DNA of 64,000 bases, taken from positions 87,945 to 151,944 of the forward strand of contig NZ_CAMYKO010000007.1 in NCBI RefSeq assembly GCF_947259025.1. The letters are read 5' to 3'. The position numbers and the translations under genes are program-made. Of this stretch, positions 1 to 64,000 are shown in pieces (position 1 is the first letter of the stretch; each line of letters starts with the position of its first letter). Source of the DNA: an uncultured Methylophaga sp. GTDB taxonomy: Bacteria; Pseudomonadota; Gammaproteobacteria; Nitrosococcales; Methylophagaceae. The notes below the pieces were generated by a model that was not told the origin of the DNA, searched no databases, and saw only the letters and a list, made by a program, of their open reading frames with translations.

Positions 1-620
1 TGTCTGAGGCCATGGCTTTATTCATGCTAACCAGCAGTACACTTATGCCCTGGGGGCGGTGCTAAGAGCTTTAGTTGCTTTCCTGAGCGGTCATAGCTAC
101 TTGGGAATAGGTTAATAACCTGCTCGATTTTTCCTGTAAAAACCATCCCCACATAACCTATCAAGAGAAAGCTCTTTGATACTGGACTAATGGCCCACAG
201 ACGACTTATTTAATGGGTCCTCCCTGGAGGGGGGCCACCGCGTAACATTGCTGCTCAGTGAGAAAATTGGTGTCAACTGACTGGAGGGGGTTGTACTAAG
301 CTCACCATAGTTCACCTAGGCAACTAACCAGCGTGATCATAATGGTGGTAACTTTGGTGGTAAGTTTACATATCTAATTTTTGATATTCACTGTTTATGC
401 GCACTTCCGACAATAATTTGATTGAGACCCCACCATCTCATTTGTTTTTGTATCAGGCACAGTGCTCTGCCTTCGCTGTGTCACCCGGACCCTGAACGTT
501 CTTCAGTCGTTTTCTCCGTGCTTTCATCAGTCACACCATGGCGAGCTGCCGTTTGTTTTTCACTGCTTGAGCAAAAAAGTTGCCTTGAACAGTTAATGCA
601 CTGCTGTTGTATGATGGTTT
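1..620. other. Non-coding stretch with local hairpins, no supported gene
   Basis: No reading frame here has a convincing start, ribosome-binding site and protein-like composition. Several small stems are visible: an imperfect hairpin around 159-182 (TATCAAGAG and CTCTTTGATA arms around AAAG), a palindromic AGGTTAATAACCT near 109-121 inside a larger GAGC/GCTC pairing, and a CCTCC/GGAGG stem near 221-232. It could be the end of a structured RNA gene cut by the window edge or simply an intergenic region. I compared it by eye with tmRNA, 6S RNA, SRP RNA and RNase P RNA and could not match it. Confidence 0.3.
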
Positions 621-625
621 TGCAC

Positions 626-652
626 TAAAGCAGCCGGTTTTTATACCGACAT
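626..652 (+). promoter_or_regulatory. Possible sigma-28 (FliA) promoter of the aer-like gene
   Basis: TAAA followed, at the spacing expected for the flagellar sigma factor, by ACCGACAT, which resembles the GCCGATAA -10 box. It lies about 30 bases upstream of a chemotaxis receptor gene, the kind of gene FliA normally transcribes. The -10 match is partial, so this is a candidate only. Confidence 0.4.
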
Positions 653-683
653 CATTGGATGAACTGCAAACAGGTGAGGCGCT

Positions 684-2264
684 ATGAAAAAGAACCTGCC
701 CGTTACCGATACGGAAATTACTTTTGATAAACCTCTGATCTCTACCACCAACCTGAAAGGCATCATTAATGGTTTCAATCAGGCTTTCGAGGAGGTCAGT
801 GGTTTCCCTCAAGATGAGTTGATCAACGTCAACCACAATGTCATTCGTCACCCGGATATGCCGCCTGCTGCTTTTGAGGATTTATGGAAAACGGTCAAAA
901 GCAAAAATCACTGGATGGGCATTGTAAAAAACCGCACCAAACAGGGTGATTACTACTGGGTCGATGCCTACGTGACCCCAATCTTTGATGGTGAGCAAAT
1001 CATCGGCTATGAATCAGTGCGTACTAAACCGTCAGCGGATGAGGTGAAGCGTGCCAGCGATATATACCAGCGCCTCAATCAGGGTAAACGCAGCCATAAA
1101 ACTAGCTTTAACAATCTGAGCATCAAAGCCAAATCGTTCATCGAGAGCGGTCTGTCTTCATTCTTATCACTGCTGGTTTTTATTGCTGCCTATGAGTACG
1201 GAACCGGGATGCTTCTGGCGCTATTGTTGGGGCTGTTGACTGGGGGTGCCAGTCACTGGCTGCAAAAGGGCTGGGTCTTCGCCTCTTTAAATAAAGCCCT
1301 TAGAGAGGCAAAAAAACAGGTGGATAACCCGTTGATGGCCAGTATTTACATGGGCAGCGACGATGAAGTGTCGCAGATTGCTTATGCCAACCGCCTGATG
1401 AATGCCAGACTGCGGACTGTGCTGGTGAGACTGGCCGACACGGCCGAAAAAATCGACCGGGATGCGAGAAAAACCTTCGAGTCGCAGCAAAGTATCAAAT
1501 CTTCCGTTGATTCCCAGGCTGTTCAGTCGGATCAGGTCGCCACAGCGATGACCGAAATGTCAGCGTCTATCCAGGAAGTAGCAAAAAATGCGGCCGAAGC
1601 CGCCTCGCATGCCACTTCTGTGGACAGCATGACACAAAGCAGCGCCGCTAAAGCGACATCAGCCATTGGTTCACTGGGCTCACTGGAAACCTCCTTTGAA
1701 ACAATCGTCAATGTGGTCAGCGATCTGGAAAAAAGTGCGAGTGAAATCAACCCGATCGTCAATGTCATCTCCGAAATCACCGAACAGACCAACTTGCTGG
1801 CACTTAACGCAGCAATTGAAGCGGCCAGAGCGGGGGATGCGGGGCGCGGTTTTGCGGTGGTCGCTGATGAGGTAAGAAAACTCGCGGGCCGAACGCAGCA
1901 ATCGACGCAGGAGATTTCGACATTAATCGAAGAGTTGAACCAGAGCGTCGCCAATGCCGTCAGTCAGGTGAAGCATAGTCAGCAAAATGCCTCTGTCAGT
2001 AAGTCGGAGGTGGAAGACTCAATCAACTCGGTCAGTGACATTGCCGATAAAATCGACAAGTTGAATGAGCTGAGCACAATGATTGCCACAGCGGTAGAAG
2101 AACAGAGTTCGGTAAGTGAAGATATCAACCGTAATATCGTCAGAATCAGCAGTGATGCAGAAAACGTAGTGACGAATATCAACGAGGTCAATAGAAATAC
2201 CGAGTCTCTGGCGAACGAATCCAATGAACTCAACAACATGATCAGACGCTTTTCATTACGCTGA
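684..2264 (+). CDS. aer: PAS-domain methyl-accepting chemotaxis protein (Aer-like)
   Basis: Energy or redox taxis receptor that signals to CheA/CheW at the cytoplasmic membrane. A PAS domain covers about residues 10-115 and includes the Aer-typical [18 protein letters not shown] stretch near residue 51. A hydrophobic hairpin at about 158-190 anchors the protein without a periplasmic domain, as in Aer. The MCP signalling coiled coil fills the second half, with the very conserved hairpin tip ([20 protein letters not shown]) near residue 364. There is no C-terminal NWETF-type tether. Length (526 residues) fits the family. GAGG-type ribosome site just upstream of ATG. FAD binding is inferred from the family. 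Confidence 0.9.
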
Positions 2265-2402
2265 AACTTCATTAGCGCTAACTTTAGTTATTGGGCTGAT
2301 TGGTGTATTTTGCGGGGAACATTAACCGGCCGGAACCGAGCATATTTTGAAAAAACACCCCGCACACAAGCTTGCCGATAATTACTCTGTACGGATGTCG
2401 GC

Positions 2403-4529
2403 GTGAGCAATACCGCAATACTGAAACCGCAACACAACTGCTGGCAAACCGTACATGCCGACAAAGCGGCCTTACTAATTGACGGTGAGGCCTATTTCGG
2501 CGCATTTCACCGGGCACTGCAAAACGCCCGCCACAGCGTTTATATCCTGGCCTGGGATATCGACAGCCGCATGCGTTTGATTCGCAATGAGGATAACCCT
2601 TCAGACTGGCCCGAAGAACTGGCAGCCTTTATCAGTGAGGTGCTCAAGCGCAATCCTGAGCTTAATGTCTACATCCTCAACTGGGACTGGGCCATGGTGT
2701 ATACCCTGGAAAGGGAATGGCTGCCCATGTACCGCACGCCATGGAAGTCGCAGTCGCGTTTGCATTTCAAGCTTGACGGAAGCTGCCCGCTGGGTTCATC
2801 CCAGCATCAGAAAGTGGTGGTCATTGACGATGATATCGCTTTTTCCGGAGGCTTTGATCTGGGCAAGCATCGCTGGGATGCTTCCGATCATGCGCCGGAT
2901 GATAAACGCCGTATCGATCCGGACAAACAGCCTTATCCACCTTTTCATGATGTACAGATGCTGGTGTCAGGTGAAGCAGCCCGGGCATTGGGCGATCTGG
3001 CTCGAGAACGCTGGCAGCGGGCTTGTGGCGAAACACTGAATCCACCCCCGCAAAGGCCTGATTCAGCCTGGCCTGAGGATATCAGCCCCTGGTTCGAAGA
3101 CATTGATGTCGGTATTGCCAGAACCATGCCGCAATACGGCAACTTTACTGAAGTGCGCGAAGTCGAGCAGCTTTATATCGACAGCATACGTGCCGCCAAA
3201 AACCTGATTTATCTCGAAAATCAGTATTTCACTTCCTGGAAAGTCGCGGATCTGCTGGCGGAAAGCCTGCGTCAGCCAGAAGGCCCGGATGTGGTGCTGG
3301 CATTACCATTGATGACCGGTGGCTGGCTGGAACAGGTCACCATGGATGTATTGCGTCACCGGGTCGTGTGCCGTCTGCAGCAAGCAGATGAGCACAACCG
3401 CCTGCGGATTTGCTATCCGCATCATGAAGCGCTGGGTGAGAGCCATATCAGCCTGCACGGTAAAATCATGGTGGTGGACGATAAACTGCTGCGCGTGGGC
3501 TCGGCCAATCTGAGCAACCGCTCCATGGGGTTTGACAGCGAATGTGACATGGTCATTGAAGCCCACACAGCGGAGCAGCAGAGTCAGGTCAGTGCTTTTC
3601 GTGAGCGCCTGCTGTGTGAGCATCTGGATCTGGATAAGGAGAGCCTGCGACAGGCATTGTCCCAGGCCGGCTCTCTGATCCATCTGATTGACAGCCGGCA
3701 GGATCAGCCCCGCACCCTGAAGCAGCTCGACTGCAAGGTGCCGGAACTGGCAGAGCAGATGCTGCCCTCATCAGCGATGGTTGACCCTGAGCGGCCGCTG
3801 GAACCTGAGCAGATGACTCGACTGTTTCTGCCGATTGAACAGCCGAAATCCGCGTTTCGTCAATGGTTCAAAATCGCCGCAGTTTTACTGGTTCTACTGG
3901 CCTTGACCGCTATCTGGCGCTGGACACCGCTGAGTGATTACCTCAATCCCGAAACACTCAGCCAGACTGCAGAAGTGATTAAGGCGCACCCGCTCACACC
4001 ACTACTTGTCATTGGCTTTTTCAGCATTGCCGGCCTGCTGGCTTTCCCGGTGACACTATTAATTGCGACCACGGCGCTAACCTTTGGCCCGCTGTGGGGG
4101 AGCATTTATTCAATAGTCGGCTCATTGTTGAGTGCGATGATGGGCTATGGTGTGGGGCATCATCTGGGACGTGGCAGCGTCAAGAAACTGGCCGGCTCTA
4201 ATCTCAACCGCCTGAGTCGACGGTTGGCTCATCACGGTATGCTGGCAGTGGTGACTGTAAGAATAATTCCGGTCGCACCTTTTACGGTGATTAACCTGGT
4301 GGCCGGTGCCTCACATATAAAAATGCGTGATTTTGTCCTGGGCACGGTGGCCGGCATGCTGCCGGGGATTTTGGGGATCACGGTGTTTGCCGATTCCCTG
4401 CTGAAAACGGTACAAGACCCCGAGCTTGAGCAGGTTGGCTGGTTCGCCGTGATAGCCTTGGCGGTTATCAGCGCCATGCTGGGGCTGAAAAAGCTTCTCA
4501 ACCGCAAGCAGCGGGAAGAGGAAAAATAG
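2403..4529 (+). CDS. Phospholipase D family protein fused to a VTT/DedA-type membrane domain
   Basis: Two HKD catalytic motifs typical of the PLD superfamily are present: HQKVVVIDDD near residue 135 and HGKIMVVDDK near residue 352, the second followed by GSANLSNRSMG. After about residue 485 the protein becomes hydrophobic and carries a VTT (SNARE-associated, DedA-like) domain to residue ~700. Such fusions act on phospholipids in or near the inner membrane, probably as a cardiolipin synthase-like transferase or phospholipase; the substrate is not shown by the sequence. The start is a GTG with weak ribosome site. The next gene follows after 8 bases, so they form an operon. Confidence 0.85.
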   Translation: MSNTAILKPQHNCWQTVHADKAALLIDGEAYFGAFHRALQNARHSVYILAWDIDSRMRLIRNEDNPSDWPEELAAFISEVLKRNPELNVYILNWDWAMVYTLEREWLPMYRTPWKSQSRLHFKLDGSCPLGSSQHQKVVVIDDDIAFSGGFDLGKHRWDASDHAPDDKRRIDPDKQPYPPFHDVQMLVSGEAARALGDLARERWQRACGETLNPPPQRPDSAWPEDISPWFEDIDVGIARTMPQYGNFTEVREVEQLYIDSIRAAKNLIYLENQYFTSWKVADLLAESLRQPEGPDVVLALPLMTGGWLEQVTMDVLRHRVVCRLQQADEHNRLRICYPHHEALGESHISLHGKIMVVDDKLLRVGSANLSNRSMGFDSECDMVIEAHTAEQQSQVSAFRERLLCEHLDLDKESLRQALSQAGSLIHLIDSRQDQPRTLKQLDCKVPELAEQMLPSSAMVDPERPLEPEQMTRLFLPIEQPKSAFRQWFKIAAVLLVLLALTAIWRWTPLSDYLNPETLSQTAEVIKAHPLTPLLVIGFFSIAGLLAFPVTLLIATTALTFGPLWGSIYSIVGSLLSAMMGYGVGHHLGRGSVKKLAGSNLNRLSRRLAHHGMLAVVTVRIIPVAPFTVINLVAGASHIKMRDFVLGTVAGMLPGILGITVFADSLLKTVQDPELEQVGWFAVIALAVISAMLGLKKLLNRKQREEEK

Positions 4530-4537
4530 CACTATCT

Positions 4538-5236
4538 ATGCAACTTAAGCTGGCCAGCTACAACATTCATGCCTGCATTGGCACTGATGGCCACTTTGAT
4601 CCCTTCCGCATTGCCAGGGTGATCGAGGAGTTGGATGCCGATGTGGTCGCCCTTCAGGAAGTCGAGCATCATCGGGTCAATGACCTCGACTTGCTGGATT
4701 TTCTGGCTCAACAGACTCAAATGACTGGCCTGGCAGGGCCCACCATGCTCCGCCAGACCCGGCATTATGGCAATGCCATTTTGTCGCGCTTGCCTATCAC
4801 ATCCCATCGCATGATTGATTTGAGCCTGAGCCCTTATGAACCTCGCGGCGCCTTGCAGGTTCACTTTCGGCATGCCGCACATGATTTACTCATTTACGCC
4901 ACTCACCTGGGACTGAAGCCGGTGGAGCGCCGATATCAGGTTCGCCGGATCCTGAGAGAGTTTGAGCAGCAAGAAGCCGATATCACTGTGTTGCTCGGCG
5001 ATCTGAATGAATGGTTTTTATGGGGCAGACCCTTGCGCTGGCTCAAGCATTTCTTCACTGCGACACCCGCCTGCCGAAGTTTTCCCTCAGGCTGGCCTGT
5101 ACTGAAACTGGATCGCATCTGGGTTCAGCCCCGGTCGTCTCTGCACAAAGTCCGGGCGCACGATTCAACCCTGGCAAAAAAGGCCTCCGATCACCTGCCG
5201 ATCACGGCGCAATTGCGGCTGCCTGATTTGGATTGA
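4538..5236 (+). CDS. Endonuclease/exonuclease/phosphatase (EEP) family hydrolase
   Basis: The 232-residue protein has the EEP fold signatures: SYNIHACIG at the N-terminus, DVVALQEVEHHR with the metal-binding Glu, LLGDLNEW in the middle and a C-terminal KASDHLPITAQL with the catalytic Asp-His pair. Family members hydrolyse phosphodiester bonds in nucleic acids, sphingolipids or inositol phosphates. The tight coupling to the PLD/VTT gene argues for a phospholipid head-group role rather than DNA repair, but this is inference. No signal peptide, so probably cytoplasmic. Confidence 0.8.
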   Translation: MQLKLASYNIHACIGTDGHFDPFRIARVIEELDADVVALQEVEHHRVNDLDLLDFLAQQTQMTGLAGPTMLRQTRHYGNAILSRLPITSHRMIDLSLSPYEPRGALQVHFRHAAHDLLIYATHLGLKPVERRYQVRRILREFEQQEADITVLLGDLNEWFLWGRPLRWLKHFFTATPACRSFPSGWPVLKLDRIWVQPRSSLHKVRAHDSTLAKKASDHLPITAQLRLPDLD

Positions 5237-5352
5237 GAGGGTATGTCTGATAGCCTCAAAAAGGTAATATGCGTATCTGCGGCGGTTTCATCCGGCGTAG
5301 CCTGACTTATGGTGATGGTCGACATCGCCTTATCAACAAGGATCAAGATCTG

Positions 5353-6672
5353 ATGTTAAGACTCGCTCACTATCCCTGTTTTTTGCTGTTCTGTGGCCTT
5401 TTGTTAGGTGCAGGTAATGTGATGGCAGCGGAAAACAAGCAGGATGTTGAAAAACTGCAGAGTCGTATCAAACAATTGGAAAGCGAGCTCAATCAAACCC
5501 GTCAGGCGCTGGCAGAGGCCGAAAAGAAAGCTGAAACCAAGGATCAGGAGCTGGCTGAAGCCAAGGCCGATGATGCTGAAATTCGTTTTGGCTCATTGCG
5601 AGTCGGCGGTGCGATGCGGGCTAACTATGCGATCGGCGATTATCCTGAAACCGATGGGGCTTCCAGGGCGGTTGAAGACGGCGGTAATTTCGCGCTGGAT
5701 ACCTTCCGCATCAACCTTGATTATGCCAACGGGCCTTATATCGGCAAAGTCGAATATCGCTGGTATAACGGCTATAACTTTCTGCATACCGGCTGGCTGG
5801 GTTACCAGTTTGATGATAAACGTCAGCTTCAGCTGGGTGTGAACCGGGTGCCTTTCGGTCCGGGGCCTTATGGTGTCGCGCAGAGCTGGTTCTTTGATCA
5901 GCATTATTACCTGGGCCTATCTGATGATATGGATCTGGGTGCCAAATATCATCATGAAACCGGCAACTGGACATGGGACATTGCCTACTACCTGGCTGAT
6001 GAAGGCACATACCGCGGTAGCTCCAATGACAGCGCCCGTTATTCCTATGATATCGTCGACGAGTCAGGTGATGGTTATGAAGAACGTAACCAGTTCAACG
6101 TCCGTGGTATCTACAGAATCACCCATAATGACATCACCACCGATCTGGGTATGTCTCTGCAGTACGGTGAGCTTGACAGTCAGGGTGCGCAGGATGATGG
6201 TGACCGCTACGCGGCATCGGCGCACATGGTTAATAAGTGGAATAACTTTACTCTGGCCACGCAACTAACCTACTACCACTTCGATGTTGACTCAGCTCAG
6301 TCACTCGGCACCGATAAACTGGTACAGATGGGTGCCTATGACTTCCCCAGCACGGCGGCTGCGGAGGCCTGGATACCGGCCGTGTCCCTGAGTTACTACC
6401 ATGAAACCACGGGTATCGACTGGCTTGACTATGTGATTCCCTTCGTTGAATACAGTGTAGTGGTCAAAACCGAAGATGCGTTCAATGACAGTGAGCTGGC
6501 TAGCATCGGCTTCTCCTGGGGTAAGGGTAACTGGTTTAGTTATGTGGATTTGGCTGCCTCCAACGGTAACGAGTTTATTGGTGGCGAGACAGCGTTTGGT
6601 GACCGCCTTGGGGCGAATCAGGATGATGACTGGCAGACCCGATTTAATATCAATTTCGGCTATTACTTCTAA
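5353..6672 (+). CDS. Outer-membrane porin with periplasmic coiled coil
   Basis: Starting at this ATG gives a clean signal peptide (MLRLAHYPCFLLFCGLLLG, cleavage after NVMA) and fits an AAGGAT site; an upstream in-frame ATG would put 28 odd residues before the signal. After cleavage there is a short heptad coiled coil (about residues 28-75), then a beta-barrel-like region rich in alternating aromatic residues and ending in Phe (NFGYYF), the signature for BAM-dependent outer-membrane insertion. The layout recalls phosphate-selective porin O/P families. Substrate unknown; the next gene, a BCCT transporter, is only 36 bases away, so solute uptake is a reasonable guess. Confidence 0.75.
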   Translation: MLRLAHYPCFLLFCGLLLGAGNVMAAENKQDVEKLQSRIKQLESELNQTRQALAEAEKKAETKDQELAEAKADDAEIRFGSLRVGGAMRANYAIGDYPETDGASRAVEDGGNFALDTFRINLDYANGPYIGKVEYRWYNGYNFLHTGWLGYQFDDKRQLQLGVNRVPFGPGPYGVAQSWFFDQHYYLGLSDDMDLGAKYHHETGNWTWDIAYYLADEGTYRGSSNDSARYSYDIVDESGDGYEERNQFNVRGIYRITHNDITTDLGMSLQYGELDSQGAQDDGDRYAASAHMVNKWNNFTLATQLTYYHFDVDSAQSLGTDKLVQMGAYDFPSTAAAEAWIPAVSLSYYHETTGIDWLDYVIPFVEYSVVVKTEDAFNDSELASIGFSWGKGNWFSYVDLAASNGNEFIGGETAFGDRLGANQDDDWQTRFNINFGYYF

Positions 6673-6708
6673 TAATAAAGCGCAGCAAAACAAGCGGAGA
6701 CCGTTGCA

Positions 6709-8694
6709 ATGACTGAACAGACTCAAGACAATAATATGCCGGCCAGAAAAATCCTGATAAACCCACCGGTGTTTATCGGTTCAGCGATTCTGATACTGGC
6801 CTTTGTCATTTTCGGGGCAGCATTTTCAGAGACCGCCGCCAGCGTATTTAACAGTGTCCAGGGGTGGATAGTTGATACTTTTGGCTGGTTTTACCTGTTA
6901 TCAGTCGGGGTTTTTCTGATTTTCAGTCTGAGTCTGGCTATCAGCTCTTTCGGTGCTATCAAGCTGGGGCCGGATCACTCTGAGCCTGACTATGGTTATA
7001 CATCCTGGTTTGCCATGCTGTTCAGCGCGGGCATGGGTATCGGTCTGCTGTTTTTCGGCGTGGCTGAACCTATCATGCATTTCACCTCGCCGCCGGTAGG
7101 TGAGGGCGGTACAACAGCGGCAGCGCGCGAGGCGATGTCGATTACCTTTTTCCACTGGGGTGTCCATGCCTGGGCGATCTATGCTGTGGTCGGTTTGTCA
7201 CTGGCCTATTTCGGTTTTCGCCATAACCTACCGCTGACCATTCGTTCCGCACTGTATCCCTTGATTGGTGAACGTATTTACGGCCCGATTGGTCATGCAG
7301 TGGATATCTTCGCGGTACTGGGCACGATGTTCGGTATTGCAACGTCTTTGGGCTTTGGTGTGCTGCAAATCAACGCGGGACTGAACTTTCTGTTCGACCT
7401 GCCTGAATCGGTTTATGTGCAAATCGCTTTGATTGGCGGCATCACGTTGCTAGCAACGGCTTCGGTAGTGGCCGGTCTGGATGCCGGCATTAAGCGTTTA
7501 TCAGAACTCAACCTGGTATTGGCTGTTGTGCTGGTGGTATTTGTCATGCTGCTGGGGCCGACTTTATTCCTGATGCAGTCGCTGGTGCAGAATACCGGCT
7601 TATACCTGAGTGAAGTGGTGAATATGACTTTCAACATGTTCGCCTATGAACCCAATGACTGGATAGGGAGCTGGACATTATTCTACTGGGGCTGGTGGAT
7701 AGCCTGGTCACCCTTTGTCGGTATGTTCATCGCCCGGGTTTCACGGGGTCGTACCATTCGTGAGTTTGTGCTGGGCGTCTTGTTCGTGCCGGTCGGTTTC
7801 ACTTTCATCTGGATGACCTTCTTCGGCGGCACCGCTCTGAGCATGGAAATGGGCGAACTGGCGGGTGTGATATCCGGTGCGGTATCAGAAAATGTGCCGA
7901 TTGCGATTTTCACTATGTTCGATCAACTGCCGCTGAGCATGATCTCATCCGGTGTCGCGACGATTCTGGTGATCACTTTCTTTGTCACCTCATCGGATTC
8001 AGGCTCTCTGGTTATCGACACCATTACCTCTGGCGGTCATGACGATACGCCGGTGTGGCAGCGTATTTTCTGGGCCATGTCCGAGGGGCTGGTGGCGGCC
8101 GTGTTGTTACTGGCCGGCGGCCTGAGTGCCTTGCAAACTGCGGCCATTGCCGGTGCTTTGCCGTTCACTGTGGTCATGCTGGTGATCTGCTATGGATTGC
8201 TTAAAGGTCTGCGCATGGAAGGCTTGAAACGCCAACTGCTGGGCGTGCCGCAGACGCCGGTCAGCTCCGGTCGACGGGTCAACTGGAAACAGCGCCTCAG
8301 AAATCTGAGCAGTCATCCCAACAAGGCAGAAATGCTGAACTTCCTGGACCAAGTAGTAAAACCGTCAATGCAGCAGGTTGCTGATGAAATCCGCCATACC
8401 GGGATGGAAGTAAGCGTTGTACAAGAAGCGGACTACGTCGAATTCAAAGTGCAATACGATGAAGAAGATGACTTTGTTTACGGCATTCATGCGGTGGGGC
8501 ATCTGATACCGAATTTTGCCTTCCCTTCGTATGAACCGGTAAAAGATGACAGCAAGCGTTATTATCGCGCCGAAGTTTACTTGGCTGAAGGCAGTCAGTA
8601 CTACGATCTGTTTGGCTACAATCAAGAACAAATCATCGATGATGTATTGATTCAGTATGAAAAACACATGCACTTCCTGCATGTCGCAGGCTAG
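6709..8694 (+). CDS. betT: BCCT-family choline/betaine transporter (BetT-like)
   Basis: Secondary transporter of the betaine-carnitine-choline family, about 12 membrane segments, 661 residues. The family signature GWWIAWSPFVGMFIARVSRG lies near residue 328 and includes the aromatic substrate box. A long hydrophilic C-terminal domain (after residue ~510) resembles that of BetT and is linked to osmotic regulation in that family. It takes up choline, glycine betaine or a related compatible solute with Na+ or H+. No choline oxidation genes are nearby, so ready-made betaine uptake is as likely as choline. Confidence 0.88.
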   Translation: MTEQTQDNNMPARKILINPPVFIGSAILILAFVIFGAAFSETAASVFNSVQGWIVDTFGWFYLLSVGVFLIFSLSLAISSFGAIKLGPDHSEPDYGYTSWFAMLFSAGMGIGLLFFGVAEPIMHFTSPPVGEGGTTAAAREAMSITFFHWGVHAWAIYAVVGLSLAYFGFRHNLPLTIRSALYPLIGERIYGPIGHAVDIFAVLGTMFGIATSLGFGVLQINAGLNFLFDLPESVYVQIALIGGITLLATASVVAGLDAGIKRLSELNLVLAVVLVVFVMLLGPTLFLMQSLVQNTGLYLSEVVNMTFNMFAYEPNDWIGSWTLFYWGWWIAWSPFVGMFIARVSRGRTIREFVLGVLFVPVGFTFIWMTFFGGTALSMEMGELAGVISGAVSENVPIAIFTMFDQLPLSMISSGVATILVITFFVTSSDSGSLVIDTITSGGHDDTPVWQRIFWAMSEGLVAAVLLLAGGLSALQTAAIAGALPFTVVMLVICYGLLKGLRMEGLKRQLLGVPQTPVSSGRRVNWKQRLRNLSSHPNKAEMLNFLDQVVKPSMQQVADEIRHTGMEVSVVQEADYVEFKVQYDEEDDFVYGIHAVGHLIPNFAFPSYEPVKDDSKRYYRAEVYLAEGSQYYDLFGYNQEQIIDDVLIQYEKHMHFLHVAG

Positions 8695-8778
8695 GACTCA
8701 AAATTGCTGGGCATTTCAGGTATTGAATAGAGAATCATGCTATTGTCGCATTCAGTAACAAGCTGACAGGAGAGAGTG

Positions 8779-9093
8779 ATGCGACCACAAACGTTGATGA
8801 TGGCAGTGGCTCTGACCGGCTGGCACGGTAGTCTGCTGGCCGGCAGTATTGATTTACCCAGCCTGGCCTGCGGTGAACAGGCCATCAAGCTGGGTATGAG
8901 CCCTGCCCAGATCAAATCCACCTGTGGTAAGAACTGGGAACCGTCCTACATCAGCAAACATCAGCGTCAGGCGCTGGGCGATGCTGAGGGTGATGACCTG
9001 TTCGAAAAATGGATGTACAAAGCCTCTGATCAGAAAGATGCCCACGTCATCATTAAAAATGGTGAAGTTGTGAGAATTTTTACTGTCCGTTAG
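8779..9093 (+). CDS. Small secreted protein of unknown function
   Basis: A 104-residue protein with an AGGAGA ribosome site, an N-terminal hydrophobic stretch compatible with a signal peptide (MRPQTLMMAVALTGWHGSLL, cleavage near AGS) and two Cys residues in the mature part (LACGE and KSTCGK) that could form a disulfide. I chose the ATG over the GTG directly before it. I do not recognise the family. It stands alone with about 80 bases to the upstream transporter gene. Confidence 0.6.
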   Translation: MRPQTLMMAVALTGWHGSLLAGSIDLPSLACGEQAIKLGMSPAQIKSTCGKNWEPSYISKHQRQALGDAEGDDLFEKWMYKASDQKDAHVIIKNGEVVRIFTVR

Positions 9094-9215
9094 GGCTTTA
9101 AGTATCACGCATGGCAGCGTTGAGCGCATGGTCCTCAGCGGCCTGTTTTTTCATTTTCGCTTAAGCCTGTTGATTTATACTGGCAATTATTACTAATCAA
9201 GTTGCTGGAATAAAG

Positions 9216-9530
9216 ATGAAAAAACAGGCTGTTATACCTCTTGTCACAACCTTGCTGTTACTGGCATTGATACCCACAGAGCGCCTGTTTGCTGATGACG
9301 ATTCAAAGCGCGCCAGGCTGTTACAACAGCAGGGCAATATCCTGCCCTTGGAACAAATCATTGATAAAGCTATGGCGGTCAAGGCCGGACAGATCCTGGA
9401 AACCGAACTGGATGAAGATGACGGCGAATATCGCTATGAATTGGAAATCCTTGATAAACAGGGCCAGGTCTGGGAGCTGGAGCTGGATGCTGCCAGTGGC
9501 GAGTTGATTGAACTCGAAAACGAGGACTGA
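9216..9530 (+). CDS. PepSY-domain periplasmic protein
   Basis: 104 residues with a signal peptide (ends near RLFA-DDD) and a PepSY-like region: LPLEQIIDKAMAVKAG, then acidic strands ending in WELELDAASGELIELE. PepSY domains are periplasmic or membrane-linked inhibitory or sensory modules. It is 2 bases upstream of the response regulator, so it is cotranscribed with the two-component system and probably modulates or is controlled by it. A second PepSY gene lies just beyond the kinase on the other strand. Confidence 0.8.
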   Translation: MKKQAVIPLVTTLLLLALIPTERLFADDDSKRARLLQQQGNILPLEQIIDKAMAVKAGQILETELDEDDGEYRYELEILDKQGQVWELELDAASGELIELENED

Positions 9531-9532
9531 AC

Positions 9533-10198
9533 ATGCGCCTTTTACTGGTCGAAGATGATCCCGGACTAGGCCCCAGACTGCAATCAGCCCTCAACAGAGC
9601 GGGTTATGCCACTGACCTTTCCATAGAAGGCAATGATGCAGAGGCGATGGGCGATATTGAGCCCTATGATCTGATTGTGCTGGATTTGGGCCTGCCCGGC
9701 CGTTCCGGCCTGGAAGTGCTGACGCATTGGCGTCAGCGTGATAACCGCACCCCGGTGATTATTCTGACTGCCCGTGATGGCTGGCAGGATAAAGTCGAAG
9801 GCTTCAAGGCTGGCGCTGATGATTACCTGGCCAAACCGTTTCAAACCGAAGAGTTACTGGTTCGCATTAATGCCGTGTTGCGTCGCTGCGCCGGCCTCAA
9901 TCCCGGTGATCTGAGTTACGCCGGGCTGATGCTGGATGAGAGCGATCAAAGTGTCCGGCTTGAGAGCGGCACTAAACTCAGCCTGACCGGCACGGAGTTC
10001 AGACTGCTGCGGTTTTTCATGCTTAATCCCGGTAAATTGCTCTCCAAAACCACTCTGACAGAGCATGTTTATCAACTCGACAGTGATAAAGACAGTAATG
10101 TGATTGAGGTGTATATCAATCGCCTGCGTCAGAAGCTGGGTCAGGATCTTATCGAAACCCGTCGCGGTCAGGGTTATATTTTCGGTCAACGCGATTGA
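9533..10198 (+). CDS. OmpR/PhoP-family response regulator
   Basis: Receiver domain with the acidic pocket at Glu7-Asp8-Asp9, phospho-acceptor Asp51 (DLIVLDLGLPG), Thr79 and Lys101, followed by an OmpR-type winged helix (residues ~125-220; ends with RGQGYIFG). It most resembles PhoP/QseB-type regulators. The stop overlaps the start of the cognate kinase (TGATG). With flanking PepSY genes, the likely input is a periplasmic cation, pH or envelope-stress signal, but the signal is not shown by the sequence. Confidence 0.9.
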   Translation: MRLLLVEDDPGLGPRLQSALNRAGYATDLSIEGNDAEAMGDIEPYDLIVLDLGLPGRSGLEVLTHWRQRDNRTPVIILTARDGWQDKVEGFKAGADDYLAKPFQTEELLVRINAVLRRCAGLNPGDLSYAGLMLDESDQSVRLESGTKLSLTGTEFRLLRFFMLNPGKLLSKTTLTEHVYQLDSDKDSNVIEVYINRLRQKLGQDLIETRRGQGYIFGQRD

Positions 10199-11532
10199 TG
10201 CGTTCCATCCGCAGCCGCCTTTTAATCGGCCTGACACTGGTATTGGCGCTGTTGCTGCTGGGACAGTGGCTGTGGCTGACGCTGACCATTGACAGGCTGA
10301 TTGAAAAACAGCTGATCACGCGTTTGCAGGAAGAGACGGAGAGCGTGCTGGCAAATATTCAGTTTGATCCGCAGGGGATGATGACCGTTGACCCCAGCGG
10401 CCTCGGTAGCAGTTATCAGCGCGTTTTTTCTGGCCTCTACTACACAGTCAAACAAAACGATCAGCAGATTTATTCGCGCTCGCTATGGGATTCAGAACTG
10501 GCAACTGAAGCTGTTGTCAGCGGTCAGCGAAAAACGGATTATCTGCCAGGCCCACAGGAACAGTCTTTACTGGCAGTCTCAGCGGGATACCAAAAGCAGG
10601 GCAGACGACTGACCGTCACTGTAGCCGAAGATATCCGGCCTATGCAGAGAGAGAAACAACAGTTGCAGTGGATGTTTAAGCTGATCTCAGCAGTCGGACT
10701 GCTGCTGCTCATATTACTGCAGGCAGTCATTATCAACCGTGCTTTGGACCCGTTGAAACAGACAAGGAAGCAGCTCATTCGACTGAGCCGGGGCGAAATA
10801 AGCGAGATCAGTGAACAGGGTCCGGCTGAAATCCAACCACTTTTGTCAGAGCTCAACCGTCTCATGACCAGCATGGTGGCTAAAACCCGTCGCTCAAGAC
10901 AGGCGCTGGGCAATCTGGCGCACCGTCTTAAAACCCAGTTAAGTTTACTGAACCAGGTGGCAGAGAGTGATGCGCTGCAAGAGAGGCCGGCAGTTCGTGA
11001 CCAAATTCAACAACCTGCTGCTGATATCCGCCATATTATTGACCGGGAACTGAAACGGGCCAGAGTCGCTGGCCTGACTTTGCCTGGCAAAGGCGTGGAT
11101 TTGCCAGCGCTGGTGGAGCAACTGGTGGACACCATTAAATTGATTTACCGGGATAAATCCATGCAGGTAGATTGGCAAATCAGTCAAGACGCCCGCTTTA
11201 ATGGTGATCGTGAAGATTTGCTGGAACTGCTGGGCAATTTGCTCGATAACGCAGCCAAATGGTGTCAGAGCCAGATTAAGCTCTCCATCAGTCAGGAACA
11301 GGGATTAAAACTGGTGGTAGCAGATGACGGGCCTGGCTGTGACGTGCAGGATTTATCCTCGCTTAGCCAGCGGGGCTTTCGTGCTGATGAGTCGCTACCG
11401 GGCAGTGGCCTGGGTTTGGCGATTGTCTGGGATATCGTTGAAAGTTATAGTGGCAAGCTGGAATTTGAGCGTGATTCTGTGATGGGAGGCCTGCAGGTGA
11501 CGGTGCACCTGCAGGCCGAGTCTCTGACCTAG
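10198..11532 (+). CDS. Sensor histidine kinase (PhoQ-like)
   Basis: Two membrane segments (about residues 7-30 and 160-180) enclose a periplasmic sensor domain of ~125 residues, followed by a HAMP-like linker. The phospho-acceptor His is near residue 242 in the motif NLAHRLKTQLSLL, the arrangement of PhoQ-type kinases. The ATPase domain has its N box (LLGNLLDNAAKW) and G boxes (VADDGPG, GSGLGLAI). ATG is used rather than the TTG just before it, giving a 1-base overlap with the regulator stop. Partner: the regulator immediately upstream. Confidence 0.9.
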   Translation: MRSIRSRLLIGLTLVLALLLLGQWLWLTLTIDRLIEKQLITRLQEETESVLANIQFDPQGMMTVDPSGLGSSYQRVFSGLYYTVKQNDQQIYSRSLWDSELATEAVVSGQRKTDYLPGPQEQSLLAVSAGYQKQGRRLTVTVAEDIRPMQREKQQLQWMFKLISAVGLLLLILLQAVIINRALDPLKQTRKQLIRLSRGEISEISEQGPAEIQPLLSELNRLMTSMVAKTRRSRQALGNLAHRLKTQLSLLNQVAESDALQERPAVRDQIQQPAADIRHIIDRELKRARVAGLTLPGKGVDLPALVEQLVDTIKLIYRDKSMQVDWQISQDARFNGDREDLLELLGNLLDNAAKWCQSQIKLSISQEQGLKLVVADDGPGCDVQDLSSLSQRGFRADESLPGSGLGLAIVWDIVESYSGKLEFERDSVMGGLQVTVHLQAESLT

Positions 11533-11534
11533 GT

Positions 11535-11852
11535 TTAGAACCAGTCTTTTTCGACCTTACGAACTTCGCCGGTTTTGGCGTCAACATAGACTTCCCATTC
11601 ATTGCCATCGGCATCTACGATTTCAAACTCGTAGTCCCAGCCTTTACTCATATCGCGATCTTCCAGATCAGCGTCTTCAATCACGCCGGGCTTGGCTTCA
11701 AGCGCTGCCGTTTTGGCTTGTTCCAGACTGATTAAGCCCAGCCCTTCAGATATTCTTTTCATTTCACGTACATCATCATCGGCATGCAGTGGGCTGTTCA
11801 AGGCTATCAGTGTGACTAAACCGGTCATTGTCATTGCGGTGAATGTTTTCAT
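11535..11852 (-). CDS. PepSY-domain periplasmic protein, convergent to the kinase gene
   Basis: 105 residues with a signal peptide (MKTFTAMTMTGLVTLIALNS, cleavage near LHA) and a PepSY domain (LISLEQAKTAALEAKPG, then GWDYEFEIVDADGNEWEVYV and GEVRKVEKDW). It faces the kinase gene with only 2 bases between stops and is divergent from the marR-type gene. AGGAGA ribosome site on the minus strand. It is a paralogue-like partner of the PepSY gene at the other end of the two-component operon. Confidence 0.82.
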   Translation of the reverse strand: MKTFTAMTMTGLVTLIALNSPLHADDDVREMKRISEGLGLISLEQAKTAALEAKPGVIEDADLEDRDMSKGWDYEFEIVDADGNEWEVYVDAKTGEVRKVEKDWF

Positions 11853-11957
11853 TGTTCATCTCCTTTTTTGTGTTGAACGGTTGTTATAGTAGTCAGTGAG
11901 TCTTAAATCAGACTGAAGCCTGGCTTAATTGAAAATTAATTTCTTCTATTCATGGGT

Positions 11958-11986
11958 TTGCAAATAGTTAGGCAGCTAACTATAAT
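11958..11986 (+). promoter_or_regulatory. Sigma-70 promoter of marR-type gene with operator in the spacer
   Basis: TTGCAA and a perfect TATAAT are separated by 17 bases. The spacer is filled by the inverted repeat TAGTTAG-GCAG-CTAACTA (11965-11982), so a bound dimer would block RNA polymerase. The ATG of the gene lies 6-7 bases after the -10 box, close to the expected transcription start, which suggests a leaderless or nearly leaderless mRNA. Confidence 0.7.
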
Positions 11987-11992
11987 GCATTA

Positions 11993-12496
11993 ATGCTTGA
12001 ACTCAGAGAACTGCCGGACGCCCATATACTCAAAAAGTTTGCCGATCGTTATCCTGATGCAGATATCGACCAGATCCTGCAGTTTCTGACTTTTCTGCAT
12101 GTGGCGACCGATCTGTCGAATGGCCTGGACCGCTATCTGGCCTCACATGATTTGTTACAGGGCCGCTGGTGGGTGCTGATTTTGCTGATGCGTGAGGATG
12201 ATCACTGTGCCAGCCCCTCGAAACTGGCTGAGAAAGCCGGAGTCAGTCGTGCCACGATGACAGGCCTGATAGACAGTCTGCAGCGCGATAAACTGGTCAG
12301 CCGAAGCACCTCCAATAAGGATCGTCGCCAGACACTGGTTCGTTTGACCCGGGCTGGTCAGAAAAAGCTGGATGACGTTATGCCAGATTATTACCGGCGA
12401 CTGAACCAGTTAATGTCTGCACTGAGCAAACAAGAGGGCGACATGCTGATGAGCATTTTATCCAAGTTGAGACAGCAGTCAGCGGTGTTCGACTGA
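11993..12496 (+). CDS. MarR-family transcriptional regulator
   Basis: 167 residues with the MarR winged-helix layout: dimerisation helices at both ends, helix-turn-helix around residues 75-100 (SPSKLAEKAGVSRATMTGLI), and a beta wing with the NKDRRQTLVRLT signature near residue 105. Such proteins are dimeric repressors released by small ligands or oxidation. The palindrome in its own promoter and the matching palindrome before the next gene suggest that it controls itself and that gene. The start has no ribosome-binding site because the promoter -10 box is so close. Confidence 0.88.
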   Translation: MLELRELPDAHILKKFADRYPDADIDQILQFLTFLHVATDLSNGLDRYLASHDLLQGRWWVLILLMREDDHCASPSKLAEKAGVSRATMTGLIDSLQRDKLVSRSTSNKDRRQTLVRLTRAGQKKLDDVMPDYYRRLNQLMSALSKQEGDMLMSILSKLRQQSAVFD

Positions 12497-12584
12497 GAGG
12501 ACTTGGGGATTCAGTCTCAGCATTAACATACAAAACAGCCACACTAAGCGTTGGATTTGAAAAAACAACAACTTTAATTTTTTA

Positions 12585-12598
12585 ATTAGCTTCCTAAT
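12585..12598 (+). promoter_or_regulatory. MarR-type operator before the SnoaL-like gene
   Basis: ATTAG-CTTC-CTAAT is an inverted repeat with the same core (TTAG, 4 bases, CTAA) as the palindrome in the promoter of the upstream regulator. It lies about 20 bases before the start codon, near the expected transcription start, so binding there should repress. Confidence 0.6.
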
Positions 12599-12617
12599 CA
12601 ATAACAGGAGAAAACCC

Positions 12618-13055
12618 ATGAAAAAAGTGATCATGACCCTAGCCGCTCTGAGCCTGAGCGGTGCTGCAATGGCAGACACACCACAGTCGATTGTCAGCAA
12701 AGCCAATCAGCAATGGAACCAGGCACTGAATCAGGGCAATGTGGAACAGTTGGTTTCGCTCTATGATAAGACGGCCACCGTTTCTCCGGGTAATGGTGCC
12801 GTGCTGGAAGGTCACGATGAAATCAAGACCTTGTTCAGCGGTTTTATCAATAATGGGGTGCATAACCACCAGATTGAAACTGTTGATGTGATGGCCAGTG
12901 ATGAGCAAATCACGCAGATTGGCTACTGGCAGGCCGAAGGTGTCGATGCCGAGCAACAACCGACCTCATTCGGCGGCGTTCTGATCACCGTGCTGGAGAA
13001 GAACGCTGAAGGAGAGTGGGCACTGCAATCCCACGTCTGGAATATGAAACCGTAA
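12618..13055 (+). CDS. Secreted SnoaL-like/DUF4440 (SgcJ/EcaC type) protein
   Basis: 145 residues. Signal peptide MKKVIMTLAALSLSGAAMA followed by a cone-shaped NTF2-like domain: helix SIVSKANQQWNQALNQGNVE, then LVSLYDKTATVSPGNGAVLEG and strands up to the C-terminal WALQSHVWNMKP. These proteins bind small hydrophobic ligands or act as isomerases; function here is unknown. GGAG ribosome site. The shared operator suggests control by the MarR-type protein 120 bases upstream. Confidence 0.72.
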   Translation: MKKVIMTLAALSLSGAAMADTPQSIVSKANQQWNQALNQGNVEQLVSLYDKTATVSPGNGAVLEGHDEIKTLFSGFINNGVHNHQIETVDVMASDEQITQIGYWQAEGVDAEQQPTSFGGVLITVLEKNAEGEWALQSHVWNMKP

Positions 13056-13137
13056 AGCTGAAAACTCGCATTTCTATACCACGCTGTCACAGGGATGTGA
13101 TGGCATTTTAATCAAAATAGCCAGAAACGATTCCAGA

Positions 13138-13188
13138 TGGTGCAAGCATGACTTATTTTGGTGCGTAAATAAGTATTCTCTGCACCAA
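13138..13188 (+). promoter_or_regulatory. Possible activator half-sites upstream of nirB
   Basis: Three GGTGC/GCACC elements occur 50-100 bases before the sigma-54 promoter: TGGTGCA at 13138, TTGGTGCG at 13158 and TGCACCAA at 13181. The last two are perfect inverted arms (TTGGTGC/GCACCAA) with a 17-base spacer. NtrC sites are built from TGCAC and GTGCA halves, but the order here is not the usual one, so the assignment is tentative. Confidence 0.35.
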
Positions 13189-13239
13189 TTAAGAGCTCTC
13201 CAGAAAACGTATTTTCAACTATATCAATGCCTTAAGAAA

Positions 13240-13255
13240 TGGCACGGTCATTGCG
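13240..13255 (+). promoter_or_regulatory. Sigma-54 promoter of nirB-nirD-nasA
   Basis: TGGCACG-GTCA-TTGC is an essentially perfect -24/-12 element, with GG and GC at the required 12-base interval. Transcription should begin near 13265, giving a short leader of ~24 bases before the nirB ATG, without a terminator or ANTAR-type hairpins. Confidence 0.85.
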
Positions 13256-13288
13256 ATAGTGTGAAAATAGTTATGACCGGAGAGATCC

Positions 13289-15721
13289 ATGAGAGAAAAA
13301 TTAGTCCTGATTGGTAATGGTATGGCAGGAGTACGCACGCTGGAGGAATTACTCAAGCTGGCGCCTGAAAAATACGACATTACTGTTTTTGGTGAAGAGC
13401 CGTACGGCAACTACAACCGCATCATGTTATCCCCCGTGCTGGCGGGTGAAAAAACCATTGATGAGATCATGATTAATGATCTGCAGTGGTATGAAGATAA
13501 CAACATTACTTTGCATGCGGGTAAAAAAGTCACCGAGATTGATCGTGTGAACCGCCGGGTCATCGCCGATGATGGCACGGTCGAAGAATACGACCGTCTG
13601 TTGCTGGCGACCGGCTCACGTCCGTTTATCCTGCCGTTGCCCGGTGCTGACCTGCCCGGTGTGATCAGTTTCCGCGATATCAAAGACGTGGATACCATGC
13701 TCGAAACCTCCAAGAGCCGTAAGAGAGCCGTGGTTATTGGTGGCGGTCTGCTGGGCCTGGAAGCCGCTAACGGCCTGATGCTGCAGGGTATGGATGTCAC
13801 TGTCGTGCATATCAGCGGCATTCTGATGAATCAGCAACTGGACGAATCGGCTTCTGATCTGATGTTGGAGGAACTGCAGGCTAAGGGCATGAAGTTCCTG
13901 ATGAATCACGCCACTGAATCCATCAGCGGCGACGACTGGGTGAAAAAAATTCACTTTAAGGACGGCACCGAGCTGGATACCGATCTGGTCGTGATGGCCG
14001 TAGGTATCCGCCCCAACACTGAGCTGGCTGAGTCTGCCGGTATTCACGCTGAGCGAGGTATTGTGGTGGATGACACCATGCAGACCTTTGACCCGACCAT
14101 TTATTCGGTGGGTGAGTGTGTGCAGCATCGTAACCAGACTTTCGGCCTGGTGGCCCCTTTGTTCGAGCAGGCCAAGGTCTGTGCCAACCACCTGGCGAAA
14201 ATGGGTATCGCTCGCTATATCAGCACCGTCACCTCTACCAAGCTCAAAGTGACTGGCATTGATCTGTTCTCGGCCGGGGATTTCAACGGTGATGAAGACA
14301 GTGAAGACCTGGTGTTTAAAGATGCTGCGCGCCGCGTCTACAAGAAGCTGGTGATCAAGAATGACAAGCTGATCGGTGTGGTGCTCTACGGCGATACCGT
14401 TGATGGCACCTGGTATTTCCAGTTGATGAAAGACGAGACGGATGTCTCCGATATCCGTGAGAACATGCTGTTTGGTCAGCATCATATCGGTGACTCAGGT
14501 CATGGCGCTGCCAACTCCACCGATAACCTGCCGGATGATGCAGAAATCTGTGGTTGTAACGGTGTTTGTAAGGGCGATATCACTTCTGCCATTGCCGAAC
14601 ACAGTCTCTTTACCCTGGACGAGGTGAAGGCACACACCAAGGCATCAGCTTCTTGTGGTTCCTGTGCGGGCCTGGTTGAACAGATCCTGGCCTCAGAGCT
14701 GGGCAGCGACTTTAACGACACACCGAGCAAGAAGGCGCTGTGTGGTTGTACCGACATGTCGCATGACGAGGTGAAAACCGCGATTAAACAGCAGGAACTG
14801 AAAACCATTCCCCAGCTGATGGATGCACTGGAATGGCAAAATGAAGATGGCTGTCATGTCTGCCGTCCGGCGCTCAACTACTACATGCTCAGTAGCTGGC
14901 CTAATGAATACAATGATGACCCGCAGTCACGCTTTATCAATGAGCGGGTGCATGCCAATATTCAAAAAGACGGAACTTACTCTGTTGTGCCGCGGATCTG
15001 GGGCGGGGTGACTAACCCGAGAGAGCTGAGGGCGATTGCTGATATTTCCGACAAATATGAAGTACCGACCGTGAAAATTACCGGTGGTCAGCGTATCGAC
15101 TTGCTGGGTGTGAAAAAAGACGATCTGCCCAAAATGTGGGCTGATTTAAGCAGCGCCGGTTTTGTTTCCGGTCATGCTTACGGTAAGTCTTTGCGTACCG
15201 TCAAAACTTGCGTCGGTAGTGAATGGTGCCGCTTCGGTACCCAAGATTCGACCGGTCTAGGTATCAAGGTTGAGAAAATGACCTGGGGTAGCTGGACACC
15301 GCATAAATTCAAGATTGCGGTATCAGGCTGTCCACGTAACTGTGCTGAGGCCACCATCAAGGATATCGGCGTTGTTTGTGTGGATTCCGGCTATGAACTG
15401 CATGTGGGCGGTAATGGCGGTATCAAAGTTCGCGCCACTGATTTCCTCTGCAAAGTGGATACCGAAGAAGAAGCCATGGAGTACATTGCAGCCTATATGC
15501 AACTCTATCGTGAGGAAGGGCATTACCTGGAGCGGACCGCGCCATGGATCGAACGCGTGGGGCTCAAGCATGTGCAATCGCTGGTGGTGGATGACGAAGC
15601 CAACCGCAAGGCGCTGGCCGAGCGTTTCTATGAGTCACAGGAAAACGCGCAGGATGATCCGTGGGCAGAACATGCTGCCAAGCACAAAGAAAACTACATT
15701 CCGATTAAACAAGTAAGCTAG
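13289..15721 (+). CDS. nirB: Assimilatory NAD(P)H nitrite reductase, large subunit
   Basis: Reduces nitrite to ammonium in the cytoplasm. The N-terminal flavoprotein part has FAD and NAD(P)H folds (GNGMAGVRTLEELL; GGGLLGLEAANGL near residue 148). Two BFD-like [2Fe-2S] modules follow, the first from about residue 420 (CGCNGVC...CGSC) and the second from ~485 (CGC...CHVC). The sulfite/nitrite reductase half carries the siroheme-[4Fe-4S] ligands CVGSEWC (near 640) and CPRNC (near 680). 810 residues, close to the NirB norm. GGAGA ribosome site. First gene of the sigma-54 controlled operon with nirD and nasA. Confidence 0.95.
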   Translation: MREKLVLIGNGMAGVRTLEELLKLAPEKYDITVFGEEPYGNYNRIMLSPVLAGEKTIDEIMINDLQWYEDNNITLHAGKKVTEIDRVNRRVIADDGTVEEYDRLLLATGSRPFILPLPGADLPGVISFRDIKDVDTMLETSKSRKRAVVIGGGLLGLEAANGLMLQGMDVTVVHISGILMNQQLDESASDLMLEELQAKGMKFLMNHATESISGDDWVKKIHFKDGTELDTDLVVMAVGIRPNTELAESAGIHAERGIVVDDTMQTFDPTIYSVGECVQHRNQTFGLVAPLFEQAKVCANHLAKMGIARYISTVTSTKLKVTGIDLFSAGDFNGDEDSEDLVFKDAARRVYKKLVIKNDKLIGVVLYGDTVDGTWYFQLMKDETDVSDIRENMLFGQHHIGDSGHGAANSTDNLPDDAEICGCNGVCKGDITSAIAEHSLFTLDEVKAHTKASASCGSCAGLVEQILASELGSDFNDTPSKKALCGCTDMSHDEVKTAIKQQELKTIPQLMDALEWQNEDGCHVCRPALNYYMLSSWPNEYNDDPQSRFINERVHANIQKDGTYSVVPRIWGGVTNPRELRAIADISDKYEVPTVKITGGQRIDLLGVKKDDLPKMWADLSSAGFVSGHAYGKSLRTVKTCVGSEWCRFGTQDSTGLGIKVEKMTWGSWTPHKFKIAVSGCPRNCAEATIKDIGVVCVDSGYELHVGGNGGIKVRATDFLCKVDTEEEAMEYIAAYMQLYREEGHYLERTAPWIERVGLKHVQSLVVDDEANRKALAERFYESQENAQDDPWAEHAAKHKENYIPIKQVS

Positions 15722-15729
15722 AGGTAAGC

Positions 15730-16035
15730 ATGAGCTGGACCGAAGTTGGCCCACTGGCCGATATTCCCAACAAAGGGTCTCGCGTTCTCGAGACCCCTGA
15801 CGGCAACGTCGCCGTTTTCAGAACCGCAGGCGATGAAGTCTTTGCGTTGTATGACCAGTGTCCGCACAAAGCCGGACCGCTATCCCAGGGTATCGTTTAT
15901 GATAAACGGGTAGCCTGTCCACTGCATAACTGGGTCATCGATATGGAAAGTGGCGAAGCCACCGGACCGGACGAAGGCTGCACACGTACTTTTGAGACTA
16001 AAGTCGAAGACGGCGTGATCTTTATTTCGCTTTAA
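15730..16035 (+). CDS. nirD: Nitrite reductase small subunit with intact Rieske motif
   Basis: 101-residue NirD/Rieske-like protein placed 8 bases after nirB. It keeps both Rieske ligand pairs, CPH (near residue 41) and CPLHNW (near residue 60), so it should hold a [2Fe-2S] cluster, unlike the E. coli NirD fold, which has lost these residues. It is expected to bind the large subunit and pass or tune electron flow to siroheme. GAGGTAAGC ribosome site precedes the ATG. Confidence 0.92.
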   Translation: MSWTEVGPLADIPNKGSRVLETPDGNVAVFRTAGDEVFALYDQCPHKAGPLSQGIVYDKRVACPLHNWVIDMESGEATGPDEGCTRTFETKVEDGVIFISL

Positions 16036-16049
16036 AAGAGTCATCTGTT

Positions 16050-18698
16050 TTGGGTAAAGAACAAACTATTCAGACTACCTGCCCCTACTGTGGTGTCGGT
16101 TGCGGTGTGCTGGCCACACCGCAGGCCGACGGTACGGTCTCGATTGAGGGGGATCAAAACCATCCAGCTAACCTGGGACGCCTCTGTTCCAAAGGGTCGG
16201 CGCTGGGGGAAACGGTCGATCTCAGCAACAGGTTGCTCTATCCCAAAGTCGACGGCAAACGCGTGTCCTGGGACTCGGCGCTGAATAATGTCAGCCGCCG
16301 CTTCCGTGACATCATCGACAAATACGGCCCCGACGCAGTGGGCTTTTACGTTTCGGGTCAGATCCTGACTGAGGATTACTACACCGCCAACAAGCTGATG
16401 AAAGGCTTTATCGGCAGTGCTAATATCGACACCAACTCGCGGCTTTGTATGTCTTCTGCCGTGGTCGGTTACAAACGGGCTTTCGGTAGCGACTCGGTGC
16501 CCTGCAGCTATGAAGATCTGGAACAGGCCGACTTGATCGTGATGGTCGGTTCCAACCTCGCCTGGTGTCACCCGGTGATTTATCAGCGCATCAACCAGGC
16601 CAAGCAGGACCGGCCGGATATGAAAGTCGTGGTGATCGATCCCCGCAAGACGTCAACCAGTGATATTGCCGATCTGCACCTGCCATTACGCCCTGGCTCC
16701 GATGGCACCCTGTTTAACGGTCTGCTGAACTTCCTTAAACAGGAAGATTACCTCGATATGGACTTCCTCGAACAGCATACCGAAGGCTTTTCTGCTGCCT
16801 TAAAAGCGGCCAAGGAGACGGCCGGTAATATTCCGCAGGTATCCGCTGTGACCGAGCTGCCGGAAGATGACATTGTTAAGTTCTACCAGTTATTTGCCTC
16901 TACCGAGAAGACCATCACGCTGTATTCTCAGGGGCTGAACCAGTCGACTTCGGGCACCGATAAAAACAACAGCATTATCAATTGCCACCTGGCGACTGGC
17001 CGCGTGGGTAATCCTGCGATGGGGCCGTTTTCGATTACCGGCCAGCCCAATGCGATGGGGGGACGCGAAGTCGGCGGTCTGAGTAATCAACTGGCGGCCC
17101 ATATGGAGATCACCAACCCCGAACATCATGACCGGGTCTCGCGCTTTTGGGATACCGATCGTCTGGCAACTGAAAATGGTGCCAAGGCCATTGATATGTT
17201 CAAGGATGTGGCGGCGGGCAAAATCAAGGCTGTCTGGATCATGGCCACCAACCCGGTGGTCAGTCTGCCTGAAGCCGATGCTGTCAAAGCGGCGCTGGAA
17301 AACTGCGAACTGGTGGTCGTGTCGGAATGCGAGAGCAATACCGACTCCACAGAACTCGCCGATATTTTGTTGCCGGCGGCCGCCTGGGGTGAAAAAGACG
17401 GTACCGTCACCAACTCTGAACGCCGGATCAGCCATCAGCGCGCCTTTTTGCCATTACCCGGTGAGGCTAAACCCGACTGGTGGATCATCACCCAGGTGGC
17501 TCGTAAGATGGGCTTTGAAAAAGCCTTCCCGTTTGAAAAACCGGTCGATGTCTTCCGTGAACATGCCCGCCTGTCGGCATTTGAAAATGACGGCAGCCGC
17601 GATTTTGATTTGAGCGCACTGGCCGATATTACTGACGAAGCCTATGAAAAACTGGCACCGATTCAGTGGCCGGTGACGGAGCAGGCCCCGGCTGGTACGG
17701 CTAGATTATTCAGCGATAAAAAGTTCTTTACCCCCAGCGGTAAAGCACGCATGGTGCCGATAGAACCGCGATTACCGCAAAACCTGACCTCGGATGAATA
17801 CCCGCTGGTGCTCAACACCGGCCGTATCCGCGATCAGTGGCATACCATGACCCGTACCGGTCGAGCGGTAAGACTCAATGCTCATATTCCGGAACCGATG
17901 GTGCAGATCCACCCGGTCGATGCCGCCAACTGGGATCTGACCGATGGGGCGCTGGCTATGGTCAGCAGCCAGTGGGGCAAGATGATTGTGCGTGTGGTGA
18001 TGACCGATGAGCAGCGGCCGGGCAGCGTATTTGTGCCGATTCACTGGAGTAACCAGTTTGCCTCAATGGCGCGGGTCGATGCTTTGGTGGCGGCGGTTTA
18101 CGACCCGCTATCAGGTCAACCTGAATCCAAACATACGCCAGTCAAAATTCGTCCTTATCAACCGACCTGGCATGGCTTTATCCTGTCGCGCCATCCGATT
18201 TCAGTGAAAGATGCCAATTACTGGGTCAAGGTCAGAGGTGCCCAGTTCTGGCGCTATGAAATTGCCGGTGAGAAAGAGATTACCAATCCGGTGTCCTGGG
18301 CACAGGAGCATTTGGGAAAAGAGGGCGAATGGCTGGACTTTATTGATAAAAAAGCCGGTCGCTACCGGGCCGGGATTATTGTCAGAAACCGGCTTGAAGG
18401 CGTTGTCTTTATAGCGCCCAGCCACGAATTACCGGCGCGCTCATGGTTATCGCAATTGTTTGCCACTGACGCGCTCAGTGACGAAGAGCGATACAGCCTG
18501 CTGGTAGGACAGCCCGGCAAGGGGCAAAAAGATTGTGGTGCGATTGTCTGCTCCTGTTTTGGCGTTGGTGAGAACACGCTCAAGGAAGCCATCGGCACCG
18601 GCCATGTCAAATCGGTGGAGGAGATTGGCAGCAAGCTCAATGCCGGGACAAACTGTGGCTCCTGTGTACCGGAGTTAAAAAAGCTGCTGGGCCATTAA
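16050..18698 (+). CDS. nasA: Assimilatory nitrate reductase, catalytic subunit
   Basis: Cytoplasmic molybdopterin enzyme that reduces nitrate to nitrite. The N-terminal [4Fe-4S] motif uses Cys11, Cys14, Cys18 and Cys46 (TCPYCGVGC...LGRLCSKG). The Mo ligand is probably the Cys in SRLCMSSAVVGYKRAFGSD near residue 133. After the MopB domains and the C-terminal dinucleotide-binding domain there is a BFD-like [2Fe-2S] module (CSCFGVG near 835, NCGSC near 871), as in NasA/NarB-type enzymes that take electrons from a flavoprotein or ferredoxin. No signal peptide. The only sensible start is a TTG 14 bases after nirD. Confidence 0.95.
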   Translation: MGKEQTIQTTCPYCGVGCGVLATPQADGTVSIEGDQNHPANLGRLCSKGSALGETVDLSNRLLYPKVDGKRVSWDSALNNVSRRFRDIIDKYGPDAVGFYVSGQILTEDYYTANKLMKGFIGSANIDTNSRLCMSSAVVGYKRAFGSDSVPCSYEDLEQADLIVMVGSNLAWCHPVIYQRINQAKQDRPDMKVVVIDPRKTSTSDIADLHLPLRPGSDGTLFNGLLNFLKQEDYLDMDFLEQHTEGFSAALKAAKETAGNIPQVSAVTELPEDDIVKFYQLFASTEKTITLYSQGLNQSTSGTDKNNSIINCHLATGRVGNPAMGPFSITGQPNAMGGREVGGLSNQLAAHMEITNPEHHDRVSRFWDTDRLATENGAKAIDMFKDVAAGKIKAVWIMATNPVVSLPEADAVKAALENCELVVVSECESNTDSTELADILLPAAAWGEKDGTVTNSERRISHQRAFLPLPGEAKPDWWIITQVARKMGFEKAFPFEKPVDVFREHARLSAFENDGSRDFDLSALADITDEAYEKLAPIQWPVTEQAPAGTARLFSDKKFFTPSGKARMVPIEPRLPQNLTSDEYPLVLNTGRIRDQWHTMTRTGRAVRLNAHIPEPMVQIHPVDAANWDLTDGALAMVSSQWGKMIVRVVMTDEQRPGSVFVPIHWSNQFASMARVDALVAAVYDPLSGQPESKHTPVKIRPYQPTWHGFILSRHPISVKDANYWVKVRGAQFWRYEIAGEKEITNPVSWAQEHLGKEGEWLDFIDKKAGRYRAGIIVRNRLEGVVFIAPSHELPARSWLSQLFATDALSDEERYSLLVGQPGKGQKDCGAIVCSCFGVGENTLKEAIGTGHVKSVEEIGSKLNAGTNCGSCVPELKKLLGH

Positions 18699-18730
18699 TC
18701 ACCACCCAGATTGCCAAGCCTGACAACGAG

Positions 18731-18766
18731 AGGCCGGGAGAGTCATACAGCTCCCGGCCTTTTTTA
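18731..18766 (+). terminator. Intrinsic terminator after nasA
   Basis: Perfect 10-bp GC-rich stem AGGCCGGGAG/CTCCCGGCCT with a 10-base loop followed by a run of T. It ends the nirB-nirD-nasA transcript. Confidence 0.9.
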
Positions 18767-18898
18767 TTTCTTTCACATAGTCAGTCTTGTTTCGTACTAG
18801 TGCAGTATCGAATGAAATAAGTATCCAATTGGTGCATTTTATGTGGTGGTTTTATAATAAACCTTATAAAATCCAATAAAATCAATCATATAACGAAT

Positions 18899-18914
18899 TG
18901 GCACCATGGTTGCA
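18899..18914 (+). promoter_or_regulatory. Sigma-54 promoter of the nitrate-island porin
   Basis: TGGCACC-ATGG-TTGCA matches the -24/-12 consensus with GG and GC correctly spaced. A TTGGTGCA half-site lies about 70 bases upstream (near 18829), next to an AAATAAGTAT stretch that also occurs upstream of nirB. Transcription should start near 18924, just before the ANTAR-type leader. Confidence 0.82.
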
Positions 18915-18933
18915 AACGTTAAGACTAGTGACT

Positions 18934-18993
18934 CTGCAACGATGCAGCTAATTTTAAGTTTTTACAATAATTATTAATCAAGGTAACGAAGCC
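18934..18993 (+). promoter_or_regulatory. ANTAR-target two-hairpin leader of the porin gene
   Basis: First hairpin: CTGC-AACGAT-GCAG (18934-18947). Second: GGT-AACGAA-GCC (18982-18993). Both have six-base loops with A at position 1 and G at position 4, the signature of RNAs bound by ANTAR antiterminators. The second hairpin uses bases of the 5' arm of the terminator that follows, so forming or stabilising it should prevent termination. The NasT-like ANTAR protein encoded 2.6 kb downstream is the obvious ligand. Confidence 0.78.
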
Positions 18994-19023
18994 ATAACGG
19001 GGTAAGCCCGTTGTGGCTTTTTT
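18989..19023 (+). terminator. Leader terminator upstream of the porin (attenuator)
   Basis: Thirteen-pair stem (AAGCCATAACGGG with CCCGTTGTGGCTT, one G-T pair) and a T run, placed after the sigma-54 promoter and before the porin ribosome site. By default it would stop transcription; nitrate signalling through the ANTAR protein would relieve it. Confidence 0.85.
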
Positions 19024-19038
19024 ATGCGAGGAAAAAAT

Positions 19039-20298
19039 ATGCCAAGAATGAAGAAACTCACTGCTCTGACCGTTATCGCAACAGGCCTGAGTAGTTTTGC
19101 CATTGCCCCGACTGCTGCGGCCGACGATGCCTTTATGGAAGCCTTGACGGGCGGCAAGGTCAGTTTTTCTGCCCGTGCACGCTATGAAAATGTCGATCAG
19201 GATGGCATAGATAAAAAAGCGGATGCTTATACGCTGCGCACCACACTCGGTTATAAAACCGGTGCCTTCCATGGTTTCAGTGGTTTTGTCGAGTTTGAAG
19301 ATGTGTCACATCTGGGCTCAGATAAATTCAACGCCGCCGGCACCAATGATGAGCCCAGTTATCCGATTGTGGCGGATCCGGAAGGGACTGAAGTCAACCA
19401 GGCTTATCTAGCCTATGACGCTTTCGATACCACGTTTAAATTCGGCCGTCAGATCATCACTTATCGTGACGCACCGTTCCACCGCTTTATTGGTACCGTC
19501 GGCTGGCGTCAGAACTGGCAGACTTTTGATGCCTTCAGCGTTGTAAACACATCGCTGCCCGATACCTCGCTGAGTTATGCCTATATTGATAAAGTACAAA
19601 CCATTTTCGGTGATGACGGTAATCTGGCTGCGATGATGGTGGATGATGGTGAGATCCATATGGACAGCCATCTGTTCAACTTGAAGTATGCCGGCCTGCC
19701 TATCGGCAACCTGGAGGGCTATGCCTATTTGCTGGACTATGAAGATTCAGTCGATGACAGTGCGTATTCCCGCGCCACCTATGGTGCACGCATCTCTGGT
19801 GCTCAGCCTCTAAACGAGTCATTCAAACTGGTTTACACCGCTGAATATGCGACCCAGGATGACTATGCGGATGGTGAAATGGATAAGCAGGATTACACCC
19901 TGCTCGAAGTGGGCGGTAAGTACAAAGGCTGGTTATTAAAACTGTCTCATGAAGTGCAGGAAGGTGACGGCAACTTCAGTTTCCGAACCCCGCTGGGTAC
20001 CAATCATGCTTATCAGGGCTGGGCAGATAAGTTCCTGAATACGCCGACAGATGGCCTCGAAGACACCTACGTCACCCTGGTCGGTAATGTATTAGGGGCC
20101 AAGCTGGTGGCCCAGTACCATGATTTTGAAACCGACGAAAACAGTCTGGATGCCGGTGAAGAATTCGACATCATGCTGGCCAAGACTTTCAAAAAGCATT
20201 ACACCGTCGGGGTCAAATATGCTGACTACAACGCCGATGATGAATTTGGTCTGACCGATACCGAGAAATTCTGGATGTGGGGACAGGTTAAGTTTTAA
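19039..20298 (+). CDS. Outer-membrane porin of the nitrate regulon (alginate-export-like barrel)
   Basis: 419 residues from the ATG that has AGGAAAAA in front; an earlier in-frame ATG lies on the terminator tail and is unlikely. Signal peptide ends near TAAA-DDA. The mature protein is a beta-barrel-like sequence (ARARYENVDQDG, QAYLAYD, FKFGRQIITYRDAPFHRF) ending in Phe (MWGQVKF), typical of outer-membrane channels of the alginate-export/OprD-like group. The sigma-54 promoter, ANTAR leader and neighbours suggest that it lets nitrate or nitrite cross the outer membrane. That substrate is inference. Confidence 0.75.
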   Translation: MPRMKKLTALTVIATGLSSFAIAPTAAADDAFMEALTGGKVSFSARARYENVDQDGIDKKADAYTLRTTLGYKTGAFHGFSGFVEFEDVSHLGSDKFNAAGTNDEPSYPIVADPEGTEVNQAYLAYDAFDTTFKFGRQIITYRDAPFHRFIGTVGWRQNWQTFDAFSVVNTSLPDTSLSYAYIDKVQTIFGDDGNLAAMMVDDGEIHMDSHLFNLKYAGLPIGNLEGYAYLLDYEDSVDDSAYSRATYGARISGAQPLNESFKLVYTAEYATQDDYADGEMDKQDYTLLEVGGKYKGWLLKLSHEVQEGDGNFSFRTPLGTNHAYQGWADKFLNTPTDGLEDTYVTLVGNVLGAKLVAQYHDFETDENSLDAGEEFDIMLAKTFKKHYTVGVKYADYNADDEFGLTDTEKFWMWGQVKF

Positions 20299-20320
20299 AG
20301 TCTGCTGTTTTCACCACAAT

Positions 20321-20343
20321 AAAGCCGGGTTATGCCCGGCTTT
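20321..20343 (+). terminator. Intrinsic terminator after the porin gene
   Basis: AAAGCCGGG-TTATG-CCCGGCTTT: strong stem closing with T residues (TTTG), about 20 bases after the stop codon. Confidence 0.8.
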
Positions 20344-20478
20344 GTTGTCTCTGTCGGCCTGAAACAGCCGGCCTGCACTGCACCAGTTTTGTTCAGCAAA
20401 TATCGCGGCAACACCATAATGTCGCATGAGATGACTGCCAGAAAAATATAAGATGCTGATAATTAAAAGAAAAAGTGT

Positions 20479-20494
20479 TGGCACAGCTTATGCA
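20479..20494 (+). promoter_or_regulatory. Sigma-54 promoter of the NIT/ANTAR operon
   Basis: TGGCAC-AGCTTA-TGCA keeps the GG and GC at sigma-54 spacing. Start expected near 20504, which gives a 30-base leader before the small membrane-peptide gene. A TGCACC half-site lies about 100 bases upstream. This promoter lies inside a longer reading frame beginning near 20453, which argues for the shorter downstream start. Confidence 0.75.
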
Positions 20495-20533
20495 AAATCA
20501 TTCATTGTAATCAACCGCGCAGGGAGAAAAGCG

Positions 20534-20647
20534 ATGGGCTATTTCATTGATTTGATGTATCTGCTGAAAGAGTTGGTGAAATTAGTATTCATGGTCATGA
20601 TTTCACCGTTGGGACTCGTGGCCGGTGTTCTGGTGGCCTGGGGCTAA
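20534..20647 (+). CDS. 37-residue membrane peptide ahead of the nitrate sensor
   Basis: Starts at an ATG with a strong AGGGAG site 7 bases upstream. Sequence begins MGYFIDLMYLLKELVKLVFM and ends GLVAGVLVAWG: one or two short hydrophobic segments joined by KELVK. It is the first gene after the sigma-54 promoter and lies 39 bases before the NIT gene. I do not recognise a family. A helper or anchor for the membrane-bound sensor is possible. Very small genes are hard to prove from sequence alone. Confidence 0.55.
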   Translation: MGYFIDLMYLLKELVKLVFMVMISPLGLVAGVLVAWG

Positions 20648-20686
20648 ACAGCCAGCCAGGGCACGTTTGTTCACTGGAGAGCAAAA

Positions 20687-21550
20687 ATGTATCCGATGTT
20701 TATCGGTGGCCTCACCGTTGTGTGCCTATTATTTATTGTCAGTCGTCTTGCCATACTAAGGCGTGAAGAACAAAGCCGGGTGGAGCAGGGTATCCTGCTG
20801 ACGGTACACCTCAAACGCATTATTGATAGCTGTCAGAAACACCGCGGCACCAGCAATGCGGTCAGCCAGGGTAATGACAAGCTGAAACCCAATCTGGTGA
20901 GTCTGCAGCGCGATATCGATCAACTGATTGCCAGTGGTGACAGTCATCAATTGACGCGTTTCCCGCAGTGGGCATCCTTTGCTGAACATTGGCCCAGACT
21001 GAAAAAACATGCGCTGGCCGGTGATCTCAAATCTCACAACCTGGTACGCCAGCATAGCCTGATGATCGATGGTCAATTGTCTCTGCTGGATGATGTGATG
21101 CGGGATCATGACCTGCACCGGATGATGCTGGATCGCTGTACCCGTGTTTCAGAAATCTGCCTTGATACACTGCGCGTGGCTGAAACGGTTGGCCAGACGC
21201 GGGCTATCGGTTCCGGTATCTGTGCCCGTGGGGTTTGCGAAGGGGCGGACCGTATCATTCTCGATTTCCTGCGCATTTCGGTGCAAAGCACAACGAACGA
21301 ACTGGTCAAGCAGATCCATACCATAGATAACCATGACCTGAGGCAGTCATTACAGACGGCATCCAACGCAATTTCAGACAGTATCAGCAAACTTATCAGC
21401 ATGGTTGAAAACCATGTACTAAAGGAAGGCAAGCTGCAACTCGATACAAACGATTATTTCAATACCTCGACCCGGGCCATTGATGAGGTGCTGAAAGTAT
21501 TCGGCATCATTATTCATTATGCCTCTCAACAACACACCCGAATGATATGA
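20687..21550 (+). CDS. Membrane-anchored NIT-domain nitrate/nitrite sensor
   Basis: 287 residues. One N-terminal membrane segment (residues 3-22) is followed by RRE-rich residues, which by the positive-inside rule leaves the rest in the cytoplasm. The remainder looks like an all-helical NIT domain: CQKHRGTSNAVSQGN near residue 46, and the second-half signature AETVGQTRAIGSGICARG near 165. In Klebsiella NasR the NIT domain is fused to the ANTAR domain; here it is a separate protein whose stop overlaps the start of the ANTAR gene by 4 bases. Expected to sense nitrate/nitrite and control the ANTAR partner. Confidence 0.72.
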   Translation: MYPMFIGGLTVVCLLFIVSRLAILRREEQSRVEQGILLTVHLKRIIDSCQKHRGTSNAVSQGNDKLKPNLVSLQRDIDQLIASGDSHQLTRFPQWASFAEHWPRLKKHALAGDLKSHNLVRQHSLMIDGQLSLLDDVMRDHDLHRMMLDRCTRVSEICLDTLRVAETVGQTRAIGSGICARGVCEGADRIILDFLRISVQSTTNELVKQIHTIDNHDLRQSLQTASNAISDSISKLISMVENHVLKEGKLQLDTNDYFNTSTRAIDEVLKVFGIIIHYASQQHTRMI

Positions 21551-22167
21551 GCAATGCCGCTATGAATTCTGAATCTATCATCAACACTATTGTGATCAGT
21601 GAACAGCCGGAGGTGACCGGGCACATTGCCTCGGTGCTGGCTGATTCTGACTACAAAATCATTTTTGAAGGCGCGACTTTGCAGCAGTTATTGTCACTGA
21701 AATGGACAGTCGAACCGGAATTGATCATCGCTGTGTTCGATGCCAGTGACAGTGAACTGCTCAACAAATTCAAAATCATCAACGAACAGTTTCCTCTCCC
21801 CATTGTGATTTTTACTCATGATGATCGTGATGATGCCATTGAGCAGGCGATACAGGCGGGCGTCAGTGCTTATATTGTCGATGGCTTTCGTGAGGACCGG
21901 GTTTTGCCCATTCTGCGCACAGCGATAGCACGCTTTCGTCAATACCAGTCAATGCAAGAGCATATAAAAGAACTCAAGACCTCGTTGGCCGATCGCAAGA
22001 TCATTGATCGTGCCAAGGGGTTGATCATGGAGCAGCGTGAGTGCAGTGAGGATGAAGCCTATCGTCTGCTGCGTACTTCAGCGATGAATCAGAATATGCG
22101 TCTGGCCCAACTGGCCCAGAATATCCTGGCGACAGCCAACCTGCTGGAACCCAAAAAATCCGTTTAA
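21547..22167 (+). CDS. NasT-like ANTAR antiterminator
   Basis: 206 residues. The N-terminal half is receiver-like (PIVIFTHDDRDDAIEQAIQA, then GVSAYIVDGFREDRVLPILR) as in NasT, but the usual phospho-Asp site is not clear (AVFDASDSELL). The C-terminal ANTAR domain (about residues 140-196) has LADRKIIDRAKGLIMEQR and EDEAYRLLRTSAMNQNMRL. ANTAR proteins bind paired hexaloop hairpins and block terminators. Matching hairpins precede the porin, nrtA and, more tentatively, narK genes nearby. No NasS-type partner without a signal peptide is seen; the cotranslated NIT protein is the likely sensor. Confidence 0.88.
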   Translation: MSNAAMNSESIINTIVISEQPEVTGHIASVLADSDYKIIFEGATLQQLLSLKWTVEPELIIAVFDASDSELLNKFKIINEQFPLPIVIFTHDDRDDAIEQAIQAGVSAYIVDGFREDRVLPILRTAIARFRQYQSMQEHIKELKTSLADRKIIDRAKGLIMEQRECSEDEAYRLLRTSAMNQNMRLAQLAQNILATANLLEPKKSV

Positions 22168-22170
22168 ATC

Positions 22171-22187
22171 CGCACCAGCGGTGTGCG
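22171..22187 (+). promoter_or_regulatory. NtrC-type binding site upstream of nrtA
   Basis: CGCAC-N7-GTGCG is close to the NtrC consensus TGCAC-N7-GTGCA. It lies about 110 bases upstream of the sigma-54 element of nrtA, a normal enhancer distance. Confidence 0.6.
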
Positions 22188-22295
22188 CCAATTCCACCCA
22201 TTAACTAAAACTGTGCAAAAAAGTCAGTCTGATTGTTTTTTTAAATTAACGCATAAGTGACTGATAAAAGGGTAAAAACAAATTAGGCATCTAGT

Positions 22296-22311
22296 TGGCA
22301 TATTATCTGCA
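22296..22311 (+). promoter_or_regulatory. Sigma-54 promoter of nrtABC
   Basis: TGGCATA-TTAT-CTGCA keeps the -24 GG and -12 GC. Transcription would start near 22322, immediately before the first ANTAR-type hairpin. Confidence 0.78.
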
Positions 22312-22330
22312 ACCCTGAATCCGAGTCACG

Positions 22331-22379
22331 ACCCAACGGCGGGTAACTTAAAAAAACAGAACGATGGATAAAGACGTCC
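22331..22379 (+). promoter_or_regulatory. ANTAR-target two-hairpin leader of nrtABC
   Basis: First hairpin ACCC-AACGGC-GGGT (22331-22344), second GGAT-AAAGAC-GTCC (22366-22379). Both loops have six bases with A1 and G4. The 3' side of the second hairpin is the beginning of the terminator stem, so the two structures exclude each other. This is the classic arrangement for ANTAR-mediated antitermination. Confidence 0.82.
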
Positions 22380-22414
22380 TTGTTGAGCTTAGCTCGACCA
22401 GGGCGTCTTTTTTT
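22371..22414 (+). terminator. Leader terminator upstream of nrtA (attenuator)
   Basis: Long stem of about 17 pairs (AAGACGTCCT...GAGC with GCTC...AGGGCGTCTT), a three-base loop and a run of eight T. It sits between the promoter and the nrtA ribosome site, so it must be overcome for nrtABC expression. Confidence 0.88.
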
Positions 22415-22438
22415 TGCACACATTTTTGGGAGCACATA

Positions 22439-23842
22439 ATGCTTAAAAATCCTTTATCGATCACACGCCGCAAGCTGGTGAAGACCCTGGCGGCAGCCAG
22501 CCTGATATTCAGCACCGGCATGATGTCAGCAACGTCGGTTTATGCTGCACCGGGCGACATTGAAAAACCGGACCTCAAGTTCGGCTTTATCAAACTGACC
22601 GATATGGCGCCGCTGGCGATTGCCTACGAAAAATTCTTTTTCGAGGACGAAGGTCTCTACGTCACCCTGGAAGCCCAGGCCAACTGGAAAGTCCTGCTTG
22701 ATGGCGTGATTGACGGCACCCTGGACGGTGCTCACATGCTGGCCGGACAACCTCTGGGTGCAACCATTGGTTTCGGTACCAAGGCCGACATCATCACCGC
22801 GTTCAGTATGGATCTTAACGGTAATGGCATCACCGTTTCCAATGATATCTGGGAACAAATGAAACCCAATATTCCCAAGCGGGAAGACGGCAAACCGGTG
22901 CACCCGATCAGTGCCGAAGCGCTGAAACCGGTGGTTGACTCCTATAAAGCCGAAGGCAAACCTTTCAATATGGGCATGGTGTTCCCGGTTTCCACCCATA
23001 ATTATGAACTGCGTTACTGGCTGGCCGCCGGTGGTATTCACCCGGGCTACTACGCACCGCATAAAGGCGATGTCAGCGGTCAGATTGATGCTGATGCCTT
23101 GCTGTCGGTTACACCGCCACCCCAAATGCCATCCACCATGGAAGCCGGCACCATTTACGGTTACTGCGTCGGTGAGCCCTGGAACCAGCAGGCGGTATTC
23201 AAAGGGATTGGCGTGCCGGTCATCACTGACTATGAAATCTGGAAAAACAATCCGGAAAAAGTCTTCGGTGTCAGCAAAGCCTGGGCTGAGGAAAATCCCA
23301 ACACTCACGTTGCTGTCGTCAAAGCGTTGATCCGTGCCGCTCACTGGCTGGATGAAAACAACAATGCCAACCGTCCGGAAGCGGTGGAAATCCTGTCGGA
23401 AAGCCGTTATGTCGGTGCTGACTATGAAGTCATCGCCAACAGCATGACTGGCACATTTGAATATGAAAAAGGCGACAAGCGTGCCATTCCCGATTTCAAT
23501 GTGTTCTTCCGCTATAACGCCACATATCCGTACTACAGCGATGCGGTCTGGTACCTGACGCAAATGCGTCGTTGGGGGCAGATTGCCGAGCCTAAAGCGG
23601 ACAGCTGGTATATGGATATCGCCAAGAAAGTCTATCGTCCCGATATCTACGCGGTGGCGGCCAGGGAACTGATTGAAGAAGGCAAACTGCCGGCCTCAGC
23701 GTTCCCCGACTTTGCAACCGAAACCGGTTTCAAACCGGCGCAAACCGAGTTTATTGACGAGATTACTTTCGACGGCACCCAGCCTAATGCCTATCTGGAA
23801 CAATTCCCGATCGGTCTGAAAGGTGAAGAGGTCGTTGAGTAA
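22439..23842 (+). CDS. nrtA: Nitrate ABC transporter, substrate-binding protein
   Basis: 467 residues. The start used has GGGAG just upstream; an earlier in-frame ATG lies in the terminator and would add 25 non-coding-like residues. A twin-arginine-type signal ([18 protein letters not shown]) precedes the mature protein at about AAPGDIEKP. The body is NrtA/SsuA-like ([49 protein letters not shown]). It binds nitrate, possibly nitrite or cyanate, in the periplasm for the permease and ATPase encoded next. The signal sequence argues against it being the cytoplasmic sensor NasS. Confidence 0.93.
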
Positions 23843-23861
23843 TAACAGAAACAACCAAGCT

Positions 23862-23886
23862 ATCCCGCCTGCCCGGCAGGCGGGAT
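23862..23886 (+). repeat. Perfect GC-rich hairpin between nrtA and nrtB
   Basis: Ten-pair stem ATCCCGCCTG/CAGGCGGGAT with a five-base loop. GAAACAA and TTGTTTC arms extend the dyad outward. There is no T run, so it is more likely an mRNA-stabilising or processing hairpin that raises nrtA levels over nrtB/nrtC than a terminator. Confidence 0.7.
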
Positions 23887-23917
23887 GATTGTTTCGACCC
23901 AACATTAAAGAGTCAAT

Positions 23918-24940
23918 ATGAAAGATAAACTGATTTATTTCCTGGAACTGACCGGTCTGAACTGGTTTGTGCCGCTGGTCAAACTGAGCACCGGTGATTC
24001 ACCCAAACATCAGCTTCAGGAGTTCGGCAAGATGGTTGGCGTCCCGCTGTTTGCTGTTGTCGTCTTCCTGATGCTCTGGCATATGGGTGCTGCCAAGGTG
24101 ATTACCAGCCTGGGGCAGGTGCCGGGACCCACCCAGGTGTGGGAACAGGTCAATGTCCTGGTTGATGAACATAATGAGGCGCGTGAGCGTGAGGTGGCCT
24201 TTTATGAGCGCCAGGAAAAACGTAACGCTGCCAAGCTGGAAAAAAATCCTGATGCCGAGGTGACAATTCGTCCCTACACCGGCAAGGAAACTTTTTTTGA
24301 TCAGATCCTGACCAGCCTGTTCACGGTGTTTGTGGGCTTTTTTATAGCCACCCTGATCGCTGTGCCTATCGGTATTATCGCCGGGCTGTCGGATACCATT
24401 TATTCAGCGCTGAACCCATTAATTCAGGTCTTTAAACCAGTGTCGCCGCTGGCCTGGCTACCGATTGTGACTATGGTGGTCAGTGCGGTCTACGTGTCCG
24501 ATAACCCGATGTTTGAGAAATCCTTTATTACCTCAGCGCTGACCGTGACCTTATGTTCATTGTGGCCGACGTTGATTAACACGGCAGTGGGCGTGTCATC
24601 GATTGATAAGGACCTGATTAATGTTGCGCGGGTATTACGCCTGGGCTATTTCACCACCGTGTTGAAAGTGGTGATCCCGGCATCGATTCCGATGATTTTC
24701 ACCGGCCTGCGGATTTCGCTGGGTATCGGCTGGATGGTGCTGATTGCCGCGGAAATGCTGGCGCAGAACCCGGGACTGGGTAAGTTCGTTTGGGATGAGT
24801 TCCAGAACGGCAGTTCCTCGTCGCTCAGCCGCATTATGGTGGCCGTGCTCACTATCGGCATTATCGGCTTTGTGCTGGACCGCATCACGCTCAGCTTCCA
24901 GAAATTTTTCTCATACGATAAAAACGCGGTCATCCGCTAG
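23918..24940 (+). CDS. nrtB: Nitrate ABC transporter, permease
   Basis: 340-residue inner-membrane protein with a cytoplasmic N-terminal part, one membrane segment near residue 42, a charged loop (EREVAFYERQEKRNAAKLEKN) and then the binding-protein-dependent permease domain with its EAA-type loop (LINVARVLRLGYFTTVLKVV). The last gene overlaps the AGGAG site at its end. Works with nrtA and the ATPase to import nitrate. Confidence 0.93.
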   Translation: MKDKLIYFLELTGLNWFVPLVKLSTGDSPKHQLQEFGKMVGVPLFAVVVFLMLWHMGAAKVITSLGQVPGPTQVWEQVNVLVDEHNEAREREVAFYERQEKRNAAKLEKNPDAEVTIRPYTGKETFFDQILTSLFTVFVGFFIATLIAVPIGIIAGLSDTIYSALNPLIQVFKPVSPLAWLPIVTMVVSAVYVSDNPMFEKSFITSALTVTLCSLWPTLINTAVGVSSIDKDLINVARVLRLGYFTTVLKVVIPASIPMIFTGLRISLGIGWMVLIAAEMLAQNPGLGKFVWDEFQNGSSSSLSRIMVAVLTIGIIGFVLDRITLSFQKFFSYDKNAVIR

Positions 24941-24949
24941 GAGTTCATG

Positions 24950-25741
24950 ATGGATAAGTATCTTAATATCGACCATGTGAGTATCGACTTTCCAACTCCC
25001 AACGGACCGTTCCGGGCACTGGAGAATGTGAACCTGAAGATCGACAAAGGGGAGTTTGTCAGCATTATCGGTCACTCGGGCTGTGGCAAATCGACAGTGA
25101 TGAATATCGTCGGCGGTCTGTACCAGGCCACCGAGGGTGGTGTGGTGCTGGAAGGCAAGGAGGTCAACGACCCCGGACCCGACCGTGCCATTGTGTTTCA
25201 GAACCATTCGCTGTTCCCGTGGCTAAGTTGTTACCAGAATGTGGAATTGGCAGTGAAGTCGGTATTTGGCAAGACCCGCTCCAGAAATGAAATCCGCGAC
25301 TGGGTTAATCACAACCTGGAACTGGTGCATATGAGTCATGCCAAGCATAAAATGCCGGCGGAAATCTCCGGTGGTATGAAGCAACGTATCGGCATTGCCC
25401 GGGCGCTGTCGATGGAACCCAAGGTGCTGCTGATGGATGAACCATTCGGCGCGCTGGATGCGCTGACGCGAGCGCATTTGCAGGATTCACTGATGGATAT
25501 TCAGGCTGAGTTGAATAATACGGTGATTATGATTACACACGATGTGGACGAGGCGGTATTGCTGTCGGACAAAATCGTGATGATGACCAATGGGCCGGCA
25601 GCCAGTATCGGTGAGGTCATGGATGTGAACCTGCCCCGGCCACGTAAGCGTTTGGAACTGGCTGATAATCCTGATTACAACCACTATCGTTCTGAAGTCA
25701 TTCATTTCCTGCACCAGCGTCATGCACGAAAAGTAGCCTGA
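24950..25741 (+). CDS. nrtC: Nitrate ABC transporter, ATPase
   Basis: ABC ATPase with Walker A GHSGCGKST near residue 41, Q loop VFQNHSLFPW, signature ISGGMKQRIGIARAL, Walker B VLLMDEPFGALD and switch His in THDVDEA. It is short (about 263 residues) and lacks the NrtA-like C-terminal domain of cyanobacterial NrtC, so it is NrtD-like in form. A tandem ATG is present; the second one has the better spacing to AGGAG, and the first, at 24947, is the alternative. Confidence 0.9.
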   Translation: MDKYLNIDHVSIDFPTPNGPFRALENVNLKIDKGEFVSIIGHSGCGKSTVMNIVGGLYQATEGGVVLEGKEVNDPGPDRAIVFQNHSLFPWLSCYQNVELAVKSVFGKTRSRNEIRDWVNHNLELVHMSHAKHKMPAEISGGMKQRIGIARALSMEPKVLLMDEPFGALDALTRAHLQDSLMDIQAELNNTVIMITHDVDEAVLLSDKIVMMTNGPAASIGEVMDVNLPRPRKRLELADNPDYNHYRSEVIHFLHQRHARKVA

Positions 25742-25778
25742 TAAATGCATCGTCTGCCTCACTCAGACACAGGCTTTT
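25735..25778 (+). terminator. Possible terminator after nrtABC
   Basis: AGCCTG pairs with CAGGCT, enclosing an inner GTCTG/CAGAC hairpin, followed by TTTT. The outer arm includes the last codon and stop of the ATPase gene. The stem is interrupted, so efficiency is uncertain. Confidence 0.4.
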
Positions 25779-25892
25779 AAGTGTTGATTTGATTTAAAGA
25801 AAATGTCGAGTTGGTCGCTAAACTCGCTATCTGTAAACCTAATTTGATGATAAAGTATTGTGTACAATCAATCGACTGAGGAACCTGGCTGC

Positions 25893-27137
25893 GTGAGTAC
25901 CGCTTTTCAGGACCAACCCCATCACGCGGCCAGCTTCGACGGACTGATTCTGACCTCCGCGTTTCAACCTATTTTCAGCATCGCCCATCGGCGCCCTGTT
26001 GGCTATGAGGGCTTATTGCGTGCCTATGATGTGGAAGGCCGACAATTGATGCCGGGTGAGGTTTTCCAGCGCCCCAGTCATAGTCAGCAACAACTGGAAC
26101 TCGACAGAATCTGTCGCAAGCTGCATGCCGAGAACTTTGCCGCTCAGGACGACAAGGGTAGTTGGCTGTTTCTCAATCTCAATTCCCAATGTCTGGTTAC
26201 CGAGCGGCCTGAGGCCGGTTTTATGCGGCAAATTATCGCCCGCACTGGGATTCCGGCAAGACGCATTGTTATCGAAATTCTGGAAAGTGAAATTGATGAC
26301 CGCACCTATTTACGGCAGTTGATAGAGCACTTCCGGGGCATGGGCTGCCTGATAGCGATTGATGATTTTGGTGCCGGCCATTCCAATTTCGACCGTATCT
26401 GGGAACTGAAACCGGATATCGTCAAGATTGACCGTAACCTGGTCAAACAGGCCAGTGAATCTCTCAAGGTGGAGCGTATCCTGACTGGGATTGTGTCATT
26501 GATCCATGAAACCGGCAGTTTGGTTGTGGTCGAGGGCGTTGAAACGGAAAAAGAAGCACTGGTGGCCATATCCAGCAATGCCGATATGGTGCAGGGCTTT
26601 TATTTCGGTAAACCGCATTCACAAATTAAAGATTATCAGTTTGCCACCAAAATGGAGGCATTGCTGAGCCAGAAAAACAGCGCCAGCTGTCAGTACAGCC
26701 GGCGCATGCAGCAACAGTTTGAACTGTTACGCCAGCGCTATCAGCAAGAGGTTGAGAGCTTTCGCCACAGTCAGCGTCTCGAGCAATGCGGGCAAGCACT
26801 GTTTGAGGATGATCGCGTAGTGCGTTGCTTTCTGCTCGATCAGCAGGGGCATCAGATTGGTCGCAGTCTCTACTCTCCCAAGTTTACTACCCGGCTGGAT
26901 ATTCGCTTTTCTCCATTGCTTGCCGGCGAGAATGCCAACTGGTCACATCGTCATTATCATCACCGGGCCTTGCAGCACCCGGATACCATCCAAATCAGTC
27001 GTCCCTATCTGTCTGTGGCGGGCTCACATATGTGTGTGACGGTCTCCCAGGCAATTGAGGTGGATAACAAGATTCTGGTGTTCTGCGCCGACCTCGACTG
27101 GAATGACGAAGATCTAGCCGCTATCGACTTGCCCTGA
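25893..27137 (+). CDS. EAL-domain c-di-GMP phosphodiesterase with YkuI_C-like sensor
   Basis: The EAL domain holds its main catalytic residues: YEGLLRA (EGL in place of EAL), LFLNLN, IEILESE, IAIDDFGAGHSNFDRI, DIVKID and VVEGVET. It should hydrolyse c-di-GMP. After about residue 270 comes a charged helix and then a PAS/Cache-like fold (FLLDQQGHQIGRSLYSP, then ISRPYLSVAGSHMCVTVSQA) resembling the C-terminal domain of YkuI. Cytoplasmic. This GTG has GAGGAA 10 bases upstream; a GTG at 25860 would add 11 residues. Its role inside the nitrate island is unclear. Confidence 0.85.
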   Translation: MSTAFQDQPHHAASFDGLILTSAFQPIFSIAHRRPVGYEGLLRAYDVEGRQLMPGEVFQRPSHSQQQLELDRICRKLHAENFAAQDDKGSWLFLNLNSQCLVTERPEAGFMRQIIARTGIPARRIVIEILESEIDDRTYLRQLIEHFRGMGCLIAIDDFGAGHSNFDRIWELKPDIVKIDRNLVKQASESLKVERILTGIVSLIHETGSLVVVEGVETEKEALVAISSNADMVQGFYFGKPHSQIKDYQFATKMEALLSQKNSASCQYSRRMQQQFELLRQRYQQEVESFRHSQRLEQCGQALFEDDRVVRCFLLDQQGHQIGRSLYSPKFTTRLDIRFSPLLAGENANWSHRHYHHRALQHPDTIQISRPYLSVAGSHMCVTVSQAIEVDNKILVFCADLDWNDEDLAAIDLP

Positions 27138-27139
27138 TT

Positions 27140-27156
27140 TGCACTGCTTCAGTGCA
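27140..27156 (+). promoter_or_regulatory. NtrC-type binding site upstream of narK
   Basis: TGCAC-TGCTTCA-GTGCA is a perfect TGCAC-N7-GTGCA dyad, in fact a 7+3+7 palindrome. It starts 3 bases after the stop of the EAL gene and about 85-100 bases before the sigma-54-like element of narK. A weak role as an EAL-gene terminator is possible but there is no T run. Confidence 0.7.
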
Positions 27157-27239
27157 GCCTGCACCGTTTTAGTTTGAAAGTGGACTGTCTAATACCTATT
27201 TATTCTGCTTGTTTCTGACAAAACAGTCACTTACAGAAC

Positions 27240-27255
27240 TGGCATGATTCCAGCA
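27240..27255 (+). promoter_or_regulatory. Sigma-54-like promoter of narK
   Basis: TGGCATG-ATTCC-AGCA has the -24 GGCA and the -12 GC at correct spacing, but the -12 box is weaker (CAGCA for TTGCA). Start expected near 27266. Confidence 0.6.
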
Positions 27256-27263
27256 CTTAGAAG

Positions 27264-27300
27264 CCGAACCAATGTTGGTAAGGTGTTCTAAAGAGAGAAC
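27264..27300 (+). promoter_or_regulatory. Candidate ANTAR-type hairpin pair covering the narK ribosome site
   Basis: First hairpin ACC-AATGTT-GGT (27268-27279, with possible outer CC/GG pairs); second GTTCT-AAAGAG-AGAAC (27285-27300). Both loops have six bases with A1 and G4, as in the nrtA and porin leaders. No terminator follows. The second stem contains the AGAGAG ribosome site, so any ANTAR effect here would be on translation. Confidence 0.5.
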
Positions 27301-27307
27301 TGTATTC

Positions 27308-28774
27308 ATGTCTAGTCAAAAGCTAAACCTACTATCTTTCAGCGGTAAGACCCGCACGCTCCATCTGACCTGGATGGCATTTTTTATCTCCTTCGTGGTC
27401 TGGTTTAACCATGCACCACTGATGGTCTCGATTCGCGATACGCTTGGTCTTGATGACCAGCAGGTCAAAACCCTGTTGATTCTGAATGTGGCGCTGACCA
27501 TTCCGGCGCGTATCGTGGTGGGCATGCTGGTCGATAAATACGGCCCCAAGATCATGTTCAGTATGCTACTGGGCATATCCAGCTTTATCTGTTTTTTCTT
27601 TGCCATTGCCGACAGCTTCGAGCAGATGGCTGCAGCCCGTTTTATGCTGGGTTTTGTCGGTGCCGGTTTTGTTATTGGTATTCGCATGATCTCCGAGTGG
27701 TTCCCGGCCAAGCAGGTGGGGCTGGCCGAAGGCATCTACGGCGGTTGGGGTAACTTCGGTTCAGCGGCGGCGGCAATGTCACTGCCAACCATTGCCCTGT
27801 TGTTCGGCGGTGATGAGGGCTGGCGCTATGCGCTGGCGGTGACCGGTGCGATGGCTCTGGTTTATTCCATCATCTACTACAACAGTGTTTCAGATACACC
27901 AAAAGGCTCGACTTACTTCAAACCAAAAAAATCCGGTGCGATGGAAGTCACCAGCAAAGGCGATTTCTACCTGTACATTATTATGAGCATTCCGCTTTAT
28001 GCGGCTCTGGGTCTGCTGACCTGGAAACTGTCACCCAGCGGTGTGTCATTGCTGTCTCAAAGCATCAGTGTCGCTGTCTATATCGGCCTGGTAGCCCTGT
28101 TCTTTTATCAGGTTTATCACATTTACCAGGTCAACAAAGAGGTGTTTACCACCGAAGTACCTGAAATTCACCGTTATAAGTTCAAGCAGGTCGCGGTACT
28201 GGATCTTGCTTACCTCGCCACTTTTGGCTCTGAGCTGGCCGTGGTGTCGATGTTACCGCTGTTTTTCAGTGATACTTTTGAAATCAGTGCGGTTCAGGCG
28301 GGTCTGCTGGCTTCCGGTTTTGCCTTTATGAACCTGGTATCTCGTCCGGTTGGTGGTCTCTTCAGTGACAAACTGGGACGAAAGAAAACCCTGACCATCT
28401 GCATTAGCGGTCTTGCCGTAGGCTATGTGGTGCTGGGCATGATTACGCCGGAATGGTTCCTGGTGTTTGCGGTACTGGCGACCATGGCCTGTTCGTTCTT
28501 TGTTCAGGCCGGTGAAGGCGCGGTCTTTGCCGTGGTGCCACTGGTACAGCGTCGTTTGACCGGCCAGATCGCCGGTATGGCCGGTGCTTACGGTAATGTT
28601 GGCGCGGTCACCTTCCTGACCGTGTTGTCATTTGTTTCGGCCCAGACTTTCTTCTTTGTTATCGCCGGTACCGCTGTGCTGGCACTGATTGCGGTACAGT
28701 TTATGGACGAACCACAGGGCCAGATGGCGGAGATTCTGCCTGACGGTACTGTGCAAATGATTGACGTCCACTAA
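27308..28774 (+). CDS. narK: MFS nitrate/nitrite transporter
   Basis: 488-residue, 12-segment major facilitator of the NarK/NasA nitrate-porter group. Nitrate-signature regions are visible: [20 protein letters not shown] with the Arg used for substrate, [17 protein letters not shown] near residue 137 and [17 protein letters not shown] near 425. It gives the cell a second nitrate uptake route beside nrtABC. The chosen ATG has AGAGAG upstream; an earlier ATG at 27272 would lie almost at the transcription start. Confidence 0.92.
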
Positions 28775-28786
28775 TCAGGGGTAATC

Positions 28787-30514
28787 ATGGTTGCCAGGTT
28801 GAAGGTTACAGTTGGCCAGTATTCTGATAAAGGGGTAAAGACCGAGAATCAGGACTCACTGGGCTACTCTGTGCCTTCCAACCTGGTCATGCTGGAAACC
28901 AAAGGCGTGGCCTGTGCGCTGGCTGATGGTATCAGCAGCAGTGCCGAGGGCAAACAGGCCAGTCAGGCCTGTATTACCGGTTTTATTACCGACTATTTCA
29001 GTACCCCCGACTCCTGGTCGGTAAAACAGTCCGGGGGCAAGGTGCTGACCGCCATCAATACCTGGATGCATGGTCAGAGCAGTTACTACAAAGATGTCTC
29101 AAGGGGACTGGCCAGTACCTTCAGCGCTATTGTCATCAAGTCCACCACGGCGCATTTATTTCATGTCGGTGACTCACGGATTTACCTGTTTCGTGATGGC
29201 GAGCTGGAACAACTGACTACCGATCATCGCATCCGCATAGATGATGATAAAGAATATCTGGGCCGTGCTTTCGGTGTCGATTACTGCCTGGACATTGATT
29301 ACAAATCCCTGACCGTAGAGCAGGGCGACCGCTTCGTACTGACGACCGATGGCGTGCATGATGTAATCAGCGACAAACAGTTGCGTAGCCTGATGCGAGG
29401 TGACAATTCTGATCTAGCGGCTTTGGCTGAGCAGATCTGTCGTCAGGCCATTGAACAGCAGAGCCCTGATAATGTCAGTTGTCAGGTGCTGCGGGTGGAT
29501 CAACTGCCCAGCCAGGATCCCAATGAAGTTTTCGCCCAGCTTACAAAGTTGCCATTTCCGCCAGAACTCTACGAAGGGGTCATTCTCGATGGCTACCGCA
29601 TCAGCCGGGAACTGCATGCCAGCTCTACCAGTCAGCTCTATCTGGCAGTGGATACCGAGACTGGTGACAAGGTCGTACTCAAAACGCCTTCGGTCAATTT
29701 CGAAGATGATCCGGCCTACCTGGAACGCTTTCAACTGGAAGAATGGATAGGGCGCCGAGTCGACAATCCACATGTGGTGCGTACCGTGGAGCAAAAGCGT
29801 CCGCGTCGCTTCCTGTATTACGTGCTGGAGCATGTTAACGGCAAAACGCTGGAGCAATGGCTCGATGATGTCGGCACTCTGGATTTGAAAACAGTACGCG
29901 AGTTGGTGCCGCAGATTGCCAATGGTCTGCGGGCCTTTCACCGGCTGGATATGCTGCACCAGGATCTCAAACCCGGCAATATCATGATCAGCCACGACGG
30001 TGTGCTCAAGATCATCGATTTCGGCTCGACCAAAATTGCCGGGATTGCCGATATTTCGACGCCGGTGGAGCGCAGGGAACTGCTGGGCACCAAGCATTAC
30101 ACGGCACCGGAATATCTGTTGGGCAAACCCGGCACACCCCAGTCCGACCTGTTTTCGCTGGGCTGCATTGTTTACCAGATGCTGACCGGCAAACTGCCTT
30201 ACGGGGAGAAGCTGGCCGCTGTCCGCGATCAGCGGGGCCTGAATCGACTTCGTTACCGGCCTGTGAGTGAATCTATCAGTGACATACCACACTGGGTCGA
30301 CAAGGCTATTCGAAAGGCGGTGCAGTTATCCCCGGAATCCCGCTATGAAGCGACTTCGGAATTCGAATCTGACCTGGTCAAACCCAATCCCGATTACCTG
30401 AGGGAAGAGCAGTTACCCTTGATGCAGCGACACCCGGTCGGCTTCTGGCGTTCATTAACGATTGTGTTGCTGATCAGCAATTTGCTATTGCTGTATTTGC
30501 TCACCCGGCAATAG
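28787..30514 (+). CDS. PP2C phosphatase-Ser/Thr kinase fusion, membrane-tethered
   Basis: Residues ~1-235 form a PP2C-type phosphatase (GVKTENQDSLGY, CALADGISSSAEGKQAS, HVGDSRIYLFRDG, VLTTDGVHDVI). From about residue 265 an eukaryote-type kinase follows: VVLKTPS with the ATP-binding Lys, HQDLKPGNIMI with the catalytic Asp, IIDFGST for the DFG motif and YTAPEYLLG. A C-terminal membrane segment (SLTIVLLISNLLLLYLL) anchors it. It starts 12 bases after narK, so it is in the same transcript. A kinase at this place is also known beside nitrate assimilation genes in Pseudomonas. It probably adjusts transport or reductase activity; the target is unknown. Confidence 0.88.
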   Translation: MVARLKVTVGQYSDKGVKTENQDSLGYSVPSNLVMLETKGVACALADGISSSAEGKQASQACITGFITDYFSTPDSWSVKQSGGKVLTAINTWMHGQSSYYKDVSRGLASTFSAIVIKSTTAHLFHVGDSRIYLFRDGELEQLTTDHRIRIDDDKEYLGRAFGVDYCLDIDYKSLTVEQGDRFVLTTDGVHDVISDKQLRSLMRGDNSDLAALAEQICRQAIEQQSPDNVSCQVLRVDQLPSQDPNEVFAQLTKLPFPPELYEGVILDGYRISRELHASSTSQLYLAVDTETGDKVVLKTPSVNFEDDPAYLERFQLEEWIGRRVDNPHVVRTVEQKRPRRFLYYVLEHVNGKTLEQWLDDVGTLDLKTVRELVPQIANGLRAFHRLDMLHQDLKPGNIMISHDGVLKIIDFGSTKIAGIADISTPVERRELLGTKHYTAPEYLLGKPGTPQSDLFSLGCIVYQMLTGKLPYGEKLAAVRDQRGLNRLRYRPVSESISDIPHWVDKAIRKAVQLSPESRYEATSEFESDLVKPNPDYLREEQLPLMQRHPVGFWRSLTIVLLISNLLLLYLLTRQ

Positions 30515-30600
30515 TGACAGATTAAACTGAGCACAATTCGTGACGCTGCTGTAGCCGAATAGCGTGTCTATCAGAGTCATGCAGGTGGACAAACAAATTT

Positions 30601-31455
30601 TCAGTCTTGCTTGAGTGAATGCCAGGGCAATGGCAGCGCAGAAAAGCACTTTAATTTTCCAGCCAGCGTCGCTTTAAGCTGATCACTGTTGGCCTGGGAT
30701 TTATGCGCAATAGTACGAAACTCATCCTGTGTTGGTGGCGGAAGATCATGCTGCATTAACTGCTGCACATAGGCATCATGAATCAGTCCCAGATCATCCT
30801 GTAAGGCCTTCATCGCTGTAATAAAAGACGCATTGGTTTTGTGTTTCAGCACTGGAGCCAGTAATTCGCAACCATAGCGCAGTTGTTTAATACGGATCCG
30901 TGATCGGTGCAGGGCAGCCTCATTGTTGATATCGAGTGCTGATAATTGCTTTTGTACCTGCTCATAGTGTTGTTGCAATTGCCTGGCAGCCAGCGTGGTG
31001 GTCAGCATTGAGCAATGACGTCCATGTTTTCGGCTCCAGTGCTTGTTTTTCAGCTGTTTTTTTAGCTGTCGGCGCGGTTTATTAAACTGTTTTGATTGCA
31101 ACAGCCGACATAGCTTTTTATCACTGCGTTTCTTTTGCTTGCGAAGGTGGCTCTCCAGAACGGAAGCATCAGTTTTGTTCTCATTAAAGTGGGTCAGCAA
31201 AAATACATCCAGATCCCGGGCTTCATCCAGAAAACGGGCGAGCGTTTTGAGTTCTTTTTGCCAGCGCTGCCGATAGTCTGGCTGCAATACCGGTTTGAAA
31301 ATGTCAAAGGCGCTGCGCATGCGTCTCAGACTCACCCGGAGCTGGTGCACACCCTCTGGATCCTCAGCCAAGATCGCGGTTTTACGCCAGCGTTTTATCT
31401 GTGCCAATTCTGTTAATAACAGCAGCGGAAACTCCTGGCAGGCAGATTGTTTCAT
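30601..31455 (-). CDS. CHAD-domain protein
   Basis: 284 residues, very basic and helical, with the CHAD hallmarks: VHQLRVSLRRMRSAFDIF near residue 34, LDEARDLDVFL near 93 and IKQLRYGCELLAPVL near 190. CHAD domains bind inorganic polyphosphate through conserved His, Arg and Lys. It lies 2 bases after the SixA-type phosphatase gene on the same strand, a pairing that suggests linked phosphate or polyphosphate functions. Confidence 0.9.
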   Translation of the reverse strand: MKQSACQEFPLLLLTELAQIKRWRKTAILAEDPEGVHQLRVSLRRMRSAFDIFKPVLQPDYRQRWQKELKTLARFLDEARDLDVFLLTHFNENKTDASVLESHLRKQKKRSDKKLCRLLQSKQFNKPRRQLKKQLKNKHWSRKHGRHCSMLTTTLAARQLQQHYEQVQKQLSALDINNEAALHRSRIRIKQLRYGCELLAPVLKHKTNASFITAMKALQDDLGLIHDAYVQQLMQHDLPPPTQDEFRTIAHKSQANSDQLKATLAGKLKCFSALPLPWHSLKQD

Positions 31456-31457
31456 GC

Positions 31458-31985
31458 TCAGGCCGGTTTCAGATGTTTGCCATGAATAATCTGACTGATG
31501 CGACAGCTTTTCGAACCCAGTGCGGACCAGTCGCCGTTGTATTCCAGCACCACAAGACTGGCTGGCAACAGACGTTTTCCGCTGTGCTGCTCGCTCTCAA
31601 AACCGTCTTTGCTGAGCCAGTCGACCAGATCTTCCAAAGCAGGGTTGTGGCCGACCAGCATCACCCGGCTGATGCGCTGGTTCAGTGCCTGCAGCAAGTT
31701 CAGCAAAACGGGGGTATCGGCCAGGTAAAGCTGTTCACGGACCGTGACCTGGCCGGTAGCAATAAAAAGTTGTTCACAGACAATATCGGCGGTTTCCAGC
31801 GCTCGTCGGGCACCGGAGCAGTAAATGGATTGAGGAATCAGTCTCAGATCATGAATATGCTGTCCAAGCTGGCGGGCATGCTGTTTTCCCGCTGAAGTCA
31901 GGGCGCGGGCATAATCACCGCTTACCGCTTCGGTTTCGGCTTTGGCATGACGCAAGATCATGATTTGTCGGGTATTTTTACTCAT
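31458..31985 (-). CDS. sixA: SixA-type histidine phosphatase
   Basis: 175 residues from the start before MSKNTRQIMILRHAKAE. The phosphohistidine intermediate is the His in LRHAKAE (RHA in place of RHG, as in SixA), with the second catalytic His in MLVGHNPALEDL. SixA proteins dephosphorylate phosphohistidine on phosphotransfer proteins. A longer frame adds 33 N-terminal residues of unlikely composition. It is the last host gene before the prophage. Confidence 0.85.
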   Translation of the reverse strand: MSKNTRQIMILRHAKAETEAVSGDYARALTSAGKQHARQLGQHIHDLRLIPQSIYCSGARRALETADIVCEQLFIATGQVTVREQLYLADTPVLLNLLQALNQRISRVMLVGHNPALEDLVDWLSKDGFESEQHSGKRLLPASLVVLEYNGDWSALGSKSCRISQIIHGKHLKPA

Positions 31986-32186
31986 GTCTGAAAATCCGGC
32001 AGTAAACAAAATATTGTTACTGACAGAGACAAGCGGCGGGTCAGCATTACTCCCAAGCATAGTCCTCAAATGCCAGGCAAGCAATGGCTTTCACAAGCCT
32101 GACAGCGGCTGGCTAACTTTTAACCAGGGCAAAGTTTACTCAGCTTGAGAGTTACTTAGCGATTTTTGCCGTGACAATTCACAGAC

Positions 32187-32195
32187 TTATCCACA
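32187..32195 (+). other. Perfect DnaA box next to the prophage left end
   Basis: TTATCCACA is the strong DnaA-box consensus. It is a single copy with no origin-like cluster, placed about 5-14 bases outside the proposed prophage terminus. It may be chance or a host regulatory site. Confidence 0.4.
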
Positions 32196-32200
32196 GATAA

Positions 32201-32285
32201 TGTGAATAACATGGAGGGTGAATGAGGACAGAAGGATTAAGAACAGCGGGATATACCGGGATTAAATGGTATTAAATGGGATGAA
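32201..32285 (+). repeat. Candidate left end (attL) with MuA-binding-like repeats
   Basis: After TGTGAATAAC comes GAGGACAGAAGGATTAAG and then GGGATTAAATGG and TATTAAATGGGA in tandem. In phage Mu the left end has GGAGGACATTGGATTA followed by GATGGGATTAGATTTGG, so both wording and order are alike. These repeats are probably the L1-type sites bound by the transposase encoded at 34787. Confidence 0.6.
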
Positions 32286-32341
32286 GCTAATGAGAATGCG
32301 GCTTTTAGGATAATTTAATAGTGAATTAAAGAGAGTTTATG

Positions 32342-32391
32342 GATCGCGATCAATTTGTTGATATTCAAGTTTAAGACACATGAATCGCGAT
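32342..32391 (+). repeat. Pair of ATCGCGAT palindromes near the prophage left end
   Basis: GATCGCGATC (32342-32351) and AATCGCGATC (32383-32392) share the ATCGCGAT palindrome at a 41-base distance, just downstream (in its direction) of the repressor stop. They could be host or phage protein sites. No function is established. Confidence 0.45.
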
Positions 32392-32397
32392 CTGTGA

Positions 32398-33291
32398 TTA
32401 ATGCCGACGGCCACTCCAGACAACCCTGCCAATAATTGACATCTCATTCTGTAAATCAAAATCCAGGGATATCTCAAAGGGCTCATACGCAGGATTATCG
32501 CTAGTAACCTTCAGGCGATGATTCGGTAGACGCTGCAGCCGTTTTACCAGTAACGATTCACCCATTCTTATTACATAGATGCCATCACGCTTAGCAATGT
32601 TGTCAGTGTGATCGACCAGTATTACGTCGCCTGGGCGCAATACAGGCTCCATGCTCTCGCCTTCAACATAGATTAGATAAAGATTAGCCGGGCTACTGTG
32701 TAGCTCATTATGAATCCATTCCCTTTTAAACATCAGCGCATCTGTTGCTTCTTCTTCATGAACGACAGAGCCGTTACCAGCCGATGCTTTCACATCGAAG
32801 AGAGGAATGTGGGCGAATGCCTCCATGAAGCTCCCAGTTCCTGCTGAATAATCCTTGATATCTGATCCCGCTTTGTCATTGAAAGTAGGATCGGATGATC
32901 CCGCTTTTTTTTCTTGATCCCTCTTTCTGTAAGTGTTTGTTTCTGATGTTGATTCTTGTATTGATTGGTTCTTTTTAGAATTTTGTAAGTGGGATCGAAA
33001 GTCTTCGTAAAATTCGCGATATTGTTTGTTCTCATAGAAGCCTGGGCCAAGCTCGTTCTCATCTATCAGAATATTTCCTTCTCCTGTAAGCACCCACATT
33101 GGATTTATACCGATATCGGTTAGGCCTATTAATGCGTCTGCGCCCAGCGTTCTTAATGCATTCTCATAATTGGCTAACGTATTCGGGTGAATGCCGATCA
33201 ATTTTCCAAATTTGCCGCGCGATTTTTTACCACGAATGAGTTTTAACCGTCCGGCGATGTTTTCCAAATCAATTTTTTCTAACTCACGCAT
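32398..33291 (-). CDS. Phage repressor, HTH plus LexA/S24-type peptidase domain
   Basis: 297 residues. N-terminal helix-turn-helix (GKLIGIHPNTLANYENALRT near residue 31) and C-terminal S24/LexA-like domain with the catalytic Ser in VEGESMEPVLRPGD and the Lys in GIYVIRMGESLLVKRL. Transcribed leftward, divergent from ner, as the Mu c repressor is. Self-cleavage during the SOS response is expected from the family, which would tie prophage induction to DNA damage; classical Mu c lacks such a domain. A long polar linker (residues ~100-160) separates the domains. Confidence 0.9.
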   Translation of the reverse strand: MRELEKIDLENIAGRLKLIRGKKSRGKFGKLIGIHPNTLANYENALRTLGADALIGLTDIGINPMWVLTGEGNILIDENELGPGFYENKQYREFYEDFRSHLQNSKKNQSIQESTSETNTYRKRDQEKKAGSSDPTFNDKAGSDIKDYSAGTGSFMEAFAHIPLFDVKASAGNGSVVHEEEATDALMFKREWIHNELHSSPANLYLIYVEGESMEPVLRPGDVILVDHTDNIAKRDGIYVIRMGESLLVKRLQRLPNHRLKVTSDNPAYEPFEISLDFDLQNEMSIIGRVVWSGRRH

Positions 33292-33353
33292 CTTGTGAAT
33301 CTCTTTTTATATCAATCAATTAGTCGATTTTTCATCTATTGGGTTACGAAAAC

Positions 33354-33418
33354 AACACATATGGGTTGTTATTACTCATTCATGGTTATATATTTGGTTT
33401 AAGCAAACACATACGGGT
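33354..33418 (+). promoter_or_regulatory. Prophage operator direct repeats
   Basis: AACACATAYGGGT occurs at 33354-33366 and 33406-33418, 52 bases apart, so on the same helix face. The first sits in an AACAAC/GTTGTT dyad, the second in AAACACA/TGTGTTT. They lie between the divergent repressor and ner genes, where the repressor and Ner are expected to compete. Confidence 0.6.
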
Positions 33419-33459
33419 AAATATTTGTGTTTGTGTGTGTCTAAATAGGGATTGTAACA

Positions 33460-33744
33460 ATGAACTACAGCCAAATACATAAAGCGCTGAAAGATGAGGG
33501 GCTTTCTTGGGCTGCCGCTGGTGAAGCGATCGGCTGCACCTATCAACATGTGATGAATGTATGTGCACGTCGAGTTGAAAGCCCGCGTGTAGCGAAATCA
33601 ATCGCCTTGTTGATACATAAAGACGTTGCTGAAGTCTTTCCAGACAAACCTCGCTATCTGTCAGATTCAAAAAAATTGAGGCAAACAAAAATTGATCAAG
33701 CCAAGGCACGATTAGCTGAAGCCGGATTAGCTGAGAGCGCCTGA
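33460..33744 (+). CDS. ner: Ner-like DNA-binding protein
   Basis: 94 residues with an N-terminal helix-turn-helix of the Ner/Nlp type (IHKALKDEGLSWAAAGEAIG, then CTYQHVMNVCARRVES) and the family-like VAKSIALLIHKDVAEVFPDK. In Mu, Ner turns down both the early and the repressor promoters. First rightward gene after the operator region. Confidence 0.8.
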   Translation: MNYSQIHKALKDEGLSWAAAGEAIGCTYQHVMNVCARRVESPRVAKSIALLIHKDVAEVFPDKPRYLSDSKKLRQTKIDQAKARLAEAGLAESA

Positions 33745-33750
33745 TCATGG

Positions 33751-34209
33751 CTAAAAGTCCCCTGCAAAGACGTAACCAACGTAAGCCGGACATAGCCTGC
33801 CCATTAGCAGGTCGCTCCAGCGGCGATTCCATGTCGGTGATACAGCAAATGTATCTGTCTGGCCAAAATCCTTGCCCTGAATGCGAGCAGCTGCAGCCAG
33901 CGCCTGCCGAACTTGCTCAAGCCGATATCGAACCTGTTGGGTTTGGCTCTCATTCCACTGCGAAACAACACGCTGCATCTCGCCGAGACTGGGTAAAAGC
34001 ACGAATGGCGCACCGTCAAGCAACCATGCCGACAGCTCTATCAACTGCGCCTGGTCAGCCTCGCGATCCGTTTCGCCTGGTGTTCCAGGCAAGGCAGCAA
34101 GGAAAACGTCTAGCTCAGCTTCTATCTGGGAGGACGAAATGAAAATGTACGCCTCATTTGACTCATGCAAAAACCCCGCATCAAGCGGCTTAAGAAATGT
34201 TTGTGCCAT
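33751..34209 (-). CDS. Inverted accessory gene between ner and muA (unknown function)
   Basis: 152 residues on the strand opposite to its neighbours, with GGGAG 8 bases upstream of ATG. Composition is protein-like: MAQTFLKPLDAGFLHESNEA at the start, an alpha-helical middle (QQVRYRLEQVRQALAAAARI) and an aromatic C-terminus. I prefer it over the overlapping plus-strand frame (33747-34142), which has an odd Gln/Arg/Pro-rich composition. Its position and orientation suggest a lysogenically expressed moron, such as a superinfection or anti-phage factor. I do not recognise the family. Confidence 0.55.
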   Translation of the reverse strand: MAQTFLKPLDAGFLHESNEAYIFISSSQIEAELDVFLAALPGTPGETDREADQAQLIELSAWLLDGAPFVLLPSLGEMQRVVSQWNESQTQQVRYRLEQVRQALAAAARIQGKDFGQTDTFAVSPTWNRRWSDLLMGRLCPAYVGYVFAGDF

Positions 34210-34299
34210 ACCTGGGACTCCCTTCTCTGTGTCAGTTGTTTTCCAGCCTATGGCAGCGGTGACATCCGCACAATCAATTAATTTGGAAGTGGTGTTGTG

Positions 34300-34794
34300 A
34301 TGAGAATTCCAAAAACTAAAGCGGCTTGGAAACGTATTCAGCCGAACAACATGAAAGACGCACTGCGCCTCAATAAAGAGTACGCCAGGCAGTTCAAGCG
34401 TCTGACCGTGCCGGCTATTGCCGAGCTGATGGCTATCAGCGAAGACCGCTTATATAAATGGCTATCAACTGGTGATATGCCAGTCAGTTTTATCCCGGCC
34501 TATGAGCTGGTTTGTGGCATGGATTATGTCACTCAGTACATGGGCTATCGAAGCCACAAGCTCATGATTGAAATACCCACTGGTAAAAAAACCGATGAGC
34601 TTGGCATGGCTGAACTACAGCAGCTATCTGCCGACGCGATGAGTTTGCTGATCAAGTTCTATAGAGAGGGAGAGTCAGTAGACATTGTCACATCTGCTCT
34701 CACTAGGCTCTTGGCTGGCGTGGCTTTTCACCGGGAAAACGTCATTTCTCAGAGTCAGCCGGGTCTTGATTTCGAGGGGGATGAAGATGACTGA
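34300..34794 (+). CDS. Early phage protein with HTH, upstream of muA
   Basis: 164 residues from ATG (a GTG lies directly before). A helix-turn-helix-like stretch is seen near residues 37-58 (VPAIAELMAISEDRLYKWLS), followed by a helical C-terminal half ending in an acidic tail (DFEGDEDD). Overlaps muA by 8 bases. Probably a phage regulatory or DNA-binding protein; no specific family is recognised. Confidence 0.65.
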   Translation: MRIPKTKAAWKRIQPNNMKDALRLNKEYARQFKRLTVPAIAELMAISEDRLYKWLSTGDMPVSFIPAYELVCGMDYVTQYMGYRSHKLMIEIPTGKKTDELGMAELQQLSADAMSLLIKFYREGESVDIVTSALTRLLAGVAFHRENVISQSQPGLDFEGDEDD

Positions 34795-36952
34795 ACAGAA
34801 CAAGGAATGGTTCACAGCAACTGAATTAGCAAACAAACCAGGATTACCAAAGTATAAGCGTGGCGTTAATCAGCAGGCTTCGAAACAAGGCTGGAAGACA
34901 AGGCAAATAAAAGTAAGAGGTGGATCTGCAAATGAATACCACCTCTCCAGCCTGCCAGTAGAAACCCAGGCCGCCTTGGTGAAGCAACACATGCCAGCTC
35001 CTGACAAGCGCAGTCCTGACAATACCGAGTTCAGCTATGACGCCCAGGCGCTGTGGCAGCACTATGACAGCAAGCCACAAAAGCAAAAAGACGCGGCAAA
35101 AAACAAGCTGAACCTGCTGCTGCAGGTCATGGCGCTCAATGAAAACAGCGGTGCCACACTTAAAAATGCCTTCGCCCTGGTCGCTGATCAAAACGATATC
35201 AGCGTCCGCACCATGCAGGGCTGGTACCACGGCACCAAAAGCAAAAAAGGCGTGAAGCTGTATGCCCGTCAGGACTGGTTAGCCGCCCTGGTACCGGGCT
35301 TTGTTGGCCGTACCGTCACCGCTGAGATGGATGAACAAGCCTGGGAATTCTACAAGGCCGACTACCTGCGCCTGGAACAACCGGAATTCGAAGCCTGCTA
35401 CTACCGACTGCAACGAGCTGCTGCCGAACATGGCTGGACAATCCCCAGCAAGAAGACGCTGGAACGCAGAATCAAAGCCATTCCACTGGCCACGCGAGTA
35501 TTCCTGCGTGAAGGCGAAGCTGGCCTGATCAAACTATTCCCGGCTCAGCAACGAACAGTCATGGAACTGCACGCGCTTGAATGGATCAATGGCGACGGCT
35601 ACCAGCACAACGTCTTTGTTCGCATGCCGAACGGTGACATCACCCGCATGAAAACCTGGTTCTGGCAGGACGTCTACAGCCGCAAGATCCTCGCCTATCG
35701 CGTGGATGAATCAGAAAACACCGACACCATCCGCGCCAGCTTCGGCGATGTAGTGGATCAATTCGGCATTCCCGAACACGTCACCATCGATAACACCCGC
35801 GCTGCAGCCAATAAATGGATGACCGGCGGCGTTAAAAATCGTTACCGCTTTACCGTCAAAGAAGACGATCCACTCGGCCTGTTCCCGACACTCGGCATCA
35901 AAGTCCACTGGACCTCAGTGCTGGCGGGTAAAGGTCACGGCCAGGCAAAACCTGTCGAGCGTGCCTTCGGTGTCGGCGGCCTGGGTGAATACCTGGACAA
36001 GCACCCCAAGTTTGAAGGTGCCTATACCGGCCCCAACCCACAAGCCAAGCCCGAAAACTACGCCAAAAAAGCGGTACCGGTTGAAACCTTCCTCGCCGTA
36101 CTGGAACAGGAAATCCTCGCCTGGAATGCCAAGCCGGGCCGTCGAACTGAAATATGCCAGGGCAGCAAAAGTTTTGATCAAGCCTTCACTGAAAGCTATC
36201 AAAGCGCTGTTATCAGAACAGCCAACCAGGAACAGCGCCGCATGTGGCTGCTCATGGCCGAAGCCATCAAAGTCCAGAAAGACGGCACCTTTACGCTCGA
36301 TGCTGGCTCAGCCGCAGGCCAAGGTAAAAACCGCTATCACGCACCGAGCCTGCTCGACTTTGCTGGCCAGAAGATCACCGTCCGCTTTGACCCGCAGGCG
36401 CTGCACGAAATCGTCTACGCCTACACACTGGACAACCGCTATATCGGCGAAGCGCAGTGTATTGAAGCCACCGGCTTTGGTGATACCGAAGCGGCGCGCA
36501 GCTTCAACAAACACCGCACCCGCTTTATCAAGGCCACCAAGCTGGCCGCCAAAGCCGAAGTCGCAATGGACGTGATGGAAGTCGCCAGCCGACTGCCTTT
36601 CCGGCAGCAACCGGAAACGGCAAACCCGAAAGTAGTCAGGCCGCTGCGTCCAGCTCCCGAACTGGGCAGACACGTCCCGCAGCCACAACTCACCGAAGAC
36701 CAAAAGCAGGATCTTGCTGCATTCCAGGCCGAATTCGCCGAGCAGCCCCCTGCAGCACAAGTTATCAGGAATGACGACCCGCAAGCCCGCTACCGGCGCT
36801 GGGTCAACTTAGACCGTCGGTTACGTGATGGCAAACAGCTATCGGAAACCGATCAGAAATTCTGGGCGATGTACCAGAAAGGCGATGAATTCCGCTTTAT
36901 GCAGGACTTCAGCGCCGATTTTGAGAGCTTCGAAGAAAGCGTCGAGGCATAA
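34787..36952 (+). CDS. muA: MuA-type DDE transposase
   Basis: 721 residues from the ATG 6 bases after GAGGGGG. N-terminal Mu end-binding HTH domain (WFTATELANKPGLPKYKRGV), then further DNA-binding helices. The RNase H-like core carries the DDE triad: Asp in WINGDGYQHN (~residue 267), Asp in VTIDNTRAAANKW (~residue 333) and Glu in KPVERAFG (~389). The C-terminal domain would contact MuB and ClpX in Mu. Catalyses strand transfer for integration and replicative transposition. Mu A is 663 residues, so this is slightly longer. A frame extending upstream into the previous gene is rejected. Confidence 0.95.
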   Translation: MTEQNKEWFTATELANKPGLPKYKRGVNQQASKQGWKTRQIKVRGGSANEYHLSSLPVETQAALVKQHMPAPDKRSPDNTEFSYDAQALWQHYDSKPQKQKDAAKNKLNLLLQVMALNENSGATLKNAFALVADQNDISVRTMQGWYHGTKSKKGVKLYARQDWLAALVPGFVGRTVTAEMDEQAWEFYKADYLRLEQPEFEACYYRLQRAAAEHGWTIPSKKTLERRIKAIPLATRVFLREGEAGLIKLFPAQQRTVMELHALEWINGDGYQHNVFVRMPNGDITRMKTWFWQDVYSRKILAYRVDESENTDTIRASFGDVVDQFGIPEHVTIDNTRAAANKWMTGGVKNRYRFTVKEDDPLGLFPTLGIKVHWTSVLAGKGHGQAKPVERAFGVGGLGEYLDKHPKFEGAYTGPNPQAKPENYAKKAVPVETFLAVLEQEILAWNAKPGRRTEICQGSKSFDQAFTESYQSAVIRTANQEQRRMWLLMAEAIKVQKDGTFTLDAGSAAGQGKNRYHAPSLLDFAGQKITVRFDPQALHEIVYAYTLDNRYIGEAQCIEATGFGDTEAARSFNKHRTRFIKATKLAAKAEVAMDVMEVASRLPFRQQPETANPKVVRPLRPAPELGRHVPQPQLTEDQKQDLAAFQAEFAEQPPAAQVIRNDDPQARYRRWVNLDRRLRDGKQLSETDQKFWAMYQKGDEFRFMQDFSADFESFEESVEA

Positions 36953-37002
36953 AAAAACAAACCCGCTGGCAGGCGGGTAAGTAAAACGTGATGAGGTAAA
37001 TA

Positions 37003-37764
37003 ATGACAACTAATCCAAACGTGGTCAACTTGGTAGACAGGGTGGAATCCTCTGTCATCACGGCCCCGCTGCAAAACGTCATGCTCTGTACCCGGTTGCT
37101 GGAACAAGCGATGAATCGCCCGGCACACCTTCCAGGCATGGTCACCTTCTTCGGGCCGAGTGGCTGGGGTAAGTCCTTTGCTGCAGCTTATGCTGCCAAC
37201 AAATACCGCGCTTACTACGTCGAGTGCAAAAGCATCTGGACGAAGAAATCGCTGCTCGGCGCCATCCTCAAAGAAATGGGCATCGAGCCAGCCAAGACCA
37301 GCGCCGATATGGTCGAACAAATCAGCCAGCAACTGGCGCTCAGTGGATTACCACTCATTATCGATGAGATGGATCACATCGTCGAAAAGAAAGCCGTCGA
37401 AGTGGTCCGTGACATCTATGAAGGCTCCAATGCCGCCATCCTGCTCATTGGTGAAGAAAACATCGACACCAAGCTGCTCAAGTGGGAACGCTTCCACAAC
37501 CGCATGCTCGCCTGGCAAGGCGCGCAACCAGCAGACCTGGAAGATACCCGGCAGCTGGCCAGACTCTACTGCCCGGACATCACCATCGCCGATGACCTGC
37601 TAGAGATGATCCAGCGCGAAAGCATGGGCGTCGCCCGCCGGATCTGCGTCAACCTCAACCAGGTGCAACAAGCCGCCTACTCAGAAGGCACCGATGAAAT
37701 CGATGCCAAGCTCTGGGGTAACCGTCCTCTTTACACCGGCAACGCGCCGAGGAGGAAGGTGTAA
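37003..37764 (+). CDS. muB: MuB-type AAA+ target DNA activator
   Basis: 253 residues with Walker A GPSGWGKS near residue 51, Walker B LPLIIDEMD near 119 and sensor LLIGEENI. MuB filaments on DNA choose the transposition target, activate MuA and give target immunity. The N-terminal HTH of Mu B is shortened here. A GC hairpin (ACCCGC/GCGGGT) without T run sits in the 50-base gap after muA. Overlaps the next gene by one base. Confidence 0.9.
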   Translation: MTTNPNVVNLVDRVESSVITAPLQNVMLCTRLLEQAMNRPAHLPGMVTFFGPSGWGKSFAAAYAANKYRAYYVECKSIWTKKSLLGAILKEMGIEPAKTSADMVEQISQQLALSGLPLIIDEMDHIVEKKAVEVVRDIYEGSNAAILLIGEENIDTKLLKWERFHNRMLAWQGAQPADLEDTRQLARLYCPDITIADDLLEMIQRESMGVARRICVNLNQVQQAAYSEGTDEIDAKLWGNRPLYTGNAPRRKV

Positions 37765-38378
37765 TGACCCAACCCGTACACATCACCAGAGCCAGCGGCA
37801 AGCTGACCGGTAGAGACGCCTGCTGGCAAGCCATACGCGAACTGAAAAAGTTCACCTTGCTCGATATCGAGGCCCACACCAGCGACCACGGCCAGCTGGC
37901 GGAAGTGAACCGTCGCACCGCCAGAACCTACGTGATCGGCCTGGAGGCAGCTGGCTACCTGGAACGTCAAGCCAAAAAGGGCATGGATGGCAGCATCAGC
38001 TGGCAACTGACACGCGATATCGGTGTGCATGCGCCACGGGTCAACCGTCAAGGGCAGCACGTCAATGCCGGTGCCAGCCGTGAGCAGATGTGGCGCTCCA
38101 TTCGCATCCTCAGTGACTTCAGCTGGCAAGACCTGGTCAACACCGCTTCCACCGAAGCAACGCAAATCGAGCCGAACACCGCCAAGGACTATATCGGCCA
38201 TCTGCACAAGGCGGGCTATCTCAAAGAAATCAGCCCAGCCAGCAACGGCGGCGGACTGGCCCGATACCGGCTGATGCCCGGCAGTAACACTGGACCCAAA
38301 CCGCCCATGGTCCAGCGTATCAAGCAAGTTTTCGATCCCAATTTAAACAAGGTCATGTGGCCAAGGGAAGGTGAGTAA
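37764..38378 (+). CDS. Early phage protein with two winged-helix-like repeats
   Basis: 204 residues. Two similar units can be seen: CWQAIRELKKFTLLDIEAHT...RTARTYVIGLEAAGYLER (residues 19-75) and MWRSIRILSDFSWQDLVNTA...NTAKDYIGHLHKAGYLKE (109-165), each ending in a GYL wing-like turn. This suggests an internal duplication of a winged helix, so DNA binding is likely. TAATG overlaps at both ends show tight coupling with muB and the next gene. Confidence 0.75.
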   Translation: MTQPVHITRASGKLTGRDACWQAIRELKKFTLLDIEAHTSDHGQLAEVNRRTARTYVIGLEAAGYLERQAKKGMDGSISWQLTRDIGVHAPRVNRQGQHVNAGASREQMWRSIRILSDFSWQDLVNTASTEATQIEPNTAKDYIGHLHKAGYLKEISPASNGGGLARYRLMPGSNTGPKPPMVQRIKQVFDPNLNKVMWPREGE

Positions 38379-38653
38379 TGGATGAGTTCGTTCTCGATAT
38401 TACAAATGTTGAGCGTTTACCTCAGTGGTGGCCGGAGGATGCTCCAAAGTTGATACCACTCAGGAAAGGTCGTTACAGCGCTGATTACGACGTTATTGAA
38501 GAGAGGATTCCGGGCTTCAGAGGGAAGGCGCTTTTGTCTTACAAACGTCATCACCCACAGCAATACAAAAATCAAGTTATAGGACTGCCATTTGGTGTTG
38601 ATGTCGATTTTTTGCCGCCAAAGGCTCGAATTTATAGAAGGGAGAAAAACTAA
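38378..38653 (+). CDS. Hypothetical early phage protein
   Basis: 91 residues, starting [20 protein letters not shown] and ending [11 protein letters not shown] content is higher than in the neighbours, suggesting a recent insertion. It overlaps by one base the genes on both sides. No domain recognised. Confidence 0.6.
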
Positions 38654-38853
38654 TGCTGATTCTAACCAGACGTGTGGGCGAAGCCCTGATTATCGGTGAC
38701 GACGTGGTCGTCAATGTACTTGGCGTCAAAGGCAATCAAGTCCGTATCGGTGTTGATGCCCCCAAAGACGTCAGTGTCCACCGCGAAGAAATCTACGACC
38801 GTATCCAGGCAGAAAAGGACGACCCGGACAACACAGACGGAGATGACAAATGA
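38653..38853 (+). CDS. csrA: Phage-encoded CsrA/RsmA RNA-binding regulator
   Basis: 66 residues with the complete CsrA core: [53 protein letters not shown]. Arg44-type and Leu4-type RNA-contact positions are kept, so it should bind GGA in hairpin loops and control mRNA translation or stability. The acidic tail [11 protein letters not shown] is unusual in wording but common in length. Located in the early operon, it could rewire host carbon or motility control, or phage mRNAs, during lytic growth. Confidence 0.93.
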
Positions 38854-39182
38854 GCCAGTGGAAACAAGTGCTGAAAACCGAATGTGAGAAAACCTCACAA
38901 GCCAAGGTCGCCGCTGTTCTTAGACAGAACGACGGCTTCCCGTCGCCCACCGTCATCAACCAGGTCATCAAGGGCAAGTACCCCGGCAGAACAGACCGTC
39001 TGCAAGCCCTGGTTGAAGGCAAATTTATGTCCGGCAGCGTGCAATGCCCGGTCGTTGGGGCTATCCCCAGCGACCAGTGCATTGAATACCAGGGCCGTCC
39101 CTATGCCGCCACCAACCCGACACGGATCCAGCTCTACCGGGCCTGCCGAAGTGGCTGTCAACACAGCAAGATTGGAGCCTAA
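38850..39182 (+). CDS. Early phage protein with HTH-like N-terminus and Cys pairs
   Basis: 110 residues. Residues 5-45 look like a helix-turn-helix ([20 protein letters not shown], then [13 protein letters not shown]), and three Cys follow ([19 protein letters not shown]). Overlaps csrA by 4 bases (ATGA). Similar small early genes occur in Mu-like phages; probably a DNA-binding protein. Confidence 0.65.
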
Positions 39183-39184
39183 CC

Positions 39185-39454
39185 ATGAGCAGAAACGTGG
39201 GAAACGACATCATCAGCAAAAAAGTGGAAGACGTCCGTCACTGCCTGGCAGAGCTGGCACGTCGCAACCTGACTATCACTGACATCAATATCGGAGAAGC
39301 ACGCAAACCGACTATCACCATCATCGGCTACAACAATTCACCTGGCGGTCTGAAAGGCGGCACAAAAACCCGCATCAGGGCTGGCCTGCGCAATCTGGAA
39401 ACGTACGCCACCGAAGTCAGTGGCTGCCAGGTGCAGTGGAAAGTTGTGGCTTAA
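39185..39454 (+). CDS. Hypothetical early phage protein
   Basis: 89 residues, mixed alpha/beta (VRHCLAELARRNLTITDINI, TITIIGYNN), two bases after the previous gene. Conserved-looking composition and codon use as in the rest of the early operon. No family recognised. Confidence 0.6.
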   Translation: MSRNVGNDIISKKVEDVRHCLAELARRNLTITDINIGEARKPTITIIGYNNSPGGLKGGTKTRIRAGLRNLETYATEVSGCQVQWKVVA

Positions 39455-39467
39455 ACAGGAGCAAATC

Positions 39468-40085
39468 ATGAACACAGCAACCAATACCGAACAACACAAA
39501 GTCAACGCCCAGGGCCACCTGGTGCCGATCAGCAAAATCAAGCAGATCGATCTGGACCGGGATGACCTCATCGACGAACTGTTCAGCAAGGCAGAGCAGC
39601 TGCGTGAGCAGATGGTCGCCTTCAAAGCCCAGGCGATGAATGACGTTTATGCCTTCGTCGAACTGGCTGCAGAAAAATACGACGCCAAGCTGGGTGGCAA
39701 GAAAGGCAATATCAGCCTCACCAGCTATGACGGCAAACGCCAGATCCGTATTCAGATGGCCGAGATGCTGCACTTCGATGAACGTGCCGAAGCCGCCAAG
39801 GCCCTGATCGATGAGTGCATTCACGAATGGTCAGAAGGCAGCAACGACAATATCAAAGCCCTGGTCGATCACGCCTTCAAAACCAACACCGAAGGCCAGC
39901 TCAGTGCCGGCAGAATCCTCGGCCTGCTGCGGCTGGAGATTAACGATCACAAATGGAAAAAAGCCATGGAAGCGTTGAAAGATTCCATGCAGATCACCGG
40001 CTCCAGCGCCTATGTCCGTTTCTATTTCCGTCCCAACCCCGAAGCCAAGTTCCAGAATTTGGCGCTCGATATGGCGGCATTGTGA
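39468..40085 (+). CDS. DUF3164-family phage protein
   Basis: 205 residues from the ATG after an AGGAG site; a longer frame to 39420 would overlap the previous gene. Matches the DUF3164 pattern of Mu-like early proteins: DAQGHLVP-like start (NAQGHLVPISKIKQIDLDRD), FKAQAMNDVYAFVELAAEKY, TSYDGKRQIRIQMAEML and SGSSAYVRFY-like end (ITGSSAYVRFYFR). Function in Mu-like phages is unknown; often suspected in recombination or DNA end protection. Confidence 0.85.
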   Translation: MNTATNTEQHKVNAQGHLVPISKIKQIDLDRDDLIDELFSKAEQLREQMVAFKAQAMNDVYAFVELAAEKYDAKLGGKKGNISLTSYDGKRQIRIQMAEMLHFDERAEAAKALIDECIHEWSEGSNDNIKALVDHAFKTNTEGQLSAGRILGLLRLEINDHKWKKAMEALKDSMQITGSSAYVRFYFRPNPEAKFQNLALDMAAL

Positions 40086-40093
40086 GGTCTGGC

Positions 40094-40420
40094 ATGAGTG
40101 AAGAACAGTACATCCAATGCAGAAATTACAGCAGCTGTGGTGATTTCACTGATGGGGAAAGTGAGTTTTGCGAGAACTGTCAGGAAGATCAAAGCGAGAC
40201 GAAACAACAGGAAGAGGCTGAAAGATTGCTCTATGCCGCTGAGCAACAACTTCAAGGCTATTGCCTTGGCAAGTCTGGCCTAAGCATCGTTGAAGTTGTT
40301 AATGCGATGGGGCTTGTACGAAGTGAGTGGGAAGCCCTATTAGAGCAAGGTTTGGTTCACCTCGATGAGTCAGACCGTGAGCAATTAAACGCCTACTTCA
40401 ATATGCCCGACTACGATTAA
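40094..40420 (+). CDS. Small zinc-ribbon-like early phage protein
   Basis: 108 residues. N-terminal Cys motif CRNYSSCGDFTDGESEFCENC fits a C4 zinc ribbon (DksA/TraR-like spacing), followed by a Gln/Glu-rich helix and a C-terminal helical part (SIVEVVNAMGLVRSEWEALL). The start is the ATG 8 bases after DUF3164; a frame reaching back into that gene is rejected. Possible RNA polymerase or nucleic-acid binder; unknown. Confidence 0.65.
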   Translation: MSEEQYIQCRNYSSCGDFTDGESEFCENCQEDQSETKQQEEAERLLYAAEQQLQGYCLGKSGLSIVEVVNAMGLVRSEWEALLEQGLVHLDESDREQLNAYFNMPDYD

Positions 40421-40434
40421 CCAGCGGCGCGTCA

Positions 40435-40563
40435 GCAGTCAGGTGGTGCCAAACCCAAACTAACAGACTGCAGCCGAGACGGTGGTTTTCTTGCCTTTCT
40501 CCCACCGGGCAACGCCGACTGACCCACGACACGGGTCACTTAGCCCCTTCACTGGGGTTAAGT
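40435..40563 (+). ncRNA. Candidate structured RNA: four consecutive hairpins
   Basis: Between two early genes there are four stems in a row: GCAGTC/GACTGC (40435-40471), CGGTGG/CCACCG (40480-40507), TGACCC/GGGTCA (40520-40538) and ACTTAGCCCC/GGGGTTAAGT (40538-40563, ten pairs with one G-T). The last ends about 12 bases before the AGGAG of the HD-hydrolase gene. None has a T run. It could be a small RNA, a 5' leader controlling the hydrolase, or a processing region. Pairings were found by eye only. Confidence 0.4.
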
Positions 40564-40587
40564 CAGTAGAAGACCCAGGAGAATGCT

Positions 40588-41145
40588 ATGTCACAAATTG
40601 AGAAAGAAATCATCGAGATGCGCCCCGACATTTTGACTATCAGCGGTCAATATTTTGATTTTATGTGTCCTGAGAAATCAGAGTTCGACATTTATGTTGT
40701 GGCACATGGCCTATCAAATGTTTGCCGGTTCGCTGGTCATACCAAGCAGTTTTACAGTGTCGCCCAGCACTCGGTTTACGTTTCAGAAATCGTACCGCCT
40801 GAGATGGCGCTGCATGGTTTACTTCACGATGCTGCTGAAGCTTTCATCGGTGATGTGGCAAGACCGCTGAAGAACCTGCTGCCGGACTATCGCGCAATAG
40901 AGAAGCGAGTTGAAAAGGCAGTCTTAGGCCGCTTTGGTCTGGATGCTGAATTGCCCGAAGCCGTCAAATACGCAGACCTGGTGTTGTTAGCCACTGAGCA
41001 ACGTGACCTGATGGCAGCGCACGATGATGAATGGATGCTAATCAGAGATATCGAGCCGCTGGAAAAAACCATTGAACCGGTCTCTTCTCACGCTGCATTC
41101 ATGATGTTTGTTGCCCGCTACCTGCAAATCGTAGGTGAGCTATGA
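40588..41145 (+). CDS. HD-domain phosphohydrolase (YfbR-like) of phage
   Basis: 185 residues. HD-type metal ligands are visible: His in [18 protein letters not shown], then [18 protein letters not shown] with the HD pair and E, and a later Asp in [16 protein letters not shown]. This resembles 5'-deoxynucleotidases such as YfbR and phage dNTP hydrolases. It could adjust nucleotide pools or remove a host signal nucleotide. AGGAG ribosome site; preceded by a structured leader; overlaps GemA by 4 bases. Confidence 0.85.
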
Positions 41146-41744
41146 ACAACAGACAAAAACTGATCCAACTTATCCATATCGGCGCAGGGCGTCTGTTCAA
41201 AGACGAAGACAGCCGCCGCGACTGGCAGGAACAGCACACCGGCAAACGCAGCTGCAGCAAGATGACTGACAAAGAGCTGCAGTACCTGGTCAAGCTGCTG
41301 CGTGATGCCAAAGCCATCAAACCACCCAAGCGTGCAGGCCGTGTGCCGTCAAACCTGCAGCGGGTCAGCTACATGAGAAAGATTGAAGCCTTGCTGGCGG
41401 ATATGGATCTGAGCTGGGAATACGCAGAAACCATAGCCTGGCATGTGACTGGCGGCAAGGGTCAGGCCACCACTGGCCGCCCAGGCGTCGAACGGCTGGA
41501 ATGGGTGAATAAGCGCGAGCACTTCGAAGCCATCATTGCCGCGCTGTACAAGGAACAGAAAAAGCGTCGCCTGCTGCAAACCGTCGAGCATCTGCTGGAT
41601 GCCATGAACCTCAACGAAAGCTACGTCGAGCAGCTGGTCGCAGGCCGGGCCAATGCTCGCAACTGGCGTCGTAACGTTCCGCTGCTCAGCGCGATTGCCG
41701 ATCACCTCTACGAAAAAGTGGATTTTGAAAATGCAGCTGAATAG
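41142..41744 (+). CDS. gemA: GemA-like regulatory protein (Mu gp16, DUF1018)
   Basis: 200 residues. Contains the GemA pattern [38 protein letters not shown] and [20 protein letters not shown]. In Mu, GemA changes host gene expression by affecting DNA supercoiling. It lies in the early/middle region ahead of mor, as in Mu. Confidence 0.87.
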
Positions 41745-42450
41745 ATGTCCGTGCTGCCACAGCCGAATCTCTATAGAACAAATGGCGCAGGATGAATGCA
41801 CCACCGAGCTGCTCGGCCTGCTGGTCGACTATGCCGATATCAGCAAGTCCCTGGTGATTTATCTGGGCCTGTTCCGCAGTAGCAAGCGCGACCTGGCCAG
41901 TGACCGAGCGCTCAAGCTGGCTAAAGAAGTCGTCAGTATCACGCCGGAACGGGGCCGGCTGGCCACTGCCATGAATGAAACCGTCCAGTCCATGCGCCAG
42001 AAACAGGATCAGGGCGCATTCAAGCCGCTGACGAATCACAACTACCTGAAGCGCGTGCTGGAAACGCTACCCGCCGAGACCGGTGAAGCTTCGCTGCCCG
42101 CTTTAAACGGTAGTCAAATGCCTGCTAAAAGCCAGTCAAAGACGGCTCAAACTATCGAGATGCTGAAAAACTACCCATCACCGGAAGGCGTTGAGGAATG
42201 GTTTACCCGCACCGTTTGCGGCGCGCTGGCTGAACTCATGCTGATGGGGCTGGAAGGTGTGCCGGCTGCCGACACCATGCCCATGGTCGTTGAGCGCTTC
42301 CTGCTCGAACTCTGGCCAAAACGCCAGTGGCAGAAAGATAACCACTTCCGGGGTGCGGCACGCCTGCGTCGAGCGTTTATTGATACCGCAGAGCACAACA
42401 AACGCTGGCCGACCATCAAAGACGTCCTGAGCATGGTACCCAGCCAATGA
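41731..42450 (+). CDS. Phage protein with N-terminal zinc ribbon
   Basis: 239 residues from an ATG inside the end of gemA (14-base overlap). Starts [14 protein letters not shown], a CxxC half of a zinc knuckle, with CTTELL further on. The C-terminal part (TVCGALAELMLMGLEGVPAA, FRGAARLRRAFIDTAEHNKR, WPTIKDVL) is helical and looks like the replication- or loader-like proteins sometimes found before mor. Function unknown. Ends with ATGA overlap into mor. Confidence 0.7.
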   Translation: MQLNRCPCCHSRISIEQMAQDECTTELLGLLVDYADISKSLVIYLGLFRSSKRDLASDRALKLAKEVVSITPERGRLATAMNETVQSMRQKQDQGAFKPLTNHNYLKRVLETLPAETGEASLPALNGSQMPAKSQSKTAQTIEMLKNYPSPEGVEEWFTRTVCGALAELMLMGLEGVPAADTMPMVVERFLLELWPKRQWQKDNHFRGAARLRRAFIDTAEHNKRWPTIKDVLSMVPSQ

Positions 42451-42821
42451 ACATGCCCGATTACCTGCCACCCGTAGCCAGAGAGATAGCCGAAGTGATC
42501 GGCATCGATGGCCTGTTATGCCTAGTCAAACACTTTGGCGGCATAACCATTCGGGTGCCGGGCCAGGGCGAACTCAAACGGGTGCTCAGCCCGCAACAGT
42601 ACAAAGACTTCGTGCACACCTTCCGTAATGAAAAACTGGCCATTCCCCGGCTGCAGGCCCGCTTTAATCATATCGAAGCGCTGGAAACCAACCGCCTGCT
42701 GGAGCAGGGCTTTACCAAAGCCGAAGTCGCACGCACGCAAAACATCACTGAACGCGCTGTTTACAAACGTCAGGCCAAGCAGCGTCAACTGGATAAAGAC
42801 AAACAACAGGACCTCTTCTAA
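42447..42821 (+). CDS. mor: Mor-type middle transcription activator
   Basis: 124 residues. Mor/C family pattern: YLPPVAREIAEVIGIDGLLC, LVKHFGGITIRVPGQGEL and a C-terminal helix-turn-helix (LLEQGFTKAEVARTQNITER). In Mu, Mor activates the middle promoter; no separate C activator is seen in this window, so Mor may also drive late genes. Overlaps the next gene by one base. Confidence 0.9.
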   Translation: MNMPDYLPPVAREIAEVIGIDGLLCLVKHFGGITIRVPGQGELKRVLSPQQYKDFVHTFRNEKLAIPRLQARFNHIEALETNRLLEQGFTKAEVARTQNITERAVYKRQAKQRQLDKDKQQDLF

Positions 42822-43729
42822 TGTTCGATTTTTTAAACCCGTTAACCACCGATGACTTCAATGAAAACGTGGAGTTTCTCTACCCGCAGTTTCTGCCCAA
42901 AAAGCAAATCACCATGATTTATGCCGATGGCGGCATGGGCAAAAGCTGGCTGCTGTTCGGCCTGGCCAAATACGCCACCGAGCACAACAGCGCCACGCCT
43001 CAAGGCGCGATGAAAGTGCTTTATATCGACGTTGATAACCCCATCAGCGTGCTGAAAGAACGCGGCATCGAACACAAGCTGCTTAATGTTTGCGAGGGCC
43101 TGACCTATTGCCACCGCAGCAAATTCGACGGTGAGCCAATGGACTTGCTGGATGAGCTGGAGAAGAGAGCCTTCGGTGATGCCTATCGCAATACCCTGGT
43201 CCTGCTCGACAGCATCCGGGACTTTGCTGACGTCAACAATGATCTGGCCGCCATGCGAGTCGGCAACAAGCTCAAAAACATCCGCGATGCCGGCGCAACG
43301 ATTATTGTGCTGCATCACTCCACCAAAAACGGCAGCAACTACCAGGGATCCAACAATCTCAGAAACAGCGTCGATAATATGTACCGCCTGATGAAGGCCG
43401 ATGCCCCGGACGGTGAAATCCGCTGGCTGCTGGAAGTCAAAAAAGAGCGGGCCGCGATAAGCGATATCGCCTTAACGCTAAACACACAGAACCTCTTCAT
43501 AGCCGAACTGGATGTCGAAGAGGTCAAGCTCAATGACGATGACAAAGACTTTATCGACAAGGTCAAAACCGTACTCAAAGAGCGCGGCGAAATGAACAAA
43601 ACCGAGCTGCTCAAAGCCTGTGGCCATAAGAAAGACGACAAGACAGCCCGTGTTCGCCTGGATCGCTTTGATGGCATACACTGGCAGTCAGCCAAAACGA
43701 AGGGTGTTTATACCTACGGTCTAACCTAA
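42821..43729 (+). CDS. RecA-like (RepA/DnaB-type) ATPase in the prophage
   Basis: 302 residues. Walker A YADGGMGKSWLL near residue 35, Walker B-like TLVLLDSIRDFAD near 124, and IIVLHHSTKNGSNYQGSNNL near 160, the pattern of RepA/RegA-like AAA_25 ATPases. A C-terminal winged helix is possible (ERGEMNKTELLKACGHKKDD). Mu itself has no such gene; it may help phage DNA replication or be an accessory ATPase. It directly follows mor. Confidence 0.8.
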   Translation: MFDFLNPLTTDDFNENVEFLYPQFLPKKQITMIYADGGMGKSWLLFGLAKYATEHNSATPQGAMKVLYIDVDNPISVLKERGIEHKLLNVCEGLTYCHRSKFDGEPMDLLDELEKRAFGDAYRNTLVLLDSIRDFADVNNDLAAMRVGNKLKNIRDAGATIIVLHHSTKNGSNYQGSNNLRNSVDNMYRLMKADAPDGEIRWLLEVKKERAAISDIALTLNTQNLFIAELDVEEVKLNDDDKDFIDKVKTVLKERGEMNKTELLKACGHKKDDKTARVRLDRFDGIHWQSAKTKGVYTYGLT

Positions 43730-43799
43730 CAACCACTACAACCACAACAACGTGATAAGTTGTATGGGTTGTAAGACTTGTTCATAGAAGGAAGTTGAG

Positions 43800-43952
43800 A
43801 TGGCTGTTTATGTTTTTTTGGCCTTATGGTCTGTATTAACGCTCAGCGATACCCTGCTGAGGGATAAAGGTTTTTTTTCATCCCTGTTTAGTAATTTCTT
43901 TCTGGTGGGCTTGGTCGTGCTGGCAATCAATATGCTTTTCTTCAGTGAGTAA
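43800..43952 (+). CDS. 50-residue membrane protein
   Basis: ATG preceded by AAGGAAG. The peptide is MAVYVFLALWSVLTLSD, a charged turn (TLLRDKG), then a second hydrophobic segment (FFLVGLVVLAIN, ending MLFFSE). Two membrane segments of this size recall small holin- or antiholin-like or spanin-helper proteins. Located in an AT-richer stretch after the ATPase gene and before the lysis genes. Confidence 0.55.
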   Translation: MAVYVFLALWSVLTLSDTLLRDKGFFSSLFSNFFLVGLVVLAINMLFFSE

Positions 43953-43964
43953 CGAGGAAGCGTC

Positions 43965-44399
43965 ATGTTGGAGTGCCTAAAGAGACTATTCGCTGCGAAG
44001 CCAAAATACAGGCAGGTCGGCGAAGAGAAAGTAATCAGCGATAGGGGTGAGCTGCATTTAACCGTATCAATGCAGGTTAGAGAACATACTGATAAAGAAA
44101 AGCTGATCAGGGAGTTAGGAAAGTCTGCGACCCAGTTTAAGAAAACGGATCTGAATGAAGCTATAGCTTGCCTTGAGCAGATGAATCGCCTACTTGATGA
44201 AGTATCAACAGAGTACTCAATAGAAACCTACTTGCGATTACCTCTGTTTTTACAACAAGCTGGACGCATGGATGAGGCTGAACTATTGTTTGAACGTTTA
44301 TACAAAACACGTTCACATCCCGTTCAACGATCCATAGTTAAAGAGAAGTGGGATCTGGCAAAAAAGCGAGAGGCAAAGCGCCTAGCTAGCCATGCCTGA
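43965..44399 (+). CDS. Hypothetical TPR-like accessory protein
   Basis: 144 residues, helical and charged. EAIACLEQMNRLLDEVSTEY and LPLFLQQAGRMDEAELLFER look like TPR helices. GAGGAAG ribosome site. Codon use and AT content differ from the flanking phage genes, suggesting acquired cargo. No family recognised. Confidence 0.6.
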   Translation: MLECLKRLFAAKPKYRQVGEEKVISDRGELHLTVSMQVREHTDKEKLIRELGKSATQFKKTDLNEAIACLEQMNRLLDEVSTEYSIETYLRLPLFLQQAGRMDEAELLFERLYKTRSHPVQRSIVKEKWDLAKKREAKRLASHA

Positions 44400-44519
44400 G
44401 CCTTGATGTCAGAGAAGTGCTGTGCGTGTTGAAACAAAGCTCTGAAAATTTAACCCAAAATATAGACAAAGATTGCCCAGACTTCTAAAACCTGCTTAAC
44501 TAAATTGTAGTGTCACCCC

Positions 44520-44548
44520 AACGCCCTGAACCTGTTCAGGGCGTTTTT
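44520..44548 (+). terminator. Intrinsic terminator before the lysis/structural region
   Basis: AACGCCCTGAA-CCTG-TTCAGGGCGTT plus T run: 11-pair stem with a tetraloop. It separates the early/middle genes from the late region. The core is repeated at 52911. Confidence 0.88.
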
Positions 44549-44575
44549 GTTTGTGTCTATCCGCATCATGGCCCC

Positions 44576-45121
44576 ATGGACGCAAACACTGAATATCCAG
44601 AACTTTTCCTCAAGGCAGTCAACCATGTGCTGATGATTGAGGGCGGCTATGTTGACGACCCTGATGATGCCGGTGGCGAGACCAACTACGGCATCAGCAA
44701 GCGACAATATCCGCACCTCAATATCAGAAAGCTGACCATAGACGGCGCTATCGCGCTGTATTACCGGGATTACTGGTTAGCTTATGGCTGCGACAGATTG
44801 CCAGCAGCCATTGCCTGCTTCCTGTTTGATTCAGTCGTCAATCACCGTCCCAAGACCGCGATCAAGTTTTTGCAGAATGCCTACCGCGTCAGTGTTGACG
44901 GCATTCTAGGTCCGGAAACGCTGGGTGCAATCCACCGCTTTAGCAATAACATCGACTATGTCGATAACAAACTCACCTTAAGCCTGGCTTACCGGGCGGA
45001 CTTCTACCACGACCTTGCCGTTGAAAACCCATCACAAGAACGCTTCATCATGGGTTGGATGCGTCGGTTGTTCATATTACAGAAATTTATCTACACCGAG
45101 GTAACGCATGGAACCGATTAG
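44576..45121 (+). CDS. Phage endolysin, glycosyl hydrolase 108 type
   Basis: 181 residues. Starts from ATG after the terminator; AUG choice is the best of the frame but has no clear ribosome site. GH108 muramidase pattern: AVNHVLMIEGGYVDDPDDAG with the catalytic Glu in IEGGY, GGETNYGISKRQYP, then AIALYYRDYWL. A C-terminal peptidoglycan-binding-like part (KFLQNAYRVSVDGILGPETL) follows. Degrades the cell wall at lysis. Overlaps the holin gene by 14 bases. Confidence 0.9.
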   Translation: MDANTEYPELFLKAVNHVLMIEGGYVDDPDDAGGETNYGISKRQYPHLNIRKLTIDGAIALYYRDYWLAYGCDRLPAAIACFLFDSVVNHRPKTAIKFLQNAYRVSVDGILGPETLGAIHRFSNNIDYVDNKLTLSLAYRADFYHDLAVENPSQERFIMGWMRRLFILQKFIYTEVTHGTD

Positions 45122-45686
45122 CATCGCGCTGGCGTTAGCGCAATTCGTGCCGGGCCTGACCCGGCTTTTGATGGGGGACAAGGCCGGTGATGTCGCTGGC
45201 AAGGTGGTCGATGCCGCCAATGCCGTGACCGGCGCGGATACACCGGATGAAGCATTGGCCCGGATTAAGCAATACCCGGAGCTGCAGCTCAAGCTTCAGC
45301 AGGAAATGAACCATATCGTCCTGGCCGAACTGGAAGCCGAGAACAAGCAGCTCGCCACCATCAACGCCACCATGCAGGTCGAGTACACCAGTGGTGACAA
45401 GGTCGTCCGCCGCTGGCGTCCATTCTTCGGTTATATGACCGCCATCACTTGGTCGGTGCAGATGTCAGCACTGGCCTGGGTCATCGTGGTCGAGCCAGAG
45501 AAAGCCGCTGCAGTGATTACCGCTGCCAGCGGTTTGACCGGCATGTGGGGTATTGCCCTGGCCGTGCTGGGTGTCTGCATCAACAAACGCTCACACGATA
45601 AGCAAGTGGCTGCCGGTCAGGCCCCGCCGAATGGTGTGTTCCAGAGCATTGCCGGCATCTTCAACCGCAACAAGGACAGTAAATAA
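45108..45686 (+). CDS. Holin-like three-TM protein
   Basis: 192 residues. N-terminal amphipathic part (GDKAGDVAGKVVDAANAVTG), then the 3TM_holin hallmark VVRRWRPFFGYMTAITWSVQ with membrane segments at about residues 105-125, 128-145 and 147-162. Expected to release or help the endolysin encoded just upstream. GAGGTAACGC precedes the ATG. Confidence 0.85.
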   Translation: MEPISIALALAQFVPGLTRLLMGDKAGDVAGKVVDAANAVTGADTPDEALARIKQYPELQLKLQQEMNHIVLAELEAENKQLATINATMQVEYTSGDKVVRRWRPFFGYMTAITWSVQMSALAWVIVVEPEKAAAVITAASGLTGMWGIALAVLGVCINKRSHDKQVAAGQAPPNGVFQSIAGIFNRNKDSK

Positions 45687-45688
45687 CG

Positions 45689-45919
45689 ATGGTGGATTTA
45701 TTCGAACGCGCCCAGGAGCGCGAGCAAAAGGACAGGGATATCGCGATTGAGGCCGAGCTTTTGCGTGGTCGCGAGACAGAGCAACCCGATGAGGAAGATG
45801 GTATCCGCTATTGCCTGGACTGCGGCGAGGAAATACCGGAAGACAGATTGAAAGCGAGGCCCGACGCGGTGCGCTGTGTTTATTGCAAGGAACTGAAGGA
45901 CATAAGGAGCAAACGTTGA
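45689..45919 (+). CDS. TraR/DksA-type zinc-finger protein
   Basis: 76 residues. C4 zinc finger CLDCGEEIPEDRLKARPDAVRC...CKEL as in phage TraR/DksA-like proteins that bind in the secondary channel of RNA polymerase. It may mimic ppGpp/DksA effects on host promoters. It starts 2 bases after the holin gene. Confidence 0.88.
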   Translation: MVDLFERAQEREQKDRDIAIEAELLRGRETEQPDEEDGIRYCLDCGEEIPEDRLKARPDAVRCVYCKELKDIRSKR

Positions 45920-46245
45920 GTGGCGAAAGTTTACAACTGTGGCTGAGCATCCTGGTGCTCATTATGACGGTCGCGAACCTGGTGTATACCTGGTTCAACA
46001 TCCGTCATAAGGCGACCAAGGAAAATATCAATGACCTTACCGATGTGACCAATAGCCTGGTGCGTCGGGTCAGCATTCTGGAAGACCGTTCCAGGACGGC
46101 ACCCACTCATGATGACCTGGGAAAGCTTTACGAAAAGGTCAACTCATTCGGGGGAAAGCTCGAAAACTTGAGTGGCACGCTGGAGGCGATAAAAGGCCAG
46201 CTTGCCCTGATTAATGAGCATTTAATCAACGGAGGCAATCGGTGA
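45916..46245 (+). CDS. DUF2730-family (Mu gp25-like) membrane protein
   Basis: 109 residues from TTG, which overlaps the previous stop and has AAGGAGC upstream. One N-terminal membrane segment (LWLSILVLIMTVANLVYTWF) followed by a coiled coil (VTNSLVRRVSILEDRSRTAP...LYEKVNSFGGKLENLSGTLE). DUF2730 proteins sit at this place in Mu-like phages and are probably linked to lysis (spanin-like). A frame starting within the zinc-finger gene is rejected. Confidence 0.78.
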   Translation: MSGESLQLWLSILVLIMTVANLVYTWFNIRHKATKENINDLTDVTNSLVRRVSILEDRSRTAPTHDDLGKLYEKVNSFGGKLENLSGTLEAIKGQLALINEHLINGGNR

Positions 46246-46532
46246 GCTACAAAGACCTGGTAACGGCATCCGTCCGGCTGGCCATCCTGCAGGTGCTGGA
46301 GCAGGACGCAGACTACAGCCACAACGAAGAGATCCTGCAGATCGTCCTGGAGAAGCTGGGCCACAGCCTCTCTTCTGACCGTGTCCGCACAGAACTGCGC
46401 TGGCTGGAAGAACAGAGCCTGCTCGATATCGAGGACGCTGGCGGCATTCTTGTAGCACGGCTCAACCGTCGCGGTTCCGATGTCGCGCATGGCCGTTCGC
46501 GTGTTGACGGTATTCAGAGGCCACGACCATGA
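46242..46532 (+). CDS. Phage winged-helix protein (Mu gp26-like)
   Basis: 96 residues from GTG. Winged-helix-like: VRLAILQVLEQDADYSHNEE, ILQIVLEKLGHSLSSDRVRT, ELRWLEEQSLLDIEDAGGIL. Sits in the conserved spot between DUF2730 and DUF3486, as in Mu-like phages. Possibly a regulatory or terminase-associated DNA-binding protein. Confidence 0.78.
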   Translation: MSYKDLVTASVRLAILQVLEQDADYSHNEEILQIVLEKLGHSLSSDRVRTELRWLEEQSLLDIEDAGGILVARLNRRGSDVAHGRSRVDGIQRPRP

Positions 46533-46726
46533 GTGAAAAGCATGAGTTTCCACCAAACGAAGAAGTTAAAACCTTGTTGTCACGCCTGGATGTCAAGGGC
46601 GTCGGCAGAGGAGTTTTAAGGAACTTGGTTATAGCGGGTTACATCATTGCTGCAGGCTATGCCTTCGGCGTCGGGTTGTCATTCTCCTATTCACCAATCA
46701 CCATCAGTGTTGAGGCATCAGAGTAA
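46529..46726 (+). CDS. 65-residue phage membrane protein
   Basis: Overlaps its neighbours by 4 bases and 1 base. One hydrophobic segment (LVIAGYIIAAGYAFGVGLSF) after a polar N-terminus. Unknown; perhaps part of the lysis group. Confidence 0.55.
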   Translation: MSEKHEFPPNEEVKTLLSRLDVKGVGRGVLRNLVIAGYIIAAGYAFGVGLSFSYSPITISVEASE

Positions 46727-47274
46727 TGGCCCGCGCCTCGTCCATCGAACGCTTACCACAAGATATCCTGGAGCAGCTGCAAACACTGCTGCGGGATCCG
46801 CGTGTGTCTCAGCTCGATGCCACGGCCCAGATTAACGGCATCCTGGAACAGACCGGTATAGATGACCGCGTCAGCAAGTCTGCCGTGAACCGCTATGCCG
46901 TCAAGATGCAAGAAGTCGGTGCCAAGCTGCAGCAGTCGCGTGAGCTGGCCGAAATGTGGATCGGCAAGCTGGGTGCTGCGCCTCAGGGCCAAGTCGGCAA
47001 GCTGCTCAATGAAATCATTCGCACCATGGCCTTTGATACCGCCATGCATATGTCCGAGGGCGAAGACCCGGTCGCACCGAAGATGCTCAGCCAACTGGCG
47101 CTGGCCGTTCAGCGGCTGGAATCTGCGGCCAATATGAACGAAGAGCGCGAGAAACAAATCCGCAAGGAAATGGCACAGCAGGCCGCTGACGCTGCTGAAG
47201 AGTCCCTGCGTGGTCAGGGCATGAGCCTCGAAGCGGTCGACACCATCAAGAAACAAATCCTCGGGTTGAGCTGA
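46726..47274 (+). CDS. DUF3486 protein, probable terminase small subunit (Mu gp27)
   Basis: 182 residues. DUF3486 pattern: ASSIERLPQDILEQLQTLLR at the start, SKSAVNRYAVKMQEVGAKL, and NEIIRTMAFDTAMHMSEGED. It resembles an HTH-containing small terminase and precedes the large subunit with a one-base overlap. Confidence 0.87.
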   Translation: MARASSIERLPQDILEQLQTLLRDPRVSQLDATAQINGILEQTGIDDRVSKSAVNRYAVKMQEVGAKLQQSRELAEMWIGKLGAAPQGQVGKLLNEIIRTMAFDTAMHMSEGEDPVAPKMLSQLALAVQRLESAANMNEEREKQIRKEMAQQAADAAEESLRGQGMSLEAVDTIKKQILGLS

Positions 47275-48800
47275 TGCCAACAGCGCCAGTCATTCACTCG
47301 CAATACGATCCAAACGAGCTGCTGCTGCCGTATCAGCGCAACTGGCTTGAAGACGATAGCCCGTTAAAGATTGCCGAAAAATCACGCCGTACCGGTCTCA
47401 CCTGGGCCGAGGCAGCAGACTCAGTGCTGGCGGCTTCGGCTGACCGGACGGCAAGCGGTACCAACCACTTCTATGTCGGCTCCAATAAAGAGATGGCTAT
47501 CGAGTTTATCGATGCCTGTGCCATGTGGGCCAAGTCATTCAACAAGGCGGCCTCGGCGATTGAAGAGGAAATCTTTGAAGATGAAGACAAGGATATTCTG
47601 ACCTTCAATATCCGCTTCGCCAGTGGTTTTAAAGTCCAGGCACTCAGTTCACGCCCAACCAACCTGCGTGGTCGCCAGGGTAATGTCACCATCGATGAGG
47701 CGGCATTCCATGAGCATCTGGATGAAGTACTGAAGGCCGCACTCGCCTTAACCATGTGGGGAAGCAAGATCCGACTTATCTCAACCCACAATGGTGTTGA
47801 GAACCTCTTTAACGACCTCATCCAGGACAGCCGTGCCGGCAAAAAGGAATACAGCGTCCACCGCGTCACCCTGGACGAAGCCTGTGGCATGGGCCTGTAT
47901 AAACGCATCTGCCAGATAAAAGGCACTGCCTGGAGCCAGGAGCGTGAGCATGAATGGAAAGCCGGCCTGCGTAAAAACACCGCCAGCCCGGAAGACGCTG
48001 CCGAGGAATATGACTGCATACCCAAACAAGGCGGTGGTACCTATATCAGCCGCGCGCTGCGAGAGTCTCGCATGCATGATGTGTCGGTGCTTCGCTATTC
48101 CGGTACCGCCGAGTTCAACCTCTGGCCAGAGCATCTGCGTGAAGCGGAAATGCATGCCTGGTGCGAGGTCAATTTAAAGCCACTTTTAGACCTGTTAAAT
48201 CCCAATTTACGCCACGTTTTAGGCGAAGACTTTGGTCGCTCCGGAGACTTGACCGTGCTCACGCCAATGGCCATCACCCAGCAGCTGAAGCGGCTGGTGC
48301 CATTCATGGTCGAGCTGCACAACGTGCCGTTCAAGCAACAGGAGCAGGTGCTGTTCTATATCTGTGATCGGCTGCCACGCTTCAGTGCTGCCAAGCTGGA
48401 TGCGCGGGGCAATGGCCAATACCTGGCAGAGCAAGCCAAGTACCGCTATGGCGTCAACGTGGTCGAAGAAGTGATGCTCAGCCAAAGCTGGTACCTGGAC
48501 AACATGCCCCGGTTCAAGGCCGCGTTTGAGGACGACACGATTCTTATCCCGCGTGATGCCGACGTGGCAGACGATATCGGTGCCATCCAGGTCATCAAAG
48601 GCGTGCCCAAATTGCCCGACGGCAAAACCGATGCCGCCAAGAGCCGCCACGGTGATGCCGCTATCAGCCTGGTCATGGCACATGCCGCCAGTTATGACCT
48701 GGCGTCGCCAATCGAATGGATAGCGGCACCAGACAAAATCGAACGCGACAACCCCGACAATGACTACAGCAGCCTGATGCATAAAGGCGGTGGATGGTAA
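47274..48800 (+). CDS. Terminase large subunit (Mu gp28)
   Basis: 508 residues. ATPase: LPYQRNWLEDDSPLKIAEKS with the Q motif, SRRTGLTWAEAADSV as Walker A-like region, VTIDEAAFHEHLDEVLKAA as Walker B, LISTHNG coupling motif. Nuclease: GEDFGRSGDLTVLTPMA with the first catalytic Asp and later KSRHGDAAISLVMAH. Cuts and packages headful DNA starting from the prophage end. Overlaps the portal gene by 7 bases. Confidence 0.93.
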   Translation: MPTAPVIHSQYDPNELLLPYQRNWLEDDSPLKIAEKSRRTGLTWAEAADSVLAASADRTASGTNHFYVGSNKEMAIEFIDACAMWAKSFNKAASAIEEEIFEDEDKDILTFNIRFASGFKVQALSSRPTNLRGRQGNVTIDEAAFHEHLDEVLKAALALTMWGSKIRLISTHNGVENLFNDLIQDSRAGKKEYSVHRVTLDEACGMGLYKRICQIKGTAWSQEREHEWKAGLRKNTASPEDAAEEYDCIPKQGGGTYISRALRESRMHDVSVLRYSGTAEFNLWPEHLREAEMHAWCEVNLKPLLDLLNPNLRHVLGEDFGRSGDLTVLTPMAITQQLKRLVPFMVELHNVPFKQQEQVLFYICDRLPRFSAAKLDARGNGQYLAEQAKYRYGVNVVEEVMLSQSWYLDNMPRFKAAFEDDTILIPRDADVADDIGAIQVIKGVPKLPDGKTDAAKSRHGDAAISLVMAHAASYDLASPIEWIAAPDKIERDNPDNDYSSLMHKGGGW

Positions 48801-50365
48801 CAATGGATCGAGTAAGAACAAGTCAAATAGTAGATGCCAACGGCAAAGCGATTCAGGTGCGTGAGGCGCTCAATGAAGAGCAAACCTCCAAGCTGGGCTT
48901 TATCAGCAAAGAGTTTGAGAATCATCCGTCTGGTGGTCTGACACCGCGAAGGCTTGCCAGCATCCTGCAATCAGCCGAACAAGGCAGCCTGGTCGACCAG
49001 GCTGATCTGTTTGAAGACATGGAAGAAAAAGACGCCCACGTCTTTGCCGAAATGAGCAAGCGTAAACGTGCTCTGCTGGGCGTGGATTGGGATGTGGTAC
49101 CACCACGCAACGCGGACAAAAAAGAAGAAGCCATGGCCGAGCAAGTCAAAGAGTGGCTGCTCGATATGGAAGACTTCGAAGATCATCTGTTCGATATCGG
49201 TGACGCGATTGGTAAAGGCTATGCCATGCTGGAACTCAGCTGGAATGAAGTAGGCGGTACCATGCTGCCCACATTGGAGCATCAACCGGCCCGGCTTTTC
49301 ACCATCGATGAAGATGACCGCAACAAGATCCTGCTGAGAAGCATGGGCAGTAAGGGCGATGAGCTGTGGCCGTTCGGTTGGGTCAGACACGTGCATAAAG
49401 CCAAGTCAGGCAGCATTGCCCGTGGCGGCCTGCATCGCATCCTGGCCTGGCCATACCTGTTCAAGAACTACAGCATCCGGGATCTAGCCGAGTTCCTGGA
49501 AGTTTATGGCATCCCCATGCGCGTCGGCACTTACCCCAGCGGGGCAAGTGAAGAAGAGAAAAACACGCTGCTCCGGGCAGTGATTGGCATTGGTCATAGC
49601 GCTGCCGGCATCATGCCAGACGGTATGCAGCTCGACTTTAAAGAAACGGCCCAGGGCCGGAGCGACCCGTTCCAGTTCATGATCAACTGGTGCGAATCCG
49701 TCCAATCCAAGGCTATCCTCGGCGGCACCCTGACCAGTACAGCAGAGAACACCGGCCTCGGTTCCAACCTGGGCGATATCCACAATGAAGTCCGCCATGA
49801 CCTGCTGGTCAGTGATGTCCGCCAGATTGCCGGCACCCTGAATCGGGATCTGTTGTGGCCAATGGTGGCGCTGAATATAGCCGGTGCGGATCCACGTCGC
49901 TCACCCCGGCTCAAATTCATGACCGATGAAGGCGAGGAGCTTAATGAACGGGCCGAGCGCGACAAGAAGCTCTTCGATATGGGCTACCGACTTAACCCGG
50001 AGAAAGTGATCGAGGTTTATGGCGAAGGCTATGAACTGTATGTGAGTGGCAATAACAACCAGGACAAACCAGCAGGCGCGAATGCCGCTGCCACCGCTGC
50101 AGCCAGAACCGGTGATATCGATAGTGAGCTGGACGGTGTCGTCAACCAGCTGAGCACTCAGGCCCAGGCACCCCTGGACGACCTTTATAACCGTATTAAA
50201 GCCCTGTTACAGGAAGTCGACGACAACGGCGGCACGCTGGAAGACTTCCAGGATCGCCTGGTCGAAGCCTTCGGATTTCTGGATCCCGAAGAGCTGGCCA
50301 ACGTGATTCAAATGGCGCTGGCCACCGCTGAGCTGGCAGGCCGATATGAAGTCTCGGAGGACTAG
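48794..50365 (+). CDS. DUF935-family portal protein (Mu gp29)
   Basis: 523 residues. DUF935 pattern: HPSGGLTPRRLASILQSAEQ, DMEEKDAHVFAEMSKRKRAL, LSWNEVGGTMLPTLEHQPAR, FGWVRHVHKAKSGSIARGGL. The portal ring is the DNA channel and head-tail connector base. A C-terminal extension after residue ~400 holds a Ala/Thr-rich linker and a helical tail. ATG at 48803 is an alternative start. Confidence 0.93.
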   Translation: MVTMDRVRTSQIVDANGKAIQVREALNEEQTSKLGFISKEFENHPSGGLTPRRLASILQSAEQGSLVDQADLFEDMEEKDAHVFAEMSKRKRALLGVDWDVVPPRNADKKEEAMAEQVKEWLLDMEDFEDHLFDIGDAIGKGYAMLELSWNEVGGTMLPTLEHQPARLFTIDEDDRNKILLRSMGSKGDELWPFGWVRHVHKAKSGSIARGGLHRILAWPYLFKNYSIRDLAEFLEVYGIPMRVGTYPSGASEEEKNTLLRAVIGIGHSAAGIMPDGMQLDFKETAQGRSDPFQFMINWCESVQSKAILGGTLTSTAENTGLGSNLGDIHNEVRHDLLVSDVRQIAGTLNRDLLWPMVALNIAGADPRRSPRLKFMTDEGEELNERAERDKKLFDMGYRLNPEKVIEVYGEGYELYVSGNNNQDKPAGANAAATAAARTGDIDSELDGVVNQLSTQAQAPLDDLYNRIKALLQEVDDNGGTLEDFQDRLVEAFGFLDPEELANVIQMALATAELAGRYEVSED

Positions 50366-50366
50366 C

Positions 50367-50528
50367 ATGTGGTGGACAATCAACATCATCATCTTCGCGA
50401 TCGGCTTGGGCCTGATCGCCTGGGCCTTCATTGCTGACAGCTATAACAGCATCGGCTTTACTGTACTCGGCGTGTTGGTTATGGCCATCGCAGCGTTATC
50501 CAGCCTGGTTAAGCTGGTGATTGGTTAA
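50367..50528 (+). CDS. 53-residue membrane protein
   Basis: ATG preceded by GGAGG (6-10 bases). Two hydrophobic segments (TINIIIFAIGLGLIAWAFIA and IGFTVLGVLVMAIAALSSLV). Sits in a small accessory island between portal and MuF genes. Function unknown. Confidence 0.6.
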   Translation: MWWTINIIIFAIGLGLIAWAFIADSYNSIGFTVLGVLVMAIAALSSLVKLVIG

Positions 50529-50606
50529 CTGTTATGAGTGATTTAGAGCTTGTTAAAACGGCTATATGGAAAAACGTGTGGAATTTACGATAGTGAGGAC
50601 TATTTC

Positions 50607-50711
50607 ATGGATATATTTTTCGATTGGGTCATTTCTGCATTCGCTTGTTATGGGGCAATGATGCTGATGTTTCAGGTTGCCGAGCTCATTGGATGGATAG
50701 ATTGGAAGTAG
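50607..50711 (+). CDS. Possible 34-residue membrane peptide
   Basis: ATG with GAGGAC about 10 bases upstream. Peptide MDIFFDWVISAFACYGAMML, then MFQVAELIGWIDWK: one membrane helix. AT-rich codon use unlike the flanking structural genes. A shorter 19-codon frame (50534-50593) lies just before it. Low certainty because of length. Confidence 0.4.
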   Translation: MDIFFDWVISAFACYGAMMLMFQVAELIGWIDWK

Positions 50712-50723
50712 GAGCCATAAACA

Positions 50724-50978
50724 ATGTCAGTTTATGTTGATGCTTCCATCTATCAATATCGTCGAATGGTCATGTGCCACATGCTGGCCGATACGGAAGA
50801 CGAACTACATGCTATGGCTGACAAAATTGGTATTCAGCGAAAGTGGTTCCAGGCTAAAGCAAGCACACCGCACTATGACATCTGCAAAGCCAAAAGAGAC
50901 CTGGCTGTTCAGCACGGCGCGGTCGAAGTGGATCGTCGTCAGCTGGTGACGATTATTCGACGTTTAAGGACTGCATAA
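50724..50978 (+). CDS. DUF4031-family protein
   Basis: 84 residues: MSVYVDASIYQYRRMVMCHM, LADTEDELHAMADKIGIQ, then HYDICKAKRDLAVQHGAVEV. DUF4031 proteins are short, with conserved His and Asp suggesting metal or nucleotide binding; function unknown. The next gene starts immediately after the stop. Confidence 0.8.
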   Translation: MSVYVDASIYQYRRMVMCHMLADTEDELHAMADKIGIQRKWFQAKASTPHYDICKAKRDLAVQHGAVEVDRRQLVTIIRRLRTA

Positions 50979-52196
50979 ATGCCGATTAACTATGGCTCCA
51001 TGCCCTTCAATAAAGCGGTCGAGGCATTCCGTGACAAGCTGAATCTGCCGACCGCGTCCTGGACAGATATCTACGAAGGCCAGCATGCCCGCGCCTTTGT
51101 CGTTGCCGGCGCGATGAAAGAAGACCTGCTCAATGACTTCCGGGCCTCGGTCGACAAGGTGATTGCTGATGGTATGAGCCTGAAGGACTTCCGCAAAGAC
51201 TTTGACCAGATAGTCAGTAAACATGGCTGGGGCTACAACGGCGGTCGTAACTGGCGCAGCCGGGTTATCTACGAGACCAATCTTTACCAGAGTCACAACG
51301 CGGGTCGCTATGCCCAGATTCAGCAGGTCAAACGGACACGGCCATTCTGGCAATACGTACACAATGATGCCGTCGAACACCCACGGCCTGAGCACCTTGC
51401 CTGGGACGGTCTTGTTCTGGATGCCGACGACCCGTTCTGGCAGACGCACTACCCGCAGAACGGCTGGGGCTGCAAGTGCCGAGTCCGAACACTCAGCAGG
51501 CGAGATATGGAACGCCTCGGAAAAACCGGGCCGGACCAGTCACCGGCCATTGAATACGAAGACCAGGTGGTCGGTGTCCGTGGCCCATCACCGCGCACCG
51601 TCAGCGTGCCCAAAGGTATCGATCCGGGCTTTGCCTACAATCCAGGCCGCGCCGCTTTCGGTGAGCAGCTGGCGGATGACGTCATGCAGCAATACCAGCG
51701 CACCCGTAACCAATGGCAAACCCGCACCCCAGAAGGCTGGGCTGAAGCCGGCAGGCCACAGCAGATACCCCTTGCCTCAAGCCCGGCAAAGCTGGGGCCG
51801 CGCCTGCAGAATAAAGCCGAGGTCTACGACCAACTGCAGTCTCTGGTTGGTGAACAAAAGCTATACAGACCGGGCGGCCTGCCATTCCTGCTCAACAGCA
51901 AGGCGCTATCTGAACACATCGACCCGGCCCGAGCCGAGTTCCTGCCGCTGCTGGATGACTTGCTGACTAACCCCTATGAAGTCTGGCTGTCATTCCAGGA
52001 ACACACCGGTACCGGCAAAGTCGTGCTGCGCTCACGCATCGTCAAAGCCTACGATATCGGCAGAGGCCGCAACCTGATTGCCGTGGCCAATGTGAGCAAA
52101 GGCTTCCTGGAAAGCTGGACATTCATCCCGACATCACGCCGGAACTATCTCAACAGTCAGCGCAAAGGGCTGTTGGTGTATGGGGAAGAGGAATGA
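50979..52196 (+). CDS. MuF-type head protein with C-terminal PBECR nuclease-like domain
   Basis: 405 residues. Residues ~1-200 are the phage head morphogenesis (MuF/SPP1 gp7) domain: FNKAVEAFRDKLNLPTASWT, YETNLYQSHNAGRYAQIQQ, and NDAVEHPRPEHLAWDGLVLD with GWGCKCRVRTLS. Residues ~285-405 match the PBECR (Barnase-EndoU-ColicinE5/RelE-like) pattern: FLPLLDDLLTNPYEVWLSFQ, VVLRSRIVKAYDIGRGRNLI, LESWTFIPTSRRNYLNSQRK. MuF proteins with toxin-like C-termini are known from temperate phages and may be delivered with the DNA. RNase activity is inferred. Confidence 0.88.
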   Translation: MPINYGSMPFNKAVEAFRDKLNLPTASWTDIYEGQHARAFVVAGAMKEDLLNDFRASVDKVIADGMSLKDFRKDFDQIVSKHGWGYNGGRNWRSRVIYETNLYQSHNAGRYAQIQQVKRTRPFWQYVHNDAVEHPRPEHLAWDGLVLDADDPFWQTHYPQNGWGCKCRVRTLSRRDMERLGKTGPDQSPAIEYEDQVVGVRGPSPRTVSVPKGIDPGFAYNPGRAAFGEQLADDVMQQYQRTRNQWQTRTPEGWAEAGRPQQIPLASSPAKLGPRLQNKAEVYDQLQSLVGEQKLYRPGGLPFLLNSKALSEHIDPARAEFLPLLDDLLTNPYEVWLSFQEHTGTGKVVLRSRIVKAYDIGRGRNLIAVANVSKGFLESWTFIPTSRRNYLNSQRKGLLVYGEEE

Positions 52197-52285
52197 TGGG
52201 GCCACTTTTCCTGACGTACCAGGTTGGCGGGTTTTTGATGCTATGGGCGTACGCGCCAGCATCGCAACCGATAAGCACATTATAG
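52193..52285 (+). CDS. Possible 30-residue peptide after the MuF nuclease gene
   Basis: ATGA overlap with the MuF stop and GGAAGAGGA directly upstream, a strong coupling signal. The peptide MMGPLFLTYQVGGFLMLWAY is hydrophobic, then polar (APASQPISTL). It could be a small membrane peptide or an immunity-type partner of the nuclease domain, or only a spurious frame. Confidence 0.35.
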   Translation: MMGPLFLTYQVGGFLMLWAYAPASQPISTL

Positions 52286-52292
52286 GTGAGTT

Positions 52293-52742
52293 ATGGCAGG
52301 CGCATCAATCAGCATTGATTATGAGTTCCCGGACAAAGAGATTGCCGCCCGGCTGCGCAAGCTGGTCGATGCCGGCGAAGATCTGGAACCGGCTTTTATT
52401 GATATCGGCGAAGGCCTACTCAACAGCACCCATGACCGCTGGGAGCAACAAGTCGATCCGGAAGGCAACCCCTGGGAACCGCTGGATCCGAAATACCAGG
52501 CACGCAAAAAGAAAAACGCTGACAAGATACTGGTGCTGGAAGGTTTTATGCGTGACACGCTGGCTTATAACACCAGCCCGAACAGTATGGAGATGGGGAC
52601 CAACCTTATCCAGGGCGCGACCCATCAGTTTGGTGATGACGACCGTGGTATTCCCGCAAGACCCTTTCTGGGTGTGTCTGAAGATGATGAGCAGATGATT
52701 GAAGATATCCTGCATGATCACTTTGTTGATGCGCTGAGATAG
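52293..52742 (+). CDS. Phage virion morphogenesis protein (Mu gpG-like)
   Basis: 149 residues: SIDYEFPDKEIAARLRKLVD, AFIDIGEGLLNSTHDRWEQQ, DPEGNPWEPLDPKYQARKKK, GIPARPFLGVSEDDEQMIED. This is the gpG tail-completion family, acting at the head-tail joining stage. A shadow frame (52180-52698) is rejected. Confidence 0.92.
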   Translation: MAGASISIDYEFPDKEIAARLRKLVDAGEDLEPAFIDIGEGLLNSTHDRWEQQVDPEGNPWEPLDPKYQARKKKNADKILVLEGFMRDTLAYNTSPNSMEMGTNLIQGATHQFGDDDRGIPARPFLGVSEDDEQMIEDILHDHFVDALR

Positions 52743-52910
52743 TCTCAATCGCCTGTATGGCGTTTTAAGCGTTTGAATGAATTATCTGCAGTCAATGCCT
52801 GTCATCAAAAGTATTAAATGATTCTGCGTAAATTTAAACGGGGTTAAGGCTATCTAAAATGCTTGCCTGATCGGATCGTTTCTGCGTATGGTTAATTAAA
52901 CCTGCTATCC

Positions 52911-52942
52911 AATGCCCTGAACCCGTTCAGGGCATTTTTTTT
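52911..52942 (+). terminator. Intrinsic terminator before the protease/scaffold gene
   Basis: AATGCCCTGAA-CCCG-TTCAGGGCATT followed by T8: 11-pair stem. The core GCCCTGAAC...GTTCAGGGC is the same as at 44520. The 170 bases before it show no gene. Confidence 0.9.
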
Positions 52943-53001
52943 GCCCCGCATTCGTAAAGTGGCACCTGTTCTTGAAGTAAACGACGAACAGGAGACGTGC
53001 C

Positions 53002-53034
53002 ATGAAATCATCAGCCCAAGGTCGCTATGCATAA
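53002..53034 (+). CDS. Possible 10-codon leader cistron overlapping the protease start
   Basis: ATG with an excellent AGGAGA site opens a ten-codon frame (MKSSAQGRYA) whose stop lies 5 bases past the start of the protease gene in another frame. The protease ATG itself has only a weak AAGG. Translation of the minicistron could feed ribosomes to the protease start. Confidence 0.4.
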   Translation: MKSSAQGRYA

Positions 53035-54109
53035 CATAGCCCTTGCCATCTGCTCACTACTGGTCGGCTCCGATGGGGCCGTCCAGTTATTTCCCGCCGG
53101 TCAATTCGATGCACCTCGTGGTGCGATGGCTGGCAGCGGTCCCTGGTATCTCGATGACACTGCTGCAGCGGCGTTGATTCAGCGCGCTCAGTCACGCAAG
53201 AACGACATCGTTTTCGATTACGAGCATCAAACCCTCCAAGCTGCCAAGAACGGTCAACCTGCACCAGCTGCCGGCTGGGGTAAGCCTGCTGCCCTGAGCT
53301 GGGTACCAGGTAAAGGGCTGATGCTATCCAATCCTCAATGGACGGCAAAAGCCAGCGAGTTCATCGAGAACAAAGAATACAAATACATCTCGCCTGTTTT
53401 CACTTATGACCCCAAAACAGGCCGAGTCCTGGATTTACTCCATGTCGCGTTAACCAATAGCCCAGCCATAGATGGCATGGACGATTTGTTGGCTGCGGCT
53501 TCACTTCTCCCGCAACCAAACCAAGAGGACGCTTCTATGAATGAAGAGTTGCTAAAAATGCTGGGTCTGAAAAAAGACGCCAGCGAGGATGACGCCGTTG
53601 CTGCATTGAAATCAGCGGTCAGTCAGGTCAATGACTTGCTCAAAGCCCTGGGCGTGAAAGATGCCCAAGGCCTTGCTGCACTGTCGAGCATTGGTGACCA
53701 GGTCAAAGACCTGAAGAAACAAGCTGACGATGCTGAAGAAGCTATTGCAGCTGCCAGCATTACCACGCCGGATTCAGCCCTGAAGGTCATCAACGATCTG
53801 AATGGCCAGGTAGCTGTACTGACTGAGCGCCTGGATGGTAACGACAAGGATGCCCTCATTGCCGCCGCCAAAGCCGAAGGCAAGCTCAGCCCGGCAATGG
53901 AAAGCTGGGCCAAAGAGCAGCCTGTTGATGTGCTGAAGTCCTACTTCAAGTCGGCTCCTCCTATTGCCGCCCTGGCCAGCAAGCAAACCGATACCCAGAA
54001 AGTGGATGACGACGGCAACCCCGTTCTGTCAGAGGGTCAGCTTGCGGTTTGTACCCAGATGGGCATTGAACCGGCTGAATACGCCAAATCAATCACAGGA
54101 GATAGCTAA
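53027..54109 (+). CDS. Mu gpI-like capsid maturation protease with nested scaffold
   Basis: 360 residues. N-terminal half is the Mu-type phage protease: VQLFPAGQFDAPRG, KNDIVFDYEHQTLQAAKNGQ with the conserved DYEHQT, then YKYISPVFTYDPKTGRVLDL and LTNSPAIDGMDDL. The C-terminal half (from about residue 171) is a helical scaffold. An internal ATG starts a separate scaffold product. The protease cuts scaffold and perhaps capsid during head maturation. Confidence 0.92.
   Translation: MHNIALAICSLLVGSDGAVQLFPAGQFDAPRGAMAGSGPWYLDDTAAAALIQRAQSRKNDIVFDYEHQTLQAAKNGQPAPAAGWGKPAALSWVPGKGLMLSNPQWTAKASEFIENKEYKYISPVFTYDPKTGRVLDLLHVALTNSPAIDGMDDLLAAASLLPQPNQEDASMNEELLKMLGLKKDASEDDAVAALKSAVSQVNDLLKALGVKDAQGLAALSSIGDQVKDLKKQADDAEEAIAAASITTPDSALKVINDLNGQVAVLTERLDGNDKDALIAAAKAEGKLSPAMESWAKEQPVDVLKSYFKSAPPIAALASKQTDTQKVDDDGNPVLSEGQLAVCTQMGIEPAEYAKSITGDS
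53537..54109 (+). CDS. Nested scaffold protein (Mu gpZ-like, internal start)
   Basis: In-frame ATG (MNEELLKMLGLKKDASEDDA) inside the protease gene with AGAGGA 8-13 bases upstream, as for Mu Z within I. The 190-residue product is a coiled-coil-rich scaffold (VKDLKKQADDAEEAIAAASI, LNGQVAVLTERLDG) that would guide capsid assembly. Confidence 0.75.
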   Translation: MNEELLKMLGLKKDASEDDAVAALKSAVSQVNDLLKALGVKDAQGLAALSSIGDQVKDLKKQADDAEEAIAAASITTPDSALKVINDLNGQVAVLTERLDGNDKDALIAAAKAEGKLSPAMESWAKEQPVDVLKSYFKSAPPIAALASKQTDTQKVDDDGNPVLSEGQLAVCTQMGIEPAEYAKSITGDS

Positions 54110-54510
54110 TGGCCGCCTTAACTCAAGACCGTAATACACCGCGCCGCCTGGGTGATGAAGGTAATCACCCGGTCGCGGCATCGACTGAAATCTTCGCTGG
54201 CGGTATCACCGTGCTGGATGCCAGTGGCAACGCTGCACCTGGTAGCACCGCCACCGGTCTTAAAGCTGTGGGCCGTGCTGAAGAGCATGTCGACAATGGT
54301 GCCGGCAGTGCTGGCGATAAATCGGTTCAGACCCGCAAGGGCACGTTCCGCTTTGACAACGACGGCTCGATTGACCGCACCCATATCGGCGGCAAGGCTT
54401 ACATCGTCGATGACCAGACAGTAGCGGCCACCGATGGCACCGGCACCCGTAGTGAAGCTGGCGATATCCAAGACGTGGATTCCGACGGCGTCTGGGTCAC
54501 ATTCATCTGA
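54109..54510 (+). CDS. Probable head decoration protein
   Basis: 133 residues, beta-rich and small-residue-rich (IFAGGITVLDASGNAAPGST, YIVDDQTVAATDGTGTRSEA, DSDGVWVTFI). Located between protease/scaffold and major capsid, the typical position of a head-stabilising decoration protein. One-base overlap with the protease stop. Confidence 0.75.
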   Translation: MAALTQDRNTPRRLGDEGNHPVAASTEIFAGGITVLDASGNAAPGSTATGLKAVGRAEEHVDNGAGSAGDKSVQTRKGTFRFDNDGSIDRTHIGGKAYIVDDQTVAATDGTGTRSEAGDIQDVDSDGVWVTFI

Positions 54511-54546
54511 TCGTTCCCTGGTTTATTAATTAATAAGGATGACACC

Positions 54547-55617
54547 ATGAAAAAATTGATTCTCTTGCCGGTGACTATCGTCGGCGCACTGGTGATGATG
54601 ACCTCGGCCATGGCGGCTGACTGGTCATTGCCCGCCACACTCATGACCGGCCCGGCCTCATTAAATATGGACGCGATGGGCGATGCATTGCCGATGCTGG
54701 CCTTCGGCGGCCTCATCATTAATAAGCAGGCCATTAATGATGTCTTTCTCGGCCTGAAAACCATCTTTAATAATGCGCTCAAAGCCCGGACTGGTGACTG
54801 GCAGCGCACCGCGATGGAAGTGCCGTCCACAACCAAGACGGAAGACTATGCCTGGTTGGAACGTTTTCCCAAGATGCGTAAGTGGGTGGGCGAGAAATTT
54901 GTCAAAGCCCTGAAGGCTGGCAAATACACCGCCACCAACGAAGACTGGGAAACCACTATCTCGGTAGACCGTAACGATATCGAGGACGATACCCTGGGCA
55001 TCTATAACACCCAGGCGAACATGGCCGGTGACTCTGCCGGTGAGTTGCACGACATCATCCTGGATGATCTGAAAAATAATGCCTTTATGAATGAAGGTAT
55101 TGATGGCCAGTACTTCTATGACACCGACCATGAAGTTAAAGGTGCTTCAGTCTCCAACAAGCTGACTGTAGCTCTGAGTGCTGCAACCTCCGCTGCTGCA
55201 GCATCCTCATACGGTGCGGCCCGAACAGCAATGATGAAGTTTACCGACGCCGAAGGTATGCCACTGCGCCTGGTGCCCGACCTGCTGGAAGTACCGCCCG
55301 CGCTGGAAGCCGTTGCCCGCAAGCTGATCAATGCCGACAAGCTCGATGATGACAGCCCGAACCCTTACAAAGGTACTGCGGAAGTCCTCGTTAATCCGGG
55401 CCTGACCTCAGACACTGCCTGGTTCCTGCACCACACCCGTAATGCGGTGAAGCCTTTCATTATCCAGGTGCGTAAAAAACCGGTCTTCGTCAGCCAGACG
55501 GATATGGAAAACGACGACGTATTCAACAAGCGTGAATACAAGTTCGGTGCCGAGGCACGTGCCACCGGTGTGTATGGCTTCTGGCAACTGTCTGTCGGTT
55601 CCACTGGCGGCGCGTAG
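54547..55617 (+). CDS. Major capsid protein (Mu gpT-like) with signal-peptide-like N-terminus
   Basis: 356 residues. The gpT family core begins near residue 57 (LIINKQAINDVFLGLKTIFN) and includes TEDYAWLERFPKMRKWVGEK, ISVDRNDIEDDTLGIYNTQA and YFYDTDHEVKG. Unusually, it is preceded by MKKLILLPVTIVGALVMMTS-AMAADW, which looks like a Sec signal peptide. AAGGA lies 8 bases before this ATG, and no good site precedes the later ATGs at 54667 or 54676. The extension may be removed by the phage protease. Confidence 0.92.
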   Translation: MKKLILLPVTIVGALVMMTSAMAADWSLPATLMTGPASLNMDAMGDALPMLAFGGLIINKQAINDVFLGLKTIFNNALKARTGDWQRTAMEVPSTTKTEDYAWLERFPKMRKWVGEKFVKALKAGKYTATNEDWETTISVDRNDIEDDTLGIYNTQANMAGDSAGELHDIILDDLKNNAFMNEGIDGQYFYDTDHEVKGASVSNKLTVALSAATSAAAASSYGAARTAMMKFTDAEGMPLRLVPDLLEVPPALEAVARKLINADKLDDDSPNPYKGTAEVLVNPGLTSDTAWFLHHTRNAVKPFIIQVRKKPVFVSQTDMENDDVFNKREYKFGAEARATGVYGFWQLSVGSTGGA

Positions 55618-55686
55618 TTAATCAGCCTTTAAGAAAACTTTATCAGGGCGGTTTTCCGCCCTGGTAACCCAGATAAGGAACGCATC

Positions 55687-56199
55687 ATGGACAAATTACT
55701 AGCAGTACTGCGCGAGCAGGCCTTCGACAAAAAGCCGACCGTTGACGAGCTGAAGAAGCTTGACGGTCTGGACAATGTCACGGCCAAAGAGCGCGACGAC
55801 GCCTGGAAAAAGTACCAGGAAGAACAGCAGGCAAAATCAAAACCCGATGGTGATGGTGGTAACACGGCCACTGGTACCGGAGATACTGGCGATGCGGATC
55901 AGGATGATGACCAATCAAAAGTCATTGCCGGCGCTCAGAAAAAAGATGACGCCGCAGGTGAGGCTGCCAAGTCTGACGCACAAAACCAGACAACTGTCAC
56001 AACCACTACAACCGACAGCAAACCCGATGCCAAGCAAAAAGCGAAACAGGATGATTCGCCGCGTTATCGCGTCACCGTCAAGCGCGATGGTTTTCGTCGC
56101 CTGGGCCGTGCCTGGACAGGTCGCACCGAAGTCGCTCTGAGCGATGAGGAGCTGGCCGTCCTGGAAGCCGATCCAATGTTCAACGTCGACGAACTGTAA
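55687..56199 (+). CDS. Mu gp35-like protein (HI1506-type)
   Basis: 170 residues. N-terminal helical piece (LAVLREQAFDKKPTVDELKK), a long low-complexity Gly/Asp/Thr/Lys linker (residues ~50-120), and a C-terminal domain RYRVTVKRDGFRRLGRAWTG...ELAVLEADPMFNVDEL, the HI1506/Mu gp35 signature. Placed between capsid and gp36, as in Mu-like phages. Probably a head-tail connector or minor head protein. Confidence 0.82.
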   Translation: MDKLLAVLREQAFDKKPTVDELKKLDGLDNVTAKERDDAWKKYQEEQQAKSKPDGDGGNTATGTGDTGDADQDDDQSKVIAGAQKKDDAAGEAAKSDAQNQTTVTTTTTDSKPDAKQKAKQDDSPRYRVTVKRDGFRRLGRAWTGRTEVALSDEELAVLEADPMFNVDEL

Positions 56200-56222
56200 A
56201 GCGTTAAGCGGATAGCCGAGCG

Positions 56223-56642
56223 ATGCCTTATTGCACCCAACAAGACCTGGTCACCCGGTATGGAGAGGACGAACTGATCCAGCTTACGGATAAGCAAAAC
56301 ACGGGTCAGCTGGACACGGACGTCATCTCTTCAGCCATTGCCGATGCCGACAGTCTGATTGATAGCTACCTCGGTAGCCGTTACAGCCTGCCCATCAATC
56401 CGGTACCAAGGTCATTGCTGCGGATTGCCTGCGAGATTACCCGTTTCTATCTCTATGAGGATCTGAGCACCGACGAAGTGAAAGACCGTTACGAAAAAGC
56501 AGTCATGTCGCTCAAGGCCATCAGCAAGGGTGAAATGAGTATCGGTGTCAGCGACCAGGGAGAAAAACCCGGCAGCCAGAACACCGTAAAAATCAGCACC
56601 GGTGGCAACGTATTTAACCGCGACGACAAGAGCTTCATATGA
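56223..56642 (+). CDS. DUF1320 protein (Mu gp36)
   Basis: 139 residues: MPYCTQQDLVTRYGEDELIQ, ISSAIADADSLIDSYLGSRY, LRIACEITRFYLYEDLSTDE. This is the gp36/DUF1320 head-tail connector (adaptor) family. Overlaps the next gene by 4 bases. Confidence 0.9.
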   Translation: MPYCTQQDLVTRYGEDELIQLTDKQNTGQLDTDVISSAIADADSLIDSYLGSRYSLPINPVPRSLLRIACEITRFYLYEDLSTDEVKDRYEKAVMSLKAISKGEMSIGVSDQGEKPGSQNTVKISTGGNVFNRDDKSFI

Positions 56643-57253
56643 ACCCGATAGTCGCCGTCGAAGACCACATGAAAACTGAAGCCGCAAAGGTCGTCGGGCA
56701 GAAAATTCGCCTCGACTCCTTGCCCTCGGCACTCAATGTCGGCTTGTTAAAAAAGCTGATTAATTCTGGTGATGCCGTGTATTTCACATTTCTGGGCGGC
56801 CCGGTCGATGACGAGGACGGTGCCAGAGTCAATGGCCGTTTTGATGCCTACGTGATTGTACGTCACGTGGGTAACTGGGAATCACGCCGCCGAGGAGATA
56901 ACACCACCATTGGTGCCTATGAAATTGTCAGTCGCCTGGTTAAGCAGATGCATGACAGCGTGGTGGCTGATATCGGCAGCATCAAAGCAAAGCGAGTCTC
57001 CAACCTGTTCAGTATCCAGCTTGAGGAAGCATACGGCGCAGCACTTTATGCCATCACCTTTGAAGTGCCAGGCATGCCGTTCCTGTATGAAGCCGACCTG
57101 GACGCAATGGATGACTTCATCACCTTCGATGCACAACACGACATTCCACCGCATGACACGGAAGCCGAGCATCAGGACTGGCTCCAAGAGCCGCCTGATT
57201 ACACCGACAGCCAGCCCGATGCACAAGACACCGTGACCGACCTTAATCAATAG
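56639..57253 (+). CDS. DUF1834 protein (Mu gp37)
   Basis: 204 residues, DUF1834/gp37 pattern with FDAYVIVRHVGNWESRRRGD and AYEIVSRLVKQMHDSVVADI, then FEVPGMPFLYEADLDAMDDF. Tail completion or terminator role is inferred from synteny. An acidic C-terminal tail (residues ~170-204) extends beyond the usual domain. Confidence 0.88.
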   Translation: MNPIVAVEDHMKTEAAKVVGQKIRLDSLPSALNVGLLKKLINSGDAVYFTFLGGPVDDEDGARVNGRFDAYVIVRHVGNWESRRRGDNTTIGAYEIVSRLVKQMHDSVVADIGSIKAKRVSNLFSIQLEEAYGAALYAITFEVPGMPFLYEADLDAMDDFITFDAQHDIPPHDTEAEHQDWLQEPPDYTDSQPDAQDTVTDLNQ

Positions 57254-57265
57254 GAGCAGCCAAAC

Positions 57266-57445
57266 ATGCCGATTGAATTTCTCAAACCTACCAATCCGGA
57301 CCTGAAAGTCCGCAAGCCTGCAGGCGGCTACCTGGCTGCTGAAGGTGAAAGTCTTGAACTCACCAGTTATTGGCGTCGACGTCTGCGTGATGGTGATGTG
57401 AAAAGCAGCAAGCCACCACGCAAATCGACTAAAGGAGCCGAATAA
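57266..57445 (+). CDS. DUF2635-like protein (Mu gp38)
   Basis: 59 residues with AGGAG upstream: MPIEFLKPTNPDLKVRKPAG, GGYLAAEGESLELTSYWRRR, and a basic tail. DUF2635 proteins lie immediately before the tail sheath gene in Mu-like phages. TAATG overlap with the sheath start. Confidence 0.85.
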   Translation: MPIEFLKPTNPDLKVRKPAGGYLAAEGESLELTSYWRRRLRDGDVKSSKPPRKSTKGAE

Positions 57446-58923
57446 TGGAAAACGTCTCATTCAACGAAATCCCGCTGGATATCCGCACGCCGGGTCAGTT
57501 CATTGAAGTGGATAACACCAAGGCGGTGCAGGGGCTGCCTAACCAGGAACGCAAGATCCTGGTCATTGGTAACCGCCTGGCCACGGGCACGGTGGAAGAG
57601 CAAATCCCGACCCGCATTCTTAATGGTGACCAGGCAGAAGATGCCTTTGGTCGTGGCAGTGTCATTGCTGCCATGTTGAAAGCGCTTAAGGTCGCAAATA
57701 AATACACCGATGTTTGGGCCGTCGCCCTGGATGATAACGATGCCGGCGTGGCCGCATCAGGCACAGTCACTTTCGCAGGTAGCCCGACCGCTGCCGGCAC
57801 GCTGAATCTCTATATTGCCGGTCAGCTGGTGCAAACAGCGGTGGCCACGACCGATGCGGCCTCCGATATTGCGACCAATGTCGTGGCGGCCATCACTGCA
57901 CAAACTGACCTACCGGTGGCCGCAGAGGTTAATGGTGCCACACCGGAGCAAGTCGATATCACTGCCCGTAATAAGGGCGAGCACGGTAACGATATCGATA
58001 TCCGCCTCAACTATTACCAGGGCCAGAAAACGCCGGCAGGTATCACCGCCACCATCGTGGCCATGTCGGGCGGTACCGGTAACCCGGATATTGCCGATGC
58101 TATCAGCGCGATTGGTGACGACCAGTACTACACCATCATCTGCCCATGGTCAGACTCGGCAACGCTGACAGCGATTGAAGCCGAACTGTCCGACCGCTGG
58201 GGGCCGATGGCACAGAAAACCGGCCACTTCTTCACGGCTCTGGCCGGTACCCATGCCACCTTGACCACCTGGGGTAGCAGCCGCAACAGTGCTCACAGCA
58301 CGGCCATTGGTGCCAAAGACAGCCCGACACCGCCCTGGATTTGGACAGCGGTACATGCGGGTGTTGTCGAATACCACGGCGCTATTGACCCGGCGCGACC
58401 ATTCCAGACGCTGATGATGCCTGGAATATTGCCGCCGCCAGAAGAGAGCCGCTTCACCCGTGAAGAACGCAACCTGCTGCTGAAGGATGGTATCTCCACC
58501 TTCACCGTGGATCAGGGTGGCAATGTCTATATCGAGCGCGTCATTACCACCTATCAGGAAAACGCCTTTGGTATCGCAGACATCAGTTACCTGGATCTCA
58601 ATACCAAGTGGACGGTGGACTATATCCGCTACGCCATTCGCGCCCGGATTGCATTGCGTTTCCCCCGCTACAAGCTGGCGGACGACGGCACCCGCTTTGT
58701 TGCCGGTCAGGCCGTAGTCACGCCCAGCCTGATCCGTGCTGAATTGCTGGCCCTGTTCCGTGAGTTGGAAGCGGTGGCCCTGGTGGAAGACTTCGACCAG
58801 TTCAAAGCCGATCTGATTGTGGTTCGAAGCAACAGTGATCCCAACCGGGTCAACGCGGTCATCCCGCCAGACATCGTCAACCAGTTCCGCGTCTTTGCCG
58901 CGGCGATTCAATACCGTTTATAG
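57445..58923 (+). CDS. Contractile tail sheath protein (Mu gpL)
   Basis: 492 residues. Sheath family features: N-terminal FNEIPLDIRTPGQFIEVDNT, middle beta-rich variable domain (residues ~90-200), and C-terminal core (REERNLLLKDGISTFTVDQG, VYIERVITTYQENAFGIADI, DLNTKWTVDYIRYAIRARIA). Confirms a myovirus with contractile tail. Confidence 0.95.
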   Translation: MENVSFNEIPLDIRTPGQFIEVDNTKAVQGLPNQERKILVIGNRLATGTVEEQIPTRILNGDQAEDAFGRGSVIAAMLKALKVANKYTDVWAVALDDNDAGVAASGTVTFAGSPTAAGTLNLYIAGQLVQTAVATTDAASDIATNVVAAITAQTDLPVAAEVNGATPEQVDITARNKGEHGNDIDIRLNYYQGQKTPAGITATIVAMSGGTGNPDIADAISAIGDDQYYTIICPWSDSATLTAIEAELSDRWGPMAQKTGHFFTALAGTHATLTTWGSSRNSAHSTAIGAKDSPTPPWIWTAVHAGVVEYHGAIDPARPFQTLMMPGILPPPEESRFTREERNLLLKDGISTFTVDQGGNVYIERVITTYQENAFGIADISYLDLNTKWTVDYIRYAIRARIALRFPRYKLADDGTRFVAGQAVVTPSLIRAELLALFRELEAVALVEDFDQFKADLIVVRSNSDPNRVNAVIPPDIVNQFRVFAAAIQYRL

Positions 58924-58956
58924 GCCACTTAATTCAGCTTTACAGGAGTATTTACT

Positions 58957-59313
58957 ATGTCTCAAATTACTGGCCGCGCCTTTATTTCAATCAATGGTTC
59001 CCGGCTCAAGTCACGTCCGGGTGCCACGCTGAATATTGGTGGATTCAACCGCGAAACGCAGACTGGCGATGACGGTGTGCATGGCTATAAAGAAGCCGTC
59101 ATGCAGCCGTCCGTGTCCTGCACTATCAGCCATGACAAGGATGTCAGCCTGAAGGAACTGGCGGATGCCACAGACGTCTCCATCACCTTCGAAACGGATA
59201 CGGGCCGCACCTACATCATGTCGCCGTCCTGGTTAACAGCGCCCCCTGAGCTGAACAGCCAGGAAGGCACGATCCCGCTGACCTACGAAGGCATGAACGC
59301 CGAGGAAGTCTGA
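58957..59313 (+). CDS. Tail tube protein (Mu gpM)
   Basis: 118 residues: ITGRAFISINGSRLKSRPGA, LNIGGFNRETQTGDDGVHGY, KEAVMQPSVSCTISHDKDVS. gpM/tail tube family, placed directly after the sheath. GGAG ribosome site; one-base overlap with the tail chaperone gene. Confidence 0.93.
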   Translation: MSQITGRAFISINGSRLKSRPGATLNIGGFNRETQTGDDGVHGYKEAVMQPSVSCTISHDKDVSLKELADATDVSITFETDTGRTYIMSPSWLTAPPELNSQEGTIPLTYEGMNAEEV

Positions 59314-59723
59314 TGGCTGAAATGACAATCAAGCTGCAGCACCCGGTCAAGGTCGGTGATATGACCTATGAAACGGTCACCATCCGTGAATTGACGCCAG
59401 GTGATCTGATTGAAGCCGGCCTGGAAGCTGAGCGCCCTGTCCTAACCGAGCAGGGCTATGAGCTGCTATCCAGTCCGACCCTGATGGGGGTCAACTGCCT
59501 GATGCGTCAGATCGTGAAACTGGATGACACCGACATCACGGTCAACCGCAAGATCCTGGATCAGTTCGATATCGACGACTACGAGCAAATGATGCAAGTC
59601 ATCAATGCGCTGGATAGTGCGCTCGAAGGTGAGCTGCAAAAACGGGGAGAGTCTGCTGCGTCAGGCGAGCAAGCTGGAGGCCCTGACGCTGATGTTCGCA
59701 AGGGTGCACCAGACACCGATTGA
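59313..59723 (+). CDS. Tail assembly chaperone (Mu gp41-like), short product
   Basis: 136 residues: MAEMTIKLQHPVKVGDMTYE, TIRELTPGDLIEAGLEAERP, DDYEQMMQVINALDSALEGE. gp41/phage tail assembly chaperone E family. The last ~27 residues (after ELQKRGE) are low-complexity, which is what the unshifted product of a frameshifting chaperone gene looks like. A slippery CAAAAAC lies at 59637-59643. Confidence 0.88.
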   Translation: MAEMTIKLQHPVKVGDMTYETVTIRELTPGDLIEAGLEAERPVLTEQGYELLSSPTLMGVNCLMRQIVKLDDTDITVNRKILDQFDIDDYEQMMQVINALDSALEGELQKRGESAASGEQAGGPDADVRKGAPDTD

Positions 59724-59775
59724 TTACTTGACCAGGAAACCACTGAGGCATTTTTTAAGGCTGTTAAATGGCTGA
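59641..59775 (+). CDS. Frameshift extension of the tail chaperone (gp41-42-type fusion)
   Basis: In the frame reached by a -2 (or +1) shift at CAAAAAC, a 44-codon stretch continues: NGESLLRQASKLEALTLMFA, then RVHQTPIDYLTRKPLRHFLR and LLNG before TGA. It has a far more protein-like composition than the zero-frame tail. The lysyl-tRNA on AAA can re-pair perfectly with AAA two bases back. Phage Mu uses a -2 shift at the same gene. The extension overlaps the tape-measure start by 8 bases and normally recruits the tape measure. Confidence 0.75.
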   Translation, partial: NGESLLRQASKLEALTLMFARVHQTPIDYLTRKPLRHFLRLLNG

Positions 59776-61555
59776 ACTGAATACCAAAATCAATATTGAC
59801 GCTGGCGGCAACTTTAGCCGCCAGATGCGTCAATACGAGAAAAACTGGACGCGCTTCAGCAAAACCGGCCAGCGCCAGATGGGTGTATTACGCAGAAGCG
59901 TGGGTAGCCTTGGTAATGGCCTTGATAGATTAGGTAATCGTTATACAGCGATATTAGCGGGAGCCGGAACTGCAGCAACTTTTAAAGGTGTTTTGGATTT
60001 TGATGCTCGCTTAACCCAACTTGGTACCCAAGCAAATAAGTCCAAAGAAGAAGTAAATGAACTCCGCAAATTGCTGTTAGATACAGCCAACGATAAAAAT
60101 ATTAGATTGTCTCCAGAAGAGCTTCTGGCGGGGGTCGAAAAAACAGTTGAGAAAGTTGGTGATCTGGATCTTGTTGAAGCCAATATCCGCAATATTGGTC
60201 TGGCAATGCGGGCCTCAGGTGCTGCCGGTGAGGATATGGGGGCACTGTTAGCAGACCTGTCTGAGAAGATGGATGTTGAAGGACCGAAAGCCATCATGGA
60301 ATCTCTTGATGTTCTGGTTCGGCAGGGTGAAATGGGGGCATTTACGTTAGCAAATCTGGCCCAACATGGTGCTATGGCGACTTCAGCCTATTCTTCATTA
60401 GGCAGGACTGGGCCGGCTGCTGTCAGAGAAATGGGAACACTGTTGCAGATTGCTCAAAAGGCCACAGGTGAGCCAGCAAAAGCCGCCACAGCTTTCGAGA
60501 GGCTGTTAAGTGAAATGATCTCGAAATCTGGCGATCTCCGTAAGAATGGTATTGAAATATGGGATTTAGAGGAACAACAGCGAACGGGTAAAAAAGTTGC
60601 ACGTTCAGCTATTGATATTGTTAAAGAAATCATAGTCAAAACGAACGGAGACATAGAAAAGATACAGACCGTCTTTGGTGATGAGGCCATAAGACCACTT
60701 AAGTTCTTGGCTTCTCAGTATCAACAAACTGGTGACTTGAGCTTTATGGACAAATTCAACGAAGTCCAAGGTGACGGGTCTGAAATACTCAAAGATGCAG
60801 CGGCAAACGCGGAAACAGCTGCCGCTGCCCTGAATAGCCTCTATATCGCATACAAACGTTTTGCTGATGACAATCTGGCAGAACCGATACAGGCGCTTGC
60901 TGATGCTATTAACGGCATAGATAAAGACACACTGGACACCCTTATCAAAGGTGCAGCTGGTCTTGTTGCAGTAGGTGGCACTGCAATATTTGCCAGAAAA
61001 TTATACAAGGGTGGTCAGGGTCTATCCGACCTTATAAAAGGTAGCAAAGGCAAATCTGGCGGCACGGGCCTGGGCGGCATGATGGATGGTGTCACCCCGG
61101 TTTATGTCGTCAATATGGGTGGCGGCAAGGGTATGGGCGGCATGGGTGCCGGTAAAAAAGGCGGCTTCAAGCCCGCCCGAAAATTGGGCCGCTGGGAATC
61201 AGCACGAGCCATGAGAAACGTCAAAAACATTCCCAAGCTGGGGTTGGGAGCGACGTCCCTGGCCGGTGGTGCTGTCCTGGGTGCCGGCGCAGCGGGTTAT
61301 GGTGCTGGCACAATGATTTACGATAATGCGGTGGCCGGTACCGATGCTGCAGATGTTATCGGGCGCTCCATTGCTAAAGCCTTGGCGTTTTTTGGTAACG
61401 ATAATGCTCAAGCCGCCCTGGCTGCCGAGCAAAAAGCCCAACAACAAACACGCAGTTCATTGGAAATTGAAGTCACCGACAAGCGCGTCCAGGTTAAGTC
61501 CATCCAGAGTGATGATATGGACATCAGCGTGGATACCGGGGTGGTGATGCCATGA
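59768..61555 (+). CDS. Tape measure protein (Mu gp42)
   Basis: 595 residues: N-terminal coiled coil (FSRQMRQYEKNWTRFSKTGQ), phage TP901-like tape domain (AGAGTAATFKGVLDFDARLT, ELRKLLLDTANDKNIRLSPE, AGEDMGALLADLSEKMDVEG), hydrophobic and Gly-rich C-terminal parts. Sets tail length. From about 59920 to 61050 the codons are clearly more AT-rich than at both ends, suggesting a mosaic exchange of the middle. Confidence 0.9.
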   Translation: MAELNTKINIDAGGNFSRQMRQYEKNWTRFSKTGQRQMGVLRRSVGSLGNGLDRLGNRYTAILAGAGTAATFKGVLDFDARLTQLGTQANKSKEEVNELRKLLLDTANDKNIRLSPEELLAGVEKTVEKVGDLDLVEANIRNIGLAMRASGAAGEDMGALLADLSEKMDVEGPKAIMESLDVLVRQGEMGAFTLANLAQHGAMATSAYSSLGRTGPAAVREMGTLLQIAQKATGEPAKAATAFERLLSEMISKSGDLRKNGIEIWDLEEQQRTGKKVARSAIDIVKEIIVKTNGDIEKIQTVFGDEAIRPLKFLASQYQQTGDLSFMDKFNEVQGDGSEILKDAAANAETAAAALNSLYIAYKRFADDNLAEPIQALADAINGIDKDTLDTLIKGAAGLVAVGGTAIFARKLYKGGQGLSDLIKGSKGKSGGTGLGGMMDGVTPVYVVNMGGGKGMGGMGAGKKGGFKPARKLGRWESARAMRNVKNIPKLGLGATSLAGGAVLGAGAAGYGAGTMIYDNAVAGTDAADVIGRSIAKALAFFGNDNAQAALAAEQKAQQQTRSSLEIEVTDKRVQVKSIQSDDMDISVDTGVVMP

Positions 61556-61704
61556 CAAATTTGACTGGATCAAATTTATTCACCACATCCCTGTGGCTCA
61601 CCTGCATAGCAGGCCCACAAAAGTGGTTCCAGTTTGCTCCATGCAAACTGGTGCACCGCGCCAGCGACCTCGTCAGAGGTAACGCACAGGGAGGTGCGTT
61701 ATGA
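61552..61704 (+). CDS. 50-residue protein between tape measure and gpN genes
   Basis: Starts by ATGA overlap with the tape measure stop and ends by ATGA overlap with the gpN start, so it is tightly coupled. The peptide begins MTNLTGSNLFTTSLWLTCIA and ends RGNAQGGAL. It has two Cys and a hydrophobic stretch. No family recognised. Confidence 0.5.
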   Translation: MTNLTGSNLFTTSLWLTCIAGPQKWFQFAPCKLVHRASDLVRGNAQGGAL

Positions 61705-62816
61705 GCTGGAGAGACCAACTACAGCCAGCCTCATTCCGTGGCGTTGAATTCAAAGTCGCTTCGCATGATATGTCCTTTGGTCGCCGCGCTCAGCTGCATG
61801 AGTTCCCGCTCCGTGATAAGCCCTATGTTGAAGATCTGGGTCGCAAGGCCCGGACCTACAATATCGAGGCCTATGTCATCGGCCCTGATTACATGGCTCA
61901 GCGTGACAAGCTCATCGAGGCGCTGGAGAAGCATGGCCCTGGCACGCTGGTGCATCGATATTATGGCCAGCTCCGTGTTCAGGTGCTGGGCGAGCCGCGT
62001 GTTCGTGAGTCCAACAGAGAAGGTGGCTGGGCACAGTTTTCGATGGTCTTTGTCGAGGCCGGTGAAGAACCACGACCGCTGGCCACCATCGACACCCGGC
62101 AGAAAGTTGCCGCCAGTTCAGATAATGCGCTGGGTATTGTTCAGCAGAACTTTGAGTCTGAGTATGCCACCGAGGGCTTGCCGGGCTGGGTGACTGATTC
62201 ATCCCGGACAGTGTTAGGCAAACTTGATCAAACACTGGCCAATGTCTCGCTTGTGACCGATGTGATTAGTGATTATGTGACACTGCCGTCGCAAATTAGC
62301 AGCCGATTAGTCAGTGCCATGTCCTCTCTCACAGGCATGACTCAGTATCGAAGCCTCTCCGGTTTCGGTGCTGATTTACTGCCGGTACCGACCACAACAC
62401 CCAGCCGGATCCAGCAGGCTAAAAATCAAGCCGCCGTCGTTAACCTGGTGCGTCGCGTTTCCCTGGTTGAAGCCACGCGCTTATCCAGTCAACAGAACTA
62501 CGATTCTCAGCAAGAGGCGATCTCGATTCGTGATGAACTGGCTGACGATCTCGATACCGAAATGTTGACTGCAGATGATGACACCTACATCGCACTGCAG
62601 AGCCTTCGCTCCGAGATGGTACGTGATCTGACTGATCGCGCTGCCAAGCTCAAACAGGTCAGAAACTACACACCCAATGCGACACTGCCGGCATTGGTCA
62701 TTGCCCACACGCTTTATCAGAACGCACTGCGTGACCAGGACATCGTGGCCAGAAACAATATCAGCCATCCCGGCTTTATTCGCGGCGGCAATGCATTGGA
62801 GGTGCTCAATGCATAA
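61701..62816 (+). CDS. DNA circularisation N-domain tail protein (Mu gpN, gp43)
   Basis: 371 residues. The N-terminal DNA_circ_N domain is clear: WRDQLQPASFRGVEFKVASH, HEFPLRDKPYVEDLGRKART, YNIEAYVIGPDYMAQRDKLI, LGEPRVRESNREGGWAQFSM. In Mu, gpN is a baseplate hub-related protein. GGGAGG ribosome site; overlaps gpP by 8 bases. Confidence 0.92.
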   Translation: MSWRDQLQPASFRGVEFKVASHDMSFGRRAQLHEFPLRDKPYVEDLGRKARTYNIEAYVIGPDYMAQRDKLIEALEKHGPGTLVHRYYGQLRVQVLGEPRVRESNREGGWAQFSMVFVEAGEEPRPLATIDTRQKVAASSDNALGIVQQNFESEYATEGLPGWVTDSSRTVLGKLDQTLANVSLVTDVISDYVTLPSQISSRLVSAMSSLTGMTQYRSLSGFGADLLPVPTTTPSRIQQAKNQAAVVNLVRRVSLVEATRLSSQQNYDSQQEAISIRDELADDLDTEMLTADDDTYIALQSLRSEMVRDLTDRAAKLKQVRNYTPNATLPALVIAHTLYQNALRDQDIVARNNISHPGFIRGGNALEVLNA

Positions 62817-63840
62817 TGTCGCACTGAATGTATCAGGCCAAAACTGGTATGGCTGGAAAGAAGTCCGGATCCAGCGAGCCATCACCCAGATTGCCAATGA
62901 GTTTACCCTCGGACTCACTGACCGCTGGTCTGACGATGCGGCACCGAGACCTATAAAGGAAGGCGCTGCCTGTTCGGTCAGCATCGATGGCCAGACAGTC
63001 ATCACTGGCTATGTGGATGAAGCTACGACTTCCTATGATGAGCAAAGCCATGGCATCGAGGTCCAGGGCCGCGACATCACCGGTGACCTGGTTGACTGCA
63101 GCGCGCCATCATTCCAGTGGGCTGGCCGAGACTTGTTGAGAGGTGCACAGGATCTGTGCAAGCCTTTCGGCATTTCCGTTCGCGCCACTTCCGATGTCAG
63201 CAAAGCCTTCCAGCGGATGAAGTCTGATGAAGGCGAGACCGTGTTTGATGTCATCGAGTCAGCTGCGCGGATCCGGGGTGTCTTGCTGATGTCTGATGGT
63301 CAGGGTGGCCTGGTCATCGGCAGAGCCGGTCAAAAACGTCTGTCTGGCCAGCTGGAGCTGGGTGTCAATATCAAGCAGGGTTCTGGACGACGTTCACTCC
63401 GTGATCGCTTTAGCCGTTACACAGTCAAAGGCCAGGCCGGAGCGGAGAGCGCTTTCACAGAAAGCACCACTTCAGTCTCTCATACAGTGAATGATGCCGG
63501 CGTCAGCCGATATCGGCCAAAAGTGATCCTGGCTGAAGATGGTCTCGATATCGCTGGCTGTAAAGACCGTGCCGTCTGGCACCGCAATGTCGCTGCAGCT
63601 AAAAGCCAGAGCGTTAACTACACTGTTCATAGCTGGTATCTGAACGGTCAGCTGCTGGAGCCGAATGTCCTGGTACCGGTAAAAGACCACTATCTCAATA
63701 TCCAGCGTGATCTGTTGATTGTGGCCGTCACTTATATCGTCGATGACAAAGGCCTGCGAGCAGAGCTATCACTCGCGCTGCCAGAAGCCTATGCACTCCA
63801 GGAGTTACCGGAACCGGGTGATGAAGGAGGCCTGTGGTGA
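62809..63840 (+). CDS. Baseplate hub protein (Mu gpP, gp44)
   Basis: 343 residues from the ATG overlapping the gpN stop; a frame reaching back to 62677 is rejected. gpP/late-control-D-like: MHNVALNVSGQNWYGWKEVR, IQRAITQIANEFTLGLTDRW, GIEVQGRDITGDLVDCSAP, FSRYTVKGQAGAESAF. Forms the tail hub above the central spike. Confidence 0.92.
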   Translation: MHNVALNVSGQNWYGWKEVRIQRAITQIANEFTLGLTDRWSDDAAPRPIKEGAACSVSIDGQTVITGYVDEATTSYDEQSHGIEVQGRDITGDLVDCSAPSFQWAGRDLLRGAQDLCKPFGISVRATSDVSKAFQRMKSDEGETVFDVIESAARIRGVLLMSDGQGGLVIGRAGQKRLSGQLELGVNIKQGSGRRSLRDRFSRYTVKGQAGAESAFTESTTSVSHTVNDAGVSRYRPKVILAEDGLDIAGCKDRAVWHRNVAAAKSQSVNYTVHSWYLNGQLLEPNVLVPVKDHYLNIQRDLLIVAVTYIVDDKGLRAELSLALPEAYALQELPEPGDEGGLW

Positions 63841-64000
63841 GAAAGCTGAATCGCGTTCTATCACCTTTGCGCCGTGGCCTGCAGCAAGTGCTCCGGGTTT
63901 GCACTTTAAATCGCGTCAATGATGCCGCTGATATTCAGATGGTTCAGGTCGAAACCTTGTCCGGTGAGGTGGTTGAAGTGCCTCGTATCCAGGACTACGG
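63837..64000 (+). CDS. Baseplate assembly/spike protein (Mu gp45), 5' part only
   Basis: GTG start overlaps the gpP stop (GTGA). The visible 54 codons read MRKLNRVLSPLRRGLQQVLR, then NDAADIQMVQVETLSGEVVE and RIQDYG, which matches the start of the gp45/gpV spike family (RLALRR-like helix, QMVQV strand, DYG turn). The gene is cut by the window edge. Confidence 0.85.
   Translation, partial: MRKLNRVLSPLRRGLQQVLRVCTLNRVNDAADIQMVQVETLSGEVVEVPRIQDY

Follow-up and report, generated by a model that had tools for sequence, protein, structure and literature searches.

The window, by which we mean the whole 64-kb stretch of DNA that was analysed, carries a gene for a membrane-anchored NIT-domain protein that overlaps a gene for an ANTAR protein. 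This raises the question of whether the two together do the work of NasR, with the sensing part split off and tethered to the membrane. Our answer is that they probably do: we put at about 0.72 the probability that the NIT protein controls the ANTAR protein at the leaders of the porin gene and nrtA, whatever the sign of that control.

The pair lies in a nitrate-assimilation cluster comprising nirB (13289), nasA (16050), the porin gene, nrtABC and genes for an EAL protein and an MFS transporter. The names nirB, nasA, nrtB, nrtC and MFS are presumed from the sequences, and the nitrate specificity of the NrtA importer is likewise assumed. The genome of the methanol-consuming host (G000) spans 2.70 Mb and is 99.88% complete. 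The nearest named relatives of the NIT protein were four Methylophaga records at 79-85% identity, and the family referred to throughout is the Methylophagaceae. The features on which the argument draws are given below in window positions.

13240-13255: sigma-54-like site TGGCACGGTCATTGCG of the nirB operon, read by eye
18899-18914, + strand: sigma-54-like promoter TGGCACCATGGTTGCA of the porin transcript, 11 of 12 consensus letters
18934-18947, + strand: porin leader hairpin P1, loop AACGAT (A1, G4), from the motif script; covariance model R1 was built with it
18982-18993, + strand: porin leader hairpin P2, loop AACGAA, 3' arm common to the terminator, from the motif script and alignment
18988-19020, + strand: porin leader intrinsic terminator, overlapping P2; 6 of 14 pairs changed on both sides
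19024-20298, + strand: porin (outer-membrane), proposed target; its match to the Opr porin family is weak and under that family's cut-off
about 20321-20343, + strand: terminator-like hairpin 3' of the porin gene, parting it from the sensor operon; seen by eye and absent from the terminator scan
20479-20494, + strand: sigma-54-like promoter TGGCACAGCTTATGCA of the sensor operon, 10 of 12 consensus letters
20534-20647, + strand: 37-aa membrane peptide
20687-21550, + strand: membrane-anchored NIT-domain protein, 287 aa, proposed nitrate sensor; motifs Q50-x-x-R53 and G169-x-x-R172
21547-22167, + strand: receiver-like-ANTAR protein, 206 aa, putative RNA-binding antiterminator (NasT-like), with an ATGA overlap with the NIT gene
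22296-22311, + strand: sigma-54-like promoter TGGCATATTATCTGCA of the nrtABC transcript, 9 of 12 consensus letters
22331-22344, + strand: nrtA leader hairpin P1, loop AACGGC, from the motif script; covariance model R2 was built with it, and R1 scores it at 33 bits
22366-22379, + strand: nrtA leader hairpin P2, loop AAAGAC, 3' arm common to the terminator, from the motif script and alignment
22370-22410, + strand: nrtA leader intrinsic terminator; 8 of 17 pairs changed on both sides
22439-23842, + strand: nrtA (likely start 22439), encoding the nitrate ABC importer's binding protein; nrtB and nrtC follow

The ATG listed for nrtA (22364) falls inside the leader, and 22439 is the likelier start. 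The first-pass annotation had described the three genes of the sensor operon behind a sigma-54-like promoter, with the peptide as first gene and the ANTAR start overlapping the sensor stop. This arrangement was borne out, the overlap being an ATGA at 21547-21550 in which the NIT stop TGA (21548-21550) runs into the ANTAR start ATG (21547-21549).

Promoters and leader RNAs

Upstream of the peptide gene, a sigma-54-like site with a score of at least 10 was found in 16 of 24 homologues, compared to 2 of 2400 shuffled 110-bp windows. At a score of at least 9 the number rose to 21 of 24, the shuffled control having been made for the higher threshold only.

Leaders were sought with a script that requires a hexaloop hairpin P1 (A1, G4) followed by a likewise defined P2 and an intrinsic terminator, the 3' arm of P2 sharing bases with the terminator's 5' arm. 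This definition, dual hexaloop hairpins plus terminator, follows passages of PMC3369931. On both strands of the 64 kb the script returned exactly two leaders, at 18934-19020 (porin) and 22331-22410 (nrtA), and none in six first-order Markov copies of the window. Sites were also found in 11 of 26 family loci and in none of their Markov copies (one of each, 348 kb); chance hairpins were rejected on account of these empty controls. The two genes that had been named as targets at the outset, porin and nrtA, are both preceded by ANTAR-type leaders. Compensatory changes were observed in the terminator stems, as is expected of any retained terminator. Rfam returned nothing at gathering score in the window.

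Covariance models R1 and R2 recovered more leaders, and in 7 of the 10 hits printed, weak ones included, both hairpins had A1/G4 loops. Among the candidates scored in G000 (150 of 187 for R2, 150 of 277 for R1), the porin and nrtA leaders were the best hits. R1 gave one extra hit there, at C1:225062 (34 bits, E 5e-4), a place known from its ORF listing. The R1 genome search omitted the nrtA leader, which scores 33 bits when scored separately, and so further targets may be missed. At the nirB operon the leader script found no ANTAR-type leader within the 64 kb. As this operon does have a sigma-54-like site, the ANTAR layer seems to govern nitrate uptake and not reduction.

Sensor, antiterminator and peptide

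The 287-aa protein was compared to the Pfam NIT family (PF08376), the check proposed in the first-pass annotation. A match was obtained at E 2.4e-4 over profile positions 3-227 of 239, while the score of 22.0 bits fell short of the curated cut-off of 24.9. In an alignment of 16 NIT-protein rows that includes the window copy (A1), 12 rows matched Pfam NIT individually at E <= 0.01, the best at 2.6e-10. Structure prediction from A1 gave an all-helical bundle with a mean pLDDT of 91.7. A PDB search with this model placed NasR chains of 4akk first and second (TM 0.56-0.57, E 2-3e-3, best 2.2e-3), none of the 437 matches passing E 0.001 and unrelated helical bundles following after NasR. Searches of PDB sequences by phmmer with the NIT protein and with the A1 profile did not find a NIT structure.

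All 16 A1 rows have Q50, H52, R53, R172 and G175, and position 169 is G or A. In the window protein the two arginine motifs read Q50-K-H-R53 and G169-Q-T-R172, of the form G/Q-x-x-R; by eye, the NIT-ANTAR fusions L152 and L154 compare with QRER and GQER. The nitrate site is described in passages of PMC8199190 as G-x-x-R, with NasR keeping both arginines and having one glycine replaced by glutamine, and passages of PMC13343842 report that certain NIT domains do not bind nitrate. From motif and context we infer that the protein would bind nitrate or nitrite via its two arginines. The NIT similarity claimed at first holds up on the row matches, the retention of both motifs and the best PDB match.

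The window protein begins with a hydrophobic helix that has no K/R before it and three in the next 15 residues. The same pattern was observed in 15 of the 16 rows (3-7 K/R in the 15 residues that follow the most hydrophobic 18-residue stretch and none ahead of it), where the stretch begins at residue 1 or 2 in some rows and, in L017, itself includes a lysine at residue 4. By the positive-inside rule this supports a cytoplasmic location for the predicted bundle, as had been proposed. A periplasmic domain that reports external nitrate through the helix would have parallels in nitrate histidine kinases, whose sensor domains are extracytoplasmic, and in CvnA kinases, whose NIT-type domains are so placed too (passages of PMC8199190 and PMC13343842). 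It is nevertheless highly improbable given these charges and given L023, the sole A1 row without a hydrophobic helix, and it would leave few residues inside to touch the ANTAR protein.

The 206-aa protein matched the ANTAR domain at 75 bits and the receiver domain at 21 bits, the latter under the cut-off of 30.2. Its predicted structure (pLDDT 83) was matched best by EutV, Rv1626 and AmiR. These domain and fold matches support the NasT-like character that had been given to it as a separate protein. In the alignment to Rv1626 a valine stands where we take the phospho-acceptor aspartate to belong, a position that is not conserved in 9 rows. In missing this aspartate the protein appears to resemble an AmiR-type pseudo-receiver.

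G000 contains a single NIT match, a single ANTAR match and a single NMT1_2 match, the last being NrtA itself. No NasS candidate was found in the genome, and NasS as the sensor was rejected because there is no second NMT1_2 protein. With one NIT, one ANTAR and no NasS, the sole ANTAR protein has no evident nitrate sensor but the NIT protein.

The 37-aa peptide is a genuine coding gene, as judged by a mean pS of 0.64 against a pN of 0.12 (28 pairs from 8 of 24 loci), which is indicative of purifying selection. Strong relatives (at least 69 bits) occur once each in 24 of 57 family genomes, in all 24 cases at the ANTAR locus. The NIT gene lies in between in 21 of these loci and is missing in G006, G034 and G045. 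Weaker relatives (30-55 bits) are found elsewhere in 42 of the 57 genomes, including G000 (C5:573412), and in 4 of 6 such loci with ORFs listed the adjoining gene is one that we take to be tsaB-like. A peptide specific to the nitrate switch was dropped as a candidate on the basis of these paralogues. The peptide is, judging by the weaker relatives, a member of a small-membrane-peptide family that was recruited to the ANTAR locus. Its standing as a needed part of a NIT system was not upheld, as it stays with ANTAR in the three loci without NIT and has paralogues elsewhere. At a guess, it might keep the ANTAR protein at the membrane.

Distribution in the family and beyond

In order to evaluate how tightly the NIT gene, the ANTAR gene and the leaders go together, 57 family genomes were compared, NIT-only relatives being taken at E < 1e-48 in frames of up to 363 aa. 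This resulted in 23 loci in 22 genomes, window included, and 21 of the 23 have the order peptide-NIT-ANTAR. The locus L034 of Methylophaga thiooxydans DMS010 shows the window's order porin-peptide-NIT-ANTAR-nrtA. The exceptions are G023, which has NIT and neither ANTAR (E 1e-8) nor NMT1_2 (E 1e-20) in its genome, and a second NIT of G048, which lacks the helix and is placed between porin and nrtA. The ANTAR protein was found in 32 genomes, or 31 without G033, where it is a 30-residue piece at a contig end. While 21 of these 31 have NIT, 10 have no NIT relative at all (G034, G045, G051, G004, G006, G015, G017, G018, G028 and G029). In the NIT-less genomes that were mapped, the gene before ANTAR is the peptide in G006, G034 and G045, and the porin in G018, G028, G004 and G029.

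A target leader with its terminator is retained in six of the ten NIT-less genomes (G006, G018, G028, G004, G029 and G034). Script and models found none in G045, G015, G017 and G051, of which G017 has nrtA beside ANTAR. Among the 13 NIT-bearing genomes examined out of 21, a leader was observed at model E <= 1e-8 in 7 (G000, G002, G010, G016, G021, G049 and G055). A canonical leader at this threshold was not found in G035, G037, G038, G041, G048 and G052, P1-like hairpins being readable in four of them, and attenuation may have been altered or lost in some lineages. At 6 of 10 without NIT and 7 of 13 with it, the leader is about equally common either way. The view that NIT and the peptide are both needed parts, as the first-pass annotation had it, is not supported in that form by this comparison: NIT is missing in 10 of 31 ANTAR genomes and six of these have leaders.

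The NIT-less genomes carry the weight of the argument on the sign of control. If ANTAR needed NIT, uptake would be shut off where NIT is gone and ANTAR and the leaders should decay, which is not so in 6 of 10. On this argument from survival the sequences favour, with fair confidence, restraint of ANTAR by NIT. The case is strongest in G006, G018, G028, G004 and G029, where BLAST shows full-length nrtA, nrtB and nrtC. G045 and G034 say little on the sign: in the region fetched G045 has lost most of the cluster along with NIT, and G034 has lost nrtABC along with it. In nine of the ten NIT-less genomes there is no second NMT1_2 protein, G017 having one, and a different sensor could serve these genomes. 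On the ANTAR tree the presence of NIT requires 5 changes, of which 4 are forced by well supported (starred) branches. Long-branch warnings make the number of losses unsure, and some branches could have acquired NIT.

The opposite sign, in which nitrate-bound NIT activates ANTAR, for example by dimerisation, and ANTAR is inactive without NIT, is in our view unlikely. Any obligate partnership would account for the strict gene order of 21 of the 23 loci and for the ATGA overlap, and EutV binds RNA better upon dimerisation (passages of PMC3369931). Against this stands the same set of NIT-less genomes, in six of which uptake would be off behind retained leader terminators. Restraint also has precedent, as NasS restrains NasT in the same sense in passages of PMC3795266, and the autoinhibition within NasR described in passages of PMC7496416 is parallel to it.

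Relatives outside the family were sought with the A1 profile in 369 gammaproteobacterial genomes. A match at E <= 1e-20 was obtained in 13, two of them from the genus of the window. Among the other 11 there are six NIT-only proteins from four genera, in frames of 273-357 aa with an N-terminal hydrophobic stretch by eye. Each of the six genes directly follows, on the same strand, one that encodes an MCP signalling domain, and the ANTAR profile found no ANTAR gene adjoining them. A membrane NIT subunit with a separate output protein is, to judge from these genes, not unique to Methylophagaceae.

In a second survey the NIT profile matched 123 places in 77 of the 369 genomes. The part inspected comprises 30 fetched loci with flanks of about 1.5 kb, seven regions fetched by hand (L178-L183 and L186, with L178 running off its contig) and the A1-profile loci. 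ANTAR domains were observed in 8 inspected loci, in 7 of which a single reading frame joins them to NIT (L139, L144, L147, L148, L150, L152 and L154). The remaining locus, L149, encodes NIT and ANTAR in two frames that overlap, and it has no receiver match. For that reason L149 is probably a fused gene of the NasR type that is broken by a frame change or by an error in the sequence, a real second NIT/ANTAR split being possible. Within the part inspected, NIT paired with a receiver-ANTAR protein was seen only in Methylophagaceae. The survey for adjacent NIT and ANTAR genes that had been suggested at the start was in this way positive for 21 of 23 family loci, while outside the family it returned, in the part inspected, the seven fusions and L149 with its two frames.

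A further reading is that ANTAR acts without NIT, alone or through the peptide, and that NIT signals elsewhere. The nearest NIT-only proteins outside the family do adjoin chemoreceptor genes, G023 has NIT without ANTAR, NIT-less ANTAR genomes exist, and of the 24 peptide loci all contain ANTAR and 21 contain NIT. This is nevertheless quite improbable, as peptide and ANTAR immediately flank NIT in 21 loci, with overlapping genes in the window, and as no nitrate sensor other than NIT is evident for ANTAR in G000.

Proposed mechanism and relation to known systems

NIT acting on ANTAR at the two leaders is the reading developed here, and we infer both the NIT-ANTAR contact and its sign. Under nitrogen limitation, when NtrC is the partner of sigma-54, sigma-54 would transcribe three units, namely the porin gene, the peptide-NIT-ANTAR operon and nrtABC. 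Transcription of both uptake units, the porin gene and nrtABC, would end at the leader terminator unless ANTAR binds the two hexaloop hairpins, hairpin P2 and the terminator being predicted to exclude one another. A single helix would anchor NIT in the inner membrane, leaving the sensing bundle on the cytoplasmic side to bind nitrate or nitrite through two arginines. Without nitrate, NIT most likely keeps ANTAR inactive at the membrane, and nitrate would free it. As a result, cells would make nitrate-uptake proteins only if they are short of nitrogen and have nitrate available.

A tentative extension treats NIT as an exchangeable membrane subunit that would plug into ANTAR in the family and into chemoreceptor signalling proteins in other gammaproteobacteria. 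Nitrate would then free ANTAR from the inner membrane in the former, with the peptide as a third partner that would help to hold ANTAR there.

The system resembles NasR of Klebsiella oxytoca (4akk) in the fold of the NIT bundle, the form of the arginine motifs, the ANTAR output, the dual-hairpin leader and the nitrate-gene neighbours. NasR is however one soluble NIT-ANTAR chain, whereas here NIT and ANTAR are two proteins from overlapping genes that are read in different frames, the former with a membrane helix and the latter with a receiver-like domain. NasS-NasT of Paracoccus, Azotobacter and Pseudomonas shares the division into a sensor and a receiver-ANTAR protein, and possibly the same sequestration logic. 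It differs in that NasS is an NrtA-like binding protein, while the sensor here is a NIT protein and the genome holds no NasS candidate. In AmiC-AmiR of Pseudomonas aeruginosa (1qo0) a ligand-binding protein likewise holds a pseudo-receiver ANTAR protein, and AmiR is among the top structural matches. There the ligand is an amide, and AmiC is not a NIT protein and has a different fold. EutV of Enterococcus faecalis is similar as a receiver-ANTAR protein with a dual hexaloop/terminator RNA target, but it is switched by phosphorylation (passages of PMC3369931), whereas a valine occupies the expected phospho-aspartate position here.

No title or abstract start on a separate NIT and ANTAR pair was found in a literature search whose coverage of subscription journals is thin. 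The architecture is also without description in the available passages of PMC7496416, PMC3795266, PMC3369931, PMC8199190, PMC12316311 and PMC13343842. In the literature so covered, nitrate-controlled antitermination takes two forms, fused NasR and the binding-protein system NasS-NasT. The NIT-less genomes with ANTAR and its RNA targets make the sign of control testable by a single gene deletion. If the reading given here is true, a membrane NIT protein with a NasT-like partner would be a third form and would show that one RNA output has been coupled to more than one kind of sensor. One would then have to ask why the cell keeps an antiterminator at the membrane, next to the transporters that it controls.

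Relatives of the 37-residue peptide and of the ANTAR protein

Paralogues of the 37-residue membrane peptide were found in 42 of the 57 genomes of the family Methylophagaceae (for example locus L234, positions 4392-4529, with relatives in loci L235-L248), and in four of the six loci whose ORFs were listed the paralogue is adjoined by a tsaB-like gene. The peptide of the window itself had no match when searched against Pfam and NCBIfam. A second, distant ANTAR match was detected in four genomes of the genus.

Second ANTAR matches (genome, contig, position; 51-55 bits is the range for all four)
G053, contig C1, 215181
G036, contig C10, 363441
G052, contig C27, 22018
G037, contig C1, 2415551

The 16-kb region of genome G045 (locus L165) retained the peptide and ANTAR genes and had nrtC left as three pieces, while nasA, porin, nrtA and NIT were all not found there.

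NIT proteins apart from ANTAR proteins

Within the family, genome G048 encodes a second NIT-only protein (locus L168, 7955-8812), which lacks a membrane helix and whose gene is flanked by those for porin and nrtA. No ANTAR gene adjoins it, the sole ANTAR of this genome being located at the other NIT locus. In genome G023 the porin is directly followed by a NIT-only gene (locus L188, 6969-7931), and no match to ANTAR or to NrtA was obtained in that genome.

NIT-only proteins of other gammaproteobacteria, representing four genera, are encoded in six loci (L059, L060, L062, L065, L066 and L068, each cited as a whole locus). A gene with an MCP signalling domain lies directly upstream of the NIT-only gene in all six, and the pair is possibly a split nitrate chemoreceptor. 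In L149, from a genome that is a single contig, NIT and ANTAR domains are held in overlapping but different frames (1070-2673); this is either a NasR-type gene with a frame change or a split of a second kind.

The nirB leader and the EAL protein of the nitrate cluster

Features of the window
25860-27137, EAL protein; its C-terminal part gives a weak PDC-like match that falls below the cut-off
13240-13289, near-consensus sigma-54 site and short leader ahead of the nirB operon

A close relative of the EAL protein is present in 11 of 20 mapped family regions. The ANTAR target is absent from the nirB operon leader, which means that the genes for reduction may be controlled differently from those for uptake.
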